Positions 1-58,038 of a DNA stretch of 58,038 bases are shown here, piece after piece. The notes beneath the pieces were generated by a model. That model had not been told where the DNA came from and ran no database searches. It saw nothing but the letters and a program-made list of their open reading frames with translations. A program made the position numbers and the translations under genes. Source of the DNA: Chloroflexaceae bacterium (GTDB lineage: Bacteria > Chloroflexota > Chloroflexia > Chloroflexales > Chloroflexaceae); NCBI GenBank assembly GCA_028282325.1, contig JANQID010000093.1, positions 1-58,038 of the forward strand. Reading direction: 5' to 3'. Position 1 is the first letter of the stretch. Each line of letters opens with the position of its first letter.

Positions 1-2
1 TG

Positions 3-152
3 CCCAGCGCAACTTCGACGACACCGCCGACCAGCGCTCCTAAGCCGCCGCCCAGTACAACTCCGACGCCGACGCTGCCCAGCGCAACTCCGACGACACC
101 GCCGACCAGCGCTCCTAAGCCGCCGCCCAGTACAACTCCGACGCCGACGCCG
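3..152. repeat. two tandem 75-bp units encoding the Pro/Thr-rich linker
   Basis: A 75-base unit starting at 3 is repeated at 78, nearly identical apart from a few substitutions. It encodes a 25-residue Pro/Ser/Thr block. More units may exist to the left of the window. Confidence 0.85.
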
Positions 153-587
153 ACTAGCACTCCCGATCAACCACAACCGCCGGATAATCAGGAGCCAGTC
201 TTGCCGTCCGAGATACGCAATACGCTAACTGTCCAGGAAATCGCATCTGAGTGGGTTGTTCATCCCGGGGATCGGCTAACCTACAAGATATGGTTCCTCA
301 ATGCCAGCCGGAACGAAGCGTCTCTTCGGGTCGAAACACAATTGTCGGAGCTTTTCGACTACGTTGCCACAGCAGCCAGCCACGGGGCGAGCTACAATAC
401 GGGTAGTCACACATTGACGTGGGATAACATAACCGTCAATGGTCGTTCTATACTAACGCTCAGCTTTGAGGTAACTGCGCGGCCTGTTCCATGGCCGATT
501 TCAGCATCAAATACCAATGCCATCACTGTTGTGCATGGCCCAACGCCCGACGAATATATGCCGGCAATCGTGGTTATTCGTCCGTAA
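3..587 (+). CDS. C-terminal part of a Pro/Thr-rich, probably surface-exposed protein (5' end outside window)
   Basis: The frame is open from the window edge and ends with TAA at 585-587, so the true start lies upstream. The first 60 or so codons encode a low-complexity Pro/Thr/Ser linker built from a 25-residue unit present twice. The remaining 130 residues look like an immunoglobulin-like bacterial surface domain of the DUF11 kind, with alternating beta-strand patterns and phrases such as LTYKIWFLN and LTWDNI. Linker plus beta-sandwich suggests a secreted or cell-surface protein, but no signal peptide or anchor is visible in this fragment. It is followed 31 bases later by a phosphopantetheinyl transferase on the same strand. 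Specific function unknown. Confidence 0.75.
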   Translation, partial: PSATSTTPPTSAPKPPPSTTPTPTLPSATPTTPPTSAPKPPPSTTPTPTPTSTPDQPQPPDNQEPVLPSEIRNTLTVQEIASEWVVHPGDRLTYKIWFLNASRNEASLRVETQLSELFDYVATAASHGASYNTGSHTLTWDNITVNGRSILTLSFEVTARPVPWPISASNTNAITVVHGPTPDEYMPAIVVIRP

Positions 588-618
588 TCATACGCCCGTG
601 AAAAACACGACATCTCAG

Positions 619-1401
619 ATGGCTCTGCACGACGTGAAACAGCCTTTGCAAGGCTTGAATATAACACCAGACGCTGAGCTATGGCGTTTTTCGCAACCCT
701 CTGCGTTGCCCGACGACCAGGTGCATCTCTGGCGCGCCTCTCTGGAGTGTGATCAGGTCCGGCTGCTCGCATTCCAACATACGCTTGCTTCCGAGGAGCA
801 AGAACGAGCCGATCGGTTTCGTTTCCAGAAAGATCGCCGACATTTTATTGCCGCCCGCGGCGCGCTCAGGATCATCCTGGGCCGCTATCTTGGCATAGAC
901 GCCAGGCAGGTTCCGATCGGCTATAGCGCCTATGGCAAGCCCATCCTGATTCAGGCAGCGGCCCCCCCCGCTCTCCAATTCAATCTATCTCATTCGCATG
1001 GCGTCGCCGTGTTTGCGTTCAGCCGCGGTCGCGAACTCGGCGTGGATCTTGAATGCATCCAACCCGATCTGGCGATCGACCAGCTTGCCGCGAGTTTTCT
1101 TTCCCCCCGCCAGATCGACGCCCTGCGCGCATTGCCGCCGGAGGATCGAGTCAAAACGTTCTTTTCTTGCTGGACGCGCAAAGAAGCGTATGTCAAAGCG
1201 CGCGGCGAGGGATTCCTCGTGGATCCAAAACAGTTTGATGTCCCCTTAGAACCGGGAACGGCGGAAGCCATCCTGTCGCACCCCGCCCATCCGCACGAGA
1301 CGCGACGTTGGATGCGGATCGACTTGGAGCCGGTGCCCGGATACATCGGCGCGCTTGTGGTTGAAGGACGCGACTGGCAAGCGCTCCGTTATCAATTCTG
1401 A
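619..1401 (+). CDS. 4'-phosphopantetheinyl transferase, Sfp type
   Basis: Moves the phosphopantetheine arm of coenzyme A onto a carrier-protein serine, activating fatty-acid, polyketide or peptide synthase carriers. The Sfp-type signatures are present: FNLSHS at about 121-126, GVDLE at 141-145 (Asp and Glu being the metal ligands) and WTRKEAYVKARGEG from 185, with the third acidic ligand in KEA. Length 260 aa fits the Sfp class rather than short AcpS. The start is uncertain. ATG at 619 is used; an in-frame GTG at 598 lies just after the preceding stop, and neither has a clear ribosome site. No synthase gene is nearby, so it may be a housekeeping or broad-specificity enzyme. Confidence 0.9.
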   Translation: MALHDVKQPLQGLNITPDAELWRFSQPSALPDDQVHLWRASLECDQVRLLAFQHTLASEEQERADRFRFQKDRRHFIAARGALRIILGRYLGIDARQVPIGYSAYGKPILIQAAAPPALQFNLSHSHGVAVFAFSRGRELGVDLECIQPDLAIDQLAASFLSPRQIDALRALPPEDRVKTFFSCWTRKEAYVKARGEGFLVDPKQFDVPLEPGTAEAILSHPAHPHETRRWMRIDLEPVPGYIGALVVEGRDWQALRYQF

Positions 1402-1443
1402 ACACCGCCCGCCGTTATGATGCGTGATAGCCTGGAGTGAAGA

Positions 1444-1461
1444 TGGTATGTCGTCATACCA
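1444..1461. other. short perfect hairpin between convergent genes
   Basis: Arms of 7 bp (1444-1450 and 1455-1461) with a TCGT loop lie between the convergent transferase and LysR genes. There is no T-run on either strand, so it may only act as a weak bidirectional transcription end or RNA-stabilising hairpin. Confidence 0.35.
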
Positions 1462-1519
1462 GCCCTGAAAAGATCAAAAACCGTCAGAGCTTTGTAAGCG
1501 TCTTTAATCGAACTCGGCA

Positions 1520-2395
1520 TCAGCCGCTCGCGGTCGGAGAGGCAAGTCGGCGCGCCAGTTCAAGAAACGTCTCCATAGCTCTCGTTCGGAGCGCATCGCG
1601 GCGACGAATAAACATCGTTGGCGCCAACGCCAGGTCTGCGGGAACCGGGTGTAAACAAAGCTGATCCCGATACGCCGTCCGCTCCACGACAAAGCGCGGA
1701 AAGAGCGTGATGCCCATACCCGCTGCCACACATCCCAGAATAGCCTCGATTGTGCCGAACTCCATAATTTTGTAGGGCACGATGCCGTACGAGCGCAGCA
1801 AATGCTCCAGACGAGCGCGGTAGGCGCAACCCTGCCGAAAACTCAGCGCCGTACGCTGTGGCAGTGCGTCAAGCGTTGTTACGCGACGCTCGGTAACAAA
1901 TACCAGCTCCTCCTCGAAGAATAGCTCCTGCTCAATGTCGGGATGTACAACCGAGCCGCCGACAAATGCCCCGTCGAGACAATAGTCCAACGCCTGCGCG
2001 ATCAACTCCTCGCTCGTGCCGGTGACAACCGTCAGGTCAACATCCGGGTACGCCTGATGGTAGTGCGCCAGGATAGACGGCAGGCGGACTGCCGCCGTCG
2101 TTTCCATCGCCCCAACAATCAGCGATCCCTGTCCTTGTGCGCTGTCTTCGACGGCGTGCCGCGCCTCGTCGGCCAGGCGCAGCAGGCGGGTTGCGTAGGG
2201 CAGCAGCGCACGTCCGGCGGGAGTGAGCGCGATGCCGCGCTTCTTGCGGTAGAACAGCGGCGTCCCCAGATTGTCCTCCAGATGTTGGATGCGGGCCGTC
2301 ACATTCGATTGCACATACTCCAGACGCCGAGCGGCTTGCGAGATGCTGCCAGTCTCCGCCACGGCGACAAAAATGCCCAGCGCGCTTAGTTCCAT
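1520..2395 (-). CDS. LysR-family transcriptional regulator
   Basis: A 291-residue LysR regulator. An N-terminal winged helix-turn-helix (about residues 1-60, with the typical GSISQAARRL and QSNVTARI segments) is followed by a periplasmic-binding-protein-like effector domain. The start is taken at 2395 because AGGACAGGG lies just upstream; an earlier in-frame ATG at 2419 would extend it by eight residues. It is divergent from the MFS transporter at 2513, the usual arrangement in which the LysR protein controls the neighbouring exporter and itself. A dyad matching the LysR consensus lies immediately upstream. The effector cannot be predicted. Confidence 0.93.
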   Translation of the reverse strand: MELSALGIFVAVAETGSISQAARRLEYVQSNVTARIQHLEDNLGTPLFYRKKRGIALTPAGRALLPYATRLLRLADEARHAVEDSAQGQGSLIVGAMETTAAVRLPSILAHYHQAYPDVDLTVVTGTSEELIAQALDYCLDGAFVGGSVVHPDIEQELFFEEELVFVTERRVTTLDALPQRTALSFRQGCAYRARLEHLLRSYGIVPYKIMEFGTIEAILGCVAAGMGITLFPRFVVERTAYRDQLCLHPVPADLALAPTMFIRRRDALRTRAMETFLELARRLASPTASG

Positions 2396-2410
2396 ATTCC
2401 CTGTCCTCTT

Positions 2411-2433
2411 AACCATCACTCTGAATGATGGTT
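2411..2433. promoter_or_regulatory. probable LysR-type operator (ATC-N9-GAT dyad)
   Basis: An 8-bp inverted repeat, arms 2411-2418 and 2426-2433 with a 7-base spacer, contains ATC-N9-GAT, the form of the LysR-type T-N11-A box described for NodD. It sits 16 bases upstream of the regulator start and about 80 bases before the MFS start. A second, smaller dyad (TGATA, A, TATCA) is at 2458-2468. Confidence 0.6.
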
Positions 2434-2512
2434 TTCTTTATTATTATTCGTTTGTATTGATAATATCATCCTGCTATGATAGCTGTCAAGCATAAGAGAA
2501 AGGAATCACAAG

Positions 2513-3745
2513 ATGCAGCACTCATACGCGCCGCCCGCGTGGACGGCGGCGCTCGGCGGTATGTTCGGACTGGTCATCGCGATGGGCGTCGGACGTTTTG
2601 CCTACACGCCGTTGCTGCCGATTATGCAGCAGGAATATGGATTCGGAACCCACGTAGCCAGCGGACTGGCAACAGTAAACTACGGCGGCTATCTGCTCGG
2701 CGCGCTGCTCTGTACGCTCGCAGCGGTCAGCGCACGACGCGTATGGCTGTTTCGCATCAGTCTGGCGTTGAGCGTGGCGACAACGGCAGCGATGGGATTA
2801 TCAGATACGGTCGCCATCTGGTGGGGGCTGCGCTTTCTAGCCGGACTTGCCAGCGCCGGCGTGCTGACGCTTGGCACGGCCATTGCGCTGGACAGCTTGA
2901 TGCAACGGGGAGCAGGTAGTTGGCGCGGGGTTATCTTCGGCGGCGTCGGCGCAGGTATTGCCCTGTCGGGAGTAGTCGTTCTGGCGCTCGACCGGCTGCT
3001 CAATGCTCGCGAGCTGTGGCTGGCGCTGGCGTTGCTATGTCTGCCGCTGGCGCTGGCGAGCTGGCGTTTACTGATGCGACTCCCTCGTAGCTCGCACCAT
3101 GCCGCGTTACACGCCGCACCTACAAAAACGACGCGGTCGTCATTGCTCCCGTGGTTGGCGGCGGCCTATTTCTCGGTAGGGTTGGGCTACATCGTCAGCG
3201 GCACTTTCCTGGTCGCTATCGTGCAAACCAACACAGCCAGCAGCACGGCCGGCACAACCACCTGGATCATCGCAGGGTTAGCCGCGGCCGTTTCAACCCT
3301 GGCGTGGCCGATCCTGGCTGCCAGAACCGGATATGTGCGTGCGCTGGCGGCGGCATATGCGTTGCAGGCGCTTGGCATTATGCTGCCGGCGCTATCGCCG
3401 GGTCTTGTGGCAGCCTATGCGGGGGCGTTGCTGTTCGGCGGAACATTTATGGGCATCGTCACACTGACAATGAGCCTGGGGCAGGAGCTTGCACCAACCC
3501 AGAGCGCCCGCGTCCTGGGGTTGCTCACCGCTGTCTATGGCACCGGTCAGATAATCGGGCCGTTGTTGGCCGGGGTATTGGCCGAACAAACCGCCAGTTT
3601 CACGCTGCCGCTCGTGGGCGCGGCGATCATCGTGGCCATCGGCGGCATACTGCCGTTGATTGGAGCGCAACGAGCCACCCACGATCGCACCGCCAGCGCA
3701 GCGCGGACGTACAACGAGCGGCAGCGCATACAAAGCCTCAGATAA
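2513..3745 (+). CDS. MFS transporter, YbfB/YjiJ family
   Basis: A 410-residue integral membrane protein with about 12 predicted hydrophobic helices. The N-terminal phrase GVGRFAYTPLLPIM is typical of the YbfB/YjiJ (MFS_4) group, whose substrates are mostly unknown; other bacterial members often sit beside a LysR gene. ATG at 2513 follows an AAGGAA ribosome site. It is transcribed away from the LysR gene across a 117-base AT-rich spacer holding two dyads, so control by that regulator is likely (inference). The stop is TAA at 3743-3745. Confidence 0.9.
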   Translation: MQHSYAPPAWTAALGGMFGLVIAMGVGRFAYTPLLPIMQQEYGFGTHVASGLATVNYGGYLLGALLCTLAAVSARRVWLFRISLALSVATTAAMGLSDTVAIWWGLRFLAGLASAGVLTLGTAIALDSLMQRGAGSWRGVIFGGVGAGIALSGVVVLALDRLLNARELWLALALLCLPLALASWRLLMRLPRSSHHAALHAAPTKTTRSSLLPWLAAAYFSVGLGYIVSGTFLVAIVQTNTASSTAGTTTWIIAGLAAAVSTLAWPILAARTGYVRALAAAYALQALGIMLPALSPGLVAAYAGALLFGGTFMGIVTLTMSLGQELAPTQSARVLGLLTAVYGTGQIIGPLLAGVLAEQTASFTLPLVGAAIIVAIGGILPLIGAQRATHDRTASAARTYNERQRIQSLR

Positions 3746-3790
3746 CCGTGCATGCATGCTGTGAAACCGGCGCATTGCCGGGCTCGAAGC

Positions 3791-3873
3791 TTATAGAGAG
3801 ATCAGACTAAGGTATAGATAATCGAGGACTGCCAGTCCTACAGCCAGATTGTAAGACTTCTAACTGATTTATC
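3791..3873 (+). repeat. dispersed ~80-bp repeat, copy A
   Basis: About 80 bases starting TATAGAGAGATCAG and ending CTGATTTATC match, at roughly 80 percent by eye, the reverse complement of 57478-57557 near the other end of the window. The copy lies just 3' of the MFS gene and contains no reading frame of note. Identity is unknown: mobile repeat, conserved regulatory segment or RNA. Confidence 0.7.
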
Positions 3874-3906
3874 CATATATGTTCGCCTAGCCTTGGCGAC
3901 ACACCG

Positions 3907-3915
3907 TGGTACAAT
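3907..3915 (+). promoter_or_regulatory. possible extended -10 promoter
   Basis: TGGTACAAT forms an extended -10 box; no good -35 is seen. It could drive the remnant and the DUF6883/DUF4926 genes that follow. Confidence 0.4.
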
Positions 3916-3971
3916 AAGCAAAATATGATCCAAACATAATAGAACAATGGCTGAAATGCTATGCAGAAGCG

Positions 3972-4310
3972 GTGGCAGGGATGCTGTTCGATAGCCCCGA
4001 TCTATCTGTACCAAGCTCTGCCACTGCTATCCCTTGCACTAGACCGCCGTGGACACGCTCAACCGCCAGATGCGAAGACCTGACCGGGCTGGTGATCACA
4101 CTGCGGGACAAATATCGCCTGTGTGTGAAGCAAGACGATGAGCCCGCCTATGAGCCGCTGATTATATGCTTGCTGGGGCTGCGCCACGACATCGACGAGA
4201 TCGACCGGGCGCTGGCGCAGCCCTACGGCTTCACGGAAGAAGAACTCGACTTCATCACCAACTACGACATCAAGTACCGGATGGGGCGGGATGGAGGCGG
4301 GGAGGAATGA
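3972..4310 (+). pseudogene. C-terminal remnant of a restriction/methylase-type enzyme (probable)
   Basis: The frame starts with GTG and codes 112 residues. From about residue 36 it reads like the extreme C-terminus of large Eco57I-like restriction-modification proteins: an EIDRA segment, then PYGFTEEELDFITNYDIKYRMG. The first 35 residues look like random translation with no family resemblance. The rest of such an enzyme (normally many hundreds of residues, with methylase motifs) is absent, so this is best read as a truncated remnant. Its stop overlaps the ATG of the next gene (ATGA at 4307-4310), so the end of an older operon seems preserved. The identification is from remembered family sequence and should be treated as moderate. 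Confidence 0.5.
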
Positions 4311-4648
4311 AACTGCCCAACCACGAACACGCGCTGGTCGAGGAGCGCAAAATCACCGCCTACCTGCTCGCAGAGGAGCACCCTGCTGGAAAGGCAGCCT
4401 TCTTTGCCGCGTTTGGCTTCACCCTCGCCCAGTGGCACGCCCTGCGCAATGCCCTGCTGCACCACGCCGCCACGCACGAAGTTGCAGGCACCTCCACGAC
4501 ACCGCACGGTGTGAAGTATATAATTGAGGGAGCGATGCAAACGCCGAATGGTCGTTCGCCACAGGTGCGGGTAGTGTGGATTGTTGATGTCGGCAACGAC
4601 GCACCCCGCCTGGTAACGGCCTATCCACTGACAGGAGGTACGATATGA
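4307..4648 (+). CDS. DUF6883-family protein
   Basis: A 113-residue cytoplasmic protein beginning MKLPNHEHALVEERKITAYLL, the typical opening of the DUF6883 family, and ending in a beta-rich segment (RVVWIVDVGNDAPRLVTAYP). ATG at 4307 has a GGAGG ribosome site at 4301-4305 and overlaps the previous stop. Its own stop overlaps the ATG of the DUF4926 gene at 4645. No biochemical function is established to my knowledge. Translational coupling to a tiny partner resembles toxin-antitoxin or effector-immunity pairs (inference). Confidence 0.8.
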   Translation: MKLPNHEHALVEERKITAYLLAEEHPAGKAAFFAAFGFTLAQWHALRNALLHHAATHEVAGTSTTPHGVKYIIEGAMQTPNGRSPQVRVVWIVDVGNDAPRLVTAYPLTGGTI

Positions 4649-4872
4649 TCCAGGAACACGAACGCGCAGTTTTGCTGGTTGATCTACCAAAACACAACCT
4701 CAAGGCCGGAGATGTCGGCGTGGTGGTGCATATCTACCCCGACAGAGCCGCCTATGAGCTTGAACTCTTCGCGCTGGATGGGCACACGCTTGATGTCGTG
4801 ACCATCGAAGCGCATCAGGTGCGCCCGGTCAGCCACCGCGATATGCTGCACGTTCGGGAGTTGACTACGTAG
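4645..4872 (+). CDS. DUF4926-family small protein
   Basis: A 75-residue protein with the DUF4926 pattern: an HERAVLLVDLP opening, a central LKAGDVGVVVHIY segment and a YELELFALDG segment, suggesting a small SH3-like beta-barrel. Start ATG overlaps the DUF6883 stop as ATGA, so the two are almost certainly co-translated. The family is small, widespread in cyanobacteria and Chloroflexota, and without assigned function. The following DprA-like gene starts 16 bases after its stop. Confidence 0.8.
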   Translation: MIQEHERAVLLVDLPKHNLKAGDVGVVVHIYPDRAAYELELFALDGHTLDVVTIEAHQVRPVSHRDMLHVRELTT

Positions 4873-4888
4873 CTGAGATAGAGCAAGT

Positions 4889-5506
4889 ATGAGCGCCGAC
4901 CAGCACAACCTGACCCCTGAGCATCCCGCCTACCCGCACGCACTGCGGCAGTGGTTAGGAGAGCGTGCGCCGTCCGCCCTCGTCGCGCGCGGCAACCTCG
5001 CCATTCTGGAGCAACCGGCGCTGGCACTCTTCAGTTCCGGTCAGTGCCCGGCGGCGCTCATCCTGCGGGCGAACGGTCTGGCCGAACAGCTACGGCAAGA
5101 GGGGCGCGCCGTGATCGGCGGCTTTCACTCGCCGGTCGAGCGCGAATGCCTCACGGTGCTATTGCGCGGCAACCAGCCGCTCATCGTCTGCCCGGCCCGC
5201 AGCATCGAAAACTGGCGCATCCCGTCAGAGTATCGCCGTCCGTTACGGGATGGGCGCTTGCTGCTGCTCTCGCCCTTCGGCGCCACACAGCGGCGTATGA
5301 CCGAAGAAACCGCCTTGACGCGCAACCTGGTCGTCGCCGCGCTGGCCAAAACAGTGCTGGTGATTCACGCCGCGCCGGGCGGCAAGACGGAGGCGTTCTG
5401 CCGCGAGGTGTTGGCGTGGGGCAAGCCGTTGCACACGCTCGCCAGCGAACACAACGCCAACCTGATCGCAATGGGCGCGCAGGTGCGCCGAGCAGGCGTG
5501 AATTGA
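4889..5506 (+). CDS. DprA/Smf-like (SLOG superfamily) protein
   Basis: A 205-residue protein resembling the Rossmann-like core of DNA-processing protein DprA: an LARGN segment, GRAVIGGFHSPVERECL in place of the usual GGARGIDxxAH-type loop, then LLLLSPFG and LVVAALAKTVLVIHAAPGGKT. No N-terminal SAM-like or C-terminal winged-helix domain is visible, so it is shorter than a transformation DprA. SLOG proteins can bind nucleotides or single-stranded DNA and several act in conflict systems. It begins 16 bases after the DUF4926 gene with no strong ribosome site. Whether it belongs to that cassette is not proven. Confidence 0.65.
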   Translation: MSADQHNLTPEHPAYPHALRQWLGERAPSALVARGNLAILEQPALALFSSGQCPAALILRANGLAEQLRQEGRAVIGGFHSPVERECLTVLLRGNQPLIVCPARSIENWRIPSEYRRPLRDGRLLLLSPFGATQRRMTEETALTRNLVVAALAKTVLVIHAAPGGKTEAFCREVLAWGKPLHTLASEHNANLIAMGAQVRRAGVN

Positions 5507-5583
5507 CGCGGTAGAATAATACAGCCCGACACGCTGCGCCTGGTCGACTTCGGATTTTTGCCCAAGGGAAAGGATCCCGCCCT

Positions 5584-6855
5584 ATGACCCAGAACCCGCT
5601 CGCTCTGTTTTACGCCGAACAGAAAAGCCAGATCCTGGAAGCATGCCGGGCGTGCGGGGTGTGCGCGCAACGTTGTCCGGTCATTCCGCATACCGCACTG
5701 GCCGAGACGCCGCCGCGCAGCATCCAGCAGGAGGTCAAGGCATTTCTTAGGGGCGGCGACGCCAACGAGACGGCGTACACCCGCGCCTTTGCCTGCATGG
5801 AATGCTTCCAATGCGAGATGGACGGCTGCCCAAGGGGCCTGAGCCCGCTGCGCATCAACGAGATCGTGAAGCAGGAATATCAACGCCGGTACGGCATCCC
5901 CACCGATTTCGACGAACCCGCCGCACCCGACTCATCGCAGCGCATCCTCGCCAGCATCCAGGTCGATTCCGAAACGTACCGGCGTTTGCTGACCCCTTCC
6001 GACCGTGAACGCGCCCGGTATGTTTTCTTCCCTGGCTGCAACGTCTACAGCCAGCCGGAAAAAATCCTGCAAGCCCTGGATATTCTGGCATACATCACCG
6101 ATGACGTCGCGTTCGTGCCGGGGTTAGACTTCTGCTGCGGCGAGGCGTACCTGTTCGCGGGGAAGATCGAGCAGGCCGGAGCGGCGTCAAGCCGCCTGGT
6201 GCAGCAACTGGCCGCGTATCAGCCGGAAACGGTAATCTTCTGGTGTCCCACGTGCCTGTGCCGCTTCAACACGACGCTGGCGCAGGCGAGCGATTTGCCG
6301 TTTGCGATGCAGTCATTTCCCCAATTCCTGGCCGAGCATATGGATCAACTGCCGTTGCGCGATTTGCCCCCAACGACGGTGACGCTGCACGAGGCGTGCA
6401 AAGCCGCCTTCGCCGGCCTGGATCGCACCGGCGCCCGCGAAGTCTTGCAGAAGATCGGCGGCATTCGCCTGGTTGAGATGGAGCGCCACGGTGAGAAGAC
6501 GGCGTGCTGCGGCAGCGGCGCGGCGGCGGCGTTTCCCGCGAGCTACGGCGCCGTGCGCGACGAACGGCTGCGCGAAGCGGCGGCCACCGGCGCGGATGTG
6601 CTGGTGGATGTGTGCCACTTCTGCCATGCAACGTTTGCAGCCGAAGCGCCGCACTATGGCTACCGGCTGGCCAACTATGTGACGCTGGCGGGCCAGGCGC
6701 TGGGCATCGCCCGACCCGACACGTTGCTGCACTTGATGCAATCGGGCGATGTGGAGGGTTTTCTCGAGGGCGCGGCGGAGCTGGTTGAGCAGTCGCTCTT
6801 TTCCAGGGAGCGGATCAGGGACGTGTTGCAGCGCGCCTGCGCGGATAACCGCTAG
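5584..6855 (+). CDS. (Fe-S)-binding oxidoreductase, HdrB/GlcF-like
   Basis: A 423-residue protein with a ferredoxin-like N-terminus and two CCG domains. The first cluster site is CRACGVCAQRCPV near residue 20; a second Cys-rich site is CMECFQCEMDGCPRG near 65. CCG-type motifs follow: FFPGCNVYS with DFCCGE, then HEACK with ACCGSG and CHFCH. This layout matches the electron-transferring subunits of heterodisulfide reductase, glycolate oxidase (GlcF) and GlpC. No flavoprotein partner is adjacent, so the electron donor and substrate are unknown. It is cytoplasmic or membrane-associated through a partner, with no membrane helix of its own. The region 5507-5583 upstream holds a short leader. Confidence 0.85.
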   Translation: MTQNPLALFYAEQKSQILEACRACGVCAQRCPVIPHTALAETPPRSIQQEVKAFLRGGDANETAYTRAFACMECFQCEMDGCPRGLSPLRINEIVKQEYQRRYGIPTDFDEPAAPDSSQRILASIQVDSETYRRLLTPSDRERARYVFFPGCNVYSQPEKILQALDILAYITDDVAFVPGLDFCCGEAYLFAGKIEQAGAASSRLVQQLAAYQPETVIFWCPTCLCRFNTTLAQASDLPFAMQSFPQFLAEHMDQLPLRDLPPTTVTLHEACKAAFAGLDRTGAREVLQKIGGIRLVEMERHGEKTACCGSGAAAAFPASYGAVRDERLREAAATGADVLVDVCHFCHATFAAEAPHYGYRLANYVTLAGQALGIARPDTLLHLMQSGDVEGFLEGAAELVEQSLFSRERIRDVLQRACADNR

Positions 6856-6925
6856 CGCCGAACCGGGCGACCGACGCGGGATGACCTTTCGGCCTTGTAC
6901 CTTTCGCCCTTTTCCTTTTGCCTTC

Positions 6926-7906
6926 CTACTGCGGCCGGTATATCTGTCGCAGCGCTTCCGGCGTTTCCGCCGCCTTGATCTGGTCGCGAACCGCCCGCAA
7001 CACGTCGAGGTCGGCGATCAGCCGCAGATCGGGCATCAGCGCCAGGCCCGCGCCGCCAAACTTCAGTTCGAGCGCAAGCTCGATTCCGGCCAGCAATTCC
7101 TCGCGGCGGCCCTGCTGAAGTCCCTGTTGAAGTCCTTGCTGAAGTCCCTTTTCAATGCCAATTTGCTCTATGCTCGTGATGTACGGCATCTGTTTCTCCT
7201 GTTCGTATTCCTGGAGTTCCTGCCAGTAGATGTCGCGGATGTCGTCCGGGAGCCACATCAGCCAGTCGATAAAACGATGCAGCTTGATAATAGCATCTTT
7301 TGTATACCCACGCTCGTACAACCCGCGAACGATGCGCAGTTTAGCGTCTTTGCGCTGTACCGCATCGTGACGGGTTTCCTGGGTGCTCAGGTGCGCCATA
7401 ATGACGACGGCGAACGGATTCTCGTCGGATTCCAATTCCGCCCATCGGTCGCGATAATCCAGGAGCTTGACGACCGGAAACCGAAACGTATGCGTGCACC
7501 CCCAGAGCGTCTCCTCAAGATACTGCGGCTCCCACGTCGCCCGCTCATCGCCCAGGACGGCCAGGCTCGCCACCGGTCGCCGGTAACGGTCGCGCAGGCG
7601 GTGATAGTATAGCGCCATTCGCTCGGCGAAGGCGGTCTCTTCCCGGCTCTGCACTTCGATATGGATCAGCACCCACGTCTCCGCCCCGCCCGTGCGCCAG
7701 ACGCGCGCCAGCTTATCCACCAGGCGGCGGCCCTGGGCCGCCTCGCGCACGACCTGGTGCAGTTCTTTATCGAGAAATGTATAGCCTCGCGACCAATCGA
7801 TCTCGGCATACGCCTGCGGCAAAAAGAACGCGATGAACGCGGTGAAATAGGTTTCCAGGGCTTCCTTCCACGGCGCGTCATAGTCATCTGGCAAGATGGT
7901 CGGCAT
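6926..7906 (-). CDS. Rpn-family recombination-promoting nuclease/putative transposase
   Basis: A 326-residue protein of the Rpn/PD-(D/E)XK group. Its N-terminal half contains YAEIDWSRGYTFLDKEL and WVLIHIEVQSREE, the acidic positions and E-x-Q typical of this nuclease fold. A C-terminal part carries three GLQQ units. These derive from three 12-bp DNA repeats (7112-7147), so copy number could change without breaking the frame. Start ATG at 7906 was chosen over 7957 because the conserved TILPDDYD segment begins there. Such genes are abundant and sporadic in Chloroflexota and cyanobacteria; related proteins promote RecA-independent recombination. A TGCTATAAT box lies just upstream. Confidence 0.85.
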   Translation of the reverse strand: MPTILPDDYDAPWKEALETYFTAFIAFFLPQAYAEIDWSRGYTFLDKELHQVVREAAQGRRLVDKLARVWRTGGAETWVLIHIEVQSREETAFAERMALYYHRLRDRYRRPVASLAVLGDERATWEPQYLEETLWGCTHTFRFPVVKLLDYRDRWAELESDENPFAVVIMAHLSTQETRHDAVQRKDAKLRIVRGLYERGYTKDAIIKLHRFIDWLMWLPDDIRDIYWQELQEYEQEKQMPYITSIEQIGIEKGLQQGLQQGLQQGRREELLAGIELALELKFGGAGLALMPDLRLIADLDVLRAVRDQIKAAETPEALRQIYRPQ

Positions 7907-7942
7907 AGGCTTGGCTTTCACCCGGCGGCGTCCGTTGAGTCT

Positions 7943-7951
7943 ATTATAGCA
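7943..7951 (-). promoter_or_regulatory. extended -10 box for the Rpn gene
   Basis: TGCTATAAT on the minus strand, 37 bases upstream of the chosen ATG. No convincing -35 is seen, as is common for extended -10 promoters. Confidence 0.55.
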
Positions 7952-8040
7952 AATCACGGCAATCCCATCATCATAATGGTATACTGGAGAAAGGTTGTTC
8001 GTACCGTAAACTCATCGTTCCTCAACGCACTGTCCGCCTT

Positions 8041-8069
8041 TGGCGCCCGATCATGCCCTGTAGTATAAT
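8041..8069 (+). promoter_or_regulatory. promoter of the toxin-antitoxin-like operon
   Basis: TGGCGC, 17 bases, then TATAAT at 8064-8069. The expected start of transcription is about 10 bases before the ribosome site GGAG preceding the ATG at 8087. Confidence 0.55.
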
Positions 8070-8086
8070 TGTGACGGAGATGACCG

Positions 8087-8356
8087 ATGCGATTACCTGA
8101 TTTGCTTGCTGATATCCATGCGCTCGAAGAAACCATCCTGGCCTTTGAGCGCAAGTATGGCGTTCGCTCCGAAACCTTCTACGCGGCCTACGTCAGCGGC
8201 GAAGAGCCTGATGATGACAGTTGGGTTCTCGACTTTAGCGAATGGGCCAGCGTCTACCAAACATGGCTTGCCCGCCAGGCCGAATACCGCAATGAGGTGC
8301 AACGCCTCCAACACGATACCCCTGGCCTCGCTGGCTTGATTCGGGTTGCGGCATGA
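8087..8356 (+). CDS. small partner protein of a TumE-type toxin (putative antitoxin)
   Basis: An 89-residue acidic helical protein (LPDLLADIHALEETI, then an FERKYGVRSETFYAAY segment and WVLDFSEWASVYQTWL). Proteins of this pattern are regularly found directly upstream of TumE/DUF6516 toxins, and the ATGA overlap with the next gene (8353-8356) supports translational coupling. A GGAG ribosome site precedes ATG 8087 and a TATAAT box lies at 8064. The antitoxin role is inferred from position; no DNA-binding motif is obvious. Confidence 0.7.
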   Translation: MRLPDLLADIHALEETILAFERKYGVRSETFYAAYVSGEEPDDDSWVLDFSEWASVYQTWLARQAEYRNEVQRLQHDTPGLAGLIRVAA

Positions 8357-8661
8357 CGAACCCGTTGCGCACACCGGAAGATTATGAACTGTTCGTTTAT
8401 ACGCTTGCCGAACAGTTTCCCGCTATTCGTCGCTCAACTTTGGTTTTTGTGCGCTACGGTGCAACGCTAGCTCGGGTCAATGGCGAGCTCTATTTTGATG
8501 CCGATATCCGCCTGATCGTCCGTGAACGACTCACGTTTGAACGTCTCCCGATGGTTATTGACGGATATGGCTATGAAATCTGGCAGGCCGACGAGAAGCT
8601 GTATTGGTATGATCCAACGCAAGCAGTTCAACCCGAAGAAGTTCATCGACCGCGAGTTTGA
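8353..8661 (+). CDS. TumE-family toxin, C-terminally truncated
   Basis: A 102-residue protein matching TumE/DUF6516 through FVYTLAEQFPAIRRSTLVF, ARVNGELYFDADIRLIVRE and IDGYGYEIWQADEKLYWYDP. Family members then continue with a His/Pro-rich tail. Here, after WYDP (about base 8620), the frame runs instead into sequence that in another frame is the start of an ATPase gene, giving an unrelated TQAVQPEEVHRPRV end. The toxin therefore seems cut by a deletion joining it to the ATPase gene. Whether the truncated product is still active is unknown; the intact partner upstream argues that some function may remain. Confidence 0.7.
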   Translation: MTNPLRTPEDYELFVYTLAEQFPAIRRSTLVFVRYGATLARVNGELYFDADIRLIVRERLTFERLPMVIDGYGYEIWQADEKLYWYDPTQAVQPEEVHRPRV

Positions 8662-10063
8662 GCAGGAGTTGTTCGAGGAGTTGCTCGCTTTTCAAGACGC
8701 CGCGCGCATCCTCGCCATCCGCGACGCCAGCGGTATGGGCAAAAGTCACCTGATCGAACTGTTCCGCTACCGCTGCCGCGTGACCCGCCCGCGCACGCCG
8801 GTCAGCCTGATCGACCTCAAGCAGTTGCCCGACCAGTCGCCGATGATGTTGATCAAAGCGGCGGTCAAAGACCTGGCCGACCTGGGCGTGCCTTTTCCCC
8901 GGTTCACCGCCTTCGACAACGCACGCGTCTCGCGCGACTTCGAGTTCATCCGCGCCTCGGCCTATCTGCAAGGCGCCGGCATCAAAGGCGCGTATCAAGC
9001 GATTCTCAACACGGCATCCAACCTGGGCGCGCAGGGCGAGTTCAACGCGCCGGTTGAATTCAATATCGAGGATTTGCATATTGTAGCGGCGCACAGAACG
9101 AAGCGTGATATTCACACTGGTATGGAGGCGCACCTTATGGAAGCTCTCGAACTCGCCCGCCAGGCGCTGCTTGTCCTTGCGCCCTCCGTGGCCCAGGGCA
9201 CGCTGGCGAAGATCGGCGAAGATACAACCGACCACGTGACCCGGCTCGTCGGGCGGGCCTGGGGCTTGCTCGGCGGCGGCGCGCGGAACGACCCCCGGGC
9301 CGCCCACGCGCTGGCGGTCTACCAGGAAGAGCCGGACGACGAACGCAACCGGGAGCGGCTGGCGCAAGGCCTGGCCGCCTATTTGCAGCAGCAGCACCAG
9401 GCGGCGGACGAACTGCGCGCGGCGGTCGAAGAGCTCCGCCGGCGCGCGCCCGGCGTGCAGGTGAGTTTCACCAACAGCGGCGAGAACCAGGGCCAGCAGG
9501 TCGGCGTCAACTACGGCTCGATGACCCAACGCCGCCAGGACATTCACAACGCCGCGCCGAATCAGGGCGCGCAGGGCGTGTTCGAGGGGCCGGTGACGTT
9601 CAACCAGCAACGAGTTGGCAACCAATACAACGCGGCCCGCGACATCGTTCAGGCCGGGGACGACGTCACCCAGATCGGCGGCGACCAGATCAACGCCCAG
9701 GGGTCGCAGGGCTTCATCAACCGACCGAGCGGCCCGGTGTCGCAGCACTTCGGCGACGTCACGCACGGCGACAGCGCAGCGTTCGCCCAGGCCTTCGCCC
9801 AGATCTACGCGGCGATCGACGCCCGCCCGCCCGACGCCGACGTGGATAAGGAAGAGATTGCCGCGACGGTCAAGAACATCGAGCAGGAGGCGCGGAAGGG
9901 CGACGCCGCGAACGAGAAGAAGCTTGACCGCTGGCTGCGCAGTCTGGCCGCGATGGCCGCCGACATCTTCGACATCACCGTCGCCGCGCTGACCGGGCCG
10001 CAGGCTGCGTTCGCCGCCGTGGCGCGCAGGGCGGCGGCGCGGGCGAAGCAGGAGCAAGTGTAG
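8609..10063 (+). CDS. chimeric protein: P-loop ATPase fragment fused to a Gly/Gln-rich repeat protein
   Basis: A 484-residue product. Residues 1-55 resemble the opening of a family of signalling ATPases (KKFIDREFEQELFEELL, then the Walker A-like RDASGMGKSHLIE). The ATPase portion stops near residue 160 with no Walker B or sensor motifs. Residues 177-484 look like a separate protein: a helical segment (ELARQALLVLAPSVAQGTL), then solenoid-like repeats such as NQGAQGVFEGPVTFN and INAQGSQGFINRPSG, then a conserved acidic/helical tail (DVDKEEIAATVKNIEQEA). A ribosome site GGAGG (9124-9128) and ATG (9137) remain inside, marking the likely original start of the second gene. ATG 8609 overlaps the toxin gene by 53 bases. 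Confidence 0.65.
   Translation: MIQRKQFNPKKFIDREFEQELFEELLAFQDAARILAIRDASGMGKSHLIELFRYRCRVTRPRTPVSLIDLKQLPDQSPMMLIKAAVKDLADLGVPFPRFTAFDNARVSRDFEFIRASAYLQGAGIKGAYQAILNTASNLGAQGEFNAPVEFNIEDLHIVAAHRTKRDIHTGMEAHLMEALELARQALLVLAPSVAQGTLAKIGEDTTDHVTRLVGRAWGLLGGGARNDPRAAHALAVYQEEPDDERNRERLAQGLAAYLQQQHQAADELRAAVEELRRRAPGVQVSFTNSGENQGQQVGVNYGSMTQRRQDIHNAAPNQGAQGVFEGPVTFNQQRVGNQYNAARDIVQAGDDVTQIGGDQINAQGSQGFINRPSGPVSQHFGDVTHGDSAAFAQAFAQIYAAIDARPPDADVDKEEIAATVKNIEQEARKGDAANEKKLDRWLRSLAAMAADIFDITVAALTGPQAAFAAVARRAAARAKQEQV
9124..9139 (+). promoter_or_regulatory. internal ribosome site and start codon
   Basis: GGAGG at 9124-9128, an 8-base spacer and ATG at 9137, in frame with the chimeric gene. The preceding ~70 bases are less GC-rich and read like an old intergenic region. 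A separate 308-residue product from this start is likely. Confidence 0.6.
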
Positions 10064-10073
10064 GAATGATTGA

Positions 10074-10949
10074 ATGAGCGGCCCTATGCCTTCAACCAAC
10101 AGCCCAACCCTACGCACCCGGCCCGAAGCGGCGACAACTGCGATCACAACCGAATGGGACGCCCGACTCGGCCTGAGCTACCTGTCCGCTGGCGCGCAAG
10201 GCCCGGCGGTGGCACTGCTCCACGGCTGGGGCGCGTTCAAAGAACTCTGGTGGAGCACCCTGCGCGCGCTCGCGCCGGAATATCGCGCCTTCGCGCCCGA
10301 TATGCCCGGCCACGGCGCCTCGCCCCTGCGCGACATCGACACGATGGCCGGGCTGGCCGACCTGATCGCCGACTTCTGCGCCGCCCGCGACCTAAACGCC
10401 ATCACGCTGGTCGGCCACTCGATGGGGGGCAACATCGCCCTGGAACTGGCGCTGCGGCGACCCGACCTGGTGCAGCGGCTGGCGCTGGTCGATGCGGCGC
10501 TCGAACCTCGCCAGATGCCGCTCTACGTGCGCCCCTACGCCACAAGCCTGCCGGGCTGGTCGCTGCTGCGCCTCTCGCTGGCCTTCGCGCGTCATTTTCG
10601 CCCGCTGGGACGGCGCGTGCCACCCCTGCACGGCGGCGGCTGGATCATCCCCTGGCTGCGTCGCTCGACCTACGCCACCTTCAACGAACCCATCGGTATG
10701 CACCGCCTGATCCGCAACCTGTTCGCCAATCCGATCGGTGCGCGGCTCGGCGCCATTCGCGTGCCGACGCTGGTGATCACTGGCCAGTTCGACGGCCTGG
10801 TCCCCCCCGAACTCTCGCGCCGCGCGGCGCGGGCCATTCCCGGCGCGCGCTTCGCCGTCATCCCCGGCGCGCTGCACAACCCGATGGATGAACGCCCGCG
10901 CGCATTCGAGCGGACGCTGCTCGCCTTCCTGCACGAAATCGATCAATAG
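10074..10949 (+). CDS. alpha/beta-fold hydrolase
   Basis: A 291-residue hydrolase. It has the oxyanion-hole segment LLHGWG, the nucleophile elbow GHSMGG, an acid in TGQFDGLVP and the catalytic His in GALHNPMDE, the order of the classical Ser-Asp-His triad. The lid region is rich in Leu/Arg with no membrane helix, so the protein is probably cytoplasmic. ATG at 10074 has AGGA eight bases upstream; a second ATG at 10086 is possible. The substrate cannot be predicted. It starts ten bases after the chimeric gene and may share its transcript. Confidence 0.88.
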   Translation: MSGPMPSTNSPTLRTRPEAATTAITTEWDARLGLSYLSAGAQGPAVALLHGWGAFKELWWSTLRALAPEYRAFAPDMPGHGASPLRDIDTMAGLADLIADFCAARDLNAITLVGHSMGGNIALELALRRPDLVQRLALVDAALEPRQMPLYVRPYATSLPGWSLLRLSLAFARHFRPLGRRVPPLHGGGWIIPWLRRSTYATFNEPIGMHRLIRNLFANPIGARLGAIRVPTLVITGQFDGLVPPELSRRAARAIPGARFAVIPGALHNPMDERPRAFERTLLAFLHEIDQ

Positions 10950-11316
10950 CCGAAAACCGATACCCGAAAGGGACGTCAGGAACGCGCAGCGGTGTTTTTT
11001 GCAGCCGCTGCTCTCCCTCGCGCAGCGCCGCATACATCGAGAACTGTCGGATATCGGGATTCCGGCCACGCTGAAAAAGGGGTATGTGCAAGAAGGTCGC
11101 AGCGGGCTGAGACCGGTCTAACGCGCCGGACGCCCTCTGAGAACATCTTTGCGTTCCTCTGCGTTCTTTGCGGCACGATCGACCTGGCGACTCTTCGACA
11201 TCGCGTCAATGCTCATGCGCTCTGGAGCGCCATAGGCATATCAGTAGCTATCGTCTATACCATTCTCTCATCATTAACAAGATATTGGCAAAGCATAAAC
11301 AAATCGTAAACACCCC
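10950..11316. other. non-coding spacer, ~370 bp
   Basis: No convincing gene. Short frames here lack family resemblance. It holds a low-complexity phrase rich in TGCGTTC at about 11147-11172, of a type common in many genomes, and becomes AT-rich toward the promoter at 11317. Confidence 0.6.
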
Positions 11317-11345
11317 TTGACAGGCGCGCCAGCTTGATGGATAAT
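11317..11345 (+). promoter_or_regulatory. strong sigma70-type promoter
   Basis: TTGACA at 11317-11322, a 17-base spacer and GATAAT at 11340-11345. It would give an ~80-base leader before the Cys-rich gene at 11433. Confidence 0.75.
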
Positions 11346-11432
11346 TAGATTAATGCGTTTTTTCTATCGAAACTAATGTCGATTGGATCAACCATCAGGA
11401 AGCTCGCGTTCTGACTAAAGATACAACAACCT

Positions 11433-11684
11433 ATGACTATATTGCTCACGATATGCAGTTATTGCGCGCAAAGCCGACCCGACTTTCTGCGAACCGTGGA
11501 CAAACTCAAACATGAATTTGCCGAGAACCTCCGGGTCAATGCAGTCGATTGCATGGCGGCGTGCGACGATGCTCCGGCGGTTATGGTCGAATACGACTAT
11601 ATTCCGCGGGTTTCACCCGAAGAGCTTCATAAACGCATCGAGCAACGGCTCGAGCAGGGCGCTCTGCTCAATTACAGCAAATAG
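11433..11684 (+). CDS. small thioredoxin-like 2Fe-2S protein (DUF1636-like)
   Basis: An 83-residue protein with four cysteines, at residues 8, 11, 40 and 44, in the arrangement of thioredoxin-like 2Fe-2S ferredoxins and DUF1636 proteins (CSYC near the N-terminus, then DCMAACDDAP). The last motif is very close to the cluster-binding loop of NuoE-like subunits. It stands alone behind a near-consensus promoter, so it probably has its own electron-transfer or metal-binding role rather than serving in a complex encoded here. Cys8-x2-Cys11 is tighter than the spacing in NuoE. Confidence 0.7.
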   Translation: MTILLTICSYCAQSRPDFLRTVDKLKHEFAENLRVNAVDCMAACDDAPAVMVEYDYIPRVSPEELHKRIEQRLEQGALLNYSK

Positions 11685-11741
11685 CGCCATACAGCAGCGT
11701 CGGCATCTTGCCGGCGAACGAATGACCGTTCGTTATCTCGG

Positions 11742-12191
11742 CTATTCCGTCGCGCGATAGGTCGCCTCAATTGCCGCGATCTGATCGACCGCCGCCTGCT
11801 CTTCGGGCGGGCACGGCGTAGCAAACCAGGCGGTCAAAATCTCCCGCGCTATGTCTATCGTCGTGGCCCGCAGGCTGAGCGCCAGCACATTGGCGTGATT
11901 CCACTTGCGGGCGCCCTCGGCGGTCTGGGCGTCGCCGCACAACGCTGCCCGAACACCCGGCACTTTGTTCGCGGCGATACTCACGCCGGTGCCAGTATAA
12001 CAGCACACGACGCCTTGCTCAGCCTCGCCCGCAGCCACCGCCGCGCCGACCGCCTGCCCAACGTCGGGCCACTGATCATCGGCGCCGGCCAGCGGACCGA
12101 ACAGCGTGAACGTATGACCGCGCTGCTCAAGTTCGGCGATCAACGCGTCGGTGAAGACGTTCTTTTCATCGCTTCCTATTGCCAACTTCAT
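11742..12191 (-). CDS. RpiB/LacA/LacB-family sugar-phosphate isomerase
   Basis: A 149-residue enzyme. The N-terminal MKLAIGSDEKN and the active-site stretch CCYTGTGVSIAANKVPGVRAA define the RpiB/LacAB family, which interconverts aldose and ketose phosphates (ribose 5-phosphate/ribulose 5-phosphate in RpiB). The usual GTGIGMSIAANK is GTGVSIAANK here. ATG 12191 follows AAGGAG; an upstream ATG at 12212 would overlap the ribosome site and is rejected. Cytoplasmic. Whether it is a true ribose-5-phosphate isomerase or acts on another sugar phosphate is open. Confidence 0.88.
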   Translation of the reverse strand: MKLAIGSDEKNVFTDALIAELEQRGHTFTLFGPLAGADDQWPDVGQAVGAAVAAGEAEQGVVCCYTGTGVSIAANKVPGVRAALCGDAQTAEGARKWNHANVLALSLRATTIDIAREILTAWFATPCPPEEQAAVDQIAAIEATYRATE

Positions 12192-12236
12192 CGCTATGCA
12201 CTCCTTATCCAAAGTTGCCTGATCCTTGTATCAACA

Positions 12237-13154
12237 TCACTTCCATTCCAATCGGGCCATTCGTCCGTCGGCAGGCCCAGGCCGCACGGGCGCTTCAGGT
12301 CGTGTGACAAACTGATGCGCCAGGGGCAGGTAAGCCGACGCACGGCGCACATAGTCGCGCGCGACCGGGTTAGCGCGAATCTGTTCGGGCGCGACAACGC
12401 CCTGATTATGCCATGCCGCCAGCGTGCGCCAGCTCACCGGAACCCGTTCGTATTGCGCGCGGTAGAGCCCCCGCTCCAGGTTCGCTGCCAGATACTCGAT
12501 CGCCATCTCGTCGCGGCAAAGCTCGGCGTTGATAGCAACAAACAACGCCTGCTCATCGGCAAAACGATCGGGGTCGATCAGGCTGCCGGCGACATGCACC
12601 GGCACACTGATCACCCCCGGCGGATCGGGGATCGGCAGTTGCCGGCGCAAGATCTCCAGCGCCACCGACGGGCGTAGATTCGCCGGCCAGACGCTGAAAT
12701 TGCCGCCGACTCCGATCGCGTTGGCCCGGCGTTGCGCCGCTTCATAGAACGGCGTCAACACACGCAGAGGCTCGACATCATCCTCCAGCCAGCCGTTATG
12801 CTCGTTATACAGCAGCAAGGTGATGACCTCGGCGAACTCTACATCGTTCATCCCCGATAGATTTGGGCGATTATGGCGTGCCGCCGCCGCAAGAATCGTC
12901 GGACGCAAGGTCGCCATTCGCGCGGCCAACTCCGGGCGCACATAGGGTTCAATCGTCAGCCCCGGCGCCGCGAAACCAACCGCGCGCCGTCCGAGGCGCG
13001 ACGCCGCTGCGGCTGAAGCCGGGTCGGGGTGCAGGCTGCTCCACACTGCGGTCGCCGAACCGATCAAACTCAGAATTATCGCTCCACCGATGCACAGGCG
13101 CATCCAACTCATCCAATCCATCCAACCAAGAGGACTAAGACGTTGTCGAAGCAT
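12237..13154 (-). CDS. hypothetical exported or membrane-anchored protein, possibly lysozyme-like
   Basis: A 305-residue protein with one N-terminal hydrophobic segment (about 18-40: CIGGAIILSLIGSATAV), likely a signal anchor, then a soluble domain. A segment LLLYNEHNGWLED followed about 35 residues later by GVGGNFSVWPANLRPSVALEIL recalls the Glu and the following S-x-G/W-P-x-N-x-RP motif of some lysozyme-like muramidases; this is a weak resemblance. It lies next to a promoter-bearing spacer and is divergent from a zincin/GH18/TPR cluster, which would suit a cell-envelope role. Function otherwise unknown. Confidence 0.6.
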   Translation of the reverse strand: MLRQRLSPLGWMDWMSWMRLCIGGAIILSLIGSATAVWSSLHPDPASAAAASRLGRRAVGFAAPGLTIEPYVRPELAARMATLRPTILAAAARHNRPNLSGMNDVEFAEVITLLLYNEHNGWLEDDVEPLRVLTPFYEAAQRRANAIGVGGNFSVWPANLRPSVALEILRRQLPIPDPPGVISVPVHVAGSLIDPDRFADEQALFVAINAELCRDEMAIEYLAANLERGLYRAQYERVPVSWRTLAAWHNQGVVAPEQIRANPVARDYVRRASAYLPLAHQFVTRPEAPVRPGPADGRMARLEWK

Positions 13155-13341
13155 AGGCGTTGGTTACGTCTCCTGCCTGATAGTTATAGTTACAATCGAT
13201 AGTTCTCGCTGCCGCGTATGACTCATTCACCGTCAGCGATCCTACCGACTATAGCATATTCGCTTTTGGCCATTCTCGCATATGCGAAGCCAACCGGCTA
13301 TGCAATCATTCGTTCGATTGAACATAACACGCCAAAAACCC

Positions 13342-13371
13342 TTGACACCTCATCGCCCAAACCCGTATAAT
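13342..13371 (+). promoter_or_regulatory. consensus sigma70 promoter for the zincin-GH18-TPR cluster
   Basis: TTGACA at 13342-13347, an 18-base spacer and TATAAT at 13366-13371: both hexamers are perfect. Transcription would start near 13378, about 23 bases before ATG 13401. Confidence 0.85.
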
Positions 13372-13400
13372 AGCCATTAAGCTGAGAGGAAATGTGTAAT

Positions 13401-13766
13401 ATGGATGATCGTGCGTTTGAGCAACTTGTCGTCGAGGCGATCGAGAGTTTGCCGCCCGAATTCGCCCGCTATCTGGAGAACGTCGATATCATCGTCGAAA
13501 AACGCCCGTCGCCCGAACAGCGGCGGATGGTCGGACTGAAGCCCTGGCAAAGCCTCTACGGACTCTACGAAGGCGTTCCGTTGACCGAGCGCTCCAGTGC
13601 GGATCTGATCCTTCCCGATCATATCATTATCTTCCAAGGGCCGCTCGAACGCGACTTCCGCAGCCTCTCAGCATTGCGCGCGCAAGTTCGGCGCACCGTG
13701 TTGCACGAGATCGCTCACGTATTCGGCATCAGCGATGAACGCTTGGACGAACTAGGAGCCTACTAG
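13401..13766 (+). CDS. minimal zincin-type metallopeptidase family protein
   Basis: A 121-residue protein of the zincin_1/MPN-unrelated small metallopeptidase family, recognised by HEIAHVFGISDERLDELG near the C-terminus. His102, Glu103 and His106 form the HExxH site, with a downstream acidic third ligand. The start at 13401 is preferred over 13392 because GAGAGGA is ten bases upstream of the former and only one base from the latter. Substrate unknown. It is followed four bases later by the GH18 gene. Confidence 0.88.
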   Translation: MDDRAFEQLVVEAIESLPPEFARYLENVDIIVEKRPSPEQRRMVGLKPWQSLYGLYEGVPLTERSSADLILPDHIIIFQGPLERDFRSLSALRAQVRRTVLHEIAHVFGISDERLDELGAY

Positions 13767-13770
13767 CCCC

Positions 13771-15045
13771 ATGAACCGTCGCTTTCTACCCGGGCTCCGA
13801 ACCCTGCTGCTTGGAACGATGTACATCGTCGCGCTGGCAGTTGCAGCCGCGTTGATCACAGACACACTGGCGCTGGCGCGCCAACTGCCCTCTGTGGCAA
13901 CGACTTCGCCCTCGCCGACAATGGCGCCTTCGGCGGCGACGCCGCAAACCAGGGCCGTCCCGCTCATCAAATTGCCGACGCCGGTTCCGCCGACCCCCAT
14001 CCCGGTCAGCGCCGATGCGGCAACCGGCCTGCCCGGCTATCACCCGAAGACCGGACGCTACATCGCCGTCTGGATGCCGCCCTCATTCAGCGGCGGCTCG
14101 CGGGCATCCTTCGAGGCGAACAAAGATATTATCGACGAGATCAGCCCGTTCTGGTACGCTACTGATAGCAGCGGACGATTGTACGGCACGCGCAACGACG
14201 AACTGGTGCGCATTGCCCACGAGAACAACATCCTGATCATTCCGACCATTCACAATATCAGCGATCCCTCGTCTGTTGTCACCGTGCTAACGAATCCACA
14301 ACGGCGCGCGCGTCACATCCAGAATATCGTCGATGAAGTGCTGGCACGCAACTACGACGGCATTGATATTGACTACGAATCGCTCGATAGTTCGCTCCGC
14401 GAGGAATACTCTGCATTCATCAAAGAACTGGCCGAAGCCCTGCACGCCCAAGGCAAAATGCTGACCGTCGCCGCCCATGCCAAAGACAAAGACTACGGCG
14501 GCCTGGGCGGGTATCAAGACTGGGCGGAGATCGGCCAATTTGTCGATCGGCTGCGGATTATGACCTACGACTATAGCTGGCGCGGAAGCGGCCCCGGCCC
14601 GGTAGCGCCGCTCTACTGGGTGCAATCCGTCGCCGAGTACGCACGTTCGGTGGTTGACCCGACCAAAGTGGTCATCGGCGTACCATTCTACGGCTATGAC
14701 TGGCCGCCCGGCGGCAGAGCCCGCGCCTTGCCCTGGCGTGACATCGAGGACTTGATCGAGGAGCAGAGCCTGACCGTCAACTTGATGCAGCGCAGCGCCC
14801 AGGGCCGCGTGGACGAGAGCTATTTCTACTATCGCTCATCACAGGGAACGCGCACGGTCTGGTTTATGACCGATAGCGGCCTGGAATCGAAGATCGATAC
14901 GATCCAGAGCATGGATCTGGCCGGGCTGGCCATCTGGCAACTGGGGTACGAGAAACCGGAATATTGGGAAGTAATCCGCCGCGAAATGGTTGAAGATCCG
15001 GCGCTGATTCAGCGGGCGATCAACCCGCTCCTGCCTGAGCATTAG
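13771..15045 (+). CDS. exported glycoside hydrolase family 18 protein
   Basis: A 424-residue protein with an N-terminal membrane segment (about 11-32), a Pro/Ser/Thr linker to about residue 85, and a GH18 TIM barrel. The active-site strand is YDGIDIDYE, giving DGxDxDxE with Glu203 as the proton donor. The barrel starts with IAVWMPPSF and ends with LAIWQLGYEKPEYW. Bacterial GH18 proteins of this short type often resemble spore or cell-wall YaaH-like N-acetylglucosaminidases rather than chitinases. The extracellular placement and the TPR protein downstream point to wall remodelling (inference). Confidence 0.9.
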   Translation: MNRRFLPGLRTLLLGTMYIVALAVAAALITDTLALARQLPSVATTSPSPTMAPSAATPQTRAVPLIKLPTPVPPTPIPVSADAATGLPGYHPKTGRYIAVWMPPSFSGGSRASFEANKDIIDEISPFWYATDSSGRLYGTRNDELVRIAHENNILIIPTIHNISDPSSVVTVLTNPQRRARHIQNIVDEVLARNYDGIDIDYESLDSSLREEYSAFIKELAEALHAQGKMLTVAAHAKDKDYGGLGGYQDWAEIGQFVDRLRIMTYDYSWRGSGPGPVAPLYWVQSVAEYARSVVDPTKVVIGVPFYGYDWPPGGRARALPWRDIEDLIEEQSLTVNLMQRSAQGRVDESYFYYRSSQGTRTVWFMTDSGLESKIDTIQSMDLAGLAIWQLGYEKPEYWEVIRREMVEDPALIQRAINPLLPEH

Positions 15046-15058
15046 GCATGGTGAAGGT

Positions 15059-16078
15059 ATGATTGAGACTGCGGTGAAAGCTAATACCGGCGAGGCGCTT
15101 CGTCTGTTTCAGCGCGGCGTCGCGGCGGCGCGCGGCGGGCAGCGGCGGGTGGCCGCCGGTTTGCTCACCCGCTCGATCCAGCTCGATCCGCGCAACGAGC
15201 GCACCTGGCTCTGGCTCAGCGGCGTCCTCGACGAGCCGGAACAGATCGCCTTTTGCTTGCAATCGGTGTTGAAGATCAACCCCGCCAACGAGCGCGCGTT
15301 ACAGGGGCTGCGCTGGCTGGAAGAGCGCAAGTTGCTGAACGGCAAGCCCGTTCCCGCCGTGCTGACGAGCATCCAGATCGACACGCCCGTTGATGAGGCC
15401 GAACAACCGGATCAGAGCAGCTCCTGGTGGGTCAAATGGCGCCAGACCAGCCACGAGATGAGTCGCGTGCGGCTCGTGGTCTGGAGCGTCCCGATTGTCT
15501 TGCTTTGCCTGGCCCTATTGCTCCACAACAACTTCGCGCTCGCTCTTGATCAACAGCAGGCGGAGCCCGCCACGATGGCGCAGCCGGAGGTCGTCGTCGC
15601 CGAGCCGCCCGAACCCACGGCCATACCGATTCTGGAAGCCGAGCCTTTTTCCCTGCGCGAGAGTCTGACGATCGGCTACTTCAGCGCGCTGGAACCCATT
15701 CGCCAGCAGTTGCGCAACGCGACCGACAGCTATCTAAATGCGACCGGCCAGCCCGGCGGCGCGTCGGTGAGCCATGTCGCGGCGACCCAGACGTTTCGCC
15801 GCCAGATCGACCAGGCGCGTACGGCGATGGAAAATCTCACCCCGCCCCAGGCGCTTCAGCCTGCTCACGCGGATTATCTGGCCGGGTTGGAGCTTGAACA
15901 AGAGGCCCTCGACGCCATTCTGGAGTTCTACGGAAGTTACCAGGTCGAGCACGCCAACCGCGCGGCGATGCGCCTCCAAGAGGCCAACGCGCTGATCGAC
16001 CACGCCAACGCCCTGTTCGACTCACAAATGCAACAGATGCGCCTGGTCAGTTCGATCTCGGTGCATACCCCTCGCTAA
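15059..16078 (+). CDS. TPR-containing membrane protein
   Basis: A 339-residue protein. Residues 10-95 form tetratricopeptide-like helices (ALRLFQRGVAAARGGQRRVAAGLLTRSI, then WLWLSGVLDEPEQIAFCLQSVLKINPANERAL). One membrane helix follows at about 140-160 (LVVWSVPIVLLCLALLL). The C-terminal ~170 residues are helical and probably outside the membrane. It starts 13 bases after the GH18 stop and is likely co-transcribed. A cytoplasmic TPR coupled to an external helical domain suggests a scaffold; no enzyme motif is seen. Confidence 0.8.
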   Translation: MIETAVKANTGEALRLFQRGVAAARGGQRRVAAGLLTRSIQLDPRNERTWLWLSGVLDEPEQIAFCLQSVLKINPANERALQGLRWLEERKLLNGKPVPAVLTSIQIDTPVDEAEQPDQSSSWWVKWRQTSHEMSRVRLVVWSVPIVLLCLALLLHNNFALALDQQQAEPATMAQPEVVVAEPPEPTAIPILEAEPFSLRESLTIGYFSALEPIRQQLRNATDSYLNATGQPGGASVSHVAATQTFRRQIDQARTAMENLTPPQALQPAHADYLAGLELEQEALDAILEFYGSYQVEHANRAAMRLQEANALIDHANALFDSQMQQMRLVSSISVHTPR

Positions 16079-16131
16079 ATCATTCTTCGAGTTATGTCAA
16101 CTACAACCGGCACGCTCCGGCGTCACTCACG

Positions 16132-17637
16132 TCACAACGCGTACAATTCGCCATATTTGGCGCGCAAATAGGCGATGTACGGCTCGATGCTGAGCGGACG
16201 CCCGGTCGCGCGTTCGGTGATTTCCGCGGCGGTGAACTTGCTGCCGTGCCGGTAAATATTGCGCGTCAACCAATCGCGCAAGACGCCAAAATCGCCGCGC
16301 CTGACGTCGGCGAGGATGTCGGGGCGCTCCTGCGTCGCCGCCGCGAAGAACTGGGCGCTGAGGATATTGCCGATGGCGTAGCCCTGGAACGCACCGCCTA
16401 TCGAGCCGGCAAACCAATGCACATCCTGCAACACGCCATCGCGATCGTCGGCGGGTGCAATACCCAGATCGGCTTTGCAGCGTTCACGCCAGGCTTCGGG
16501 CAAGTCGCGCACGGTCAGCCGTCCTTCCAACAGATCCAGCTCGAAATCGAAGCGCATCATCACGTGCAAATTGTAGGTGACTTCATCGGCATCGACCCGG
16601 ATCAACGACGGCGCGACCCTGTTGATCGCCCGATAGAACGTATCCAGCGTCACGTTGCCGAGCTGGTCGAGAAACGTCGCTTGCAGTTGCGGATAAAACG
16701 CCTCCCAAAAGTCCCGGCTGCGTCCGACGATGTTTTCCCACAAGCGCGACTGGCTTTCATGTACACCCGACGATGTGCCATCCGCCAGGGGCGTGGCCTC
16801 AAGTGCACTGCTGACACCCTGCTCATACATCGCGTGGCCGCTCTCGTGGATGGTGCTGAACAGGCCATCGCCCAGATCGTGCTCGTTGAAGCGCGTGGTG
16901 ATGCGCACATCGCCGAGCGAGAACTTGATCATAAAGGGGTGATGCGTCGTATCCTGGCGTCCGCGAGAGAAATCGTACCCTAACTGCTTAATTACATGCT
17001 CGCCAAACGCCTGCTGCCGGTCGATGGGAAACGCCTGCTGCAAACACGACGCATCGGCAGTCGGTCGCGCGAAGATCTCCTGGGCGATAGGCACGAGCTG
17101 TTCACGCAAATCGGCGAACAGCGCCTGCACCGTTCGCGCCTGCATCCCGTAATCGGCGAACGCGATGAGCGGATCGGCGATGTGGTCATAGCCCGGAAAG
17201 AAGTCAGCCAGTTGGCGACTCAACTCCAGGGTGGTTTCGAGCATCGGCTGCACCGCGGCGAAATCGTTGGCCGGGCGGGCGCGCGTCCACGCTTCATACG
17301 ACTGAGCGGCGTGGCCGTTGAGTCGGGCGACGAAATCGGACGGCACATTGACCAGGCGCTCGAACGTCCGGCGCGCCACGCGAACCAGGCCGGCTTCGTC
17401 GGTATCATAGTCGAGGCTTTCTTCATATGGGCGCAGTGTTTCCAGCAACCTGCCAAGCGCCGGGGCGGTCGCCTTTTCATGAGCCAGCCGCGCGATTGTG
17501 CTCAACTGGCGACTGCGCGCCGCCGCGCCGCCGGCGGGCATATAGGTCGCCTGATCCCATGTCAACAATGCATTGGCGGCTTGCAAATCGTCGATTTCAG
17601 CCAGTCGCGTTTTGAGTTCCTGGAATTGCTGTTCCAA
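16132..17637 (-). CDS. M32-family metallocarboxypeptidase (carboxypeptidase Taq type)
   Basis: A 501-residue zinc carboxypeptidase. The M32 signatures are present: HPF at about 233-235, HESGH at 264-268 (zinc ligands and catalytic Glu) and HESQSRLWEN from 293. The length matches the family only if translation starts at TTG 17637, which has GGAGGAG seven bases upstream; the longer frame to 17847 has no family match before this point. Cytoplasmic peptide turnover is the usual role. It is convergent with the TPR gene and has its own extended -10 promoter. Confidence 0.93.
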   Translation of the reverse strand: MEQQFQELKTRLAEIDDLQAANALLTWDQATYMPAGGAAARSRQLSTIARLAHEKATAPALGRLLETLRPYEESLDYDTDEAGLVRVARRTFERLVNVPSDFVARLNGHAAQSYEAWTRARPANDFAAVQPMLETTLELSRQLADFFPGYDHIADPLIAFADYGMQARTVQALFADLREQLVPIAQEIFARPTADASCLQQAFPIDRQQAFGEHVIKQLGYDFSRGRQDTTHHPFMIKFSLGDVRITTRFNEHDLGDGLFSTIHESGHAMYEQGVSSALEATPLADGTSSGVHESQSRLWENIVGRSRDFWEAFYPQLQATFLDQLGNVTLDTFYRAINRVAPSLIRVDADEVTYNLHVMMRFDFELDLLEGRLTVRDLPEAWRERCKADLGIAPADDRDGVLQDVHWFAGSIGGAFQGYAIGNILSAQFFAAATQERPDILADVRRGDFGVLRDWLTRNIYRHGSKFTAAEITERATGRPLSIEPYIAYLRAKYGELYAL

Positions 17638-17730
17638 CGCCGTCTCCTCCAACCAACTTCGGCTGGCTCCTGAACCGAATTTGGCAGTATTCGTCGCTTC
17701 TATACATATGCCTCGCGGCTGTAATACAAG

Positions 17731-17759
17731 ATTGTACCATTGAAATTGCGGAATGGCGA
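17731..17759 (-). promoter_or_regulatory. promoter of the M32 carboxypeptidase
   Basis: Minus-strand TCGCCA at 17754-17759, 17 bases, and TACAAT at 17731-17736 within an extended TGGTACAAT box. Predicted leader is about 85 bases. Confidence 0.65.
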
Positions 17760-17784
17760 GACATCCTGATCGGGCGATCTGCAC

Positions 17785-17818
17785 AAAAAAGCGCCTTGCC
17801 CATATGGCAAGACGCTTA
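17785..17818 (-). terminator. intrinsic terminator downstream of the 17851 gene
   Basis: On the minus strand a 12-bp stem with one mismatch (17806-17817 pairing with 17789-17800, loop of 5) is followed by a run of six T. It ends transcription of the membrane-protein gene before the M32 promoter. Confidence 0.85.
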
Positions 17819-17850
17819 TCCAGCGGCGAAACGAGCACAGGCCGCATCCG

Positions 17851-18441
17851 CTACGCGGCGCGGCGTCCCCAGCCGAGATACAACCCCAGGCCGATCAAGA
17901 ACAGCGGAAGCCATATCAGGCTGCCCGCAAAAATCCAGGGCGCACTGGCCACCGCGACAATTATGCCGATTGCAAACAATGGAACCGCCGGGAAGACCGG
18001 CCAGTTGTTGCGGACATTGAAGAGCGCACGACCGAGGAACAAAATGCTCAGGAAGCCGAGCGCCAGACCCCACAGCACCGATACGCCATTGGTCAAGCCG
18101 GCGAACGGAATGCCCAGCCCCAAACCGGCCAGGATCGCGCCGGGAATCATCAAACCGTAGACGCGCTTCCAAAACGCGAAGAAGAGGAAACAACTCGCGA
18201 TCGTCCAGAGGACGATGCTCCCATCAAATGCGACCGGCAACGTGATAAAACGGCTGAACAACAATACGACGCCAAGGCTGATGAGCGCCAACGCTGCTCC
18301 ATTGCGCTCCCTGCGCGATGGAGGTTCCATCGAATGCGCACCAGCAGGGAGCGGATGAAGATTCTGGGTAGCCATACCCGCCGAAGACTGGCGGCCCGCA
18401 TACTCGCCTTCTTGCTCGATATATCCAATATCGTGCTGCAT
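17851..18441 (-). CDS. hypothetical multi-spanning membrane protein (LiaF/DUF5668-like)
   Basis: A 196-residue protein with a hydrophilic N-terminus of about 45 residues and five or six hydrophobic helices (for example ALALISLGVVLLFSRF and LFLIGLGLYLGWG). The helix pattern resembles LiaF/LiaI-type or DUF5668 membrane domains of envelope-stress proteins, but no soluble sensor domain follows. ATG at 18441 has an AGGAGG site. It is downstream of the ABC ATPase gene by 133 bases that include a hairpin, and may be part of the same envelope operon. Confidence 0.7.
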   Translation of the reverse strand: MQHDIGYIEQEGEYAGRQSSAGMATQNLHPLPAGAHSMEPPSRRERNGAALALISLGVVLLFSRFITLPVAFDGSIVLWTIASCFLFFAFWKRVYGLMIPGAILAGLGLGIPFAGLTNGVSVLWGLALGFLSILFLGRALFNVRNNWPVFPAVPLFAIGIIVAVASAPWIFAGSLIWLPLFLIGLGLYLGWGRRAA

Positions 18442-18468
18442 AAGCTTCCTCCTGCTTTACCAGGCTTG

Positions 18469-18492
18469 CCGCCTGATCAACTTTTCAGGCGG
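18469..18492. other. 8-bp inverted repeat in the leader of the 17851 gene
   Basis: Arms 18469-18476 and 18485-18492 with an 8-base loop, about 30 bases upstream of the start codon. There is no T-run. It could be an mRNA-processing or attenuation hairpin. Confidence 0.4.
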
Positions 18493-18574
18493 CGGCTACT
18501 CGTTGCTGTCGGATAGGACGCAGGGGCGCGCCCAAAAGTTGCGGTGCAGCAGAAGAAATGTATGGGGAGAGGCA

Positions 18575-19549
18575 TTAACGCGGCGCGACGTTAGTCGCCG
18601 ACTCAAGCGCAGCTTGATCGGTCACCTGGAGGAAAATATCTTCGAGATCGCTATGCTGGCCGGCAAAATGAACGACCGCCGCTCCCCCGGCCACCAGATG
18701 CGCCAGCATCGCGCTGACCGACCGATCGTCGCCGTCGTGGTCGATGTGCAGCATCGGCGGCAGCGCATCGGGAAACGTGCGCACGTCGAGTACGCCCGAC
18801 AGCCCGCGCACCAGATTCGCCGCAGCGTCGAGATCGCTTAACAGATGCACCTCAAACACGCGGTGCGGGCGCATCGAACCCATAATCGTCTTGACATCGC
18901 CCGATGCGAGGAGGCGGCCATGTTCGATAATGCCGATGTGGGTACACACCTCGGCCAACTCGGTCAGAATATGCGAGCTGATCATAATCGTCTTGCCGAG
19001 CGCCTGAAGTTCTTTGAGCAACTCACGGAGTTCAACCCGCGCGCGAGGATCGAGACCGCTGGCCGGTTCGTCGAGAATGAGCAGCGCCGGATCATGCACC
19101 ATTGTCCGCGCCAGACTCAAGCGTTGCTTCATACCGCGCGAAAGGCCCATCACATCGGTGTCGCGCTTTTCACTCAACCCGACTAGTTCCAGCAAGTCGT
19201 CGATCATCCGCGCCCGGCGCTCCGGCGCAACCTTGTAGGCGGCAGCGAAAAACTCCAGATACTCCCAGGAGCGCATATTCTCATAGACGCCGAAGAAATC
19301 GGGCATAAAGCCCACCGCGCGCCGCACCGCCTGCACATCGCCGATGACCGAATGCCCCGCCACCCAGGCCTGCCCGCTGCTGGGCAAGAGCAGCGTCGTC
19401 AGAATGCGCATCGTCGTCGTCTTGCCGGCGCCGTTCGGCCCGATGAAGCCGTACACCGCACCCGCCGGAATTTCCAGATCGAGGCTATCGAGCGCGAGCG
19501 TTGCGCCATAGCGTCGCGTGAGTTGTTTCGTTTCAACAATTGCCGTCAT
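18575..19549 (-). CDS. ABC transporter ATP-binding protein
   Basis: A 324-residue nucleotide-binding protein of the CcmA/DrrA-like export class. Walker A GPNGAGKTT at 37-45, a signature LSRGMKQR at 136-143 and Walker B LLILDEP at 156-162 are intact. The C-terminal ~90 residues form the extra domain typical of ABC-2 ATPases. It begins 11 bases after the GATase-like membrane gene with no clear ribosome site, suggesting coupling. No ABC-2 permease gene is adjacent in the window, which is unusual; the partner is either one of the neighbouring multi-spanning proteins or encoded elsewhere. Confidence 0.92.
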   Translation of the reverse strand: MTAIVETKQLTRRYGATLALDSLDLEIPAGAVYGFIGPNGAGKTTTMRILTTLLLPSSGQAWVAGHSVIGDVQAVRRAVGFMPDFFGVYENMRSWEYLEFFAAAYKVAPERRARMIDDLLELVGLSEKRDTDVMGLSRGMKQRLSLARTMVHDPALLILDEPASGLDPRARVELRELLKELQALGKTIMISSHILTELAEVCTHIGIIEHGRLLASGDVKTIMGSMRPHRVFEVHLLSDLDAAANLVRGLSGVLDVRTFPDALPPMLHIDHDGDDRSVSAMLAHLVAGGAAVVHFAGQHSDLEDIFLQVTDQAALESATNVAPR

Positions 19550-19560
19550 TGTTTAGCTAT

Positions 19561-21468
19561 TTAACCATCGAGACGAATAACATACAACGTTAAGCCTTGC
19601 TGTTCGGCCAGCGGCGCCCCATCTATGCTCGGCGTCAGCGTCAGCCGGTCACTCCATGCCAACAGATACACTCCATCGGACTCCGGCATACCGGGAATAG
19701 CACTGGGCATCATCATCGAAAACGAATCGGCGTCAAACAATACTTGCAGAACCTGTTGGCGATCCCAAAGGCCTTCATCCAGAGCATCGGCGGCATATGG
19801 GAACGTATTCGCGTCAAATTGTGCCGTTGTTTGCACCGAAGCGCCGGGCGCGATCGTCGCAAGCTGCTGCACGGACGTGCCATACACCAGCAATGCATCC
19901 TCTAGCGGCGCGTCTCCTCCGTTGCGCACCTCTACGCTGACCGAGAACTGATCACGTCGCACGTCGCTTTCAACCTGCACAGGCGACGCAATCGCCCGTT
20001 CGGCGGTAAATGTGCGCAGCGACGAGACATCAACGAGCACATCGCGCCACTCGATCCGATCATCAAACTCTACGACAGGGGTCCGATCGCTCGAGACGCT
20101 GCGCATAGACGTAGCATCTACCAGTGTCCCGGACGGAAATGTAAGCTGGTATGTACGACGCAGCGGCGAGAACAGGCCGACAAACGCCGTGGCCTGCGCA
20201 TCACGCGCGTTCTCATACCCCTGCACGACTGTTACCTGAAACATCTGCGGACGATTACCGCGCGCCAGAAAGCTCACAGCATAAGTTCCGGCAATAAAGA
20301 GCGCCACGATTGCCGGAACCGACGCCCATGCCCACTCGACGCGACGCAAGCGCCGCAACGCCAGAAAATTGAGCGGACCGACGACAAGAATATAGACGAC
20401 CATAAACAGCAGCAACATCCAGACGGAAATGAGCTGGAGTTCGGGCAATTGCAGCGCCTGATTGGGCAATCGTGAGCTGCTCCAGCGAACTTGCGTCGCC
20501 GGGCTCAAACGCCTCTCTGCACGAATAATGTCGCCCCAGAAGCGCGCTTCGAAATTCCACGCTCGTAACACGCCGAGATCGAACGCGGCGAAGATCGTTC
20601 GCCCGGCGCCGACATCACGCACCGTGACCAGGTTCGCATCATCAAGGGCTGTGGCGTCTGACCGCAGGTTTACCCGATTGACCGTAGCGCTCGGCGGAAA
20701 CGCGCCGGTCTGCGCAAATTGTCCGAGCATCAATGGCAGCGAGTCGAGCGACGCATCACGCACAAGCTCAGTCACCTCGCCGGGCAAAAGGTCGGCAATC
20801 CCGGCTGTCGTACGGTCCGCATTGACGCCGCCGCTGACGATCAACTCGCCGCCGAGACGCACCCATAGCTCCAGAGCGTCGCGTTGACCTTCAGTGAGAT
20901 CGGCGGTCGCAACATCATAAAGCACGATCACATTCAGACCCTCGATGAGCATCGCGTCTTCGGGCAAGGTCGTGGCGTCGAGATGCACAACTTCAATGCT
21001 CATGTCGACATTGGGCAGCTCAAAGCCGGCGAGGCTGTTGAGCAATGTCGCATCGCTGCCTATAACGCCAACAAGCAACTGCTCGCTCCCGATCGGCTCA
21101 ATGCGCACGTTCTGGCTTAGCAGTTCATCATTCCCGACCAACAGCCGCAACTCACCATTGCGCGTGAAATTGTCCGACACAACGCTCAAGGTAACACTCT
21201 TGCGCGATCCTCTGGGCAAGTCAATAGCGCGTTGAAATGCCGTACTGTTATTGATTCCGGGAAAGTTCCATTCCAATACACCCTGAATATCCGGCCCATC
21301 ATTGCTAATTGTCACCACAACCGGAAACCATTGGTTCAAGTGATAGTGCTGATCATAGCCTGCACGGACATCCAGGCGGATCGGCGCGTCATCCTGCGCT
21401 TGCAACGGCTGAGCAGAAAACGCCGCGCCTCCCAGCAACATCAGCGCCAACAGAAGCAGCCGGAACAT
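19561..21468 (-). CDS. exported membrane protein with a GATase-like domain
   Basis: A 635-residue protein from ATG 21468, chosen because a typical signal peptide (FRLLLLALMLLGGAAFSAQPLQA) begins there. An N-terminal beta-sandwich, a Rossmann-like segment (LNVIVLYDVATADLTEGQRDAL, then LGGELIVSGG) resembling glutamine-amidotransferase-like domains, two central membrane helices (about 348-402) and a C-terminal beta-rich domain follow in order. No catalytic Cys-His pair is apparent, so it is probably not enzymatic. It is flanked by the PH-domain gene (94 bases) and the ABC gene (11 bases), implying one envelope-related operon. Confidence 0.7.
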   Translation of the reverse strand: MFRLLLLALMLLGGAAFSAQPLQAQDDAPIRLDVRAGYDQHYHLNQWFPVVVTISNDGPDIQGVLEWNFPGINNSTAFQRAIDLPRGSRKSVTLSVVSDNFTRNGELRLLVGNDELLSQNVRIEPIGSEQLLVGVIGSDATLLNSLAGFELPNVDMSIEVVHLDATTLPEDAMLIEGLNVIVLYDVATADLTEGQRDALELWVRLGGELIVSGGVNADRTTAGIADLLPGEVTELVRDASLDSLPLMLGQFAQTGAFPPSATVNRVNLRSDATALDDANLVTVRDVGAGRTIFAAFDLGVLRAWNFEARFWGDIIRAERRLSPATQVRWSSSRLPNQALQLPELQLISVWMLLLFMVVYILVVGPLNFLALRRLRRVEWAWASVPAIVALFIAGTYAVSFLARGNRPQMFQVTVVQGYENARDAQATAFVGLFSPLRRTYQLTFPSGTLVDATSMRSVSSDRTPVVEFDDRIEWRDVLVDVSSLRTFTAERAIASPVQVESDVRRDQFSVSVEVRNGGDAPLEDALLVYGTSVQQLATIAPGASVQTTAQFDANTFPYAADALDEGLWDRQQVLQVLFDADSFSMMMPSAIPGMPESDGVYLLAWSDRLTLTPSIDGAPLAEQQGLTLYVIRLDG

Positions 21469-21562
21469 ACGAACTATCCCGACGCGAAACCGAATGCGGC
21501 CTGACGAATGGCCAATGCCGCACGATGAGGGCGTATATGGATTAAAACCTGACATAGACAAT

Positions 21563-23200
21563 TTACATTCTCGGCGGAGGCGTCTGTGACGGCTGAACTG
21601 GCGTGGCTATTTCTTGATGACGCTGTTGAGCTTCGTGATAATGGCGTAGCAACGTCAACGAGTCGTTGAGCGAACGTTCCTTTTCGCCCGCCTTGAACTG
21701 AAGGATATAGTCATTGACGGTCGCAACGACATCGCGCGGATTGGGTACTCGCACAAAGGTGAACTTCTCGCCGGAGCCGGCCGTCTCGAGAAGCACATCT
21801 CCATAGCCGATGAGATTCCCCAGAAACGTCGTCGTATAAGAAACATTCAGGAGTGCGCCGAGGCTGGCGGTATTGCGTTTCTCCGGACCCAACGGCCGTT
21901 TGTCAATATCGATCGCATTCGTCGGCGTCAGAATATAGCGATCATTCCGGTGATCCTCAACCTCCCAGATCACCCATGCCACCAGGCCAATGAGCAACAC
22001 AACAGCAATGATCACCGACCAACTCGCCGAAACGACGCCGAGGCTGGCAAAGATCGCCAGCACGATAAACGCCACAGCAGCAGCAGTTAGCGGACGCACA
22101 GCCAACGCCTGAATCAAGAATAGCCAGTGCGGGTGCCAGGTCAACACGCCTTTTTCTTCATCGAACTTTGGATTAGGCTCAAGAAAACTGCGCAAGAAAA
22201 GCGGTGCATTGATGGTATCGCGGTTGAAGGTAAATTTGCGCTTTTCTTTCGGTGGCTGATTATAGACCTTCGTCTCGATCATCTCGGAGAAATTGCGCTC
22301 GCTCTGCTGCTTCTGGAGCTTCTTCACCTCGTCGCTAATCTTCGACTGCATCGCTTGCGGATCGCGCGCTGCGGGAAAGAAAATTTTTCGATTGGCGACT
22401 GCTGTGCGCACCGTAATATTTCCATAATTAAACCAGTGCTTGAGATAGGTGTCCGTGCTCGTTACCACATTTTGAATCTCTTCGATCGACACTTGCTCCT
22501 GGGTTCGCCGTTCGATCAAGCCTGGAATAATAACCAGTTCATCATCTTTAATAACCCGTTGCGTCGTCAAAATCAACTGATCATTAGCCCAATCTACAAA
22601 GATGTACCCTGCCGACAACAATCCTAGAATCACCACCGTGAACAAGCCAATATTGATGAGATCAAAAGGCCGCGCCATAGCCGGGTCAATGCTCAAAATC
22701 TGCCCGCCCCGCAATCGATAATATACAATGATGATCAGCACGAAGCTCGCAACAATCGGCCACCAGCGCCACAAGCCCTGGGACGATCGGCGCAAATACC
22801 CAACAACCCACCAGATCAGAAGCACGCCCAGCATAAGCACCAAAAACTGATTGGTCGGATCCAGATCAAACGGTATGACTGGTCCGCCGAGAAAACCAGC
22901 GCCATCTTCACCGATCTCAGTTAATGGCATCTCGGCCAGGCCTCCATCAGGCGTCACCAGAATTTGACCGCCAATCGCACGATAGAAGGCCATCGCTGCA
23001 AAGAGCGACACAACCAGCAGCAACATCAGTAAATTGAAGATGAAGCGCCCCCAGTGGCGATAGGTCACATGCAGGATCTCTTCATCTTCAAGCAGATCAA
23101 AATCTTTGCTGACATCGTCGCGCAACCCCATCCAATGCGCCACGACATCCAGTATGCCATTGATGATGCTGTCAATCCAGCTGATCGGGTTGGCTTGCAT
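21563..23200 (-). CDS. membrane protein with two bacterial PH-like (DUF304) domains
   Basis: A 545-residue protein with several hydrophobic helices. Two bPH-like domains are seen: LILTTQRVIKDDELVIIPGLIERRTQEQVSIEEIQNV in the middle and RYILTPTNAIDIDKRPLGPEKRNTASLGALLNV near the C-terminus, each followed by the conserved YGNITV- or YGDVLL-type strand. Start 23200 is chosen because GAGG precedes it; the earlier ATG at 23212 overlaps that site. Such proteins are common in Gram-positives and Chloroflexota, usually of unknown function. First gene of the probable envelope operon running to 18575 or 17851. Confidence 0.85.
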   Translation of the reverse strand: MQANPISWIDSIINGILDVVAHWMGLRDDVSKDFDLLEDEEILHVTYRHWGRFIFNLLMLLLVVSLFAAMAFYRAIGGQILVTPDGGLAEMPLTEIGEDGAGFLGGPVIPFDLDPTNQFLVLMLGVLLIWWVVGYLRRSSQGLWRWWPIVASFVLIIIVYYRLRGGQILSIDPAMARPFDLINIGLFTVVILGLLSAGYIFVDWANDQLILTTQRVIKDDELVIIPGLIERRTQEQVSIEEIQNVVTSTDTYLKHWFNYGNITVRTAVANRKIFFPAARDPQAMQSKISDEVKKLQKQQSERNFSEMIETKVYNQPPKEKRKFTFNRDTINAPLFLRSFLEPNPKFDEEKGVLTWHPHWLFLIQALAVRPLTAAAVAFIVLAIFASLGVVSASWSVIIAVVLLIGLVAWVIWEVEDHRNDRYILTPTNAIDIDKRPLGPEKRNTASLGALLNVSYTTTFLGNLIGYGDVLLETAGSGEKFTFVRVPNPRDVVATVNDYILQFKAGEKERSLNDSLTLLRHYHEAQQRHQEIATPVQPSQTPPPRM

Positions 23201-23252
23201 AGTGCGCCTCATTCAATACGGATTTGGAGCGGAGCGTTTACAAAGATACATA

Positions 23253-23945
23253 TTATGTCGCATCACTACCAACGTTTTGCAGCTCGCGTATGCGCTCAAG
23301 GATCCAATCGACTTCTTCATCCGGCGAGATGTTGTCGGAAAGAAGAATGAGCGCATCATCGGCGGGAAGCATCACGTGCCGGTCAAGCTCATCGCGTCGC
23401 GCCAGGTCGTCCCGCACCCGCTCCAGCGAATACGGCTGCCCGCGGGACCGCAACTCCTCCGAGCGTCGCTGCGCCCGCGCGTCAATCGAAGCGTCAAGAT
23501 AGATTTTGAGCGGCGCATCCGGCATCACAATCGAGCCGATGTCACGCCCGACCATCACTACTCGACCGCGTCGCCCGATCTCGCGCTGCTGGCGGATCAT
23601 CTCGGCCCGCACAGCCGAATACCTCGCGACGCGCGAGACGGTGCGATCCACCTCGTTGGTGCGAATCGCCCAGGTCACATCTTCGCCATCGGCCAGCACT
23701 GTATACTGGCGGCCATCTTCCAGCGTTGGCGGTACAACTTCGATGCGAATCCAACGGGCCAGATTTTCCAGCGCCAGGGCGTCATCCAGATCAAGCGCTT
23801 GTTGCAACGCCGCCCAGGCCAACGCACGATACATCACGCCGGTGTCGAAATAGAGATACCCCAATCGGCGCGCCAGGAGTTCGCCCAACGTGCTTTTACC
23901 GGCGCCGGCCGGTCCATCGATCGTGATGATCAGAGGTTGTGACAT
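23253..23945 (-). CDS. cmk: cytidylate kinase
   Basis: A 230-residue (d)CMP kinase making (d)CDP from ATP. P-loop GPAGAGKST at residues 11-19, FDTGVMYRA as the NMP-binding segment and VVMVGRDIGSIVMPDAPLKIYLDAS with the following Arg-rich lid match the family closely. ATG 23945 is chosen because the conserved beta-strand MSQPLIITIDGPAG begins there; further upstream codons have no family match. It stands alone with its own promoter at 24064-24093 and a leader of about 110 bases. Cytoplasmic housekeeping enzyme. Confidence 0.95.
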   Translation of the reverse strand: MSQPLIITIDGPAGAGKSTLGELLARRLGYLYFDTGVMYRALAWAALQQALDLDDALALENLARWIRIEVVPPTLEDGRQYTVLADGEDVTWAIRTNEVDRTVSRVARYSAVRAEMIRQQREIGRRGRVVMVGRDIGSIVMPDAPLKIYLDASIDARAQRRSEELRSRGQPYSLERVRDDLARRDELDRHVMLPADDALILLSDNISPDEEVDWILERIRELQNVGSDAT

Positions 23946-24063
23946 AGGTAATTCCAGCAATTCGAGGAGCAAATGAACAACGAAACGATGAACACTCGAT
24001 GAGCAGTGATCCGCCTCAGAGAGAGCTTGAGCGTTATACAGCGTTGTGTATTTCTTGCCTGCC

Positions 24064-24093
24064 ATTGTAGCACGAGCATGCAAGCAGTGGCAA
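24064..24093 (-). promoter_or_regulatory. cmk promoter
   Basis: Minus-strand TTGCCA at 24088-24093, an 18-base spacer and TACAAT at 24064-24069 in an extended TGCTACAAT box. Confidence 0.7.
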
Positions 24094-24141
24094 ACGGCGA
24101 CGGAAGCGCCGAGTGCGAAGACAACCGCCCGCGAAACGCAT

Positions 24142-24174
24142 AAAACACGGGGCCGCTCCAAGAGCGGCCCCGTG
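24142..24174 (-). terminator. intrinsic terminator of the DUF4388 gene
   Basis: A perfect 13-bp GC-rich stem (24162-24174 with 24146-24158) with a 3-base loop, followed on the minus strand by TTTT. It separates the DUF4388 transcript from the cmk promoter. Confidence 0.9.
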
Positions 24175-24207
24175 CAGTGACGGCAATATATCGCATCAAC
24201 GTTCCAA

Positions 24208-24966
24208 TCAGCTTCGCAAGAGGTGCAGAATAGCATCTTCTTCACGCGACCGATTCACGGTACGCTGAGGAGCCGTGTTATGCGAATTCGGCTTCGGCTT
24301 CGACGCTTGCGATTGGGCCGATGACATTTCCAGCGCCTTCGCCAACAAGCGCTCCAGCACACCCGGCTTACGTGTCGTCGGAGCCTTGCGCACGTTGTCT
24401 TCCGGCTCCGGCTCACGGACAACTTCGGGAGTTGGAGCATCAACCCGAATGACGCCACCCGCGCTCATCTGAGCGATGGCTTCGCAAATCTCGATGGCCT
24501 CCCAATTCAGGCTCTCGCTCAAATCCTGAATCGTCTTCTGTCCATCGACCGCCGCGGCGATCTCCCAGTGGTCCGAGCTGACCCGATACGCCTCATCCTC
24601 GAGCGAAATCAACAAGCGTGGTATGTAATGCAGGTTGGGAACGAACGGCAAGATACGTTTCCAACGTTCGCCGAGAAGCGCAGCACGCTCTACAAGACTC
24701 GCGGGATCCTCCCAGATCGAAATTTCGTTGCTCACTTCGTCGCCGACAAAACAGAAGTGCGCCCGCTCCAACGCAAACAGGCGAGCCAGGGCGTCAACGC
24801 CGCTCAACTCACCAAAACTGACGTGATACAGCTTGCCGTCATATAGGTATATCTTTCCGCTCTGATGCGCCTCCTCGATATTGACCGCTCCTGTGACAGA
24901 GCTATAAACAGTCATCTCGATTAATTCGCGCAACGGCAAAACATCAAGCGAACCTTCCAATCTCAT
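24208..24966 (-). CDS. DUF4388 domain protein
   Basis: A 252-residue soluble protein. Residues 1-100 form a DUF4388 (PATAN-like) domain: LEGSLDVLPLRELIEMTVYSSVTGAVNI, then GKIYLYDGKLYHVSFGEL and GVDALARLFAL. The middle part (about 120-175) contains winged-helix-like segments, and the C-terminal ~75 residues are a Lys/Pro/Ser-rich linker ending in a short helix. DUF4388 proteins occur with signalling and gliding systems, often as adaptors of response regulators. The gene is alone, with AGGAG before its ATG and a strong terminator after it. Specific partner unknown. Confidence 0.85.
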   Translation of the reverse strand: MRLEGSLDVLPLRELIEMTVYSSVTGAVNIEEAHQSGKIYLYDGKLYHVSFGELSGVDALARLFALERAHFCFVGDEVSNEISIWEDPASLVERAALLGERWKRILPFVPNLHYIPRLLISLEDEAYRVSSDHWEIAAAVDGQKTIQDLSESLNWEAIEICEAIAQMSAGGVIRVDAPTPEVVREPEPEDNVRKAPTTRKPGVLERLLAKALEMSSAQSQASKPKPNSHNTAPQRTVNRSREEDAILHLLRS

Positions 24967-25145
24967 GTGCGTGCTCCTGATTAAAGATGTAGTAGTGAGA
25001 TGTAAGAGCTACGCTGTCATCCTAGCACGCAACCCGAACCATTGCAATAAGAACCTGGTACCTCTTCAAACTCCAACCCTCATTCTTACAGAATCGACAG
25101 ATTGGAAACAAAACCTAACATCAAGTGTTTTCATAAATCAGATCA

Positions 25146-26675
25146 TTATCCAGCGCTGGTTTGCTCAAGAGCGGCGATAGCAATTTCGATCCGCTTCAGG
25201 CTGCGTTCCCGTCCGAGACCGTTTAGCGTATCAAACAACGGCGGAGCGACCGTTCGACCGGTAATGGCCACACGAATTGCACCAAACAACTGGCCCGGCT
25301 TGAGTCCTTGCTCCGCCGCCAATGCGCGCAGCGTCGCCTCCAGCGGCTCAACCTGCCATGCATCGAGGGCGGACAACCCTTCGTAGGCAGCCCGCAAGCC
25401 AGCCGCCGTCCTCGCTGCATCCATCTTCTTCTGAATGAGCATCACCGGCTCATAGCGCAATGCAACGTCTTCGGCAACGCCAACCTCGCGGAAGAAGAAC
25501 TCCAACAACTCCGGCGCTTCGCTCAACTCCTCAACCCGCTCGTGGATCATCGGCGTTAGTCGTCGCAGATAGGCAAGCTCTTCATCGGCGGGCGGATCGC
25601 TTATCAAGCCGGCTTGCACAAGAAATGGCGCGATCCGGTCGGCCAGTTCATCCGACGTGAATTTACGCACGTAGATGCCGTTCATATCCTTCAGCTTATC
25701 GGGGTTCCAACGCGCCGGCGACGGTTGCACACGTTCGATGGTAAAGCGCTCGACAATCTCGTCGCGGGTCATCAGTTCCGTGTGATCGTCATAGCTCCAA
25801 CCCTGGAGCGATAGATAGTTAAACATCGCTTCGGGCAAATAGCCGCGCTCCCAGAAGCGGTTGGTTGCAACGTCGTCTTTGCGCTTCGAGAGTTTGCCGC
25901 GTCCGTCCTGGCGCAAAATATTCGGTACATGCGCAAAGATTGGCGGTTCCCAGCCAAATGCTTTGTACAACAAGATGTGATACGGCGTGCTGGGCACCCA
26001 TTCCTCGCCGCGAATAACGTGGGTGATGCGCATCATCCGATCATCAATCAGGTGCGCCAGGTGATACAAGGGCATGCCCGACGATTTGACCAGCACGATA
26101 TCGTACAGATCGGCGTGGTTGATGATAATCTGCTCGCCGCCGCGGATCAGATCATGAAAACGCGTCATCCCCTCCAGCGGAACCTTCAGCCGGATGGTGT
26201 ATGGTTTTCCTTGCGCTTCAGCCTCGGCAATTTGCTCCGGCGTCCAGTCACGCTCCGGTCCGCGAAATCGAAAGGCCTTGATGCCGCGCGACTCGGCTTC
26301 AGCGCGCATCTGTTCCAACTCCTCCGGTGTGGTGAACGACTTGTAGGCAAGCCCTTTTCGCAGCAAATCGGCAACATATTCGTTGTAAATGCCGCGCTCG
26401 TGGCGATCGGATTGCACATACGGACCATAGGGGCCGCCCACATCGGGGCCCTCATCCCAATCAATGCCGATCCAACGCAGCGACCACATCATATCGTCGG
26501 CGGCTCCAACTACAAAGCGCTTCTCGTCGGTATCTTCGACGCGCAGAATGAACTGTCCGCCATAATGTCGTGCGAACAGCCAGTTGAACAGCGCGGTGCG
26601 CACACCGCCAATATGCAGATAGCCGGTTGGACTTGGTGCGAACCGTACACGCACCGGAGGGGTTATCGTGGCCAT
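25146..26675 (-). CDS. gltX: glutamate--tRNA ligase
   Basis: A 509-residue class I aminoacyl-tRNA synthetase charging tRNA-Glu. The HIGH-type motif YLHIGGVRTALFNW is at about 19-32 and the KMSKS-type motif KLSKR at 261-265, with the C-terminal anticodon-binding region conserved. ATG 26675 has GGAGG five bases upstream; earlier in-frame ATGs at 26699 and 26687 lack a site. The promoter (TTGGGT, 16 bases, TATAAT) lies inside the end of the neighbouring LOG gene. Discriminating or non-discriminating type cannot be told here. Confidence 0.97.
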   Translation of the reverse strand: MATITPPVRVRFAPSPTGYLHIGGVRTALFNWLFARHYGGQFILRVEDTDEKRFVVGAADDMMWSLRWIGIDWDEGPDVGGPYGPYVQSDRHERGIYNEYVADLLRKGLAYKSFTTPEELEQMRAEAESRGIKAFRFRGPERDWTPEQIAEAEAQGKPYTIRLKVPLEGMTRFHDLIRGGEQIIINHADLYDIVLVKSSGMPLYHLAHLIDDRMMRITHVIRGEEWVPSTPYHILLYKAFGWEPPIFAHVPNILRQDGRGKLSKRKDDVATNRFWERGYLPEAMFNYLSLQGWSYDDHTELMTRDEIVERFTIERVQPSPARWNPDKLKDMNGIYVRKFTSDELADRIAPFLVQAGLISDPPADEELAYLRRLTPMIHERVEELSEAPELLEFFFREVGVAEDVALRYEPVMLIQKKMDAARTAAGLRAAYEGLSALDAWQVEPLEATLRALAAEQGLKPGQLFGAIRVAITGRTVAPPLFDTLNGLGRERSLKRIEIAIAALEQTSAG

Positions 26676-26716
26676 ATATGCCTCCATCACACTCGTCATA
26701 GTCCAGAGTTCTGGCC

Positions 26717-26744
26717 ATTATACCAGCGATACCGCTCAACCCAA
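26717..26744 (-). promoter_or_regulatory. gltX promoter with extended -10
   Basis: Minus-strand TTGGGT at 26739-26744, 16 bases, TATAAT at 26717-26722 with TG two bases upstream. It overlaps the last nine bases of the upstream LOG gene. Confidence 0.65.
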
Positions 26745-27320
26745 CCGTCCCTGATCCGCTTCATGCCGGGCATTCAACACGTGTGATTTCAGCACCGCCA
26801 CGGCTGCGGCAACATTGGGCACGGCTTGATACAGGCCCAGTTGATCGTGCGAGGCAAACCCTTGCTCGACGGCGTGTTCAAAGAGGGTTAACAGGGGATC
26901 ATAATAACCCTGCTGATTGAGAATAATGATTGGCTTGTTGTGATACCCCAACTGCCGCAATGTCAGCGTCTCTACCAGTTCTTCAAGCGTGCCAAACCCG
27001 CCGGGAAGCGCGATAAACGCATCCGAGCGTTCATCCATAACCGCCTTGCGCTGGCGCAAGGTCTCCGTCACGACCAGTTCGGTCGCATCGTGCATCGCCA
27101 GCTCGCGATCCACCAACGCCTGGGGGATTACGCCGATCACTTCGCCGCCATGATCGCGGACATGGCGCGCCACCACGCCCATCAGACCAATATGACCGCC
27201 GCCGTAGACTAATCGCCAGCCTGATTCGGCAATCGCGACGCCCAAATCACGCGCAACCGCTTCCATCGTCGCATCTTTGCCATTGCGCGATCCGCAGTAG
27301 ACACACACCGCAAACGACAT
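26736..27320 (-). CDS. LOG-family protein (TIGR00730-type Rossmann fold)
   Basis: A 194-residue protein of the LOG family, which in plants and several bacteria releases cytokinin bases from riboside monophosphates and in bacteria may act as a general nucleotide phosphoribohydrolase. Motifs: VCVYCGSRNG at the N-terminus, VYGGGHIGLMG, and the catalytic PGGFGTLEE with a preceding RK. ATG 27320 follows GGTGG; the frame further upstream has no family match. Cytoplasmic. It is divergent from the TauE/SafE gene. Confidence 0.92.
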   Translation of the reverse strand: MSFAVCVYCGSRNGKDATMEAVARDLGVAIAESGWRLVYGGGHIGLMGVVARHVRDHGGEVIGVIPQALVDRELAMHDATELVVTETLRQRKAVMDERSDAFIALPGGFGTLEELVETLTLRQLGYHNKPIIILNQQGYYDPLLTLFEHAVEQGFASHDQLGLYQAVPNVAAAVAVLKSHVLNARHEADQGRLG

Positions 27321-27363
27321 TTTTCCACCTCGTGTATAATGAGCAAGTCCCATAGACGCTGGC

Positions 27364-27372
27364 ATTGTAGCA
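27364..27372 (-). promoter_or_regulatory. possible LOG promoter (extended -10)
   Basis: TGCTACAAT on the minus strand, about 44 bases before the ATG; no clear -35. Confidence 0.45.
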
Positions 27373-27455
27373 CGCTCGATATATGCTCTGGCGCGACTTT
27401 GTGCGTTCGCCGCGCGGCTTTCGCCTATCGCCATTGTGCATTCCAGATATACGAT

Positions 27456-28202
27456 ATGGACATCATACAAGCCTTTCTCCTTTTCATGGCGGCATTGCTC
27501 GGCGGTGCGCTCAACTCGGTCGCAGGCGGCGGAAGTTTTATCGTCTTCCCGGCGCTCATTTTCAGCGGCGTGCCGACGATCATCGCCAATGCAACCAATA
27601 AAGTCGCGCTCTGGCCAGGGTCGCTGGCGAGCGTTGTCGGCTATCGTCGCGAGTTTGCCAATCAGGATCAATCGCTGGTCGCCTTTACCGGCATTGGTCT
27701 GGTCGGCGGCATCCTGGGCGCATTGTTGCTGCTGTTTACGTCTGAGCGCCTGTTCGCGGCTCTGGTTCCCTATTTTCTCCTGCTGGCGACCTTGCTGTTT
27801 ACCTTCAGCAAGCCGATCTCGGCCCGGCTGAAAATTCTGCTCGAACGATCCGGGGCATGGACAAACTGGATCTTCTTCTTTCTGATCGCGGTGTATGGCG
27901 GCTATTTCGGCGGCGGCATCGGCATTCTGACGCTTACCGTCCTCGCACTATCGGGGATGAGCAATATCCATACAATGAACGCCCTGAAGAATCTGCTGGT
28001 CAGTATGATCAACGGCGTTGCCGTCATCGTCTTCGCGATCAGCGGCGCCGTCGCTTGGCCCGAAGCGGCATTGATGGCCATCGGCGCAATGATCGGCGGC
28101 TACTTCAGCGCAGATATTACTCGCCGCCTGGATCAGCAACTCGTGCGACGGTTTATTATCGTCATCGGTTTTACGATCACGATCATCTTCTTCGTACGTT
28201 AG
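27456..28202 (+). CDS. TauE/SafE-family (TSUP) transporter
   Basis: A 248-residue integral membrane protein with about eight helices in two repeats. The N-terminal half contains GGALNSVAGGGSFIVFPALIFSGVP and NATNKVALWPG, and the C-terminal half repeats the pattern with GGYFGGGIGILTLTVLAL, typical of the TSUP family that moves sulfite, sulfonates or related anions. ATG 27456 was chosen because the first helix begins there; no good ribosome site is visible. Not linked to sulfur genes here, so the substrate is open. A second, distant TSUP gene lies at 46601. Confidence 0.9.
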   Translation: MDIIQAFLLFMAALLGGALNSVAGGGSFIVFPALIFSGVPTIIANATNKVALWPGSLASVVGYRREFANQDQSLVAFTGIGLVGGILGALLLLFTSERLFAALVPYFLLLATLLFTFSKPISARLKILLERSGAWTNWIFFFLIAVYGGYFGGGIGILTLTVLALSGMSNIHTMNALKNLLVSMINGVAVIVFAISGAVAWPEAALMAIGAMIGGYFSADITRRLDQQLVRRFIIVIGFTITIIFFVR

Positions 28203-28241
28203 ACGCATAACCGATGTCGGCAATGCAGAGAGGGGTAGGCT

Positions 28242-28655
28242 ATGCAGCAGCACACCTACCATCTGAAACGTCTTGGCGACGACTTCCTGCAGCGCTATTT
28301 CGACGTTCACCCTGCCGCTGCAAGCTATCTGGGATTGCATGCGTACGATGGTCGAAGCGCCGACTTGAGTCGAGGCGCGATCGCCAGTTGGATCGCCGCT
28401 CTTCAGGACTACCAACGCCAATTGAACCAGATCGACGCGAATGCATTCGCCGCCGACCGCGACCCGACCGCCTGGCTGGATTATCACATTCTCTGCTGGC
28501 AGATTGCGTATGAGCTCTGGCGCTGGAGCGAACAGCGCGAGTATCGACGCAACCCGCTGGTTTATGCATACGATCTCATCTACCAAACGAATTTGAATCT
28601 ACCGCAAGCGGTCATTCTGAGCAAAGCGAAGAATCCCGGCTATCGGGGACGCTGA
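28242..28655 (+). pseudogene. truncated DUF885 protein gene, cut by a mobile repeat
   Basis: Codons 1-113 encode the start of a DUF885-type protein (LGDDFLQRYFDVHPAAASYLGLH, a common N-terminal pattern of this metal-dependent hydrolase-like family, normally 500-600 residues). At base 28580 the frame enters a short inverted-repeat element and ends 18 codons later within it. The remaining ~450 residues of the family are not found downstream. The gene is therefore a broken remnant, although the 137-residue reading frame itself is open. Confidence 0.75.
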
Positions 28656-28708
28656 GACCCTTCGCTCCGCTCAGGGTGACATGCGGCCTGTTCATTATCG
28701 TTTGGTAG
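28580..28708. mobile_element. MITE-like inverted-repeat element, copy 1 (129 bp)
   Basis: Begins CTACCAAACGA and ends TCGTTTGGTAG, giving perfect 11-bp terminal inverted repeats. It is flanked by a direct CAT on each side (28577-28579 and 28709-28711), a possible 3-bp target duplication. The interior holds a palindromic phrase (GTCATTCTGAGC to GCTCAGGGTGAC). It carries no gene and has inserted in the DUF885 gene. Copies 2 and 3 are at 31764 and 57942. Confidence 0.8.
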
Positions 28709-28880
28709 CATCATCGTGCCCGAAGGTTATTCTCGGCAAGAACACGGCACGGGCGAAGGCCAGCAACCCCGCACCGAGCATGACCAGAAAGCCACTGTGG
28801 ATCGCATTGCCCAGCGCCGTGCGCGCCGCATCCAGCATCGCTTCTGGCGCGCCGCCGGTCAGTTCTGTCAGCGTTGTCAA
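28695..28880 (-). pseudogene. possible C-terminal fragment of an MFS-type efflux protein
   Basis: About 50 residues (ARTALGNAIHSGFLVMLGAGLLAFARAVFLPR) resemble the last membrane helix of drug-efflux MFS proteins; the last residues run into the mobile element. No other part of such a gene is present. Weak identification. Confidence 0.35.
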
Positions 28881-29053
28881 CTTTCATTTACGGACGCCAG
28901 CGCGAGCGGGAAGCGCCAGTCACCGCGGAGAAAAACCCGCACTGTATACGTCGGCTACCGCTCAACCCGCTCAATCTGGAGGTGATACGGCATATCGACG
29001 AGCAGTATCTCAAAACGCCGTTCTCTGACTTGCCACAGACGACCGCCGCATAG
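28881..29053 (+). pseudogene. remnant of an IS3-family transposase (OrfB N-terminal region)
   Basis: One frame reads LNLEVIRHIDEQYLKTPF followed by SDLPQTTA, against the conserved IS3 OrfB phrase IDEQYLKTPFYG-W-P-x-MT. The match then ends at a stop, and no DDE domain or OrfA is present, so only about 55 codons of a decayed insertion sequence survive. Together with the two broken genes on its left it marks a region of repeated insertion and deletion. Confidence 0.55.
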
Positions 29054-29123
29054 GTTGCGTTCAAAAGTAAACGGGCGCTGTTGAGCCGTATGGCAGGCTT
29101 GCCGGATAGGGTATGATAGAGCT

Positions 29124-31763
29124 ATGCCGACACCTGTGATCGCGACAAAGCTGCTTGCCCCGCCGCTGCGCCCCCATGCGCTGATGCGCTCGCGCCTGAT
29201 CGCGCGGCTGCACGCCGGCCTGGCGCACAAGCTGAGCCTGATCTCGGCGTCGGCCGGCTTCGGCAAAACCACCCTGCTCAGCAGCTGGATCGCCGGTTGC
29301 GACCGGCCGGTCGCCTGGCTCTCGCTCGATGGCGACGATAACGATCCGAACCGTTTTCTGGCGCATCTGGTTGCGGCGATTCAGACGATCTCGCCAGCGG
29401 TCGGTTCGGGCACGGCGGCGATGCTCCAGGCGCCCCAACCACCGCCCATCGAGGCCCTGCTGCCGATGCTGCTGAATGAACTGGCGACCCTGCCCCAGCC
29501 ATGCGGCCTCGTTCTCGACGACTATCATCTGGTTGATAACTCGTCGGTTGATCACATCCTGACTGTGCTGCTCAACCATCTGCCGCCGCACCTGCATCTG
29601 GCGATTGCCGCGCGTGAGGATCCCGATCTCCCGCTGGCACGGCTGCGCGCGCGTGGCCAGTTGACCGAGCTGCGCGCCGCGGATCTGCGCTTTACCGTCG
29701 ACGAGACGGCGGATTTCCTCAGCCAGGTGATGGGACTGAGCCTGACGGCGAATGATATTGCGGCGCTGGAGGAGCGCACCGAGGGCTGGATCGCCGGGCT
29801 GCAACTGGCGGCGCTCTCCTTGCAAGGTCACGCCGACGCTACCGGATTTATCGCCGCGTTCACCGGCAGCCACCGCTTCGTGCTCGATTATCTGCTGGAA
29901 GAAGTGCTGCACCGCCAGTCCGAAGCTGTGCAGTCATTTCTCTTGTACACGGCCCTTCTGGATCGCCTCTGCGGTCCGCTCTGCGATGCGCTGCTGGAAC
30001 GCCCGACCGGTTCCGGGCAAGCCACTCTGGATGATCTCGAACGGGCCAACCTGTTTCTCATCCCGCTCGATCACGAGCGACGCTGGTATCGCTATCACCA
30101 TCTCTTCGCCGATCTGCTGCGGCAACGCTTGAGTCAACACCCATCCTTGTCTGAGCGGATAGCCGAGTTGCACGGGCGTGCCGCCGATTGGTACGAAGCC
30201 TATGATTTTTCGTTGGACGCCTTTCACCATGCCGCCGCCGCCGGTGACATCGACCGCGCCGAGCGCCTGCTCGCGGGGAAGGGGATGCCGCTGCATTTTC
30301 AAGGCACGGCCACGCCGGTGCTGAACTGGCTGGAGAAGCTTCCACCCGCGGTGTTGGATGCGCGCCCGGCGCTCTGGGTGACATACGCCTCCGCGCTGTC
30401 CGTTACCGGATGGAACAGCCAGGTCGAGCCGACCCTTCAGGCTGCCGAGGCCGCCCTGAGCGCCGCTGAGTCGAACGCCGAGACGCACGATCTGATCGGG
30501 CAGATCGCCGCCATTCGGGCCCTGCTGGCCGGGCCGCAATACGAAGTTGCGACGATCATCGCGCAGGCGCAGCGCGCCCTGATCCATCTGCACCCGGAGA
30601 ATCTGCCGATCCGCGCCGCCGTGAGCAATACGCTGGGGCTGGCCTATCAATTCCAGGGCGAGCGCGCCGCCGCCCGGCGCTACTATCACAAAGCGATCAC
30701 ACTCAGCGAGCAAACGGGGAATCGTTTTATCGCCGCGCTGGCGACCACGGGACTGGGCATTCTGCACGAAATGGATACGCAGCTCACCCAGGCCAAGGCG
30801 AGTTTTCGGCGTGTGTTGGAGCTGGTCGGCGATCCGCCCCCGCCGATCGCCTGCGAGGCCTACCTTGGCCTGGCCCGACTCGCTTATGAATGGAACGACC
30901 TGGACGCCGCCCGGCAGTACGGGCTGCTGGGCCAACAGTTGGCGCAACAGATCGAGCATATCGACAGCGCGGTTGCGGCGGAGATCGTGGTTGCGCGGGT
31001 GAAGCTGGCCGGGGGCGATTCGTCCGGTGCGGCTGAAATCCTGGCTCAGGCCGAACAAGCAGCGCAGCGCCAGGGCTTTGATGCGCTCCTGCCGGAGATC
31101 GCCGCCGTGCAGGTGCAAGTGCTGCTGGGGCAAGGCCAACGAGATACAGCCGCAGCGCTGGCGCAAACGTATGCGCTACCGTTGAGTCAGGTGCGGGTCT
31201 GCCTGGCCCAGGGCGATCCCGCGGCGGCGCTGGCATTGCTGGAGCCAACGCTCCAAGCAGCCGAGGCGAAGGATTGGCCGGACGAGCGCCTCAAAGCGCT
31301 GATCCTCCAGGCGATTGCGCTGCATCAGCAAGGTGAAAGCGAGCGGGCGCTGCAAACGCTCCACGACGCGCTCACGCTCGCAGCGCCGGGAGGCTTCATC
31401 CGCACGTTCGTCGATGCCGGCGCGCCGGTGGCGGATCTCCTGGTCAGGATACGCCAGTCCGGCAGTCCGCTGCTTGCCTACCTTCAGAACGTGCTTGGCG
31501 CTTTTGACACGCAACCGGATGCACAACCCGCAACCAGCAGCCCGCAACCCCTGGCCGATTCGTTAAGCCCGCGTGAACTGGAAGTCTTGCGCCTGGTGAG
31601 CCAGGGGCTCTCGAACCGCGAGATCAGCGAACGCCTCGTCGTCGCGCTCGACACCGTCAAAGGGCATAATCGCCGGATCTACGAGAAGCTTCAGGTGCAG
31701 CGACGCACCGAAGCCGTCGCCCGCGCCCGCGAGCTCGGCTTATTGGATTCCGGCGCGAGGTAG
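29124..31763 (+). CDS. LuxR-family regulator, MalT-like (STAND ATPase)
   Basis: An 879-residue regulator. An N-terminal P-loop (SASAGFGKTTLLSSW, residues 41-55) begins a STAND-type NTPase region with LVLDDYHLVDN as a Walker B-like segment. A long stretch of helical TPR-like repeats (about 330-800) follows, then a C-terminal LuxR HTH: LSPRELEVLRLVSQGLSNREISERL with VKGHNRRIYEKL. This is the MalT architecture, activated by a small ligand or protein. ATG 29124 lies six bases after a TATGAT box, so the mRNA may have little or no leader (weak). The stop TAG at 31761-31763 abuts a mobile repeat copy. Confidence 0.93.
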   Translation: MPTPVIATKLLAPPLRPHALMRSRLIARLHAGLAHKLSLISASAGFGKTTLLSSWIAGCDRPVAWLSLDGDDNDPNRFLAHLVAAIQTISPAVGSGTAAMLQAPQPPPIEALLPMLLNELATLPQPCGLVLDDYHLVDNSSVDHILTVLLNHLPPHLHLAIAAREDPDLPLARLRARGQLTELRAADLRFTVDETADFLSQVMGLSLTANDIAALEERTEGWIAGLQLAALSLQGHADATGFIAAFTGSHRFVLDYLLEEVLHRQSEAVQSFLLYTALLDRLCGPLCDALLERPTGSGQATLDDLERANLFLIPLDHERRWYRYHHLFADLLRQRLSQHPSLSERIAELHGRAADWYEAYDFSLDAFHHAAAAGDIDRAERLLAGKGMPLHFQGTATPVLNWLEKLPPAVLDARPALWVTYASALSVTGWNSQVEPTLQAAEAALSAAESNAETHDLIGQIAAIRALLAGPQYEVATIIAQAQRALIHLHPENLPIRAAVSNTLGLAYQFQGERAAARRYYHKAITLSEQTGNRFIAALATTGLGILHEMDTQLTQAKASFRRVLELVGDPPPPIACEAYLGLARLAYEWNDLDAARQYGLLGQQLAQQIEHIDSAVAAEIVVARVKLAGGDSSGAAEILAQAEQAAQRQGFDALLPEIAAVQVQVLLGQGQRDTAAALAQTYALPLSQVRVCLAQGDPAAALALLEPTLQAAEAKDWPDERLKALILQAIALHQQGESERALQTLHDALTLAAPGGFIRTFVDAGAPVADLLVRIRQSGSPLLAYLQNVLGAFDTQPDAQPATSSPQPLADSLSPRELEVLRLVSQGLSNREISERLVVALDTVKGHNRRIYEKLQVQRRTEAVARARELGLLDSGAR

Positions 31764-31905
31764 CTACCAAACTATATATGGAGACACCGCATGCGGTCAT
31801 TCTGAGCGCAGCGAAGAAGCTCGGATTCCCAGGCCACCGAGACCCTTCCCCTTCGCTTCGCTCAGGGTCAGGGTGACATGCAGCATACGCATCATCGTTT
31901 GGTAG
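31764..31905. mobile_element. MITE-like inverted-repeat element, copy 2 (142 bp)
   Basis: Ends CTACCAAAC and GTTTGGTAG as in copy 1, with the same interior phrase (GCGGTCATTCTGAGC to CAGGGTGACATGC) but more divergent. It directly follows the LuxR stop codon, whose TAG is part of a GTAG that also precedes copy 3, so the element may have supplied the stop. Confidence 0.8.
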
Positions 31906-32124
31906 CTCCCGGCTGCCACGCCGACAACACCCCCGGTTCTCCCAACCACACCCCCCGACAACACCAAAGTGTCTAACCTGTTCCCCGTCCCGGCGCTATG
32001 CTGTGAGCACATCACCGGTCGGTACAGTGGAAATGCCAAACCAGGCAATGCGTTCCAATACACCTACACCCGAGTCGGCTCACGCTTCAAACAACGTTAC
32101 TTGCAACCACCCTGGGGCAGGCGT
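31906..32124. other. non-coding spacer
   Basis: About 220 bases, C-rich at the start (CACCCCCG and similar), without a supportable gene or a clear promoter. Together with mobile repeat copy 2, the gap between genes is 361 bases. Confidence 0.5.
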
Positions 32125-32361
32125 ATGGCACAAGATAACACACCGACAATCTATCACATCCGGCTTCAGGGTCATTTGCAGCCACAGTGGAGCGACTGGT
32201 TCGATGGGCTAAGCGTCACGCTGGCGGAGAGCGGCATAACCGTGCTGCACGGCCCGATCGCCGATCAGGCGACGCTGCACGGCGTACTGCGCAAAGTACG
32301 CGATCTCGGTTTGCCGCTGCTTGCGGTTGTGCGGATCGCGCCGGAGCAAGAAGACATATAA
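32125..32361 (+). CDS. conserved small protein next to the LuxR/DUF4386 genes
   Basis: A 78-residue soluble protein (TIYHIRLQGHLQPQWSDWFDGLSV, then a VLRKVRDLGLPLLAVVRI ending). Proteins of this pattern recur in Chloroflexota between or beside DUF4386 and regulator genes, as far as I recall, but have no name or function. GGGGCAGG precedes ATG 32125. It is 13 bases before the DUF4386 start. The compact alpha/beta pattern suggests a ligand-binding or ferredoxin-like fold (inference). Confidence 0.7.
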   Translation: MAQDNTPTIYHIRLQGHLQPQWSDWFDGLSVTLAESGITVLHGPIADQATLHGVLRKVRDLGLPLLAVVRIAPEQEDI

Positions 32362-32374
32362 AGGAGGAGTTGTT

Positions 32375-33112
32375 ATGGATAGTCGTCAGTATGCATTGTC
32401 GCCGCAGCACGCGGCGCGTATCGCAGGAGTGTTGTATCTCGTGATCATCGGCGCCGGGATATTCGCCCAGTTTTTCGTTCGCTCGGAGCTGATTGCGGTT
32501 GGAGACGCCGCCGCAACCGCCGCGAACATCCTCGCCGCCGAGGGCCTCTTCCGCGTGGGGATCGCCGCCGACCTGGCGATGATTATCGCCGACATTATCG
32601 TTGGCCTGATTTTCTACGTGCTGTTGAAGCCGACCAACCAGGCGCTGGCTTTGCTGGCCGCTCTGTTTCGGCTGGCGCAAGCGACGATTCTGGGCCTCAA
32701 CCTGCTGAATCTCTTCATCGGGCTGGAGTTGGTGCGCCCCGCCGGCGTAACCGACGCGCTCGCTGCCGATCAGGCCCAGACGTTCGCTTTGCTCTTTTTC
32801 CAGGCCCACGGCGTCGGCTATGCGCTCGGCCTGATTTTCTTCGGCGTCTACCTGTTCATCCTGGGCTACCTGATCGTGCGCTCGGACATCATCCCCCGGT
32901 TGTTGGGCGGTCTGCTGATGCTCGCGGCTACGGGCTATCTCGTGGATAGCTTCGCCCAGGTGCTGCTCATCAACTACAGCACGTACGCGCCGATCTTCAC
33001 GTATGTGGTGCTGCTGCCCGCGCTGGTCGCCGAATTGTCGCTGGCCCTGTGGCTCCTGGTGAAAGGCGTCGGCGGACGGCAGCCGCAGCACGCCGTGGCG
33101 GCGGCTTCGTAA
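32375..33112 (+). CDS. DUF4386 family membrane protein
   Basis: A 245-residue protein with about six or seven hydrophobic helices and the DUF4386 opening AARIAGVLYLVIIGAGIFAQFFVRS. A perfect AAGGAGGAG site precedes ATG 32375, implying strong translation. The family is widespread in Chloroflexota and Bacteroidota, membrane-located and uncharacterised. It is tightly linked to the 78-residue gene upstream, so the pair are probably one operon. Confidence 0.88.
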   Translation: MDSRQYALSPQHAARIAGVLYLVIIGAGIFAQFFVRSELIAVGDAAATAANILAAEGLFRVGIAADLAMIIADIIVGLIFYVLLKPTNQALALLAALFRLAQATILGLNLLNLFIGLELVRPAGVTDALAADQAQTFALLFFQAHGVGYALGLIFFGVYLFILGYLIVRSDIIPRLLGGLLMLAATGYLVDSFAQVLLINYSTYAPIFTYVVLLPALVAELSLALWLLVKGVGGRQPQHAVAAAS

Positions 33113-33142
33113 TCATCGATAGCAAACGATAGCGAGCACATT

Positions 33143-33205
33143 CTGGTGGTCCTCGTCATCCTCCTGGTGGTCCTCGCCACCCTCCTGGTCGTCCTCATCG
33201 TAGCA
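33143..33205. repeat. three tandem 21-bp units (minisatellite)
   Basis: Units starting CTGGTGGTCCTC at 33143 and 33164 and a diverged one at 33185. The plus-strand frame that continues past the DUF4386 stop would read as a Val/Leu-rich stretch, but it has only a GTG start and no ribosome site. Confidence 0.75.
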
Positions 33206-33312
33206 CGGTGGGTCGAGAACAACGAGGATTGGAGTGACCTGACGTGCAAGTTATGTGGGGAAGTTGGAGGGGCGGCATCACTATTTGACAATACTACAAT
33301 ACGTCAAAAATC

Positions 33313-33406
33313 CGAGAGCGCGTAGGAGTCGAACCCACCAGCGAAGTTCGTCACCCCGCTCACTGGTTTTGAAGACCAGGACAGCCACCGGGCCGCATCC
33401 GCTCTC
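33313..33406 (-). tRNA. selC: selenocysteine tRNA (anticodon UCA)
   Basis: A 94-nt cloverleaf on the minus strand. The anticodon arm is a 5-bp stem CTGGT/ACCAG with loop CTTCAAA, giving UCA, which reads UGA. Diagnostic tRNA-Sec traits are a 6-bp D stem with a 4-base loop, a long variable arm (AGCG/CGCT closing a large loop), the T arm GTGGG-TTCGACT-CCTAC, and an 8-nt acceptor 3' strand whose eighth pair is a G-G mismatch. CCA is not encoded. The gene implies UGA recoding in this organism, yet selA, selB, selD and an obvious selenoprotein are absent from the window. Confidence 0.92.
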
Positions 33407-33413
33407 ATTGGGG

Positions 33414-33442
33414 ATTGTAGAAAGGTATCCAGGGGTTGTCAA
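33414..33442 (-). promoter_or_regulatory. selC promoter, placed for transcription from the first tRNA base
   Basis: Minus-strand TTGACA at 33437-33442, a 17-base spacer and TACAAT at 33414-33419. The spacing from the -10 box to the tRNA 5' G (33406) is seven bases, which is where transcription is expected to start. Confidence 0.85.
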
Positions 33443-33517
33443 GGACGCGCCGACATCGCAACCAGAAGCTTCACCCAATGCACAGCAACGCCCCTGATTC
33501 GGTGGACAGCGGGCAAG

Positions 33518-33763
33518 TTACAAGCGGAAGAAATCGACCACCTTATCGCGCTCTTCCTCGCTAGGCATCATCTCGATGAACGACACCCGATGCCAGGGAA
33601 ACAGCACATACTGCACCCCCGCCGCCAGATACGGCACATCCTTGCCGTCGCGTTTGCGCATATTCGACACCTTGATAAACGCATCGGACGGCTGCGGATC
33701 CTGCTCCAGATCGGCCAGCACCGGATCCTCGCCGACAATATGCAGAATAACCGTTTTTGCCAC
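33518..33763 (-). CDS. conserved hypothetical small protein
   Basis: An 81-residue soluble protein (VILHIVGEDPVLADLEQ, then DVPYLAAGVQYVLFPWHRVSFIEMMPSEEE). It uses a GTG start at 33763 with AAGGAG seven bases upstream. The strand pattern and the 'ADLEQ' helix suggest a small Sm- or SH3-like fold, but no family is firmly recognised. It lies downstream of the FHA gene on the same strand, 144 bases away, so it may be the last gene of the kinase/phosphatase operon. Confidence 0.7.
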   Translation of the reverse strand: MAKTVILHIVGEDPVLADLEQDPQPSDAFIKVSNMRKRDGKDVPYLAAGVQYVLFPWHRVSFIEMMPSEEERDKVVDFFRL

Positions 33764-33907
33764 GGATATGCTCCTTCGTGTGAAATCTTAAAACCCGTCA
33801 GGTGCAACGTTCCAGACCTGCCAAACATCTCCGTTCACATGTTGTCGCACCTGATGAGGTTTCCTCATCGCTCACAAACACGCTTCTACACTGTCAACCG
33901 ATTGTCA

Positions 33908-34414
33908 CTATTCCAGCTCAATGCGCAAGACCAGCGTACCAAACGCCAACTCATCGCCGTGGCGAAGCGGAACGGGAGTATGCGGCTTACACGGACGTTC
34001 ATTAACAAACGTGCCGTTCGCGCTGCCCAGATCCTCGATGACATACGTACCGTTGCGCGACACAAGGATGGCGTGGCGGCGTGACACGCCCGCTTCATAC
34101 CCGCCGTCAAGACCGAGATCGACATCGGGATAGATGCCGCGCGCATTGTCTTTGCGCCCGATCAACAGATCCTCACTGGCATCCAACGTCATGCGCCGGC
34201 CGCTGTCTATCACCACCAGGCAGATAGTATAGCGCTGGGGCGGCGCATGACGAGCTCTCTGGAACGCCGAAACGTCAGAAGCCGGATCAGGCAAGCCAGT
34301 CGCAAGCGATGCAGTCGATTCGCGCCTATGACCGGTGATCAGGCTAGCCCCACACTCTGAACAGAAGATCGCCCCCTCAAGTTGTTTCGCGTTACAATGC
34401 CGACACGTCTGCAT
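33908..34414 (-). CDS. FHA domain protein with N-terminal zinc ribbon
   Basis: A 168-residue protein. A zinc ribbon (Cys4, Cys7, Cys18, Cys21) is followed by a linker and an FHA domain from about residue 62, with the phosphothreonine-binding residues in place: GR at 86-87, SRRHA at 111-115 and ANGTFVN around 132-138. FHA domains bind phosphothreonine. With kinase, PP2C and VWA genes directly upstream on the same strand, it is probably a reader of the kinase's substrates or of the kinase itself (inference). ATG 34414 has AGAGGCG upstream. Confidence 0.92.
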   Translation of the reverse strand: MQTCRHCNAKQLEGAIFCSECGASLITGHRRESTASLATGLPDPASDVSAFQRARHAPPQRYTICLVVIDSGRRMTLDASEDLLIGRKDNARGIYPDVDLGLDGGYEAGVSRRHAILVSRNGTYVIEDLGSANGTFVNERPCKPHTPVPLRHGDELAFGTLVLRIELE

Positions 34415-34425
34415 CGATTGCGCCT

Positions 34426-35700
34426 CTAGACTTCCCGCTCACGGCTGATATCGCCGCGACCGACCAAGCCGCGCGTGCCATATTTGATCCGCTTGCGACC
34501 CTCCGCCGTTGCGTGTCCTGAAAGCAACAGTTGGGTGGCTTCTTCCTGCACCGTGCGCGCCAGATCCACCTCGCCGGCGTCGAAGAGGCGCGTCCCGGCC
34601 ATCTGCAATCGGCGCGTGGCCTCCTCAATATGGCCAGACTCGGCCTCCTGCCAGGCGCTGGCCTGCAACCGATAGGCCACCAGCCGCTCCAGCCAGTGCT
34701 TGACCGTTGGATCAACTTTATACTCAACCTCTGCGGCAGGGTGAACGGGAATCCGTACAACGAGTTCGCCATATTGATCGCGCAGATTTGCGCCGGGGAG
34801 GTCATAATGCAGGCGCAGACGCAATAGCGGCTGCGAGCCGACGGGAAGCTGAGGAACGACAACTTCGATCAAGAAAGCGTGGACATCGTTTTGGGGCCAA
34901 TCGCCCAGATTGGCGACCCACACCTGATCTTTTTCTTCCGCAGCCTGCGTGGAGGCGATGAACGGTTGGACACGATCAAGCGAGCGCAGCGTAGCGCCGG
35001 GACGCAGCTCGGCGCGCAAGCGAACGCTCTGAGCGAAAACCGAATGCATTCGCTCAACCTCATCATGAAAGATCTCGGTAATTTCGGTGGCGGAGGTAAT
35101 GTATTGAGTGCGACTATTTTCGCGCGCAGCCATCGTTTCGAGCAGGTCTTCATTCCATTCATCGCCGATGCCGAGCGCGGTCAGACCAATCGAGCGACTC
35201 TGGGCCCGGCGAGCGAAATCGACGCAGCGACTCTCATCGCCATAGGTACGGCCATCGGTGAGCAAGAGGATACGGCTGACACTCTGAGCAAGCATCGGGC
35301 GCTGCAGCTCTTGCAAAGCCAGAGCCATGCCCGTAGCCATCTCGGTGCCGCCAGCAGCCTCAATCCGAGTAATCGTACGCTTCAGGTCAGCTTTGTTGCG
35401 TACTCGCTGCGAAGGGATAACCACATCCGCGCGGTCATTGAACGTCACCAGCGAAAAATAATCGGCCTCGCCCAGTTGATCGACGATGCGCTGGGTGGCG
35501 TCTTTCACCTGCATCAAACGTTCGCCACGCATTGACGAGCTGCGATCAATCACCAGGCAGAGATTGAGCGGCAGCTTTGGCATCGTGGCAACAGCGCCCT
35601 TAGCCTTCGCTTCGAGCAACACATAGAGCAATTGCGGTTCGCTACTCTCTGGAATCTCCATACGGCTGAGGGTCGAACGCAACTGGATTTCCGCACTCAT
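34426..35700 (-). CDS. VWA domain protein
   Basis: A 424-residue soluble protein. The von Willebrand A domain occupies about residues 45-215, with MIDAS residues in IDRSSSM (Asp52, Ser54, Ser56) and further in TGGT-like AAGGTEMATG and LLTDGRTYGD. C-terminal parts are a beta-rich segment and a helical end (HWLERLVAYRLQASAWQEAESGHIEEATRRL). Start ATG overlaps the PP2C stop by one base (TGATG), so the two are coupled. VWA proteins in such operons mediate protein-protein contacts; the target is unknown. Confidence 0.93.
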   Translation of the reverse strand: MSAEIQLRSTLSRMEIPESSEPQLLYVLLEAKAKGAVATMPKLPLNLCLVIDRSSSMRGERLMQVKDATQRIVDQLGEADYFSLVTFNDRADVVIPSQRVRNKADLKRTITRIEAAGGTEMATGMALALQELQRPMLAQSVSRILLLTDGRTYGDESRCVDFARRAQSRSIGLTALGIGDEWNEDLLETMAARENSRTQYITSATEITEIFHDEVERMHSVFAQSVRLRAELRPGATLRSLDRVQPFIASTQAAEEKDQVWVANLGDWPQNDVHAFLIEVVVPQLPVGSQPLLRLRLHYDLPGANLRDQYGELVVRIPVHPAAEVEYKVDPTVKHWLERLVAYRLQASAWQEAESGHIEEATRRLQMAGTRLFDAGEVDLARTVQEEATQLLLSGHATAEGRKRIKYGTRGLVGRGDISREREV

Positions 35701-36851
35701 CAGGGTTGCCTTTCCGTTACAGGCAACGTCACCACAACAGACGAGATATTATCCTCGCCTCCAGCCATATTGGCCAGATCAATCAACGCGTTGCAGGCTT
35801 CCTGGGGATAGACATATCGCGCCAGGGTTTGCCGCAGGCGTTCTTCATCAACCATTCCCCACAACCCATCGCTGCAAAGCAGGATGTGGGTCGCGGCTCC
35901 CAACTTTGTATGAGCATAGTCAACTTCGATATCCGGCTGCTGACCGATGGTACGATAGAGATGGCTGCGCAGCGGATGCTCGCGCGCCTCCGCGGGATCG
36001 AGTTGGCCGAGTTGGATCAGCCGGCCCACCGTCGAATGATCGTCGGTAAGCAGGCGCAATCGACCACGATCGAGCAGATAGGCGCGCGAATCGCCGACAT
36101 GCGCGATGTGCAACGAGCCGCCAAGCAGCAAAGCGGCAGTGCAAGTCGTCCCCATATCGGACTCGGTTTGCTGCGCCTGATCCCAGATTACCGTATTGGC
36201 CTTTTGCAGCGCATCGATCATCAGTTGTTGCAATGATTCGGTTAGGGCATCATCAAGCGCCGGCAGCATCAAACGTGCCAGCACTGTGTGTGCAACGGCG
36301 CGAACGGCCAATCGACTGGCGACTTCGCCGTTCGTATGCCCGCCCATTCCATCGGCGACCACGAATAATCCCATCGGAACATCGGCGCTCTCACGCGGCA
36401 ACGTTGTAAGCAGCGCAAAGACGCTATCTTGATTGACTTGCCGCACCTTGCCAATATCACGGAGCACCGCAAAAGCAAGCCCTTGCAACGAGCGTTGTTC
36501 GTGCGTACGCGCTATGGCGTTCGGATCAAGCTGGCGCGTGCTATCGCGATCCTGACGCGGCGCATCAGAAGCTTCAGCATTGTCGGCGCCCGCATCTTCA
36601 TCAGCAGCATCCTGTTGTTCAGCCGAATACGCGCTATAGGGCGCAGTAGGAGAATCGTGCGTAGAAGCGGTGGAGGCTGGATTTGTCGCTTCGCGATCTG
36701 GCGACCCAAATTGCGCCTTATCAGAGGCCTCGGGATTTGCCAATGAAGACATCCGCGCCATCAACGCCGGGTCGTCAATTTCTGACAAAGGCGCAGTCTG
36801 CTGGTTGGGTGAAACTCTGCCAGCGCCAAGTTTTTCGCGCGAACTCGACAT
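35700..36851 (-). CDS. PP2C-family serine/threonine phosphatase
   Basis: A 383-residue protein with a 120-residue low-complexity acidic N-terminal extension, then a PP2C domain: NQDS at 140-143, VVADGMGGHTNGE around 165-176, VGDSRAYLL, LCSDGLW and GGEDNISSVV as the metal-binding aspartates in order. It dephosphorylates Ser/Thr and most likely opposes the kinase encoded 54 bases upstream (inference from adjacency). GGAG precedes ATG 36851. Confidence 0.95.
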   Translation of the reverse strand: MSSSREKLGAGRVSPNQQTAPLSEIDDPALMARMSSLANPEASDKAQFGSPDREATNPASTASTHDSPTAPYSAYSAEQQDAADEDAGADNAEASDAPRQDRDSTRQLDPNAIARTHEQRSLQGLAFAVLRDIGKVRQVNQDSVFALLTTLPRESADVPMGLFVVADGMGGHTNGEVASRLAVRAVAHTVLARLMLPALDDALTESLQQLMIDALQKANTVIWDQAQQTESDMGTTCTAALLLGGSLHIAHVGDSRAYLLDRGRLRLLTDDHSTVGRLIQLGQLDPAEAREHPLRSHLYRTIGQQPDIEVDYAHTKLGAATHILLCSDGLWGMVDEERLRQTLARYVYPQEACNALIDLANMAGGEDNISSVVVTLPVTERQP

Positions 36852-36905
36852 GGTTTATTGCTCCACATTGCTTGCTTGAACAGCCGATAATCTGAATCTT
36901 TACAA

Positions 36906-38870
36906 CTAACATTTCAACGCATAGATATGGTAATCCATTGAACCGATGTAGACGACGCCATCAGCAACATAAGGCGATGACACAATCGGCGCGCCAATTT
37001 CAAACTTCCAGATGAGCGCGCCGGAGTCGCTATCGAGACAGTAGACAAAACCATCCACCGCACCAAAATAGACCCGTCCATCCTCGATATATGGCGAGGA
37101 AGCGATCTGGCTGCCGGTTTCATATTTCCAGGCCAAGCGCCCGTTGCGCATTTCCAGAGCATAGAAATTGCCATCCACGCCGCCGAAACAGATCCGTTTC
37201 CCTGCTATCGCCGGCGACGAGTTCACATAGTGCCCCGTGCGATAACGCCACACCGGCCACCCGCCCTCGCTATCCAACGCATACATATGGTAGTCCATCG
37301 AGCCGACAAAAACCATCCCCTCACTACAGGTCGGACGTGAGATGATCGGTTGTTGGGTGCGCTGCTTCCAGCGTATTTTCCCTGTACGCACGTCAAGACA
37401 ATAGACATGGCCATCGTTGCCGCCGATATACACCGACGTCCCGTCGATACACGCCGACGAGCGAATAGGCATCCAAGTGCGATGCTGCCAGATCGGCTCG
37501 CCGCGCAGCCCGTCAATCGCATAGAAATGCTGATCATCAGAGCCGATAAATATGACGCGATCCTCTACCTGGGGAGAGGATCGTATCGGCTGTGAAGTTT
37601 GGAACGACCAGCGCAATGTGCCCTGACGATTATTGAGGGCATACACGGTTCCATCTTCCGAGCCTACAATAACAATATCTTGCCAGACGGCTGGCGATGA
37701 GCTAATTCCGCCCTGCGTCGGGTATTTCCAGCGGAACTCGCCTCGATTTATGTCAAGCGCGTACAGATTCGTATCATAACAGCCGACATACAACATACCA
37801 TTGCTGATGCAAGGCGAGGAGCGAACTTCGTCCTCGCACTTAAACTTCCAGACCAACTCGACGCCTTTAGAGCCGCTCGGTGTGGCAACCGCCGCTCCGC
37901 CGCGCGGCCCGGAAGCGCTCCTTGCTATCGCGCGTTGCCCGCCGTCGCCGCCCGAAATATCCAGCAACGCCTGTTTCAACTCTTCAGCCGAAGTCCATCG
38001 CGCGATCATATCATATTCCAGCGCTTTCCCGATAATGGCTTCCAGTTCCGGGGATACCGACGGGTTAAACTGGCGGATCGGGCGCTCGTGGAAAGTAAAG
38101 GGCGTTTCGAGCCGCGGGTCGCTGCCGGACAGCAGGTGGTGCATCGTCGCCCCAAGCGCGTAGAGGTCGCTCTGGGGCTCAGCGACGCCGCGATATTGCT
38201 CCGGCGGGGAGTAGCCTTCGGTGCCGATCATCGTGCCTTTGCGATCGCCCTGGGTAAAGTTCCGGGCAATGCCAAAGTCTATCAGCACGATCCGATCATT
38301 TTCCAGAACCATTACGTTGGAAGGCTTCATATCGCGGAACACGATCGGCTCCGGCTCGTGTTGATGCAGGTAGCTCAAGACATCACAAACCTGGACGGCC
38401 CAATGCACGATCCGAGCTTCTTCCAGGGGCTGACGAGATTTATCAAGCACGGTTTCGAGATCTTGACCCGGCACCAGTTCCAGAATGAGGTACACGCGGC
38501 CTTTCTCCTCGAAAAAATCGTAGACGCGCGGTATCGCCGGGTGGTGCAAAGTCGCGAGGAGCCCCGCCTCGCGCTCAAAGTTTCTCAGGCTCAGCATACG
38601 GGTTTGCGAATCCGGCGCATTCTGGGCCATTTCTTTAATTGCACACAAGCGCACAACGTCTTTAAACCGGAGATCGCGCCCGCGGTAGACGATACTCATT
38701 CCGCCGACACCAAGCAAGCCTTCGATCAGATAGCGCTCCTGGAGCACAGCGCCGGTCGGAAGCGTCTGGGGAGCGCTCATATCGGTCAGATCCTGGGACT
38801 GATCAGTATCGGCAGGTTTGGATGCGGGCGACATTTGCTTGGTTGAGCCGACCTTTTTGAGCAACCCCAT
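36906..38870 (-). CDS. serine/threonine protein kinase with C-terminal PQQ-like beta-propeller
   Basis: A 654-residue PknB-type kinase. Residues 46-305 form the kinase domain: glycine loop GVGGMS, Lys79 in AIKE, FRDMKPSN with Asp180, DFG at 198-200 and an activation loop ending GYSPPEQ. Residues 338-654 are eight WD-like PQQ repeats (WKF, WKY, WSF, WQH, WKQ, WRY, WKY and WKF followed by SSP and YxGxxDxxxYAL). There is no membrane helix between them, so both halves appear cytoplasmic. The catalytic loop has FRD in place of HRD. Usual PknB sensors are extracellular, so the propeller may bind an intracellular ligand or partner. First gene of the kinase-PP2C-VWA-FHA operon; GAGGTGAAG precedes ATG 38870. 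Confidence 0.95.
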   Translation of the reverse strand: MGLLKKVGSTKQMSPASKPADTDQSQDLTDMSAPQTLPTGAVLQERYLIEGLLGVGGMSIVYRGRDLRFKDVVRLCAIKEMAQNAPDSQTRMLSLRNFEREAGLLATLHHPAIPRVYDFFEEKGRVYLILELVPGQDLETVLDKSRQPLEEARIVHWAVQVCDVLSYLHQHEPEPIVFRDMKPSNVMVLENDRIVLIDFGIARNFTQGDRKGTMIGTEGYSPPEQYRGVAEPQSDLYALGATMHHLLSGSDPRLETPFTFHERPIRQFNPSVSPELEAIIGKALEYDMIARWTSAEELKQALLDISGGDGGQRAIARSASGPRGGAAVATPSGSKGVELVWKFKCEDEVRSSPCISNGMLYVGCYDTNLYALDINRGEFRWKYPTQGGISSSPAVWQDIVIVGSEDGTVYALNNRQGTLRWSFQTSQPIRSSPQVEDRVIFIGSDDQHFYAIDGLRGEPIWQHRTWMPIRSSACIDGTSVYIGGNDGHVYCLDVRTGKIRWKQRTQQPIISRPTCSEGMVFVGSMDYHMYALDSEGGWPVWRYRTGHYVNSSPAIAGKRICFGGVDGNFYALEMRNGRLAWKYETGSQIASSPYIEDGRVYFGAVDGFVYCLDSDSGALIWKFEIGAPIVSSPYVADGVVYIGSMDYHIYALKC

Positions 38871-39047
38871 ACTTCACCTCGAACTATAGCACTATTGTGA
38901 TCGTTAGAAACTGGAACCGGCGTACGACAATTGGCTTGCGGATCAGTGTGCAGGGCAAACAACGTAATACATGAAGTGTGTCTTATTATAGTGACTAAGC
39001 CGCTGCATAGCAACTCTTTTTTTCAATGACGCGCTTACAAGCCGCTG

Positions 39048-39093
39048 CCAGAGCATCCAACCAACGCCTGGAGCATGTTCCTGGATGCTCTGG
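39048..39093. other. 12-bp perfect inverted repeat in a divergent intergenic region
   Basis: CCAGAGCATCCA at 39048-39059 and its complement at 39082-39093 with a 22-base loop, between the kinase operon (minus) and the membrane protein (plus). The 38871-39172 spacer holds no gene; a TATAAT box is at 39140-39145. Confidence 0.6.
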
Positions 39094-39172
39094 ACGATCT
39101 ACTATACGCTATGCAAAAAGCCATCCGCCGAACATCATGTATAATACAGCAATTCTCCAAACTCAGGTTGGA

Positions 39173-39589
39173 ATGTCCGCTATGGCGCATATCGCACAGC
39201 TTCATGGACGCTTGCAGGTCACGATAATGGTGTTTATGCTGGTTATCGGCATATGGGGAATGGTCAACGTCGCCCGTCGCCAACCCATAACCCAGACCTA
39301 TAGCGCTATGCTGATAATCGGCGAATTGCTCTTCGTCGCCCAAGCGCTGCTCGGAGGCATATTGCTGCTGGCCGGCGCACTACCCGTGCAGTTGATGATG
39401 CACGTCATCTATGGTGTTGTCGGCGTGTTTATGCTTCCAACGGCGTTTGCACTCGCCCGTGCTCGCGCTGCGCCCTGGGATAGCCTGATCTATAGCCTGG
39501 CGTGCCTGTTGCTGGCCGGGATCGCTATTCGCGCCTGGGAAACGGCGACTGTCCTACCGTTCCTGTACCTCTTGGGAATGACGCTGTGA
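39173..39589 (+). CDS. hypothetical membrane protein (four helices)
   Basis: A 138-residue protein with four hydrophobic segments (VTIMVFMLVIGIWGMV, LLFVAQALLGGILLLAGA, VQLMMHVIYGVVGVFML, LIYSLACLLLAGIAI) and a short loop between them. ATG 39173 is used; 39182 is also possible, with AGGTTGG about 12 bases before the second. No family is recognised, although the pattern recalls DUF2306-like or cytochrome b561-like small proteins without conserved histidines. It precedes the carotenoid-type oxidoreductase by 36 bases. Confidence 0.7.
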   Translation: MSAMAHIAQLHGRLQVTIMVFMLVIGIWGMVNVARRQPITQTYSAMLIIGELLFVAQALLGGILLLAGALPVQLMMHVIYGVVGVFMLPTAFALARARAAPWDSLIYSLACLLLAGIAIRAWETATVLPFLYLLGMTL

Positions 39590-39625
39590 ACGTTGCAAGC
39601 TGCGCGTATACGTCAGAGTTGCGCT

Positions 39626-41167
39626 ATGCGTAAATATGATGCTCTGGTGATCGGCGCCGGCATCGGCGGTCTGACGGCAGCGGCGTTGTTGGCGCATAGC
39701 GGGCGCAGTGTACTGTTGCTCGAAGGCCACACCGAGCCGGGCGGCTGCGCTTCGTCGTTTCAACGCAAATGCCCCGACGCATCGGCCTATGTTTTTGATG
39801 TTGGCGCGACGCTTTTCGGCGGCTTCCAGCCCGGTGGCGCGCACACCTGGGTCGCCCAACGTCTCGGCGTTCGTTTTCCCGTCGTTCCGGTAGAACCGGC
39901 AATGCAGGTCTGGCTGCCTGATCGTGTGGTGACGCGCTATGGCAATGCGGCGCGTTGGCGCTCCCATCGTCGCCAGGTCTTCGCAGAGCAAGCGGAGCAG
40001 GCCGAGCGCTTCTGGCGCCGCCAGGAGCAGATAGCTGACATTGCATGGCGTTTTGCCACCCGTCATCCGCCTATGCCGCCCGAAACCGGCCCCGATCTGC
40101 TGCACATGGCCGGCGCAGTACGCCCCGATACATTCGCCTTGCTACCCCACATGGGACGCACCGTCGGTCACGAGTTGCGCCGCATCGGCATCACCGACCG
40201 GGCGTTGCGCACGTTCATCGATGCACAACTGCTGATCAGCGCGCAGGTAATCGCCGATGAATGCGCGTGGCTGTATGGCAGCGTCGCGCTGGATCTTGCG
40301 CGCCAGGGAGTCTTCTATGCCGAAGGCGGAGCCTGGAGTATCGCCCGCACCTTGGCTGACGCATTCATCCGCGACGGCGGCGACCTGCGCTATCGCACCT
40401 GGGTCACGAAGATCCTCGTCGAGCATAGGCGCGCCGTCGGGGTGCAGACCGATCATGACGAACAATTCTTCGCGCGCCACATTATCGCCAATGTAACGCT
40501 GCACGATATTCGGAACCTGTTAGGAGACACCGCGCCGCGCGCGCTCCGGCGAACAGCCGAACGGTTGCCCGATGGATGGAGCGCATTTATGCTCTATCTT
40601 GGCATTGACGAGCAGGTCATCCCGCCGAATTTCTGCACCCATCACCAGATCATCGTCGATGATACCGCGCCGCCGGGTGAAGGCAACAGCGTATTTCTCT
40701 CGCTTAATCCAGCATTCGACGCCATTCGCGCGCCGAGCGGTCAGCGAGCGTTGACCGTCTCGACCCACACACGCACCCAGGCCTGGCAAGATGCCCGACA
40801 ACAGGGACGCGCGGCATATGTCGAACGCAAAGACGCGATGAGCAAACGTGTTCTTGATACGATCGAACGCGCGCTGCCGGATATACGCAAGCACATTCGC
40901 TTTATGCAAAGCGGCACGCCGGTTACATTCCAGCGCTATACGCACCGCGATCGCGGTATGGTCGGCGGATTAGGCCAGAGCCTGGAGCAAAGCGGATTCG
41001 CCAGCATCGGCATTCGCGCGCCACGCATCCCCGGCCTCTGGCTTGTCGGCGACAACACGTTCCCCGGGCAAAGCACCGCCGCCGTGACGCAAAGCGGCAT
41101 CCGGGTCTGGCAAGAGGTTCTGCGGGCCTTGCAACGCACAGATCGGCGAACTAGAGGGAATCAATAA
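39626..41167 (+). CDS. NAD(P)/FAD-dependent oxidoreductase, carotenoid desaturase (CrtD-like) type
   Basis: A 513-residue flavoprotein of the phytoene desaturase superfamily. The N-terminal ALVIGAGIGGLTAAALLAHSGRSVLLLEGHTEPGGCASSF is the dinucleotide-binding motif, and the C-terminal RIPGLWLVGDNTFPGQSTAAVTQSGIRVWQ is the typical FAD-contact ending. This group contains CrtD/CrtI desaturases and retinol-saturase-like enzymes, so a role in carotenoid processing is likely. No other carotenoid gene is nearby. ATG 39626 is preferred over an upstream TTG at 39593. The tail overlaps the convergent hydrolase gene by 17 bases. Confidence 0.85.
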   Translation: MRKYDALVIGAGIGGLTAAALLAHSGRSVLLLEGHTEPGGCASSFQRKCPDASAYVFDVGATLFGGFQPGGAHTWVAQRLGVRFPVVPVEPAMQVWLPDRVVTRYGNAARWRSHRRQVFAEQAEQAERFWRRQEQIADIAWRFATRHPPMPPETGPDLLHMAGAVRPDTFALLPHMGRTVGHELRRIGITDRALRTFIDAQLLISAQVIADECAWLYGSVALDLARQGVFYAEGGAWSIARTLADAFIRDGGDLRYRTWVTKILVEHRRAVGVQTDHDEQFFARHIIANVTLHDIRNLLGDTAPRALRRTAERLPDGWSAFMLYLGIDEQVIPPNFCTHHQIIVDDTAPPGEGNSVFLSLNPAFDAIRAPSGQRALTVSTHTRTQAWQDARQQGRAAYVERKDAMSKRVLDTIERALPDIRKHIRFMQSGTPVTFQRYTHRDRGMVGGLGQSLEQSGFASIGIRAPRIPGLWLVGDNTFPGQSTAAVTQSGIRVWQEVLRALQRTDRRTRGNQ

Positions 41168-41996
41168 AATCCAGGGCGGCCTGCGCGACTGCCTGGGGCT
41201 GCTCAAACGGGATCATATGCCCGCCATCGAGTTCAACGAACCGGGCATGCGGCAAGAGGCGTTGCAGTTGCGTCCATGTGCGGTCAATGATCAGATCCGA
41301 CATCGCGCCGCGGATGAACAATATCGGCAGCCGTACGCGCGTAACTGCATCCCACGTATCGATCGGTACAAGCGAAAAAATGCGGCTCTCCCACTCACGC
41401 GACCAGGTCAGGGTCATACCGCCATTGCCATTGGGGCGCAATCCGCCTTCAATATACCCCGCGAGCGAATCCGGCGTCATATGCGCGAAGACGCCGCGCC
41501 CGCGATAATGGTTCAGCGCCGCATCGGCGCTCGTGAAATGGAAGCGCCGGCGTGCAGCGCTGCGCGCCAGCGGTATATGCCGCTGTAAGCGAAGATTTCG
41601 CATCAGCCAGATGATCGGCAGCATGCGACGAGGCATAAAGACCGGATCGATGAGAATCAGGGCGCGGAAAAGCTCAGGCTGCCGCAACGCCGCAAACAAC
41701 GTCATAATGCCGCCCAACGAATGTCCCAGGCCCACAGCCGGGCTGCCGGGCGCAAGCTGCGCGAGATCGTGCAACAGATCATTCGCCAGATCGTGCCAGC
41801 TCGTGATCTCCTGCGGATGGCCATTCGTCCAGAGCGGTCGTCCACGGTAGCCCAGAACGCGCATCCGCTCTGCCAGAGCATGCGCCAGCGGTCGGTAAGC
41901 TTCAGGCGGGAAGCCATTCGCCGTGGCAAGGTGGAGCAGCGAGCCATCCCCGCCAAAGTCAACGTAGCGGTTGACTGCAATGTTTACGTCGATCAT
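41151..41996 (-). CDS. alpha/beta-fold hydrolase
   Basis: A 281-residue hydrolase with nucleophile elbow GLGHSLGGIM, an oxyanion segment LATANGFPPEAYRPLA, an acidic residue after FIRGAMSDL and the catalytic His in LDGGHMIPFEQP. ATG 41996 has AGGTGG upstream and overlaps the GH13 stop as ATGA, so the two genes are coupled; an upstream start at 42095 would overlap the glucanase by 100 bases. Substrate unknown; coupling to a glucanase suggests ester or lactone processing of sugars only as a guess. Confidence 0.88.
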   Translation of the reverse strand: MIDVNIAVNRYVDFGGDGSLLHLATANGFPPEAYRPLAHALAERMRVLGYRGRPLWTNGHPQEITSWHDLANDLLHDLAQLAPGSPAVGLGHSLGGIMTLFAALRQPELFRALILIDPVFMPRRMLPIIWLMRNLRLQRHIPLARSAARRRFHFTSADAALNHYRGRGVFAHMTPDSLAGYIEGGLRPNGNGGMTLTWSREWESRIFSLVPIDTWDAVTRVRLPILFIRGAMSDLIIDRTWTQLQRLLPHARFVELDGGHMIPFEQPQAVAQAALDFIDSL

Positions 41997-43450
41997 CGTT
42001 CCACCTGCAATATGCATCCAGCGCGCGGCGCCAATTCCAAAAAGAGTCGCCCATCGTGAATGCGCGCATCGCCGGCGCCATACACAAACGAGCATTGTCG
42101 TGCTGCATCGTCAGGCAAATTCAGCGACATCTCGGCTCGGCTCGACGTTTCTCCAGCGTTGATCGCAACCACAAAAAACGCATCGACATCGAATCGGGCG
42201 AATGCATAACACAGCGCATCGGCGTAGAGACGCCGGAACGCGCCGGTGCGCAACGCCGGATGCGCGCGACGCAGCGCAATGAGCGCCTTGTGATAGGCGA
42301 GCGTATCGTGATCCCAACGCTCCGGATGTTGCCATGGAAATGAGCGGCGGCAGTCGGGATCCATATCGCCTGGCAAACCGATCTCATCGCCGTAGAATAC
42401 ACACGGCGCGCCGGGAAACGTCATAAGCAAGATCGTCGCCAGATGTACCGTCGCCCGATCACCGCCGGCAATGTTGAGCAACCGCGCGGTATCGTGGCTA
42501 TCCAACAAATTCAACTGCGTCTGCTGAATTTCCCAGAGATAGCGTTGCAACAGCCAATCAATGCTGTCAGCGTAGGCTGCCGCATCTAACGCTGGCGTCG
42601 CGTCATAGCTGCGATCTTCCACCAGATCGACAACGACGCGATCCTGTGCGGTGAAGGCAATCGTCGCCCCCGTGAACAGATAATTCATCACGCCGTCGAA
42701 CTGATCGCCTTGCAGCCATTGGCGACTATCACGCCAGATTTCGCCGACGATATACGCCTCTGGATTGATCGCCTTGACCCGCCGACGAAACTCCTGCCAG
42801 AACCCCGCCGCCTTGATCTCGAACGCCACATCGAGTCGCCAGCCATCAATGCCCTCGTGCAGCCAGTATTCGGCCACCTGCATAATGAATTCCCGCACTT
42901 GCGGGTTATCGACGTTCAACTTCGGCAGCGCGCGATTACCCGCCCACGCATGATAGTTGGCCGGTTTGGAGCCATCGTATGGACTTAAGGGCCAATCATC
43001 GATCAAAAACCAGTCGAGCCAGGGCGAGTGCGGGCCGTTTTCCAGAATATCGCTGAACTGAAAGAACCCGCGGCTGGCGTGATTGAACACCCCATCAAGC
43101 ATGACTCGCATTCCCCGCTGATGCGCGGCGTCTAGCAATTCGCGCAATGCGGCGTTCCCGCCCAACAGCGGATCCACACGATAGTAGTCGTGGGTGTGAT
43201 AGCGATGGTTCGTAGGCGACTGAAAAATCGGCGTGACGTAGAGCGCATTAACGCCGAGATCGGTCAGATAATCGAGGCGTTCAACAACGCCAAGCAGGTC
43301 GCCGCCTTTGTAGCCTTCAAGCGTCGGCGGCGAATCCCAATCTTCAAGGTTCGCCGGTTTTGCAACTCGCGGACTCGACGCAAACCGATCAGGGAATATC
43401 TGATAAAAAACGGCGTGCTTGACCCAATCGGGAGTTTGAACGAGCAGCAT
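41993..43450 (-). CDS. GH13 alpha-glycosidase (neopullulanase/cyclomaltodextrinase type)
   Basis: A 485-residue alpha-amylase-family enzyme. The N-terminal HAVFYQIFPDRF is typical of neopullulanase-like GH13. Conserved regions follow: DGVFNH, GWRLDVAFEI with Asp207 as nucleophile, IVGEIW with Glu237 as acid/base and LLDSHDTARL with Asp320 as stabiliser. No signal peptide is seen, so it is probably cytoplasmic, hydrolysing maltodextrins or cyclodextrins. The N-terminal starch-binding domain found in many cyclomaltodextrinases is absent. Followed by a coupled hydrolase gene. Confidence 0.93.
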   Translation of the reverse strand: MLLVQTPDWVKHAVFYQIFPDRFASSPRVAKPANLEDWDSPPTLEGYKGGDLLGVVERLDYLTDLGVNALYVTPIFQSPTNHRYHTHDYYRVDPLLGGNAALRELLDAAHQRGMRVMLDGVFNHASRGFFQFSDILENGPHSPWLDWFLIDDWPLSPYDGSKPANYHAWAGNRALPKLNVDNPQVREFIMQVAEYWLHEGIDGWRLDVAFEIKAAGFWQEFRRRVKAINPEAYIVGEIWRDSRQWLQGDQFDGVMNYLFTGATIAFTAQDRVVVDLVEDRSYDATPALDAAAYADSIDWLLQRYLWEIQQTQLNLLDSHDTARLLNIAGGDRATVHLATILLMTFPGAPCVFYGDEIGLPGDMDPDCRRSFPWQHPERWDHDTLAYHKALIALRRAHPALRTGAFRRLYADALCYAFARFDVDAFFVVAINAGETSSRAEMSLNLPDDAARQCSFVYGAGDARIHDGRLFLELAPRAGCILQVER

Positions 43451-43469
43451 GCCTTACAGATCCTATCAA

Positions 43470-43503
43470 CAAAACAGGGGCGATAGTCACCTGTCGCCCC
43501 TGT
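43470..43503 (-). terminator. intrinsic terminator of pnp
   Basis: A perfect 10-bp stem (43494-43503 with 43474-43483, loop of 10) followed on the minus strand by TTTG-TT, 17 bases after the pnp stop. Confidence 0.85.
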
Positions 43504-43520
43504 CACGCTATCCGTATCAA

Positions 43521-45770
43521 CTAATCGCGGCGGCGAGGGCGAGGCCGATCGCCATTGCGCGGGCCAGATCGGTCACGATCCCCACGCGACCCGCCCCGAT
43601 CGCTGCGCCCACCGCCGCTGCGCGGAGCGGCGCCGGCAGCCTTGCGATCCTCCGGCGATTCGCCAGTCAGCACAGCGCGGCGACTCAGGCTGATCTTGCC
43701 GCTGCCTTCATCAACATCGATCACCATAACATTGACCTCGTCGCCGATCTGCACCACATCCTCAACATTTTCCACCCGACCCTCAGCCAACTCGCTGACA
43801 TGGACCATACCATCCTTGCCGGGAAGAACATTGACAAACGCGCCATAGGGCATAATGCGCACGACCTTGCCCAGGAAGATGTCGCCGACTTTGGCCTCGC
43901 GGGTCAATCCTTCGACGATAGACACAGCCTGTTTCGCGGCTTCCCCATCGGCGGTTGCGATAAAGACGCGGCCATCATCTTCAACATCGATTGTCGCGCC
44001 GGTTTGCTCAATAATGCCGCGAATCGTCTTGCCGCCGGGGCCAATGAGAGCGCCGATCTTCTCAATCGGGATCTGTATCGTGATGATGCGCGGCGCATAG
44101 GGCGAAACATCCTCGCGCGGGTTTACAATCACAGCATTCATCTTGTCCAGGATAAACAACCGACCCTCGCGCGCCTGGGCGAATGCCTCACGCATAATCT
44201 CGTAGGTAATGCCGGTAGTTTTGATATCCATCTGCAGGCCGGTAATGCCCTCAGTTGTCCCGGCAACCTTGAAGTCCATATCGCCCAACGCATCTTCAAC
44301 GCCTTGAATATCGGTCAGCACTCTCCAAGCATTATCCGGGCCGGTCACGAGTCCCATCGCCACACCGGCGACCGGGCGCTTGATCGGTGCGCCGGCGTCC
44401 ATCAAGCTCAGGCTGCTGCCGCACACACTGGCCATCGACGAGCTGCCGTTCGAGCTAAGTATCTCGCTGACCAGGCGCATCGTGTAGGGGAACTCGGATT
44501 CTTCAGGCAACACCGCATAGAGCGAACGCTCGGCCAACGCGCCGTGCCCGATGTCGCGACGGCGCGGCGAACCCAGACGCCGCGCTTCGCCAGTGCTGAA
44601 AGGCGGGAAATTGTAGTGGTGCATATAGCGCTTGGTCGTCTCCACGCCCAGATCGTCTAGACGCTGCTCCTCGCTGGGTGAACCCAGGGTCGTGATGGTC
44701 AACGCCTGGGTCTGGCCACGCGCAAACAGCGCGCTGCCGTGGACGCGAGGAATGAGACCAACCTCAATCGAAATCGGGCGTATTTCGTTCAAGGCGCGCC
44801 CATCCACTCGAAGGCCGTCACTGAGAATCGCCGAGCGCACAGTTTCTTTGAGCAACCGCTCAAAAACCCTCGCTACTTCTTGCGCGCGCTCCTGAACCAT
44901 CTCTTCCGGCTCGTCGGCGGTGAAATGGGTCAACACATCTTCCTTCAAGCCGGAGATGCCCTCTTCGCGGACCATCTTATCCGGGTGGTTCATTGCCTCT
45001 TTGAGACGATTGCCCACATACGCCGACACAAGATCATCCAGCGATGTATCTTCAGCCGGCGGAGTAAACGGTCGCTTGGGCTTGCCGCACAATGCAACAA
45101 GCTGCGTTTGCAGATCACAAATCTGCTTGCAGATCGCGTGCCCTTGCATCACTGCGTCAAGCATCTCATCTTCGGTCAACTCGTACGCGCCCGCTTCGAC
45201 CATGAGCACAGCATCGTTCGTTCCGGCAACCACGAGATCCAGTCGACTGCGTTCGATGTCGGGCATCGCCGGGTTAATCACCAGACTGCCATCGATATGG
45301 CCGACCTGCACTGCGCCGACCGGGCCAGCAAAAGGCAGATCGCTGATCGCGAGCGCGGCAGATGCGCCAACGATGGCCAGCGGACCCGGATCGTTGACCA
45401 TATCGATCGAGAACGTCGTGATGATGACCTGGACTTCATTGTAGAAGCCTTTGGGGAACAGGGGACGTAGCGGACGATCGGTGAGACGTGAAACAAGGAT
45501 CGCGGTGGTGGTGGGCTTGCCTTCACGTTTGAAGAAATTGCCCGGGATCTTGCCGGCTGCGTACATTTTCTCTTCATAATCGACCGTGAGCGGGAAGAAA
45601 TCTGTTCCTTCCCTGGCTTCTTTCGCGCCTACCACGGTAGCCAGCAACATAGTATCGCCATAACGCACAATAACAGCGCCATCGGCTTGCTCGGCGACAC
45701 GACCAGCCTCTAGCGTCATCATACGACCAGCGATTTCTGCACTGACAGAATGAATCTGCCGTTCTGACAT
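43521..45770 (-). CDS. pnp: polyribonucleotide nucleotidyltransferase (PNPase)
   Basis: A 749-residue PNPase degrading RNA 3' to 5' with phosphate. Two RNase PH domains flank an alpha domain, then KH ([15 protein letters not shown]) and S1 ([34 protein letters not shown]) domains, and a C-terminal tail very rich in Arg, Gly and Asp. ATG 45770 has AGGAGGAAGC upstream; the frame 5' of it has no family match. It follows rpsO by about 340 bases on the same strand, the classical rpsO-pnp order. The basic RGG-like tail is not usual in E. coli PNPase and may add RNA or membrane contacts. Confidence 0.97.
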
Positions 45771-46111
45771 GGGATGCTTCCTCCTCGTCAATAGTGTAGT
45801 ATTGTCCTGTGATCGCGCCAAACCCACGCCAGGCTGCGGTGGGGCCCGCACGTCAAAGACATATCTTGTATGGGGAGGCGTTCGGTACTGGAGGCTAGAA
45901 ATCGCCGCGGTTCGCTGCCGGTTTCCACCCTCCAATCCCGAACAGCCGCCCCTGAGAACATAATGTAAAGACACAAAGATAGCGCCAGAGAGGCATGCTC
46001 CCCGGCGCCTTAGATCGTCATAACAACATATGGGCCAAGCGTAGAGCTTGCCATAATCAAAGCTTCACAAATGTTGCTGATAACCTGTTCCAGCAAAAAC
46101 CACACCGTCTT
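45771..46111 (-). other. long rpsO-pnp intergenic leader, no gene seen
   Basis: 340 bases between rpsO and pnp. In other bacteria this region carries RNase III or autoregulation hairpins for pnp. Here a GC-rich imperfect hairpin lies around 45978-46012. No promoter of good quality was found, so pnp may be read through from rpsO. No coding sequence is supportable. Confidence 0.5.
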
Positions 46112-46381
46112 CTACCGGCGCAAGCCCAGACGCTCGATGATGCTACGATAGCGGGCTTTATCCCGGCTGCTCATATAGTTGAGTAACCGTCGTCGTCGGC
46201 CCACAAGTTTGAGCAAACTCCGGCGTGAGTGATGGTCGTGGATATGCAACTTCAAGTGCTCGATCAGCTGATTAATGCGTTCGGTCAACAGAGCGACCTG
46301 AACTTCAGGCGATCCGGTATCACTGTTGTGAACCTGATAGCCTTCAATGATTGACGTTTTTTCTTCCTTGTCAAGCGCCAC
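46112..46381 (-). CDS. rpsO: 30S ribosomal protein S15
   Basis: An 89-residue S15 protein with family phrases [49 protein letters not shown] and [12 protein letters not shown]. It binds 16S rRNA and nucleates the 30S platform. The start codon is GTG at 46381 with AAGGAGG seven bases upstream. It has its own extended -10 promoter and is followed by pnp. Confidence 0.98.
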
Positions 46382-46451
46382 CGATTGCCTCCTTGATAAT
46401 CGCGCACAGGTCGGCGCAACCTGGCGTTCCTTCTAGCTACAAAACATTGCC

Positions 46452-46480
46452 ATTATAGCACGCCTGCACATAATGCGCCA
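46452..46480 (-). promoter_or_regulatory. rpsO promoter
   Basis: Minus-strand TGGCGC at 46475-46480, 17 bases, TATAAT at 46452-46457 in an extended TGCTATAAT box; predicted leader ~65 bases. Confidence 0.65.
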
Positions 46481-46600
46481 CCTGGCACAACTTATGGTAT
46501 TGTTCACCCGTTTTACACGTTACAGCAGATCGCTATCACAGCCGGGCATCGGTTCGTATCCAGCGCGTTTATCACACGCTATCAAAAAAGGCGGCAGCTT

Positions 46601-47323
46601 TTGATTTCGTTGTCATCAATATTGCTCATCGGGATGATCGTATTCGCCGCAACGTTCGTCCGCTCTTCGCTCGGCTTTGGCGATGCGTTGATCGCAATGC
46701 CGCTGCTCGTGTTTACCATTGGAATCCCGATCGCTACGCCGCTGGTTGCGTTCATTTCGGCTACACTCGCTTTCAGTATGATGATTGGCAGGCAGCATTA
46801 TGTCGAATGGAAAGCAGTCCCACGACTGCTCGGCGCTTCAGCGGCGGGCATCCCGGTCGGACTACTGTTGCTGCGCGGCCTCGCTCCAGAGGTGGTGCAG
46901 GCGATTCTGGGCAGCGTGCTGGTGATTTTCGCATTGTATAAACTCACAAACCGACAACTCCCCCAGGCGCAACGCCCGGAGCTGGCCTATATCTTCGGCT
47001 TTATGTCCGGTATGCTGGGCGGCGCCTACAATACCGGCGGTCCACCCGTGATTATCTACGCCGCGTTGCGCCGCTGGTCGCCCGAACAATTCCGCGCAAC
47101 GCTCCAGTACTACTTTTTCCCGACCAGTTTGTTTATCATCGCCGGACACGGTCTGGGCGGGTTGTGGACGCCGACAGTGTTCCAGTTGTACGCCCTCATG
47201 CTGCCGATCATCGGAACGGCGTTTTTCCTCGGCAGACGATTAGGAGCGCTTCTGCCACGCCGCCAATTCGAACTCAGCGTGCATCTGTTTTTGCTGGCGA
47301 TGGGCGTCATGTTAATCATATAG
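46601..47323 (+). CDS. TauE/SafE-family (TSUP) transporter
   Basis: A 240-residue membrane protein with about eight helices. It is distinguished from the first TSUP protein by FVRSSLGFGDALIAMPLLVF near the N-terminus and GFMSGMLGGAYNTGGPPVIIYAAL in the second repeat. The start is TTG at 46601 behind AAGGCGG; no ATG gives the full first helix. The substrate is unknown: sulfite, sulfonate or organic anion are the known range. Confidence 0.88.
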   Translation: MISLSSILLIGMIVFAATFVRSSLGFGDALIAMPLLVFTIGIPIATPLVAFISATLAFSMMIGRQHYVEWKAVPRLLGASAAGIPVGLLLLRGLAPEVVQAILGSVLVIFALYKLTNRQLPQAQRPELAYIFGFMSGMLGGAYNTGGPPVIIYAALRRWSPEQFRATLQYYFFPTSLFIIAGHGLGGLWTPTVFQLYALMLPIIGTAFFLGRRLGALLPRRQFELSVHLFLLAMGVMLII

Positions 47324-47448
47324 CCGCAGCATTAAAGTAAAGATAGAGTCTTATCAAGAGAGCAGCGTATGATAAAAAGTGGTACTATACTATCCGCATC
47401 TCTTGAAACTATGATGCCGATGCGCTCTTTCTGATAAGCATATGCCTT

Positions 47449-48771
47449 ATGAACAGTTATCTTGCGCGTCACATCTGGCCTGACACTGCTCATATCATCC
47501 ATAATCGGCTCGCCATTGGCGGATGCGATGTATCAGCGCTGGCAGATCGTTACGCTACGCCGCTCTATCTACTCGACGAAGCAACTCTGCGAACGACGAT
47601 GCGCTCCTATCAGGATGCATTCAGCGCCGCATATTATGTGAACCACGGCATTCATTACGCGAGCAAAGCATTGCTGAACACGGCGCTGACGCAGATCATC
47701 GTCGAGGAAGGGCTCGGTTTGGATGTCGTATCGGGAACGGAGTTGCTCGTGGCACGGCGTGCAGGCATGCCAATGGATCGCATCCACTTTCACGGCAACG
47801 CCAAGACACGCGCCGAATTGGAGCGCGCACTTGACTGGGGCGTCGGCGCAATTGTCGTGGACAGCCTCGATGAACTCGCTCAACTGGCACAACTCAGCGC
47901 CGAGCGCGCCAAACCGCAGAACATCCTGCTGCGTATTGCGCCGGACATCGCCGCACGTACTCACGCCCATATCGCTACCGGTAGCGCAGATTCAAAGTTT
48001 GGCCTGCCGCTTACCGCTCTAGAACACGCTGTCGCTCGAATACAAGATGCACCGGGACTCCGTTTGCAAGGACTGCACGCCCATATCGGCTCGCAAATCT
48101 TCGCTCTGGATCAGTTTTGCGCCACTATCGACGTGTTGCTCGATCAGGCCGTTCACCTGCGCAACTGCTTTGGCGTCATCATCGACGAGATCAGCCCCGG
48201 CGGCGGGTTGGGCGTTCCATACGTCGCCGATATGCCGCCGGCCGACATCAGCGCTTATGCAGCCATTCTGGGTCAGGCGCTGCGCGATGGCTGCGCCGCC
48301 CGTAACTTTCCGCCGCCTCGCCTGACCGTCGAACCTGGACGCTCGATCATCGCGCGGGCCGGCGTTGCGCTCTACCGCATCGTGGCAACACGATCTCCCG
48401 CCAAGCCATCGCTGCCCGGCCATCTGCACATTGACGGCGGTATGGCCGACAATATTCGACCCGCGCTCTATGGAGCACGCTACACCGCGTTGATCGCAAA
48501 TCGCGCCAACGCACCCGCCGATGCGGTATGGATCATCGCTGGCCGCTATTGCGAAACCGGTGACATTCTCATTCGCGATGTCGCGCTACCCCAGGCCGCG
48601 CCCGGAGACATCGTCGCCATACCCGTTGTCGGCGCATATACGCTGAGTATGAGCAGCAACTACAACCTCACGCCACGTCCGGCATTGATTCTAGTACGCG
48701 ACGGTAACGCACAAATCATTCAACGACGAGAGAGCGAAGACGAGGTACTAGCTCGCGATCAACAACTATAG
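47449..48771 (+). CDS. lysA: diaminopimelate decarboxylase
   Basis: A 440-residue PLP enzyme converting meso-diaminopimelate to lysine. The PLP lysine lies in YASKALLNT, with HIGSQI, the phosphate-binding EPGRSIIARAG and CETGDIL conserved (CESGD in most). The N-terminus (RYATPLYLLDEATLR) is typical of the LysA/ornithine decarboxylase fold III group. The ATG at 47449 has no good ribosome site. The assignment to LysA rather than another fold III decarboxylase is probable, not certain. Confidence 0.88.
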   Translation: MNSYLARHIWPDTAHIIHNRLAIGGCDVSALADRYATPLYLLDEATLRTTMRSYQDAFSAAYYVNHGIHYASKALLNTALTQIIVEEGLGLDVVSGTELLVARRAGMPMDRIHFHGNAKTRAELERALDWGVGAIVVDSLDELAQLAQLSAERAKPQNILLRIAPDIAARTHAHIATGSADSKFGLPLTALEHAVARIQDAPGLRLQGLHAHIGSQIFALDQFCATIDVLLDQAVHLRNCFGVIIDEISPGGGLGVPYVADMPPADISAYAAILGQALRDGCAARNFPPPRLTVEPGRSIIARAGVALYRIVATRSPAKPSLPGHLHIDGGMADNIRPALYGARYTALIANRANAPADAVWIIAGRYCETGDILIRDVALPQAAPGDIVAIPVVGAYTLSMSSNYNLTPRPALILVRDGNAQIIQRRESEDEVLARDQQL

Positions 48772-48830
48772 AACTACAGCGCAGATCCATTGCCGTCTGC
48801 ACTGCAAACGCTGCACTACCGGGTTCGCTT

Positions 48831-50702
48831 ATGACTCAGAAACAATCGCCGCGCTTCAGGCATTCCGGCATCATCCTCATCGTTGATGATGAGCCGTTGA
48901 GCCGCAAAACCATCGAGGCGCTGCTCCTCTCGCAAAACTACCACCTCGTTGCCGTGAGCAACGGGCAGGAAGCGTTGGAAATGGCCAATGTCTTTCTTCC
49001 CGATTTGATCCTGCTGGATGTGATGATGCCGGGGATGGACGGCTTTGAAGTATGTCGTCGCTTACGCGCCAATGCCAGGCTGGCCGAAGTGCCCATTATT
49101 ATGGTGACAGCGCTCGATGATCGCGAATCGCGTCTGCAAGGCATTGAGTCCGGCGCCGACGATTTCATTATCAAACCATTCGACCGCGTCGAGCTACGCG
49201 CCCGTATTAAAACGATTATGCGGCTCAATCGCTATCGTCGCCTCGTCGAGGAGCGCGAGAAATTCGAACGTATTATCACGCTCTCGCCCGACGGCATCGC
49301 GATTGTTGATCAGCATAAAAACCTTCAGTTGGCGAATCGCGCTATGCTGCGTATGATCGGTGCAGCCGAAGATGCATCGATCGAAGGACAACCCATCACT
49401 CAATATATCGCTCCCGACCAGCATGAGCGGTGTATGAGTCGCTTGGAAGGAGTCATCGCCAACCTTGTCCACGTCGAACGCTTGGAGACGTTCCTGACCG
49501 CTATCAATGGCGACGCCTTGCCTGTAGAAATTCAGATCGGCGTATGTGTATGGGAAGCGATGCCGGCGGCGCAGATAATCATCCGTGACATCACCGAACG
49601 AAAGAATTACGAAGCCCGCTTGCAGCGTCAAATTCAACGACTTGGCGCGCTCCGCACCGTTGATCGCACAATCACCGCCAGCCTGGATTTGAACATCACC
49701 TTGAGGGTGTTGCTCGATCAGGCGATGAGTCAGCTTGATGTGCATGCGGCGCGTGTATTGACGCTCAACGCCCAGACGCACATTATAGAGTGTCTGACGG
49801 AGCGCGGGTTCCGTTCCATGGCCATCGGGCGCACCCAGGGACGTTTAGGCCAGGGGCTGGCCGGTCGATCGGCGCTGCATCGCCAACCTCTTCTTGTTGA
49901 CGATCTGCGCGCGGTCGAAGACTCCTCGGTGCAGTTGATCGCAAAGAACGAAGGGTTCACAGTCTATTATGTCGAGCCCCTCATTGCACGCGGCAGAGTG
50001 AAAGGCCTCCTCGAACTCTACAACCGATCACCATTCAACTCTGACCCGGAGTGGTTAGCATTCGTCGAAACCCTCGCTAGCCAGGCTGCTATCGCTATCG
50101 ACAATTACGAGCTTTTTCAACACCTTCAGCAATCGAAGGATGAGCTTGACATTGCCTACGATGCTACACTCGAAAGCTGGGTGCGTGCATTGGATGAACG
50201 TAATCAGGAAAGCGACGGTTATACACGGCGCGTCATCGAACTGACGCTGCGCCTGGCCCGGGCTTATGGCATTCCCGATGAAGATTTGATTCACATTCGC
50301 CGGGGAGCGCTGCTGCACGACATTGGCAAAATGGCGATCCCCGACCATATTCTGCTCAAACCCGGCCCGCTTACGCAGAATGAGCGCAAGATTATCTCAC
50401 TACACCCGGCCAACGCCTACGAATGGCTCTCATCGATTACATCCCTCCGCCCGGCGCTCGAAATTCCCTATTGCCACCAGGAACGGTGGGATGGAACCGG
50501 ATACCCGCGCGGCCTCAAAGGCGAAGGCATTCCACTGGCAGCGCGTCTGTTTAGTGTAGTGGATGTGTGGATCTCGTTGTGCTCTGACCGTCCCTATCGC
50601 ACCGCCTGGACTGAAGAGCAAGCGCGAATGTATATCAAGGAGCAGGCGGGCAAGCTGTTTGACCCGCGCGTTGTCGAGGTATTCCTGCCGCTGACCGAAT
50701 AA
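48831..50702 (+). CDS. response regulator with PAS, GAF and HD-GYP output domain
   Basis: A 623-residue signalling protein. REC (14-130) has Asp63 as phospho-acceptor with acidic residues 19-21 and Lys115. A PAS domain (about 140-260) and a GAF domain (280-430) follow, then an HD-GYP domain (445-620) with LLHDIGK at 494-500 and ERWDGTGYP at 551-559. Two positions that normally bind metal differ: the first His of the helix is Tyr464 (SDGYTRRV), and the usual HH pair before ERWDG is HQ (549-550). It may therefore be a poor or altered cyclic-di-GMP phosphodiesterase. No histidine kinase is nearby. Probably cytoplasmic. Confidence 0.92.
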   Translation: MTQKQSPRFRHSGIILIVDDEPLSRKTIEALLLSQNYHLVAVSNGQEALEMANVFLPDLILLDVMMPGMDGFEVCRRLRANARLAEVPIIMVTALDDRESRLQGIESGADDFIIKPFDRVELRARIKTIMRLNRYRRLVEEREKFERIITLSPDGIAIVDQHKNLQLANRAMLRMIGAAEDASIEGQPITQYIAPDQHERCMSRLEGVIANLVHVERLETFLTAINGDALPVEIQIGVCVWEAMPAAQIIIRDITERKNYEARLQRQIQRLGALRTVDRTITASLDLNITLRVLLDQAMSQLDVHAARVLTLNAQTHIIECLTERGFRSMAIGRTQGRLGQGLAGRSALHRQPLLVDDLRAVEDSSVQLIAKNEGFTVYYVEPLIARGRVKGLLELYNRSPFNSDPEWLAFVETLASQAAIAIDNYELFQHLQQSKDELDIAYDATLESWVRALDERNQESDGYTRRVIELTLRLARAYGIPDEDLIHIRRGALLHDIGKMAIPDHILLKPGPLTQNERKIISLHPANAYEWLSSITSLRPALEIPYCHQERWDGTGYPRGLKGEGIPLAARLFSVVDVWISLCSDRPYRTAWTEEQARMYIKEQAGKLFDPRVVEVFLPLTE

Positions 50703-50892
50703 GCTTACGCGAGGAGAACGCAACTCTTCCCGCAACTCCCTCGTAGCGCGTACGAACAGCTTCCCCGATTGATCCCTGCTCTGCATTCCATTATATCGGC
50801 TATAATTGTACGTAACCGCCAGGGTATGGTTATATGCAATAGACAGCGCGCGGTTCGGCGGAACCACGCGCTGATACAAAACGGATAGAGCG

Positions 50893-51870
50893 ATGTCCTT
50901 TTTCAAACGTATTTTCGGGCGTGTTCAAGACGCGCCGCGAACAGAAGAAGAGGCCCAGCAGGAAGAGCAACAGGTTGAGCAAAGCCTGGAGAAATCGCGC
51001 AAGGGCATTTTCGGTCAGATCTCGCAACTCTTCGCAACATCCGATCCCATAACCGATGAATTGTGGGAAGAACTCGAAGAAGCGTTGATCCTGGGAGATG
51101 TAGGCGTCGAGACCACGCTCTACCTGGTTAATCGCACCAAAGACCGCTGCAACCGCAACGGCGTGAAGAAAGCCAACGAAGCTCGCGATATGCTTAAGGC
51201 CGAAATGGTGAGCACGTTTCAGGAGTACGCTGGGCAACAACAATCAGCCCTACAGCCCTATATCATTCTAGTTGTCGGCGTCAACGGCGCCGGCAAGACC
51301 ACGTTGATCGCGAAACTGGCGCATCGCCTCAAGACGCGCCTTAATAAAACAGTGCTGTTGGCCGCCGGCGACACATTCCGCGCCGCAGCGACCGAGCAAC
51401 TCGAAACCTGGGCCGAACGCGCGGGCGTGCCGATCGTCAGTCTGGGTCAGGGCGCAGATTCCGGGGCCGTCGTCTATAAAGCGCTGGATATGGCGTTCGA
51501 GCAAGATTTCGATGTCCTGATCGTCGATACTGCCGGTCGCTTGCACGCGAAGTACAATCTGATGAAGGAATTGGAGAAGCTGTACAACATCATCCGGCGC
51601 CGCATTCCCGACGCTCCCCACGAAGTATTGCTGGTGATCGACGCAACGACCGGACAGAACGGCGTATTGCAGGCCAAAGCATTTCTCAGTTCCGCCGGCG
51701 TCACCGATGTCGCAATTACAAAGATGGACGGCACCGCCAAAGGCGGTATTGCGTTCGCCGTCGCCCAGGATATCGAACGACCGATCCGGTATCTTGGCAC
51801 AGGCGAGAAACTGGATAATCTGGCATTGTTTGACGCACAAAGCTTCGTCGATGCCTTGTTTGCGGAGTAA
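50893..51870 (+). CDS. ftsY: signal recognition particle receptor FtsY
   Basis: A 325-residue SRP GTPase that docks ribosome-SRP complexes at the membrane. Short acidic N-terminal region, then the NG domain: GVNGAGKTT at 129-137, DTAGR at 212-216 and TKMDGTAKGG at 276-285, with the SRP-specific insertion RAAATEQL. It lacks the long acidic A domain of E. coli FtsY. A TATAAT box lies at 50801-50806, upstream. It is followed six bases later by a zinc-ribbon gene. Confidence 0.97.
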   Translation: MSFFKRIFGRVQDAPRTEEEAQQEEQQVEQSLEKSRKGIFGQISQLFATSDPITDELWEELEEALILGDVGVETTLYLVNRTKDRCNRNGVKKANEARDMLKAEMVSTFQEYAGQQQSALQPYIILVVGVNGAGKTTLIAKLAHRLKTRLNKTVLLAAGDTFRAAATEQLETWAERAGVPIVSLGQGADSGAVVYKALDMAFEQDFDVLIVDTAGRLHAKYNLMKELEKLYNIIRRRIPDAPHEVLLVIDATTGQNGVLQAKAFLSSAGVTDVAITKMDGTAKGGIAFAVAQDIERPIRYLGTGEKLDNLALFDAQSFVDALFAE

Positions 51871-51876
51871 GATTAA

Positions 51877-52080
51877 ATGGCCGTCGAATTTATCACCTGT
51901 CCCACGTGCAAGCAGAAGCTGGCACTACAAAGCTACGTCGCGGTCGGCGCCCTGGTGGTTTGCGCGAATCCCAAATGCGGGACAAGTTTGCGCATTACTC
52001 AGCGCAAACCGGTGAAGGTCGAGGTGGTGCCGGAAGAGGAAACCCACCACCACGATTATCGTCCTGAGTCGTATGGATAA
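51877..52080 (+). CDS. small zinc-ribbon protein
   Basis: A 67-residue protein with four cysteines (8, 11, 29, 34) in a CPTC and CANPKC pattern. It recalls LysW-like carriers and ribbon proteins, but the C-terminus is KVEVVPEEETHHHDYRPESYG and lacks the LysW Glu-Trp-Gly-Glu end. A GGAG lies upstream of ATG 51877. It may serve in RNA or protein binding next to FtsY; function unknown. Confidence 0.7.
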   Translation: MAVEFITCPTCKQKLALQSYVAVGALVVCANPKCGTSLRITQRKPVKVEVVPEEETHHHDYRPESYG

Positions 52081-52570
52081 CATTCGTTCACAGCACACTA
52101 TCGACGTAAGAACAACGGACCAGCGCTGCGCACTGGTCCGTCGCTATGCCCGCACATTGCGGCTCGCAATCACCTTCGCAGCAGCAGCGACGATCCTCAC
52201 AGGCTGTCTGCTTGCCAGCGGCGAAGAGACATTCTCGGACGCCCGCGGCGGCAGTGGAAACCTGCGTACAGCGTTCGTCAGCGCGGAAGGACAAACCGAA
52301 CGCTCGCTGCCGGCGGCCGACGCGGCAATTGACCTGCGTGTGATCGCCATTGTCACCGTCGCATCGGGGGATCTGCGTGTTGACATTTTGCAGCCCGACG
52401 GATCGGTAGCCTTCGCCGTCGAAGGTCGTCCTGATGAGCAGGTTACGCGCACCGGACAGACCATCACCGACGAGCAAGGCCGTTTACACTATCGGGTGGT
52501 TGCGCGCGGCGCTCGCGACGGCAGCTATCAATTGCTCTTTCAGCCATCAGGGGAAATACCGGAACAATAG
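52073..52570 (+). CDS. hypothetical lipoprotein
   Basis: A 165-residue protein with a basic N-terminus, a hydrophobic stretch (LAITFAAAATILTGC) and a lipobox LTGC with Cys45, so it should be lipidated and anchored outside the membrane. The mature part is beta-rich with repeated VTVASGDLRVDI-like segments and no known domain. Its start overlaps the zinc-ribbon stop by eight bases. A shorter start within the hydrophobic region is unlikely. Confidence 0.75.
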   Translation: MDNIRSQHTIDVRTTDQRCALVRRYARTLRLAITFAAAATILTGCLLASGEETFSDARGGSGNLRTAFVSAEGQTERSLPAADAAIDLRVIAIVTVASGDLRVDILQPDGSVAFAVEGRPDEQVTRTGQTITDEQGRLHYRVVARGARDGSYQLLFQPSGEIPEQ

Positions 52571-52599
52571 TGAAGATCGAGCCGGTTCCGGTTCTTGTG

Positions 52600-55500
52600 T
52601 TATTCCGCTATGCCAATACTCGCCCGCAACGTTATCAACCGACCGCTGCCGACCTGTTCCAACCGTTGTGATGCGTCGGCGCTCCCAATGAGCGCATCGG
52701 AGAGCGTTGCGTGGGGCAGCGCCAGCAAAGTCGCCGGAGTAATCGAAATAATACTGGCCACCGGCGGCGTTCTGCGCAACAATTCGATTTCCCCGAAATA
52801 CTCGCCCGCCCCCAATTGAGCCACTGCCTGCGGACGGGCCGCACCCGTAGCATCCACCCGACTCGCCACGACGGCAACCTGTCCGCGCTCGATCATATAG
52901 AAGGCGCCGCTGGGTTTGCCTTGGCGCACAATGATCTGCCGCGCGGCGAGTTCCCGGCGGCTGGCGGCGCGCGCCAGATCGCGCAACGTTTGGCGCGGTA
53001 GATCGGCAAACAACGGCACACGTTCCAGAAAACGCAGCACCTTGAGTATCTCGATGCCATCGGCAGTATGTACAGACGCATCATGCTGGATGCGCAGAAA
53101 CTCATCGAGCGGCAGAAATAGCAGCGCGCTATCAACAGAGGTATGGTAGCTGTGGGCGGATGGCTCGTTATGGAGCGCAACATCATCCTGCCACGCATCA
53201 CCCGCCGATGTATTGCTCACCAACTCGATGGCGCCGAAGAACTCACCCCGATGGAGTTCGGTAAACGCCCGACGACCTTCCCAAACAATCACCTCGCCTG
53301 CTTCAACGATCCAGATACCGTGCGGTTGCTGGCCCGATGCCAAAAGTTGGCGCCCACCTGAAACCTGTAACGGCTGGAGCGCCGCAGCCAGCGCGTCGAG
53401 CTCATCGTCGTCGAACGTCGCGAACAGATCAACCTGGCGCAACAGCCGCAAGCGCATGGCCCGCTCGTTGCTAAACGCCCGCGACAGATCGCGCGCCCAG
53501 GACGCATTCGAGAAACACCGCCGATCGGCAGCCTCGCGCTCCGGCCAGGGCAAGGCATCGTACGCTGACTGAATGGCGCGCCGGGCGAAACTCGCACCGG
53601 CGATAGCCTCAATCGAAGCGACCGTGTAGTGCAATATTTCAGCATACCGCGCTCCCTGCACATCGAGCGGCTGCGCAGCCAGCGCCGGGCTTATCCGCGC
53701 CTGATCGCGATCAAGCGTTACATCCCAGTTTGCCGTCGCGGCGACCACATCGATCCGATCATCGAGCGCTTTGGCGTGCCGTTGTCCATAGACTTCACGC
53801 AACAGCGTATAACAGCCGGCATAGCTACGCTCAAATGCGCGTTGGAGACGCTGAGACTCGCTCATCGCCGCATCCGCAGACCAATGGAGTCGTTCCGGGG
53901 TCAGGCTACGCACCACAACGTAGTGCGCAGACCATGCCGCCGCCCAACAACCAGCGGCCAGGATCTCAAACGACATTGCCAGCGCCCTCGGCTCCGATCG
54001 GGCCTTCAAGACCAGCACATACTCGACCATTTGCACAGCAATGCCGATCCAGACCAGCAGCCAGCTCCACACCAACCGCGAGTCGAGCAAGCCGAGCAGG
54101 GGGGGCAACAACAACGCCAGCGCCAGCATGCCAAAGTAGACCGGCGTAGCCAGCACGACGATCATTGGCGCCGACGCTCCTGCAACAACCGCCTGAATCT
54201 CGAAAATGGTCGCGCCACCCACACCAAATGCGGCCACAAGCAAGGCGGCGGTCAGCCAGAGTTCACGTTGCGGCGACTGCTGCAGATCGACATCAAGCAG
54301 CGCGACAAAGCCGGCCAGCATAAACAAAAAGAACGCGCCGACTTCCAATCCCAGCCACAGTGATTCGAGCAACGGCGCAACAGCGCGCCCGCTAACAGCC
54401 ACCAGCGTCAATGCATTCGCGGCGAGCAGGCTATCGATGGCTCGCCCAAGGCGCGCCCCCCGATAATCGGCGCGGATCGCTATCAAAGCTACGAGCGCAG
54501 CAGCCCAGAGCAACGGCGCAATGATGCGCATCAACCAGGCCGATTCGGTCACTGCGAGCGGATCGAAGCGAAACGGTAATGCAGCGAGCAGTGCAACCAG
54601 CGTCAGCATCACGACGATCACTGGAGCCGGACGCTGCGCATAGCCGCGCCGCGCCAGCCAGCACGCGACTCCATGCACCACGCCCCAGGCCGCGAGCGCC
54701 AGGCCAATGCCGAGCGGGGCCACGACCGCGCCGACGATCACAAACGCCAGCATGCGCCCGCCCCAGCCGCTGCTCCAGAGTTGTCCGAGCACGGCGATAA
54801 ACTGGCGCTGCCAGAAGAGAAACGTCAACCCGATCGCCAGCAGGGTGTAGGTCGCGGTCAACAGGCCAAACAAACTAAAAATACGCTCTTCACGCGTAAA
54901 CGGCGCCCGCGCGCGCAGTTTGGTCCAGAACGGCCCGCTGACAAATTGTAGCGCCCGGCGGCGCAGATTGGGCAAGCGCAAGCCATCGACCAGCACAAAA
55001 TAGCCGTCCAACTCAAGGAGCGGGTTGAGGTTAAACAGCGTGGCAACGTAGCATGCAAACGCCAGCTTGTATGCAACAGCGCCGACGACGGGGAAGCTCA
55101 ACGCCAGTAGTGCGGCGACCCCGCCCACCAGCAGATCAGAGAGCGGCCCGGCCAGCGAGACGACAATACGCGCCTTGCGACCGGCCAGCCAGATGTCGCT
55201 GGTATCGACGAAAGCTGCCGGCAAGCCATAGTATAGCATCACGCCGCCGCGATGCACTACGCGCCCATAGTGCTTGACCGCCAGCGCATGCGCCGTTTCG
55301 TGCAGAACGAACGAAACCAGCAGCACACCCCAAAGCAGCAAGAAACTCGACGTCAGTCCTTCGGCGTCGAGAATCTGGTAGGCGGCTGCCTGGTCGGCCT
55401 GACTAGTGGCAAGCCCGAACGCAATCAAGCCAGCGATGCTGATGACGGCATGCAGCACAAGAAACAGGCGTGTGAAGAACACCCAGCCGCCGGCGCGATA

Positions 55501-56100
55501 CAACGCTCCCACCACGCCGTCGATACCATTAAACGACAGGGTATGACTTTTAAGGGCATTCACCAGTCGCTGCCCCCAGCCAACCGCAGTCTGCCGCTGA
55601 AGCCGGGTTTGCAGGCCGTGATAAAGACTCACCGGCGCATCATCGAGAAAACCCTGTTGGAGATTGCGCACAAGTTCAGCAACCGGCAGCAATTGCTTAA
55701 ACTTCGTAAAGCCCAGCATCGCCAGTTCGGCCACCGTCAGCGAGCCATCCATCGCATGCCACAACTCGCGTTCGGCATCGTTCAAACGCAGATAAGCGCC
55801 TGTAGGGCTGCGCAGAACCGTGAACGAGGCGTCGCCTTCGATGATAGACTCCTCGACGACATCATCTCGTCGGCGCGGTTGATAGCGCGTAAAATCAGCG
55901 CGTTGCCCCAGATGCGACCAGATGCCAACCGTCGCGCGGGCCGGAGGATGCACGCGTTCGGTCAGATCCGCCCACAGATTGGCGGACGTATGCGGATGAT
56001 GAGGAAGGCGTTGAACAAGCCCAGACCACAAGCCTGCAGGCGCACGCTGCCGGACGATCTCCTCAACGCCGTCGTTTGATTGTTGAAGCACAGTCGCCAC
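52600..56100 (-). CDS. giant membrane M50-type zinc protease with PqqD-like and two cyclic-nucleotide-binding domains
   Basis: About 1166 residues. A PqqD-like N-terminal region (about 85-160, including GAYLRLNDAERELWHAMDG) leads into a multi-spanning M50 peptidase with HETAH at about 267-271 and a second metal motif NLNPLLELDGYFVLVDG. Many further helices reach about residue 760. A cytoplasmic tail has two cyclic-nucleotide-binding domains (about 880-1000 and 1020-1140), each with a GEFFGAIEL- or GEYFGEIELL-type loop. The start is uncertain: there is no ATG near the N-terminus; GTG 56100 with AGGGG nine bases upstream is preferred to TTG 56109. Intramembrane proteolysis controlled by a nucleotide is a reasonable inference. 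Confidence 0.88.
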   Translation of the reverse strand: MATVLQQSNDGVEEIVRQRAPAGLWSGLVQRLPHHPHTSANLWADLTERVHPPARATVGIWSHLGQRADFTRYQPRRRDDVVEESIIEGDASFTVLRSPTGAYLRLNDAERELWHAMDGSLTVAELAMLGFTKFKQLLPVAELVRNLQQGFLDDAPVSLYHGLQTRLQRQTAVGWGQRLVNALKSHTLSFNGIDGVVGALYRAGGWVFFTRLFLVLHAVISIAGLIAFGLATSQADQAAAYQILDAEGLTSSFLLLWGVLLVSFVLHETAHALAVKHYGRVVHRGGVMLYYGLPAAFVDTSDIWLAGRKARIVVSLAGPLSDLLVGGVAALLALSFPVVGAVAYKLAFACYVATLFNLNPLLELDGYFVLVDGLRLPNLRRRALQFVSGPFWTKLRARAPFTREERIFSLFGLLTATYTLLAIGLTFLFWQRQFIAVLGQLWSSGWGGRMLAFVIVGAVVAPLGIGLALAAWGVVHGVACWLARRGYAQRPAPVIVVMLTLVALLAALPFRFDPLAVTESAWLMRIIAPLLWAAALVALIAIRADYRGARLGRAIDSLLAANALTLVAVSGRAVAPLLESLWLGLEVGAFFLFMLAGFVALLDVDLQQSPQRELWLTAALLVAAFGVGGATIFEIQAVVAGASAPMIVVLATPVYFGMLALALLLPPLLGLLDSRLVWSWLLVWIGIAVQMVEYVLVLKARSEPRALAMSFEILAAGCWAAAWSAHYVVVRSLTPERLHWSADAAMSESQRLQRAFERSYAGCYTLLREVYGQRHAKALDDRIDVVAATANWDVTLDRDQARISPALAAQPLDVQGARYAEILHYTVASIEAIAGASFARRAIQSAYDALPWPEREAADRRCFSNASWARDLSRAFSNERAMRLRLLRQVDLFATFDDDELDALAAALQPLQVSGGRQLLASGQQPHGIWIVEAGEVIVWEGRRAFTELHRGEFFGAIELVSNTSAGDAWQDDVALHNEPSAHSYHTSVDSALLFLPLDEFLRIQHDASVHTADGIEILKVLRFLERVPLFADLPRQTLRDLARAASRRELAARQIIVRQGKPSGAFYMIERGQVAVVASRVDATGAARPQAVAQLGAGEYFGEIELLRRTPPVASIISITPATLLALPHATLSDALIGSADASQRLEQVGSGRLITLRASIGIAE

Positions 56101-56188
56101 GCATTGCAACCCCTGGACGCCAAGGCTGTCGAAACCTTTCGGTCAGACTCATAGTACCACCTATCCAGATTCTGTACATTATCAACCC

Positions 56189-57454
56189 TCAAGTTACGAC
56201 GCCTTGAGTTGGCCTGTGCATCATCTTCGATTCTGTTGAGCGCGCATGTTTGGACATAAACGGCCGCTCAAACAGGATGAAGAAGCCATAAGACATCGAT
56301 GTCACCAGAGGAATACCCATCAGAATAACAGCCAGATTGGCAATATCTAGCGGAACCCCGGCGCTCCGCAAAACCAGGGCCATCAACGCTATGATCGGTG
56401 CATGGAGCAAATAGACGCTATAGGAAAAACGTCCAATATGAACCAGAGCCGGCAATTGGAACAATCTTAGCATCAATGAAGGTCGTCGCTCATTGCAACT
56501 TCCTTGCTTCGCCAGATATACGAGCAGACTCGTCACCCCTAACCCCAACAGGATATCTTTAATCCAATTCGCAAAACTCCCCAGATTCAGGGCATTCTCA
56601 ACAACACCGAAACCGAACATTGCTACGGTGAAGCCTAGCGCCAGCCAGTTCCAAGGCAGGCGCTCGCGCAGCCAGATTTCACTCGGACGGCGCGAGAAGC
56701 TAATGCTTGCGCCAATTATTCCGGTGACAAACAAAACCAGAAACCAGGAATCAGAGAATGGATAAGTAAGCGGCAGGACAAAGAGTTGCATAACGCCAAG
56801 CGTCGTTGTCAAGATCCAGATAGCGGCGCTGCCCCACATACGCCAGATCGCAACCATCAACGGAAACAAAAAGTAAATCTGCCACTCAACTGCGATACTC
56901 CACATCGGAGGATTAATCGCTAATAACCACTCGCGGTTGATATTATGCACCAGGAAAAGATGCGAGAGAATAGGTCCTGCTTCCAACGCCGGAAGTGCAA
57001 CATCCCAATACGCGCCCGATAGAGCATTCATCCCTGGAACGAGTACAATCAGGAGCAACGCAAACGCAAGCGCAGCATAGTAAGGGGGTAAAATACGTCG
57101 AAATCTGCGTCGATAAAATTCAAGCGTTCCGCCGCTGAGCCGTTCATCGTGCGAACGAGCTACAGGCAGCATCAAGCTAAACCCTGATAATACCAGAAAA
57201 ACTTCAACCGCGTAATGGCCAAAACGCGTAAGCATATAGGAGCTGGTAATAAACGCCCCGATCGGCGTAGACAAAAACGGCTCAATTGCGGGAGCATCTA
57301 CTAGATCCATGCCATAGATCTGATAAGAATGTAATAGAACAACCGCGAGCGCGGCGACTGCACGCATACCATCAAGAAAGTCAAGCCTGATAGAGGATTT
57401 CTTCGATGCAGCATCATTATGTGAGCGTTTCGTATCAACAAACGCGGTTTTCAC
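56189..57454 (-). CDS. acyltransferase 3 family membrane protein
   Basis: A 421-residue integral membrane protein with about ten helices. The N-terminal LDGMRAVAALAVVLLHSY contains the catalytic-type His42, and FEFYRRRFRRILPPYY-like RRRFRRILPPYYAAL is a family signature. Such enzymes transfer acyl groups (often acetyl) to exopolysaccharide or cell-wall sugars. The start is GTG 57454 with AAGGA eight bases upstream. It lies 24 bases downstream of the dispersed repeat copy B. Confidence 0.92.
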   Translation of the reverse strand: MKTAFVDTKRSHNDAASKKSSIRLDFLDGMRAVAALAVVLLHSYQIYGMDLVDAPAIEPFLSTPIGAFITSSYMLTRFGHYAVEVFLVLSGFSLMLPVARSHDERLSGGTLEFYRRRFRRILPPYYAALAFALLLIVLVPGMNALSGAYWDVALPALEAGPILSHLFLVHNINREWLLAINPPMWSIAVEWQIYFLFPLMVAIWRMWGSAAIWILTTTLGVMQLFVLPLTYPFSDSWFLVLFVTGIIGASISFSRRPSEIWLRERLPWNWLALGFTVAMFGFGVVENALNLGSFANWIKDILLGLGVTSLLVYLAKQGSCNERRPSLMLRLFQLPALVHIGRFSYSVYLLHAPIIALMALVLRSAGVPLDIANLAVILMGIPLVTSMSYGFFILFERPFMSKHARSTESKMMHRPTQGVVT

Positions 57455-57477
57455 TTTTCCAATCCTTTCGTCTATAG

Positions 57478-57557
57478 AATAAATCAGCTAGAAGTCGTAC
57501 AGTGCGGCTGCAAGACTGCCAGCCCTCGATTGTTTATCCTCAGGCTGATCTCTCTAT
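57478..57557 (-). repeat. dispersed ~80-bp repeat, copy B (inverted)
   Basis: Reverse complement resembles 3791-3873: both contain TATAGAGAGATCAG, a CAGTC-T-CAGCC core and end in CTGATTTAT. In this orientation the copy precedes the acyltransferase gene. Confidence 0.7.
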
Positions 57558-57941
57558 AATAATGTTTCCAAGTAGGATATGGCATAATATTTCGATGTCT
57601 ATTCCTACAACGAGAGAACTTTTGGTGACTCCGCAACCTGATGCGGTGAGATGCATTTCAGAACATCTGAGTGCTATGTGATGGATGGCTTTCCAAAGCC
57701 TTACTCAAAAAGGTCTCGTTGTAGTACTATTTATAACAAAGCCCAAGAGCCCTAATACAGCGCAGCTTTATCCGCACATAATACGATTATTTATAGTAAA
57801 TAAGCAGGGTAAGAACTGCCGACCGTTTGATAATCTGTTCCTAGCATAAGTGTAAGAAGCGTCAATGAGAATCCATTGAATACGTATTGTCAAGCATTAA
57901 CAAAACTGCAATCTTACAATGCAGAGAGTCGTCAGGGGTAG
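57558..57941. other. non-coding AT-rich spacer
   Basis: About 380 bases of AT-rich sequence without a supportable gene, RNA or strong promoter. Confidence 0.6.
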
Positions 57942-58038
57942 CTACCAAACGAATTTGGATCTACCGCAAGCGGTCATTCTGAGCGCAGCGAAGAATCCCG
58001 GCTGTCGGGGACGCTGAGACCCTTCGCTCCGCTCAGGG
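57942..58038. mobile_element. MITE-like inverted-repeat element, copy 3 (cut by window end)
   Basis: Begins GTAG-CTACCAAACGAATTTGG and matches copy 1 almost base for base through the GCTCAGGG phrase at the window end; its right end is not in the window. Confidence 0.8.

Follow-up and report, generated by a model that had tools for sequence, protein, structure and literature searches.

We observed that the gene for the selenocysteine tRNA (selC) in a Chloroflexaceae bacterium is preceded by a promoter whose position would allow transcription to begin at the first base of the mature tRNA. The window analysed here is the whole 58,038-nucleotide stretch of DNA to which all coordinates refer. We propose that a sigma-70/sigma-A promoter sets initiation at G1 of tRNA-Sec, that the primary transcript is leaderless and that this spacing is kept by selection; from the sequence comparisons described below, we put the probability of this reading at roughly 0.68. 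The features concerned, all on the minus strand, are as follows.

33406-33313, minus strand: selC, tRNA-Sec (UCA), from ARAGORN and Rfam RF01852.
33437..33442, minus strand: −35 element TTGACA, from promoter scoring; 98% identity among 20 family members.
33414..33419, minus strand: −10 element TACAAT, from promoter scoring; 97% identity among 20 family members.
33407..33413, minus strand: discriminator CCCCAAT, 7 nt, with a pyrimidine at −1; position 7 is T and position 8 is G1.
33406, minus strand: predicted transcription start at tRNA G1, the 8th base after the −10 element, from the spacing and the start-site rules of PMC5730371.

ARAGORN called a tRNA-Sec with anticodon TCA at 33406..33313 (minus strand), and the match to RF01852 (70.6 bits, E 1.8e-12) was above the gathering cut-off. 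The gene folded alone into the canonical tRNA-Sec cloverleaf, with 6 bp in the D stem and 8 bp in the stem of the variable arm. The discriminator base of the tRNA is G73, and CCA is not encoded. Its acceptor stem consists of 7 bp plus a G7a.G66 mismatch; the acceptor/T stack has 13 layers when counted by length, with G at both 7a and 66. The same G/G combination was found in 20 of the 31 selC genes of the family, Chloroflexus-type members having C-G; G.G is also present in most Chloroflexia, and Bacillota_A mostly have G.A. As the second-best RF01852 match in the 4.6-Mb genome (48.1 bits, just above the cut-off) sits at a tRNA-Leu gene, the selC of the window is the only convincing tRNA-Sec gene of this genome. 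The genome also encodes the SelB elongation factor (TIGR00475, 351 bits, above cut-off). ARAGORN, RF01852 and folding thus agree with the first-pass annotation of this DNA, which had described a minus-strand tRNA-Sec with anticodon UCA, a 6-bp D stem and a long variable arm. Its description of TTGACA-N17-TACAAT seven bases before the 5' G of the tRNA was likewise confirmed by the coordinates.

We scored promoters with a sigma-70 matrix of the E. coli type at a cut-off of 9 bits and recorded the distance that separates the tRNA from the −10 element (d). The selC promoter of the window is of the sigma-70 type (TTGACA, 17 nt, TACAAT) with d = 7. The promoter-like pattern at selC was the best of the region, with 11 of 12 positions matching, where shuffled sequences are expected to give 0.4 patterns of any kind.

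The family of the window (Chloroflexaceae) contributed 31 distinct selC genes from at least 13 genera, as judged by genus codes. A clear sigma-70 promoter was present in 29 of these, and d was either 6 (7 genes) or 7 (22 genes); the expectation for d = 6–7 from shuffled upstream sequences was 0.00. The promoters with an 18-nt spacer between the boxes usually have d = 6, and therefore the distance from the −35 element to G1 is constant in 27 of the 29 genes. Across the 20 members having the 17/7 arrangement, the −35 and −10 boxes reached mean pairwise identities of 98% and 97%, compared with 27% upstream of the promoter, 37% for the spacer and 42% over the 7 nt that precede the tRNA. Because the flanks and the spacer are near-random while the boxes are almost invariant, the position of the selC promoter is, on this comparative evidence, kept by selection in Chloroflexaceae. 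The base at −1 was C or T in all 29 genes with a clear promoter; we dropped it as a proof on its own, since a pyrimidine is also found at −1 in 83% of the longer-leader selC genes.

We also scanned a contig collection of 84,980 species with the pattern TTGACA-N16..18-TANNAT-N5..8-GAGAGCG. There were at least 119 matches; among the matches listed, 10 lay exactly at the 5' end of a tRNA-Sec, one fell at a tRNA-Gly and the remaining 108 did not coincide with any tRNA start, and those tRNA-Sec matches that have named records belong to Chloroflexota. A chance origin of the pattern was dropped, as shuffles gave values near zero and the scan matches rarely fell at other tRNA starts.

Next, we compared selC with non-Sec tRNA genes that are first in their cluster and have a clear promoter, using the genome of the window and two others of the same family, G040 (5,258,541 bp) and G025. 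A d of 7 or less was found in 1/24, 2/32 and 0/25 of these genes, respectively (3/81 in total), against 29/29 for selC (Fisher test, p = 1.6e-23, with kin genes treated as independent). Similarly, in a Desulfobacterota genome with a short-spaced selC (G842), none of the 22 other tRNA promoters had d of 7 or less. The comparison with other tRNA genes in relatives, suggested by the first-pass annotation, hence separates selC (29/31 at 6–7) from the rest (3/81). Its remark that such an arrangement is not usual in bacteria holds within the family, though selC is not unique in this respect: a distance of 6–7 nt is shared by Lys-UUU in the genome of the window and by two genes of G040, Lys-CUU and Leu-UAG. 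These three exceptions could mean that the selC spacing is merely the short tail of tRNA promoters that generally give short leaders, with no selection for a leaderless start. We consider this quite improbable, as the spacings of the exceptions are unconserved across the three genomes (6, 9 and 8 for Lys-UUU; 23, 6 and 14 for Lys-CUU), whereas selC stays at 6–7 in all clear cases from the 13 or more genera even though the spacers have diverged. For matched non-Sec tRNA genes, d shifts by a mean of 2.8–5.3 nt between genomes. The tRNA-Lys UUU gene of the genome of the window (contig C84) has TTGCCA-17-TATAAT ending 6 nt before its first base; in relatives the distance is 8–9 nt.

Where within this spacing would transcription start? 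RNA polymerase of E. coli initiates preferentially at the seventh nucleotide past the −10 element, position 8 being the next most used; it favours initiation on a purine that follows a pyrimidine, and a pyrimidine-rich discriminator moves the start downstream (PMC5730371). In the window, G1 is the best single predicted start, because position 8 is a purine that follows T and the discriminator begins with CCCC. In the seven family members with d = 6, G1 falls exactly at the preferred position 7. We therefore favour G1 over a very short leader, in which transcription would start mainly 1–3 nt upstream (at A33408 or A33409) and RNase P would trim the product, as in the other short-leader tRNAs of the family. 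A start at A33408, giving a 2-nt leader, is the main rival to G1. Such a leader would be compatible with the adenines five and six bases past the −10 element, with the purine at −2 in 21 of the 29 family members and with the several other tRNA genes having d of 8–10 nt (leaders of about 1–3 nt). We nevertheless regard it as unlikely, as position 8, a purine after a pyrimidine, is the better start, the CCC discriminator favours downstream starts (PMC5730371), and the seven 6-nt members have G1 at the preferred position. The first-pass annotation had placed the start at, or one base before, the mature end. The first option is supported by the position, the start rules and the conservation over at least 13 genera; the second is less likely than either G1 or the A at −2, because −1 is T, a poor initiator.

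An upstream origin of the main transcript was also considered. An 81-aa same-strand ORF ends at 33518, 111 nt upstream of selC, and no terminator was found in the window between this ORF and selC; because of this, leader-bearing read-through precursors may also exist. That read-through from this ORF, or another promoter, supplies the main transcript as a precursor to be cut by RNase P appears very improbable to us, given that selC has a near-consensus promoter of its own, conserved in relatives whatever their flanks, and that the 81-aa ORF is without a Pfam match. On the other side of the gene, an inverted repeat (TTTGAC...GTCAAA, 33310-33281) lies just 3' of selC. It is weakly stable (−5.1 kcal/mol, z −0.9) and is not recognisable as a terminator, there being no T run after it. 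An imperfect tandem repeat (33143-33202; 21 nt, ~3 copies) was observed between selC and the DUF4386 gene.

We then looked at the spread of the short spacing. selC genes were collected from 150 genomes of the class and 301 of the phylum, from 119 genomes of Bacillota_A (the phylum of a Caloranaerobacter genome), 200 of Pseudomonadota (that of a Parvibaculum genome) and 99 of Desulfobacterota, the name used here for the phylum to which a Deltaproteobacteria genome belongs; a sample of their upstream regions was analysed. Among clear promoters, d was 6–7 in 3/3, 5/5 and 4/5 cases for three other families of Chloroflexia (f3, f4 and f7, respectively), in 7/19 for other Chloroflexota, in 9/25 for Desulfobacterota and in 5/33 for Bacillota_A. 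In Pseudomonadota it was 0/4, a clear promoter being present in just 4 of the 23 selC genes scored. The predicted short spacing is thus patchy across bacteria and near-fixed in the family of the window. Two Herpetosiphon-like families (f2 and f10) were left out of the support, as their boxes were below the score threshold. By eye, f2 (TACTGT, 7 nt) and one further genus, g38 (GATACT, 6 nt), look similar to the family of the window.

The selC of E. coli is under its own promoter-like site as well, with 31 nt between TATAAT and the tRNA 5' end, which predicts a leader some 24 nt long, and selC plainly has a leader in most Bacillota_A. These cases indicate that tRNA-Sec can function when its transcript begins with a leader. 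The acceptor/T stack of tRNA-Sec has 13 pairs instead of 12 (PMC5330540). In E. coli, RNase P cuts pre-tRNA-Sec one base outside its usual site, leaving the long acceptor stem (Burkard and Soll 1988, cited in PMC3874170; PMC11143913). The genome studied here has a full-length match to the class A RNase P RNA (RF00010, 75.5 bits, E 5e-23, below the curated cut-off of 100). This match speaks against an RNase P-free genome of the Nanoarchaeum type; with the RNA present, RNase P is at most bypassed for tRNA-Sec, and the other tRNAs of the genome need it.

The best reading of these data is a leaderless, triphosphate-ended primary transcript with its start predicted at G1. In the mechanism that we propose, a housekeeping sigma-70/sigma-A promoter would be placed so that RNA polymerase starts on G1, and the primary transcript (pppG...) would already have the mature 5' end, making no RNase P cut necessary. 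This spacing would be held by selection in Chloroflexaceae and in several other lineages. A stack of 13 layers, against the usual 12, may leave the RNase P site ambiguous by one base, which a start at G1 would fix; avoidance of such ambiguous cleavage is the likely benefit, as we infer it. The 5' phosphates may later be removed from the transcript. More tentatively, a leaderless tRNA-Sec might have been selected and have arisen repeatedly in bacteria (Chloroflexota, Desulfobacterota and Clostridia), as it did in eukaryotes, owing to poor recognition of the 13-layer stack by RNase P, and the 5' triphosphate of the bacterial tRNA may stay, tolerated by SelA, SelB or SerRS; this wider proposal is speculative, and we consider it less likely than not.

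Trimming by RNase P is regarded as a step common to all bacterial tRNAs. Eukaryotic tRNA-Sec is transcribed without a leader, from the first base of the tRNA. Its gene has a hybrid upstream promoter (PMC8362101), used by Pol III; the tRNA species is the same and a start at the mature G1 is also predicted here. However, the promoter described here is a bacterial sigma-70 promoter that is not homologous to the eukaryotic one, and the tRNA would be of the 8/5 type as opposed to the eukaryotic 9/4. Nanoarchaeum equitans, which is without RNase P, also transcribes its tRNAs leaderless (PMC10941002), as is predicted for tRNA-Sec here; there the leaderless tRNAs offset the loss of RNase P, whereas here mainly one tRNA is concerned and the RNase P RNA is present. 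A dRNA-seq paper on P. acnes names RNase P as the source of its mature tRNA 5' ends, and an RNA-seq paper on C. difficile has tRNA-Sec among the detected RNAs. A conserved leaderless bacterial tRNA-Sec was not found in our literature search, which lay outside most subscription journals, so that earlier reports may exist, among them older studies of tRNAs transcribed without leaders in other bacteria; for leaderless bacterial tRNAs the search gave just Nanoarchaeum, an RNase P review and organelle papers. If true, leaderless tRNA-Sec conserved in RNase P-bearing bacteria would be a counterpart of the eukaryotic tRNA-Sec gene, and the unusual acceptor/T length of tRNA-Sec would suggest itself as the cause shared by both. 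The start at G1 is a directly testable prediction in the cultivable Chloroflexus aurantiacus.

Besides the promoter, we noted that selC appears to be a hot spot for integration in the family of the window. Between genera, the 3' flanks of selC were 65–98% identical up to the tRNA end at seven loci whose promoter sides are unrelated. In Oscillochloris sp. ZM17-4, transposon-end-like repeats lie directly 3' of selC (L117:145-520 and L151:6240-6580); they are followed by CRISPR-like repeats with a spacing of 73 nt and by two degenerate repeats. No cas or tns genes were found among the ORFs scanned. The 'spacers' of the two degenerate repeats copy the selC anticodon arm, and the region resembles the guide end of a selC-homing CRISPR-associated transposon. 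Ends related to this region were also present at two other loci (L094 and L119).
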